Shown here: piece after piece, positions 1 through 10,984 of the stretch
How positions within the stretch are numbered: position 1 is the stretch's first letter
How the letters are laid out: each line of letters starts with the position of its first letter
Source of the DNA: Desulfuromonas sp. SDB
GTDB taxonomy: Bacteria > SDB-A
NCBI GenBank assembly: GCA_001412365.1
Contig: LKUE01000170.1
Location: forward strand, 1-10,984
Direction of reading: 5' to 3'
Length of the DNA: 10,984 bases
Translations under genes and position numbers: made by a program
Notes under the pieces: model-generated
What the model saw: only the letters and a program-made list of their open reading frames with translations
Databases searched by the model: none
Told to the model about the DNA's origin: nothing

Positions 1-1370
1 CTTATCCGGTCGAAAAAACCGATATGAGCAATTTGATAGTTCATTTCCTGATGCTGTTTCCAGGCGATACTGATGCCGGATATTGCACAAGCTTGTTCAA
101 TGAGTTTTTCCGCTTGACTCTCAGGCAGATAGGTTGGATTCAGGGTCTTATTGGCAATGTAATCACGAATTTGATGTTCAGTGAAATTATGAGGAAGATA
201 GCCCTGAATGTTTTTTATCCCCTGTTCAGCTAAAATCTGGGATAGTGAATAACTCATCCCGATATTTGCGGATACACTTCGGGTGAAATCCCCTTGAACA
301 TAGGAAAATACATCGGTGGTTGCTCCTCCCATATCCACCAGGACAATATTTTGACCACGGTGTTTGCCGTATAATTTTAAAATATTTTCCACTCCGGAAG
401 GGGTGGGGATTATATCTGTTTTTACCCATTTTTTTACTTCTGAATATCCTGGCGCCCTCTCCATCACATTATCCATAAACAGCTGGTGAATTTTTTTCTT
501 AGCAGGTTCAATATTTATGGTATCAACATCAGGTCTGATGTTTTCAACTTGGTGAACATCAAAGGTCTCATCTAAGCTTGAACTGATAAATTTCCGGGCA
601 TCTTTATTGCCAGCGTATATCAAGGGTATCTTATCTCCGGTGGCAAATTTTGGAGTGGGATTGGATAAACTTAATATCTCTGCAATTCTGGTTACGCTGG
701 CAATATTACCTCCATCCATTCCTCCTGCAATAAAAATCAGATCAGGATGCAAATCCCTGATCATTTTCATTTTATTAATCACCGGTATCTGGTCATCCAC
801 TGTAAAAGTTTTAAGAATCACTCCACCTGCTCCATAAATTGTATATTCAGCAGTTTTTCCGGTATCAAAAGAGGTGATTCCAAATGCCAATATCTGCAGA
901 CCTCCCCCTGCTGAACTGGTGGTGATATAGGGTATTTTTATTTTTTTCTTGGGAGTAAGTATTTTAATTCCGGTTTTCTTTTCCAGCAGTTCAGCCGCCT
1001 GCAGTATTCCGACTTTAACATCTTCAGTTGGTTTTTCTACAGTGGTAGGTACATTTGCTTCATCAATTATTTTAAATTCATCTTTAATCTTGGAAACAAT
1101 TATTGCTTTAGTGGTAGTGCTGCCAATATCACTTATCATTATATTTTTATAATTCAATAATTTACTGACCACATTGCCCATCCAGAATAAATCATCCAGT
1201 GTGCGGTTTAATGCCAGGGAAATGTCAATGCATAGTTTCAAAGATGGGTTGAAATTATCAGACTCAATTAATCCTACAGTTTGTCTGGTAATACCTACTT
1301 TTTCAGCCAGTTCAGCTTGAGTTAGACTGCATTCTAACCTAGCCTGTTTTATCTTTTCTCCAAAGGACAT
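1..1370 (-). CDS. XRE-family HTH fused to MutL/GlmL-type ASKHA ATPase (3'-partial)
   Basis: The reading frame runs unbroken from ATG at 1370 off the left end, giving at least 456 residues. Residues about 5-63 are a small XRE/Cro HTH of the YozG-like kind, with LTQAELAEKVGITRQTV, then ESDNFNPSL and the usual TLDDLFW ending. From about residue 77 the protein is MutL/GlmL family. It shows phosphate-1 motif DIGSTTTK (81-88), a TSSAGGGL block, AGGMDGGN, YAGNKDA, IPTPSGV and phosphate-2 motif DMGGATTD (346-353). MutL-type proteins are ASKHA ATPases found beside B12-dependent glutamate mutase and aminomutases, where they are thought to act as reactivating chaperones. A good Shine-Dalgarno supports the upstream start; the internal ATG at 1139, where an ordinary MutL would begin, has none. 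The fusion is directly visible. Its role as a DNA-binding, ATP-sensing regulator is inference. The C-terminus and the next gene leftwards are not seen. Confidence 0.88.
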   Translation of the reverse strand, partial: MSFGEKIKQARLECSLTQAELAEKVGITRQTVGLIESDNFNPSLKLCIDISLALNRTLDDLFWMGNVVSKLLNYKNIMISDIGSTTTKAIIVSKIKDEFKIIDEANVPTTVEKPTEDVKVGILQAAELLEKKTGIKILTPKKKIKIPYITTSSAGGGLQILAFGITSFDTGKTAEYTIYGAGGVILKTFTVDDQIPVINKMKMIRDLHPDLIFIAGGMDGGNIASVTRIAEILSLSNPTPKFATGDKIPLIYAGNKDARKFISSSLDETFDVHQVENIRPDVDTINIEPAKKKIHQLFMDNVMERAPGYSEVKKWVKTDIIPTPSGVENILKLYGKHRGQNIVLVDMGGATTDVFSYVQGDFTRSVSANIGMSYSLSQILAEQGIKNIQGYLPHNFTEHQIRDYIANKTLNPTYLPESQAEKLIEQACAISGISIAWKQHQEMNYQIAHIGFFDRI

Positions 1371-1374
1371 ATTT

Positions 1375-1383
1375 ATCACCCCT
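1375..1383 (-). promoter_or_regulatory. Shine-Dalgarno that fixes the HTH-MutL start
   Basis: On the minus strand AGGGGTGAT ends five bases before the ATG at 1370, with the AGGGG core eight bases away. It is among the best ribosome binding sites in the window, and it places translation initiation before the HTH domain rather than at the MutL domain. Confidence 0.75.
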
Positions 1384-1427
1384 AAGTAAAGTATAAATTA
1401 CTAATGCAAATTATATATTACAATTTT

Positions 1428-1456
1428 AATTTAATATTTCTTTTCAGCAAAGTCAA
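1428..1456 (-). promoter_or_regulatory. Candidate sigma-70 promoter for HTH-MutL
   Basis: Minus strand TTGACT (1456-1451, five of six bases) is followed after 17 bases by TAAATT (1433-1428, four of six). The predicted start near 1421 would leave a leader of about 50 bases carrying the Shine-Dalgarno. The surrounding 129-base divergent spacer is nearly all A and T, so chance matches are likely and the call is tentative. Confidence 0.4.
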
Positions 1457-1499
1457 GTTTTTTATATTACCAATACCAAATTTGTGATATTTATAAATT

Positions 1500-2402
1500 A
1501 TGAATTTTATTATTGAAAATATAGGTAAACTTTCAGCATTGATGGTGGCTGTGTGCTGGACCGTTACTGCTATGTCCTTTGAGTCAGCGGGGAAAAGGGT
1601 GGGATCGCTAGCAGTTAACTATATTAGATTAATTATTGCCTTAATTTTATTCACGGTAACCTCAGTTATATTAAGAGGAATGATAGTGCCGGTTGATGCC
1701 AGCAGGCATGTCTGGATGTGGTTGTTAATTTCCGGTCTAATTGGATTTGTTATCGGTGATTTGTTCTTATTTAAAGCATTTGTAACAATTGGAGCTAGAA
1801 TTTCAATGCTGATTATGTCCTCAGTGCCTCCCATTACTGCTTTAATCGGTTGGTGGTTACTGGGAGAAACATTAACCTGGATAAAAATGTTAGGGATGGT
1901 GGTAACTTTAGTGGGTATTTCCATGGTAATTTTAGAAAAAGAACAGGGACAGAAAAAATTTAAATTATCTAAATCAGTTCTGGGAATATCCTTTGCTTTT
2001 ATTGGTTCAGTGGGTCAGGCAATTGGGCTGGTATTAAGTAAATTCGGAATGCAGTCCTACAATGCCTTTTCCGCAACCCATATCAGGATTATTGCAGGAG
2101 TAATCGGTTTTACTGTATTATTTACAATTTTAAATAGATGGGCAAGAGTTAAACAATCCTTATTTAACCGAACTGCCCTTTCTCGAATTACCCTGGGAGC
2201 TTTTTTCGGTCCTTTTATTGGAGTAACCTTATCTCTATATGCGGTACAACATATTGAAACCGGAGTAGCTTCTACATTGATGGCTTTAGTTCCAGTTATC
2301 ATTATCATACCTTCAGTAGCTATAATGAAAGAAAAAATTACATTTAAGGAAGTGGGGGGAGCGATAATTGCAGTTTCAGGAGTGGGATTATTGTTTTTAT
2401 AA
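1500..2402 (+). CDS. EamA/DMT-superfamily transporter, ten-TM type
   Basis: A 300-residue integral membrane protein built of two EamA repeats, about residues 12-146 and 160-300, each with roughly five hydrophobic segments. Each repeat ends with the family's typical arrangement: VPPITALIGWWLLGETLTW (109-127) in the first and VPVIIIIPSVAIMKEKITF (264-282) in the second, followed by a final glycine-rich helix. Length and layout match full-size drug/metabolite transporters of the inner membrane, which usually export amino acids or other small metabolites. The substrate cannot be read from sequence. The start at 1500 suits the family N-terminus but has only a weak upstream GTGAT as ribosome binding site. 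It is divergent from the HTH-MutL gene across 129 bases, so co-regulation by that HTH is possible but not shown. Confidence 0.9.
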   Translation: MNFIIENIGKLSALMVAVCWTVTAMSFESAGKRVGSLAVNYIRLIIALILFTVTSVILRGMIVPVDASRHVWMWLLISGLIGFVIGDLFLFKAFVTIGARISMLIMSSVPPITALIGWWLLGETLTWIKMLGMVVTLVGISMVILEKEQGQKKFKLSKSVLGISFAFIGSVGQAIGLVLSKFGMQSYNAFSATHIRIIAGVIGFTVLFTILNRWARVKQSLFNRTALSRITLGAFFGPFIGVTLSLYAVQHIETGVASTLMALVPVIIIIPSVAIMKEKITFKEVGGAIIAVSGVGLLFL

Positions 2403-2543
2403 TTTTTAAAAATAAGGTAACATAGTAAAAATTTTTTATGTTTACATTAATAAATTCATGGCTTGTACTTTTTACCAGATATGTTTAACCATAGTTAATA
2501 AATTTTTTCATCTTGTTCAACTCAAGCTAGGAGTTAGTAATTA

Positions 2544-3305
2544 ATGTGGGATTCAGTTTATTCCTTTCTTTTTTTAATATTCTGGTTTGCTGCCACTGTA
2601 TTCTGGTTTTGGATGCTGTATCAATGTATTAGATATGATCCGGACCGCTGGGTCTGGATATGGCTGCTAATTGTATTGGGTCATTTTGGGGCATTATTGT
2701 ATTTCTTTATAAGAAAACCTCTTAGTTTAAATATTAAGCTTCCCTCCGCTATGAGAAAGTGGTTTAAGAAAAATGAAATTGAATTAGCCCTGGAAGATGC
2801 TAAAAATATTGGGAATCCCTATCAATATGTTAAATTAGGTGAACTATATCTTGAAGTCAATGAGACGGAGAAAGCTAATCAGGCATTTGAGCAGGCATTA
2901 CAGAAAGATCCCTCTGATCTTTCAGCACTTTGGGGAATGGCAACCCTATCCCTTCGAAATTCAGATTTTCGTTCTGCACAAAATTATCTTACTAAAATCG
3001 TTAACCAGGATCCGCAATTTAACTATGGGGAGGCATCGTTAAGTTTAGCTCGCAGTTATTATCATCAGCAATTGTTTACTCAAGCTGAACAGCAGTTGAA
3101 TAATCACCTGGAAAAATGGAATCATCCTGAAGCACGGGTTTTGCTTGCTGAAATATTGATTAACCGGAATAAAACTGAACAAGCTGTCCGGCAACTGAAT
3201 AAGGTAATTGCAGATATTAAAACCGCACCAAAATTTTATAAAAAGAAACACTACCAGTGGCTGAGTCGCTCCAAGCAGCGGTTAAATGATATAGGGAATA
3301 TTTGA
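2544..3305 (+). CDS. Membrane-anchored tetratricopeptide-repeat protein with PLDc_N-like N-terminus
   Basis: A 253-residue protein. Residues about 6-28 and 36-56 are hydrophobic helices rich in Trp and Phe, separated by a short loop (CIRYDPDRW). This two-helix unit resembles the PLDc_N module, a short membrane anchor also found in front of phospholipase D-type enzymes; no HKD catalytic motif is present. From about residue 93 there are roughly four TPR units (93-125, 127-159, 164-193, 195-226), for example KLGELYLEVNETEKANQAFE and a NQDP repeat end. TPRs bind other proteins, so a membrane scaffold facing the cytoplasm is likely; the partner is unknown. A Shine-Dalgarno AGGAG at 2529-2533, ten bases before the ATG, supports the start. 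It lies 141 bases after the transporter and stops four bases before the convergent sirtuin gene. Confidence 0.8.
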   Translation: MWDSVYSFLFLIFWFAATVFWFWMLYQCIRYDPDRWVWIWLLIVLGHFGALLYFFIRKPLSLNIKLPSAMRKWFKKNEIELALEDAKNIGNPYQYVKLGELYLEVNETEKANQAFEQALQKDPSDLSALWGMATLSLRNSDFRSAQNYLTKIVNQDPQFNYGEASLSLARSYYHQQLFTQAEQQLNNHLEKWNHPEARVLLAEILINRNKTEQAVRQLNKVIADIKTAPKFYKKKHYQWLSRSKQRLNDIGNI

Positions 3306-3309
3306 TTAT

Positions 3310-4053
3310 TTATTTTATGTTCAAGCAATTGATTAGATCATTCATCTTTTCACTTGCTTTTCCCTGAAGAAATATATCGGTAATCCCGTCAGTGTAATGG
3401 GAGGGATTTGTGTTTATCTCAATAATCTTAGCCCCTTGCTGTTTGGCCATATAGGGGAACATGCAAGCAGGCATAACCTCACCAGTAGTCCCAATTAAAA
3501 TGAATAAATCAGAATTTTGAGCTTCATAATAAGATTGTCGGTACGGTTTTTGGGGTATGGGCTCTCCAAAAAAAATAAAATCCGGCTTTAAAATGCCCTT
3601 ACATTCATTACAAACAGGAGGCAGGTTATCTAATTTAATATTTTCACTTGAGTACTTTTGATGGCAATTTGTACATATTAAAAACTGGGAATTGCCGTGA
3701 AATTCGTAAACCTCTTCGCTTCCGGCTTTTTGATGAAGGTAATCAATATTTTGAGTGATAATGGTAGTTAACAGATTGTTTTTTTGGAGAATGACTAAAC
3801 CTCTATGGGCATCATTTGGTTCAGCTTTGCTGAAGAAATCGTAAAATATTTCTTTGATTATTTTCCATGACTTTTGAGGTTGTTGATAAAAAAAATCTAT
3901 ATCTAAAAATCCAGGATCATATTTTGACCAAAGTCCGTTATCACCTCTGAACGGGGGAATACCGCTTTCCACTGATATTCCTGCCCCGGTAAAAGCGGTT
4001 GTCCTCGATGATTTGAAAATTAAATCTGCTGCTTGGGATAATTCACTGTCCAT
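3310..4053 (-). CDS. cobB: NAD-dependent protein deacylase, sirtuin (SIR2/CobB family)
   Basis: A full-length bacterial sirtuin of 247 residues. The NAD-binding Rossmann motif GAGIS is at 23-27 and is followed by GIPPFRG (31-37, in place of the commoner GIPDFRx). TQNID is at 100-104, the catalytic His119 lies in FHG, and four zinc-ligand cysteines form two CxxC pairs (127/130 and 148/151). KPDFIFFGE (156-164) is also typical. Sirtuins remove acetyl or longer acyl groups from lysine using NAD, yielding nicotinamide and O-acyl-ADP-ribose in the cytoplasm. The Tyr-x-x-Arg pair that marks desuccinylating CobB/SIRT5-type enzymes is not seen: the region after residue 66 has Tyr71 but no matching Arg. 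Deacetylase activity is therefore more likely than desuccinylase. The gene has its own candidate promoter and is not in an operon. Confidence 0.94.
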   Translation of the reverse strand: MDSELSQAADLIFKSSRTTAFTGAGISVESGIPPFRGDNGLWSKYDPGFLDIDFFYQQPQKSWKIIKEIFYDFFSKAEPNDAHRGLVILQKNNLLTTIITQNIDYLHQKAGSEEVYEFHGNSQFLICTNCHQKYSSENIKLDNLPPVCNECKGILKPDFIFFGEPIPQKPYRQSYYEAQNSDLFILIGTTGEVMPACMFPYMAKQQGAKIIEINTNPSHYTDGITDIFLQGKASEKMNDLINCLNIK

Positions 4054-4116
4054 AATGTAATTTTATCCTGTGATAATAAAAAATTGCAATGAAATAGTGG
4101 ATTTATCATCAGGATT

Positions 4117-4125
4117 ATTATATCA
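4117..4125 (-). promoter_or_regulatory. Extended -10 promoter candidate for the sirtuin gene
   Basis: The minus strand reads TGATATAAT, a perfect -10 hexamer with the extended-10 TG, about 64 bases upstream of the sirtuin ATG. No good -35 is visible at 16-18 bases, which is acceptable for extended -10 promoters. The predicted start near 4110 would give a leader of about 57 bases. Confidence 0.42.
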
Positions 4126-4150
4126 TAGGTGCATTTAAATAATCGCAGTA

Positions 4151-4720
4151 ATGAACAAAAGCAATAATGATTTAAATTCTTCATCCCCCCCTGAGAGAAA
4201 GATTCTGGTAAAACATAGAATATTACAAGTTGCTGCGATGATTTTAGTTATAATAATTAGCATTATCCTTATTTCACAGAAGCAGGCAATTGCCGGGCTT
4301 TCCCATTATGGATACATTGGAATTTTTTTAATTTCAGTATTGTCCGCCAGCACAGTGTTTTTTCCGGTTCCGGGAATAATATTGATAATTAGTTTTGGGG
4401 CAATATTCAATCCTTTCTGGGTGGGATTAATATCAGGGATAGGATCTACTCTTGGTGAAATTACTGCATATATATTTGGATATGGAGGCAGATTCACTGT
4501 TGAACAGAATAAATACTATCCAAAAATGGTTAGTTGGATGAAGAGATGGGGAGGATGGACTATCCTGGTATTAGCTCTAATCCCCAATCCTCTTTTTGAT
4601 CTGGCGGGGACAGTGGCGGGTATTTTAAAATATCCCCTTTGGAAATTTTTTATCTATGGTGCCCTAGGAAGAATCCCCAAGCACTTTATTTTTGCTTTTA
4701 TTGGCTATTTTTGGTTTTAG
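4151..4720 (+). CDS. VTT-domain (SNARE-associated/DedA-superfamily) inner-membrane protein
   Basis: A 189-residue polytopic membrane protein. After a polar, basic N-terminus (1-23) there is a hydrophobic helix (24-42), then the VTT core. The core shows FFPVPG (70-75), a glycine-rich helix with GEITAYIFGYGGR (102-114), IPNPLFDLAGTVAGIL (144-159) and a final helix after LGR (172-174). VTT/DedA proteins are reentrant-loop membrane proteins implicated in lipid scrambling or flipping and in proton-motive-force homeostasis; this one is nearest the YqaA/SNARE-associated group by its PNPxFDxAG block. Its last 57 bases overlap the 3' end of the convergent patatin gene. No clear Shine-Dalgarno lies at the usual distance from the ATG (AGGTG is about 19 bases away), so the exact start is less certain. 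Confidence 0.85.
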   Translation: MNKSNNDLNSSSPPERKILVKHRILQVAAMILVIIISIILISQKQAIAGLSHYGYIGIFLISVLSASTVFFPVPGIILIISFGAIFNPFWVGLISGIGSTLGEITAYIFGYGGRFTVEQNKYYPKMVSWMKRWGGWTILVLALIPNPLFDLAGTVAGILKYPLWKFFIYGALGRIPKHFIFAFIGYFWF

Positions 4721-5560
4721 ATGAAAATATTTTACCAGGCATTTTTCCAGCCGCTGGCAATCCTGTTTGCTGTCAGAAATTATTTCATTTATTTTATGGA
4801 AGTCCAATATTTCAATTCTGGATAATTTGGGTTTTATATAGAGATCCGGCTTAATTAATTTGATTTTATTATTTACAATGGTAGTTTCCATGATTGCAAA
4901 TGAGTTTAAGATAACTTCAATAAATCCAGGCTTTTCCCCTTTGTTTTCTCTGCTGTTTTCTCCGGTAACATCAATGGCGATTAAATAATCACAATCATCT
5001 ACAATAACGTCATAAGGAACTGGATTAACTGCTCCTCCGTCGGTTAGTACTTTCTCATCAACAATTACCGGTTCAAAAATTCCGGGAATGGAAATACTGG
5101 CTCTTACTGCCTGAGTTAAATCACCGGAGTTGAAAACCAAGGGCTTTCTATCCCAAAAATCAGTAGCCACTACTTTTAAAGGAATGTCCAGATCTTCAAA
5201 TTTATCTTTTCTAACATGTTGTTTGAATACTTCTAAAATTTTTTGTCCTTTGATAAAACTTTTATTGGAAGTCCAGGAAAAATCCAGAAGACTGCTCCAT
5301 TTGAAAAAATTTAAATCAGAAAAGGCCTGTTCAATTTCTTCAGCAGTTAAACCTGAACAGTAAAGACCGCCAATTAACGCTCCAATACTGGTTCCGGAAA
5401 TTACAGAAGGTTTGACCTCAAGATCATCAAAAACTTTTAAAAATCCTATATGGCAGAGCCCCCGGGCTCCTCCTCCTCCCAATGCCAACCCAATTCTAAA
5501 TTTGCCCGAAGCAAAAACTTTTTTTAGTTTTGTTAAAAACTGTTTAGGGTAAATTTTCAT
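4664..5560 (-). CDS. Patatin-like phospholipase, RssA-type (cytosolic)
   Basis: A 298-residue patatin-family serine hydrolase, close in length to E. coli RssA. The oxyanion-hole loop GGGARG is at 29-34, the nucleophile elbow GTSIG at 56-60 (Ser58) and the dyad aspartate in DGG at 174-176 (Asp174). RASISIPGIF (153-162) is also typical. There is no signal peptide or transmembrane segment, so it is probably cytosolic or peripheral; its natural substrate is unknown. Patatins hydrolyse acyl esters of lipids through a Ser-Asp dyad. The final 19 codons lie antisense to the VTT gene and form a lysine- and asparagine-rich tail outside the patatin domain. Its first 80 residues closely resemble the patatin domain of the type Vd protein at 6322-8535. 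The ATG at 5560 lacks a strong Shine-Dalgarno. Confidence 0.92.
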   Translation of the reverse strand: MKIYPKQFLTKLKKVFASGKFRIGLALGGGGARGLCHIGFLKVFDDLEVKPSVISGTSIGALIGGLYCSGLTAEEIEQAFSDLNFFKWSSLLDFSWTSNKSFIKGQKILEVFKQHVRKDKFEDLDIPLKVVATDFWDRKPLVFNSGDLTQAVRASISIPGIFEPVIVDEKVLTDGGAVNPVPYDVIVDDCDYLIAIDVTGENSRENKGEKPGFIEVILNSFAIMETTIVNNKIKLIKPDLYIKPKLSRIEILDFHKINEIISDSKQDCQRLEKCLVKYFHLKPKIANKSKNKVLGDSS

Positions 5561-5589
5561 TTAACATCAACATCAGGTTTAAAGGTTAT

Positions 5590-5609
5590 AATTTTAAACT
5601 TTTAAAATT
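5590..5609. repeat. Perfect 9-bp inverted repeat in divergent promoter region
   Basis: AATTTTAAA and its exact complement TTTAAAATT are separated by two bases. The palindrome lies 30-49 bases upstream of the RssA-like start and overlaps the region where promoters for the two divergent genes should be. It could be a regulator site, but it is purely A and T apart from one C, so chance is a serious alternative. Confidence 0.35.
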
Positions 5610-5637
5610 GTGGCAAATTTTCATGAACTTGTATAAC
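5608..5637 (+). promoter_or_regulatory. Weak promoter candidate for the lipoprotein gene
   Basis: TTGTGG (three of six) and TATAAC (five of six) are 18 bases apart, with a TG directly before the -10. The predicted start near 5644 is about 46 bases ahead of the lipoprotein ATG. Confidence 0.3.
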
Positions 5638-5689
5638 ATTATTATTGTAATTGAGGTTATTTTTATATCAGCAGAACAGGGAGAGCAAG

Positions 5690-6211
5690 ATGAAAATAAA
5701 AATTGTCATTGCAGCAGCTATTGTCATTGCAGTATTAATAGCCTGCGGCGCTTCTGAACCGGAGTGGAAGCAGTTTGTCTCCGCGGATGGAAATTTTACA
5801 GTAGAAGCACCCGGAGACCCCGAAATTGAAGATAGTCCCATAGAAACTCCTTTAGGCAATCTCACCATTAGAATGTATGTCTGGGACTTGGGAGACATTG
5901 CTTATTTAGCTGCTTATGTTGATTATCCCCATGAAATATTCGACTATCAAACTCCCCAGGAGTTGCTGGATTATGCTGCAGATGGAGCGGTGGAAGGAGT
6001 TTCAGGAAACTTAGTTAGTAAAACTCCAATTTCCTATGAACAACATCTCGGATTGGAATTGAAAATAAATGCTCCTGCTGATGATGCTGTTGCTATGGCC
6101 AGGATTTATCTGGTAGATAACCGCTTATACCAGGTTCTTGTGGTTACCTATATTGGAGAAGAAAAACCTGAAAAGACCGCTAGATTTTTAGATTCATTTA
6201 AAATTAATTAA
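5690..6211 (+). CDS. Small lipoprotein, PsbP/MOG1-like fold suspected
   Basis: A 173-residue lipoprotein precursor. The ATG at 5690 is chosen because AGGGAG (5678-5683) lies six bases upstream; the TTG at 5651 would add 13 residues and swallow that ribosome binding site. The signal peptide has Lys at 2 and 4, a hydrophobic core, and the lipobox LIAC with the lipidated Cys at 19. The next residues are Gly and Ala with no Asp at +2, which in proteobacteria would send it to the outer membrane. The mature part opens with FTVEAPGDPE and ends with a conserved-looking AxFLDSFKI helix. That pattern recalls small PsbP/MOG1-like exported proteins, a family guess at low confidence. It is divergent from the RssA-like gene and convergent with the type Vd patatin. 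Function unknown. Confidence 0.85.
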   Translation: MKIKIVIAAAIVIAVLIACGASEPEWKQFVSADGNFTVEAPGDPEIEDSPIETPLGNLTIRMYVWDLGDIAYLAAYVDYPHEIFDYQTPQELLDYAADGAVEGVSGNLVSKTPISYEQHLGLELKINAPADDAVAMARIYLVDNRLYQVLVVTYIGEEKPEKTARFLDSFKIN

Positions 6212-6228
6212 CCATAGCATGTATTTTT

Positions 6229-6237
6229 GGGGAGGTG
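6229..6237 (+). promoter_or_regulatory. Near-consensus Shine-Dalgarno in front of a tiny ORF
   Basis: GGGGAGGTG lies seven bases before an ATG at 6245. It matches the anti-Shine-Dalgarno better than the site of any confirmed gene here, yet the frame it serves closes after 12 codons. Confidence 0.55.
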
Positions 6238-6244
6238 TAAGTTG

Positions 6245-6344
6245 ATGGGAATTTTGAACAGTATTTACAAAAAAAATATTTGAATTTATATATGATTTAG
6301 CTGATTATAATGAAAATATTATTAGAAATTGTGTCCTATGCTGA
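6245..6344 (+). pseudogene. Possible small ORF broken at an A8 run
   Basis: In frame the ATG gives only MGILNSIYKKNI and then TGA at 6281-6283. If one A is removed from the eight-A run, the frame continues as IFEFIYDLADYNENIIRNC and ends at TGA 6342-6344, giving 32 residues with an amphipathic look. Options are a sequencing or polymerase slip in the homopolymer, a true frameshifted remnant, a 12-residue peptide, or transcriptional slippage. The extended version would overlap the convergent type Vd gene by 23 bases. I do not recognise the protein. Confidence 0.25.
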
Positions 6345-8535
6345 TAAAGCTGTAGGTATTATCAATGTTTTTTCCGGCAAAAGAAATGTAAATTGGTCCC
6401 ATAAAAGTGTTCATCCCTGCAGAAATTCCGGCAGCAGTCTGATAGTTGGTTAATTCTCCCAGATCATCCAGCCGGGAACAAGCGCAACAGGAGTTAATCT
6501 GAGCAGAGATAAACCGGTTTGAAATAATTTCCCATTGGAATCCTATCCGCAACAGCATTAGATTTAATCCTGAAACTTCCATTCGGTCGAAACCTAAAGC
6601 AGAATTAAGTCCAGGAGTACTTTTAAAACCTCCGGTGTAAAAGCGGTACTGAATGGGGATGGTATCTCCTTCACTGATTCCTGCATATAATCCGGTGAAT
6701 AAACTCAGGTTTGAAATTACCGGCAGATATACCGAGCCATCTCCGCTAATTTGCATTAAATCGTAATATGAACCAAAATCTTTATTGAGATATCTTCCGG
6801 TTAAATTGAATTTAACTCCCCGGGATGGAAAAGCCAGCCGGTTTAATTTATCTATATCTAAAACCATGAGGTAACTTATCTGATTATAAGTTTCCTTGCT
6901 GTATTCAGGAGGAGCTACTGAAGGGTTTATTTCAACATGTTCAGCAACATAACCCAGACGGTATTGGAAATCTTTTTCTAAAATCACTCCTACTGTATTC
7001 TCTAAAAGTAATGTTTTGTATTTTAAACTGGCATACTTCCGGTTCAGCCGATAAAGGTAAAAATATTCCTGCTGGTAGCCTAAAGAAAATAAAAGATTAA
7101 TCCGGTTGGTAATATAACTGAAAGCGGTGTTTACAATGTAGTCTAAATTAATGGAATAATCCTCCCCTAGCTTAATATCCACCATCAACCTGGATCCCTT
7201 GAAGAACTTATTCCGGAAAGTTCCGTTTAGCAGCAATTTTGCATTTTGATAGGAATCATATCTTAGTCCCAGATTGAGAAAGTCATTTTTATTCTCCTCC
7301 ACTTTGATTATAAGCACATCAATGCTGTCAGTGGAATGAATAAAATAACTAACCTTTTCAAAGAACTGAGTACTGTAAATTCTATCAATTCCTTCACTCA
7401 TTAAATCCCGGTTGATCCAGCAGGGGATTTCAAATCCCAGCGCGGAAAGCACTAGATTTTGAGTTACATTCTCCAGCCCGATGACATAGATTTCACTTAT
7501 CAGTACTGAATCAGGGTTCAGCAAAGATGGATTAAAATTTTCATTTCGGGGGTGATGAACTCCCAGAGCAATCAGTTGATCGTACAATTCCATTGCCGCC
7601 GATTCTCCCTGGGCTATAAATATTTCTGCTTCATTAAAATCAAAACTGGTTAATCCCTGTAAATCAGGAATTATCAAGATATCACATAACTCTTGCTGAT
7701 GAGGATTGGTTTCAGTATTCCTGAAACCGATAGTTTGGTTGATGATGTCAATAAAATTTCCCAACTCCTGTTCGCTTTTGGGGGGAGTTCCCACATCAAC
7801 TCCAATAACCACATCCGCTCCTAAATCAAGCACATTCTGAACCGGAAAATTCAATATTGCCCCTCCATCCACTAATAGATGGCTATCAATTTGCATAGGA
7901 GTAAAAACAGTGGGTATGGACATGCTTGCTCTCATCGAAGGGGAGAGGTAACCCTGGGCTAACTCAACAGCTTCGGCACTGACCACATCTGATGCAATGC
8001 AGCGGTAGGGTATGGGGAATTGATCGAAATTGAAGTACTGATTGACCGGCCAGGTTAACCGGTCCAGCAAACTTTGAATATTCTGACCATTTATTAATCC
8101 CAGGGGTAATTGAGGAGTGAATCCGTTTAGGGGAACGGAGGCTATGTATAAATCTGCATACTGTTTCTGATCAATGGGAAGATCTGAACGGCTGATTTTA
8201 TCCTCAAACAAGCTGTTCCAGTCTTCCTGCAAGGCTAAACTTTCCAACTCCTGAGGAGATAAACCAATTGCATAAAGACCTCCCACTATACTTCCCATGC
8301 TGGTTCCCACAACATAATCGGGGGTGATCCCTGCCTGTTGAAGGACTTTTAATACTCCGATATGAGCAAAACCTCTAGCCCCTCCTCCGCTTAATACCAA
8401 TCCTATGCGCAGGGTATCTGTAGAGGGTTGATTGTTTGTTGAAGATGCAGCAAGAAAGATCATAAAAAAAATTGCTATTGCTGATTTAATTATTTTATCT
8501 GCAGGAACATATAAGTTTATTTTTAGATGAAGCAT
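6322..8535 (-). CDS. Type Vd autotransporter: patatin-POTRA-Omp85 barrel protein (PlpD-like)
   Basis: A 737-residue protein with an N-terminal signal (basic stretch to Lys17, hydrophobic 18-30, probable cleavage near AAS). The patatin domain spans about 42-325: GGGARG (50-55), GTSMG (77-81, Ser79) and DGG (223-225, Asp223). One POTRA domain follows at about 346-413 (EIYVIGLENVTQNLVLSALG), then a BamA-type barrel from about 415 ending in Phe737, the usual outer-membrane insertion signature. Architecture and length match Pseudomonas PlpD (about 730 residues), the type Vd secretion prototype, in which the barrel anchors or exports the patatin lipase at the cell surface. RFYTGGFKSTPGL (631-643) sits where Omp85 proteins carry loop L6; the usual RGF/RGY triad is not evident. 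Cys683, Cys684 and Cys686 cluster in the barrel. The ATG lacks a Shine-Dalgarno and may be read leaderless. Confidence 0.93.
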   Translation of the reverse strand: MLHLKINLYVPADKIIKSAIAIFFMIFLAASSTNNQPSTDTLRIGLVLSGGGARGFAHIGVLKVLQQAGITPDYVVGTSMGSIVGGLYAIGLSPQELESLALQEDWNSLFEDKISRSDLPIDQKQYADLYIASVPLNGFTPQLPLGLINGQNIQSLLDRLTWPVNQYFNFDQFPIPYRCIASDVVSAEAVELAQGYLSPSMRASMSIPTVFTPMQIDSHLLVDGGAILNFPVQNVLDLGADVVIGVDVGTPPKSEQELGNFIDIINQTIGFRNTETNPHQQELCDILIIPDLQGLTSFDFNEAEIFIAQGESAAMELYDQLIALGVHHPRNENFNPSLLNPDSVLISEIYVIGLENVTQNLVLSALGFEIPCWINRDLMSEGIDRIYSTQFFEKVSYFIHSTDSIDVLIIKVEENKNDFLNLGLRYDSYQNAKLLLNGTFRNKFFKGSRLMVDIKLGEDYSINLDYIVNTAFSYITNRINLLFSLGYQQEYFYLYRLNRKYASLKYKTLLLENTVGVILEKDFQYRLGYVAEHVEINPSVAPPEYSKETYNQISYLMVLDIDKLNRLAFPSRGVKFNLTGRYLNKDFGSYYDLMQISGDGSVYLPVISNLSLFTGLYAGISEGDTIPIQYRFYTGGFKSTPGLNSALGFDRMEVSGLNLMLLRIGFQWEIISNRFISAQINSCCACSRLDDLGELTNYQTAAGISAGMNTFMGPIYISFAGKNIDNTYSFISIGHNF

Positions 8536-8540
8536 GGTTT

Positions 8541-8570
8541 ATTATAATTTAATAATTTCAGAACAATCAA
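8541..8570 (-). promoter_or_regulatory. Promoter candidate for the type Vd gene, start site at the ATG
   Basis: Minus strand TTGATT (8570-8565, four of six) and a perfect TATAAT (8546-8541) are 18 bases apart. Transcription would start at about 8534-8535, at or within the ATG, so the transcript would be leaderless. That fits the lack of a Shine-Dalgarno. Confidence 0.42.
8543..8548 (+). promoter_or_regulatory. -10 element candidate for the flavoprotein gene
   Basis: A perfect plus-strand TATAAT interlocks with the minus-strand -10 (together ATTATAAT). Transcription starting near 8555 would exclude the ATG at 8534 and favour the ATG at 8579. No convincing -35 is seen. Confidence 0.35.
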
Positions 8571-8578
8571 GTTTTAAT

Positions 8579-9874
8579 ATGAAAGATCAATTATTAACGG
8601 TTATCGGAGGAGGAGCTTCTGGTTTGATTGCCGCCGGTTGTGCGGTAATGCAGTATAGACAAAACTTTTCCCGGGGCAATAATATCAAGGTTCAGATTCT
8701 GGAAAAAATGCATAAACCGGGATTAAAATTGGGGATTACCGGCAAAGGGCGTTGTAATCTCTCCAATACTGCTCCCTTAGATGATTTCATCGAGCATTTC
8801 AGGCCAAATCCCAAGTTTCTTTATCCCGCTTTTAATAATTTTTTTTCAGGCGAGTTAATTGAATTTTTAAATCAACAAAAGGTAAAAGTAAAAGTGGAAA
8901 GAGGAGGAAGAATTTTTCCCCAAAGTGATTCAGCCCTCCAGGTAGCTAGAACATTAATAGATTGGAATAGAAAACTGGGAGTGGATATAAACACAGGCAA
9001 TGCGGTGCAATCAGTTAAATGGGAGAAAAATAATCTCTATCCTTTTAAAATCATGGTTAAACAGAAAAAATCAATTTATCTAAGTTCAGCGGTAATTATC
9101 AGCACCGGCGGAATAACCTATCCCCTGACCGGTTCCAGTGGTGATGGTTATAAATGGGCACAGCAACTTGGCCACAGATTAATAAATCCATTACCCGATT
9201 TAGTGGGTTTATACATTGATCCTCAGCTAAATTGGGATTTCCAGGGATCAGTTAGTTTGAAAAATGTAATGATAACCCTGAGTCTGGAAAAGGATATCCA
9301 GCACCGGGAATTTGGAGAAGCCCAGCTAAGTAAAAATTTGTTTGAGGGTCCGGTAGTATTGAAATTAAGCAGATTTGCGGTGCAAGCACTACAGAGAAAA
9401 CAGCAGGTATATTTATATTTGGATTTGAAACCTGCTCTAAGTGAAAAACAATTAGACCGAAGATTAATTAAAGAATTTAACCAGCAGGGCAGTAAATCTG
9501 CAGTTAAAATATTGAAATGTCTGATCCCCCTGAAGCTTGTGGACAGCTGTTTAAGTCAAACCGGAGTCCCTAAGCATTTAAAAGGAGGTCAGCTAACCTC
9601 AATCCACAGAAAAAAAATATGTCAGTGGATAAAGTATAACCGGTTTAAGGTGAAAACCTGTCAAACCCCGGACCGGGCGATTATCACCGCAGGAGGAGTG
9701 CATACCGATGACATCAATCCAAAAACGATGATGTCAAAAATTATTCCGGGATTGTTCTTCAGCGGGGAGATAATTGATTATGCCGCAGATACCGGAGGAT
9801 TTAACCTGCAAGCTGCCTTTTCCACCGGCTGGCTTGCAGGCAAATCCAGCATTGAATATTTAAATTCTATTTAA
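8579..9874 (+). CDS. NAD(P)/FAD-dependent oxidoreductase, HI0933/BaiN (YhiN) family
   Basis: A 431-residue flavoprotein from the ATG at 8579. GGGASG (10-15) forms the FAD dinucleotide-binding loop, with the ribose-binding acidic residue in LEK (41-43). GITGKGRCNLSN (52-63) is the family signature, followed by ERGGRIFPQSDSA (107-119), STGG...TGSSGDGY in the middle, TAGGV, and a C-terminal FAD-contact block GLFFSGEIIDYAADTGGFN. The family holds HI0933/YhiN proteins and BaiN, a bile-acid dehydrogenation enzyme of gut clostridia; most members have no known substrate, so BaiN activity should not be assumed. An ATG at 8534 in the same frame adds 15 residues but precedes the probable transcription start and falls before the typical family N-terminus. 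Neither start has a clear Shine-Dalgarno. The stop overlaps that of the convergent acidic-protein gene. Confidence 0.9.
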   Translation: MKDQLLTVIGGGASGLIAAGCAVMQYRQNFSRGNNIKVQILEKMHKPGLKLGITGKGRCNLSNTAPLDDFIEHFRPNPKFLYPAFNNFFSGELIEFLNQQKVKVKVERGGRIFPQSDSALQVARTLIDWNRKLGVDINTGNAVQSVKWEKNNLYPFKIMVKQKKSIYLSSAVIISTGGITYPLTGSSGDGYKWAQQLGHRLINPLPDLVGLYIDPQLNWDFQGSVSLKNVMITLSLEKDIQHREFGEAQLSKNLFEGPVVLKLSRFAVQALQRKQQVYLYLDLKPALSEKQLDRRLIKEFNQQGSKSAVKILKCLIPLKLVDSCLSQTGVPKHLKGGQLTSIHRKKICQWIKYNRFKVKTCQTPDRAIITAGGVHTDDINPKTMMSKIIPGLFFSGEIIDYAADTGGFNLQAAFSTGWLAGKSSIEYLNSI

Positions 9875-10392
9875 ATTTCTTCAATGCTGTCCAGGATAGC
9901 TTCAACCACATCTCCGTATTCATCCATATCATCTTCATTCGCCAGGACAATTAAAAATACAATGTTATCACTGCTTCTCTGAAATGATGCTATAAACACC
10001 ACATAATCATCCTCATCAGTGTCCAGCAGTCCCGCAGCTCCGAAAACGGGCATACCATCTATTTCATCCTGAAATACTTCTTCTTCTAATTCAACTACCC
10101 CCTCCGATTGGACTTCCAGTTCATCCACTGCCGCTTCTACCATAATCTCAAATAATTCTTCGTCCAGACTATTTCCATCCTCATCTTCAATAGCATTAAA
10201 GGACAACACCACATCTGCTTCAGTGTGATTTATGATCATTTGAGTACCGTAAAGTTCATACTCCCAGTCCGAGGGTACCCATATTTCAATTTCTGCAGCA
10301 GAATACTCTATTTTTTCAGCATTTAAACTTAAGGCAGAAATGCAGGTTAAAACAACTAATCCCGCTCCTAATAGCAACTTCTTGGATAACAT
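9871..10392 (-). CDS. Extremely acidic exported protein, PsbP/DcrB-like fold suspected
   Basis: A 173-residue precursor with a clear signal peptide (MLSKK, hydrophobic core, probable cleavage after LNA at residue 24). Cys17 is not in a proper lipobox (VLTC), so export as a soluble periplasmic or secreted protein is more likely than lipidation. The mature 149 residues contain about 45 Asp/Glu but only one Lys and one Arg. The order of elements (VPSDWEYEL near the start, an acidic helical region, a DGMPVFGAAG strand, VVFIASFQ, VFLIVLA, final helix VVEAILDSIEEI) recalls PsbP/MOG1/DcrB-like proteins; this is pattern recognition only. An AAAGGAG Shine-Dalgarno (10405-10399) six bases before the ATG fixes the start. 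Function unknown. Confidence 0.8.
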   Translation of the reverse strand: MLSKKLLLGAGLVVLTCISALSLNAEKIEYSAAEIEIWVPSDWEYELYGTQMIINHTEADVVLSFNAIEDEDGNSLDEELFEIMVEAAVDELEVQSEGVVELEEEVFQDEIDGMPVFGAAGLLDTDEDDYVVFIASFQRSSDNIVFLIVLANEDDMDEYGDVVEAILDSIEEI

Positions 10393-10416
10393 TGTAATCT
10401 CCTTTGCTTGTGGTTA

Positions 10417-10425
10417 TTTATATCA
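10417..10425 (-). promoter_or_regulatory. Extended -10 promoter candidate for the acidic exported protein
   Basis: Minus strand TGATATAAA gives an extended -10 with five of six bases. Transcription from near 10410 would leave an 18-base leader containing the Shine-Dalgarno. The -35 (TTCTCT at 17 bases) is poor. If real, it separates this gene from the EIIA-PII gene 74 bases upstream. Confidence 0.38.
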
Positions 10426-10466
10426 ATATCCTCTATCTAAGAGAAAAAATCAAAGGTAATTTTATT

Positions 10467-10984
10467 TTAGATCATCTTCATGGTTCCCTTGCTGAAACTG
10501 ACCTCCTGGGTGAAGACCATCGCCCCTTGTTTTTTATTGAGATCACCGGTGATTTTTTCAATTCCCTCGATAAGTTTTTGTTCCTGGGTTTCAGGGATAA
10601 GAGTAATGATGGTTTTACTTTGATTTTTATTTTCCTTCATGAAACCGATAAAGCTGGCGAAAAGGGGAATATTTGAAATATACTGCCCCATCCCGTAGGA
10701 TTCAATAATAGTGGCTCCCTCAATTCCGTTTTCCAGCAGGTATTCCAAGATATCATAAAGAAATTCTTCAACATACAAGATTATGTGAAGAAGCTTGTAT
10801 TTTTTTATTTTAATTTCAGCTATTTCCTCCATCCGGGTATTTCTGATGAATGCTTCGTAAACAGCAAGTTTAGTGGGAGCATTGACCAGTTCTTTTTTAA
10901 ATCCACTTTGAGAAAGTAGCCGGGAAAGACTGGCCAGAATTTTCAAGTGTTCTCCGACATTGGTTGAGGGTCCCACCAGCACAA
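10467..10984 (-). CDS. PTS EIIA (type 2) domain fused to PII-like domain (5'-partial)
   Basis: About 172 C-terminal residues are visible; the frame is open at the right edge, so the GTG at 10982 is not taken as the start. The first 50 residues (LVGPSTNVGEHLKILASLSRL, then an NAPTKLAVYEAF helix) match the end of a fructose/nitrogen-type EIIA domain. The phosphorylated His would lie upstream and is not seen. After a linker, about residues 60-171 read as a PII-like ferredoxin fold: strand KLLHIILY, helix EEFLYDILEYLLENGI, strand ATIIESYGMG, a T-loop-like segment, strand KTIITLIPE, helix, strand AMVFTQEVSF. The T-loop lacks the uridylylated Tyr context of GlnB. PII and EIIA domains are cytosolic sensors that often control a transporter; a transport gene just outside the window would be a reasonable expectation, but this is inference. 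Confidence 0.75.
   Translation of the reverse strand, partial: VLVGPSTNVGEHLKILASLSRLLSQSGFKKELVNAPTKLAVYEAFIRNTRMEEIAEIKIKKYKLLHIILYVEEFLYDILEYLLENGIEGATIIESYGMGQYISNIPLFASFIGFMKENKNQSKTIITLIPETQEQKLIEGIEKITGDLNKKQGAMVFTQEVSFSKGTMKMI

Follow-up and report, generated by a model that had tools for sequence, protein, structure and literature searches.

ROK repressors such as NagC and Mlc combine an N-terminal helix-turn-helix (HTH) with an ASKHA-fold body. PF00480 is the domain that defines the ROK family (PMC4856308). In the trigger enzymes PutA, BirA and NadR, a DNA-binding domain is attached to a body that is metabolic or uses ATP. PutA regulates its own promoter together with a divergent transporter gene, putP, and the spacer separating putA from putP is its only binding site (PMC8249747). 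GlmL and Or-4, the accessory ATPases of glutamate mutase and ornithine aminomutase, are PF13941 (MutL-family) ATPases of about 460 aa that have neither an HTH nor a further C-terminal part and are encoded beside mutase subunits. The same ATPase family occurs in the MutL-partner-DUF6754 operon (PF13941 with PF20539), where the components are separate genes, membrane genes lie downstream and no HTH is present. In the literature searched, we found no paper naming DUF6754 and no description of an HTH-MutL fusion.

The window, that is, the whole stretch of DNA analysed, is one complete contig of 10,984 bases (G000:C170). An open frame on its minus strand spans 3..1379, with 459 codons visible before it is truncated by the contig end. 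The first ATG downstream of AGGGGTGA, at position 1370, is the best-supported and likely start of the gene (3..1370, −), whose 3’ end lies beyond the contig end. This single frame encodes an XRE/CylR2-type HTH followed by a MutL-family ASKHA ATPase. Specifically, the HTH occupies residues 10–64 of the 459-codon frame (1188..1352, −) and passes the Pfam HTH_3 cut-off (49.8 vs 23 bits), and the MutL domain occupies residues 81–450 (30..1139, −; PF13941 positions 2–362 of 450, the end missing; 274 bits against the curated cut-off of 27). The linker between them (1140..1187, −) corresponds to a low-confidence, flexible segment in the model of a homologue. Alignment with GlmL from Peptoclostridium acidaminophilum indicates that the ATP-site motifs are intact: the phosphate-1 motif DIGSTTTK (1107..1130, −) aligns with GlmL DFGSTYTK, and the phosphate-2 motif DMGGATTD (312..335, −) aligns with GlmL DVGGATTD. 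The ATGs internal to the gene lack a Shine-Dalgarno sequence. The initial annotation had described an unbroken frame from HTH to ATPase and a sole good Shine-Dalgarno sequence in front of the HTH, and both observations hold, with both Pfam domains and both ASKHA motifs in frame with ATG 1370. We regard this anatomy as practically certain.

The fusion recurs. Among 386 genomes sampled across the domain, which represent a few hundred bacterial families, an HTH and MutL are joined in one frame in three others, G381, G254 and G117, which are every sampled genome of one phylum, different from that of the window. The fused proteins of these genomes are full length, at about 1020–1035 aa, and are 59% (G381, over residues 3–457), 48% (G254) and 47% (G117) identical to the window protein. 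The lack of any other carrier, which the initial annotation had named as an outcome that would speak against it, is thus not what was found. Because the same in-frame fusion is present in G381, G254 and G117, it is neither chance nor an assembly error. The possibility that a frameshift, a lost stop or an assembly chimera joined two genes draws on the fragmented state of the window assembly (433 contigs, 3.9% estimated contamination); given in-frame fusions at 47–59% identity in three independent genomes, a contig composition that matches its bin and no split version found, we rejected it, and its probability is negligible. The tetranucleotide correlation of the window contig is 0.91–0.94 with the two longer contigs of the same assembly that were compared, 0.69 with a 3.2 kb contig of that assembly and 0.84 with G381; a contaminant origin was rejected, the composition fitting the bin. 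An HI0933-like protein encoded in the window gave no informative relatives. No fusion was found on viral contigs, and the best-covering matches on plasmids begin at residue 73 or later and are GlmL-type proteins without an HTH. A single scan of GTDB contigs with short exact peptide patterns found only two headless relatives, both from Cloacimonadota; beyond the genomes and patterns covered, further fusions may exist.

The HTH head is kept by purifying selection, as judged from a comparison of G254 with G117, in which pN/pS is 0.27 for the HTH, 0.19 for the ATPase and 0.36 for the tail that follows it. The heads of all four fused proteins retain the HTH consensus, and all four also keep the HTH core and, in the recognition helix, the residues RQT. 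A strong Shine-Dalgarno sequence (AAAGGAGG) lies immediately 5’ of the head in G254 and G117. In G381, no ATG, GTG or TTG occurs from residue 46 to the ATPase, so a usual start in that stretch cannot yield the ATPase by itself. The surface of the head differs among lineages, which would suit a role in dimerisation, protein contact or nucleoid tethering instead of transcription; such a role is quite unlikely in view of the conserved core and RQT residues and of the palindromic repeats near the promoter (see below). A separate HTH gene adjacent to unfused relatives was not found in the gene neighbourhoods examined; as an exception, one HTH gene lies about 2.7 kb from the unfused relative at L079.

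Relatives of the window protein are about 950–1040 aa long; in them the MutL ATPase, with or without a head in front of it, is followed by about 450 more residues. The window gene shows under half of the protein. The missing C-terminal half was not found on other contigs of the assembly; judging from its relatives, the window gene probably also encodes this tail. This tail has its homologue in the MutL-partner-DUF6754 operon, as the product of the second gene, with 27–28% identity and with TGxE, GFG and TxIRAGxxRP invariant. Because of this homology, the fused protein is the operon pair joined into one protein, with a DNA-binding head added. The initial annotation had missed this third part, derived from the operon partner.

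The AlphaFold2 model of the G381 protein (mean pLDDT 84.8, pTM 0.79) contains a confident HTH, with blocks to 96 pLDDT, and a flexible linker, with pLDDT <50 at residues 64–71. In structure comparison of the model, the head has a P22 c2-type fold, and its closest solved chain is the small XRE repressor CylR2 (1utx), which matches the whole length of the head (Z 11.9, 65 residues, 1.9 Å); CylR2 itself is a free protein of 66 residues. The ASKHA core of the model resembles FtsA, PilM and the activators of 2-hydroxyacyl-CoA dehydratases. The modelled tail looks like barrel-sandwich domains as in RnfC and NqrA, with a swivelling domain after them that has RraA, the pyruvate kinase C-domain and rifampin phosphotransferase as neighbours; the Z scores for the tail parts are 7 to 9.6, which is near background level. 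Foldseek returned no whole-length match for the C-terminal part.

The MutL part of the fused protein shares about 42% identity with the MutL encoded in the MutL-partner-DUF6754 operon and lies nearer to it than to GlmL in the tree. Identity to GlmL and Or-4 is 25–30%. When these two serve as the outgroup, the composites group in one clade (97/99), next to the operon MutLs (98/98). The initial annotation had taken the ATPase for a mutase reactivase that might tie a mutase pathway to its own state. The protein does belong to the MutL/GlmL family; however, it falls far below both equivalog cut-offs. Specifically, the truncated window protein and the full-length G381 homologue score 201.6 and 196.9 bits with the GlmL equivalog (NF040745, cut-off 475) and 166.2 and 173.8 bits with the Or-4 equivalog (NF040744, cut-off 600). 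No mutase gene is recognisable beside the full-length fusions of G381, G254 and G117, and the DNA to the left of the window lies beyond the contig end. These genomes yielded a single kind of B12 mutase, methylmalonyl-CoA mutase, which is encoded elsewhere with its own MeaB-like ATPase. With the operon MutLs as closest kin, a regulator of a B12-dependent mutase pathway that uses a mutase reactivase as its sensor is very unlikely, and neither the sensor assignment nor the link to a mutase pathway is upheld.

The MutL-partner-DUF6754 operon is present in the window genome itself, on contig G000:C293 (L034:5018-11308), at a locus separate from the fusion, and in G003; MutL relatives occur in many sampled bacterial families. 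No DUF6754-like gene was recognised by eye among the ORFs neighbouring the fusion genes of G381, G254 and G117. Elsewhere in the window genome (G000:C381), a third, very divergent MutL-like gene overlaps a partner-like gene (L037:4721-6343 and 6319-7620), and this genome seems to contain several versions of the MutL-like/partner-like pair that evolve separately.

Composites that lack the head are found in Cloacimonadota (L040 and the incomplete L039), in the phylum of G083 (13 genomes), in that of G151 (3 genomes) and in G242. Their presence in other phyla implies that the body works without the head. In trees of the MutL domain, headed and headless forms are mixed with weak support, and the four fused proteins are scattered or unresolved. 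In the best full-length tree the four headed forms come together, which is consistent with a single clade, but without support (33/5). The head may have spread by a single gain with losses, by transfer between phyla or by several gains.

The fused protein adds a second architecture, separate from the ROK family, that joins a DNA-binding head to an ASKHA ATPase. Both its HTH and its ASKHA family differ from those of ROK repressors, and PF00480 gives no match at E 0.001 for the window protein or at E 0.05 for the G381 and G117 proteins. The suggestion of a ROK-like plan is supported in so far as the fusion is real and recurrent and is an analogue, not a member, of ROK. Like the trigger enzymes, the protein has a DNA-binding domain (here a predicted one) fused to its body, although the bodies are unrelated. 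As with putA, the fusion gene faces a divergent transporter gene, which belongs to the EamA family (1500..2402, +; Pfam EamA, 122.8 bits) and has a common intergenic region with it. The EamA gene is a possible co-regulated target of the fused protein.

Three of the four fused genes are closely preceded by tandem, often palindromic AT-rich repeats with a spacing of 19–20 bp. In the window, candidate operator copy 1, TTGTAATATATAATTT (1408..1423, −), includes a 12-mer that is unique in the window and has a near-match upstream of the G381 gene. Candidate copy 2, TAGTAATTTATACTTT (1388..1403, −), lies 20 bp from copy 1 and is identical to it at 13/16 positions, a repeat equalled in 28/1000 shuffles. 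A consensus scan places a promoter-like site, TTGACT-17-TAAATT, at 1428..1456 (−), which is weak and at chance level for an AT-rich region. In G254, the pseudo-palindrome GTATATTATACTATAC and its copy GTATATTATATTATAC are 19 bp apart and directly 5’ of the Shine-Dalgarno sequence. The G254 pair is absent elsewhere in 9 kb (0.01 sites expected by chance), and 0/1000 shuffles gave a tandem repeat as good. G117 retains the first G254 copy unchanged inside a run of 19 identical bases, although synonymous sites are almost saturated; its second copy is degenerate (48/1000 shuffles). The upstream DNA of G381 has no tandem repeat pair in the shuffle test, and a TGTAATATATA element is common to it and the window. 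Single palindromes of the window and G381 were no better than shuffles, and only the tandem repeats stood out. Several upstream tests were tried, some of them post hoc after the sequences had been viewed. A search for the operator motif upstream of the DUF6754-operon genes of the window genome gave chance-level results. We take the repeats as moderate evidence that the fused protein may bind its own promoter, and they make plausible the earlier suggestion that it regulates itself.

Our preferred reading, with evenly balanced chances, is a trigger-type, self-regulating protein comparable to PutA or BirA, whose grip on its own promoter is altered by nucleotide or partner state. In such a protein, the heads would pair and bind as dimers to the tandem AT-rich sites overlapping their own promoter, holding the fusion gene at a low level and possibly, in the window, the divergent EamA gene as well. 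The ASKHA cleft would open and close in step with nucleotide (ATP or ADP) or in response to a partner or substrate of the body, and this movement would alter how the heads are spaced or how available they are and relieve repression. Expression would thereby be coupled to how busy the composite machine is. The parts of this reading differ in strength: self-regulation by the fused protein is somewhat favoured, and the chances are a little short of even for ATP or partner state being the signal. The most far-reaching, signal-sensing reading, to which we assign a probability of about 0.4, is a hitherto undescribed class of one-component regulators in which the MutL-type ASKHA ATPase, with tail domains in common with the MutL-DUF6754 machine, senses the state of nucleotide or client and directly controls transcription from the tandem operators.

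Alternatively, the head may act as a constitutive autorepressor that sets the level of a housekeeping machine and receives no signal from the ATPase. A flexible and poorly conserved linker would be compatible with this, as would the operator-like upstream repeats and the fact that CylR2-like heads are complete repressors alone. However, the head stays fused in four genomes from two phyla, which suggests coupling, and no related HTH gene was seen directly adjoining an unfused body in the neighbourhoods examined. We consider a plain autorepressor unlikely, though less so than a head devoted to other tasks than transcription.

If the signal-sensing reading is true, the fusion represents a second, independent invention of HTH plus ASKHA beside ROK, and it provides a handle on the job of the DUF6754 system. 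The head would link a widespread MutL-partner-DUF6754 machine to a promoter, and binding or reporter assays could show what is sensed.

The remainder of the window contains a patatin fused to an Omp85-type barrel (6322-8535, −), a plan like that of the autotransporter PlpD, and a second patatin gene nearby (4664-5560). Neither of two small proteins (5651-6211, +; 9871-10392, −) matches Pfam, and both have a hydrophobic stretch at the N-terminus. A further gene (10467-10982, −), truncated by the contig end, encodes a weakly PTS EIIA-like N-terminus followed by about 120 unmatched residues.
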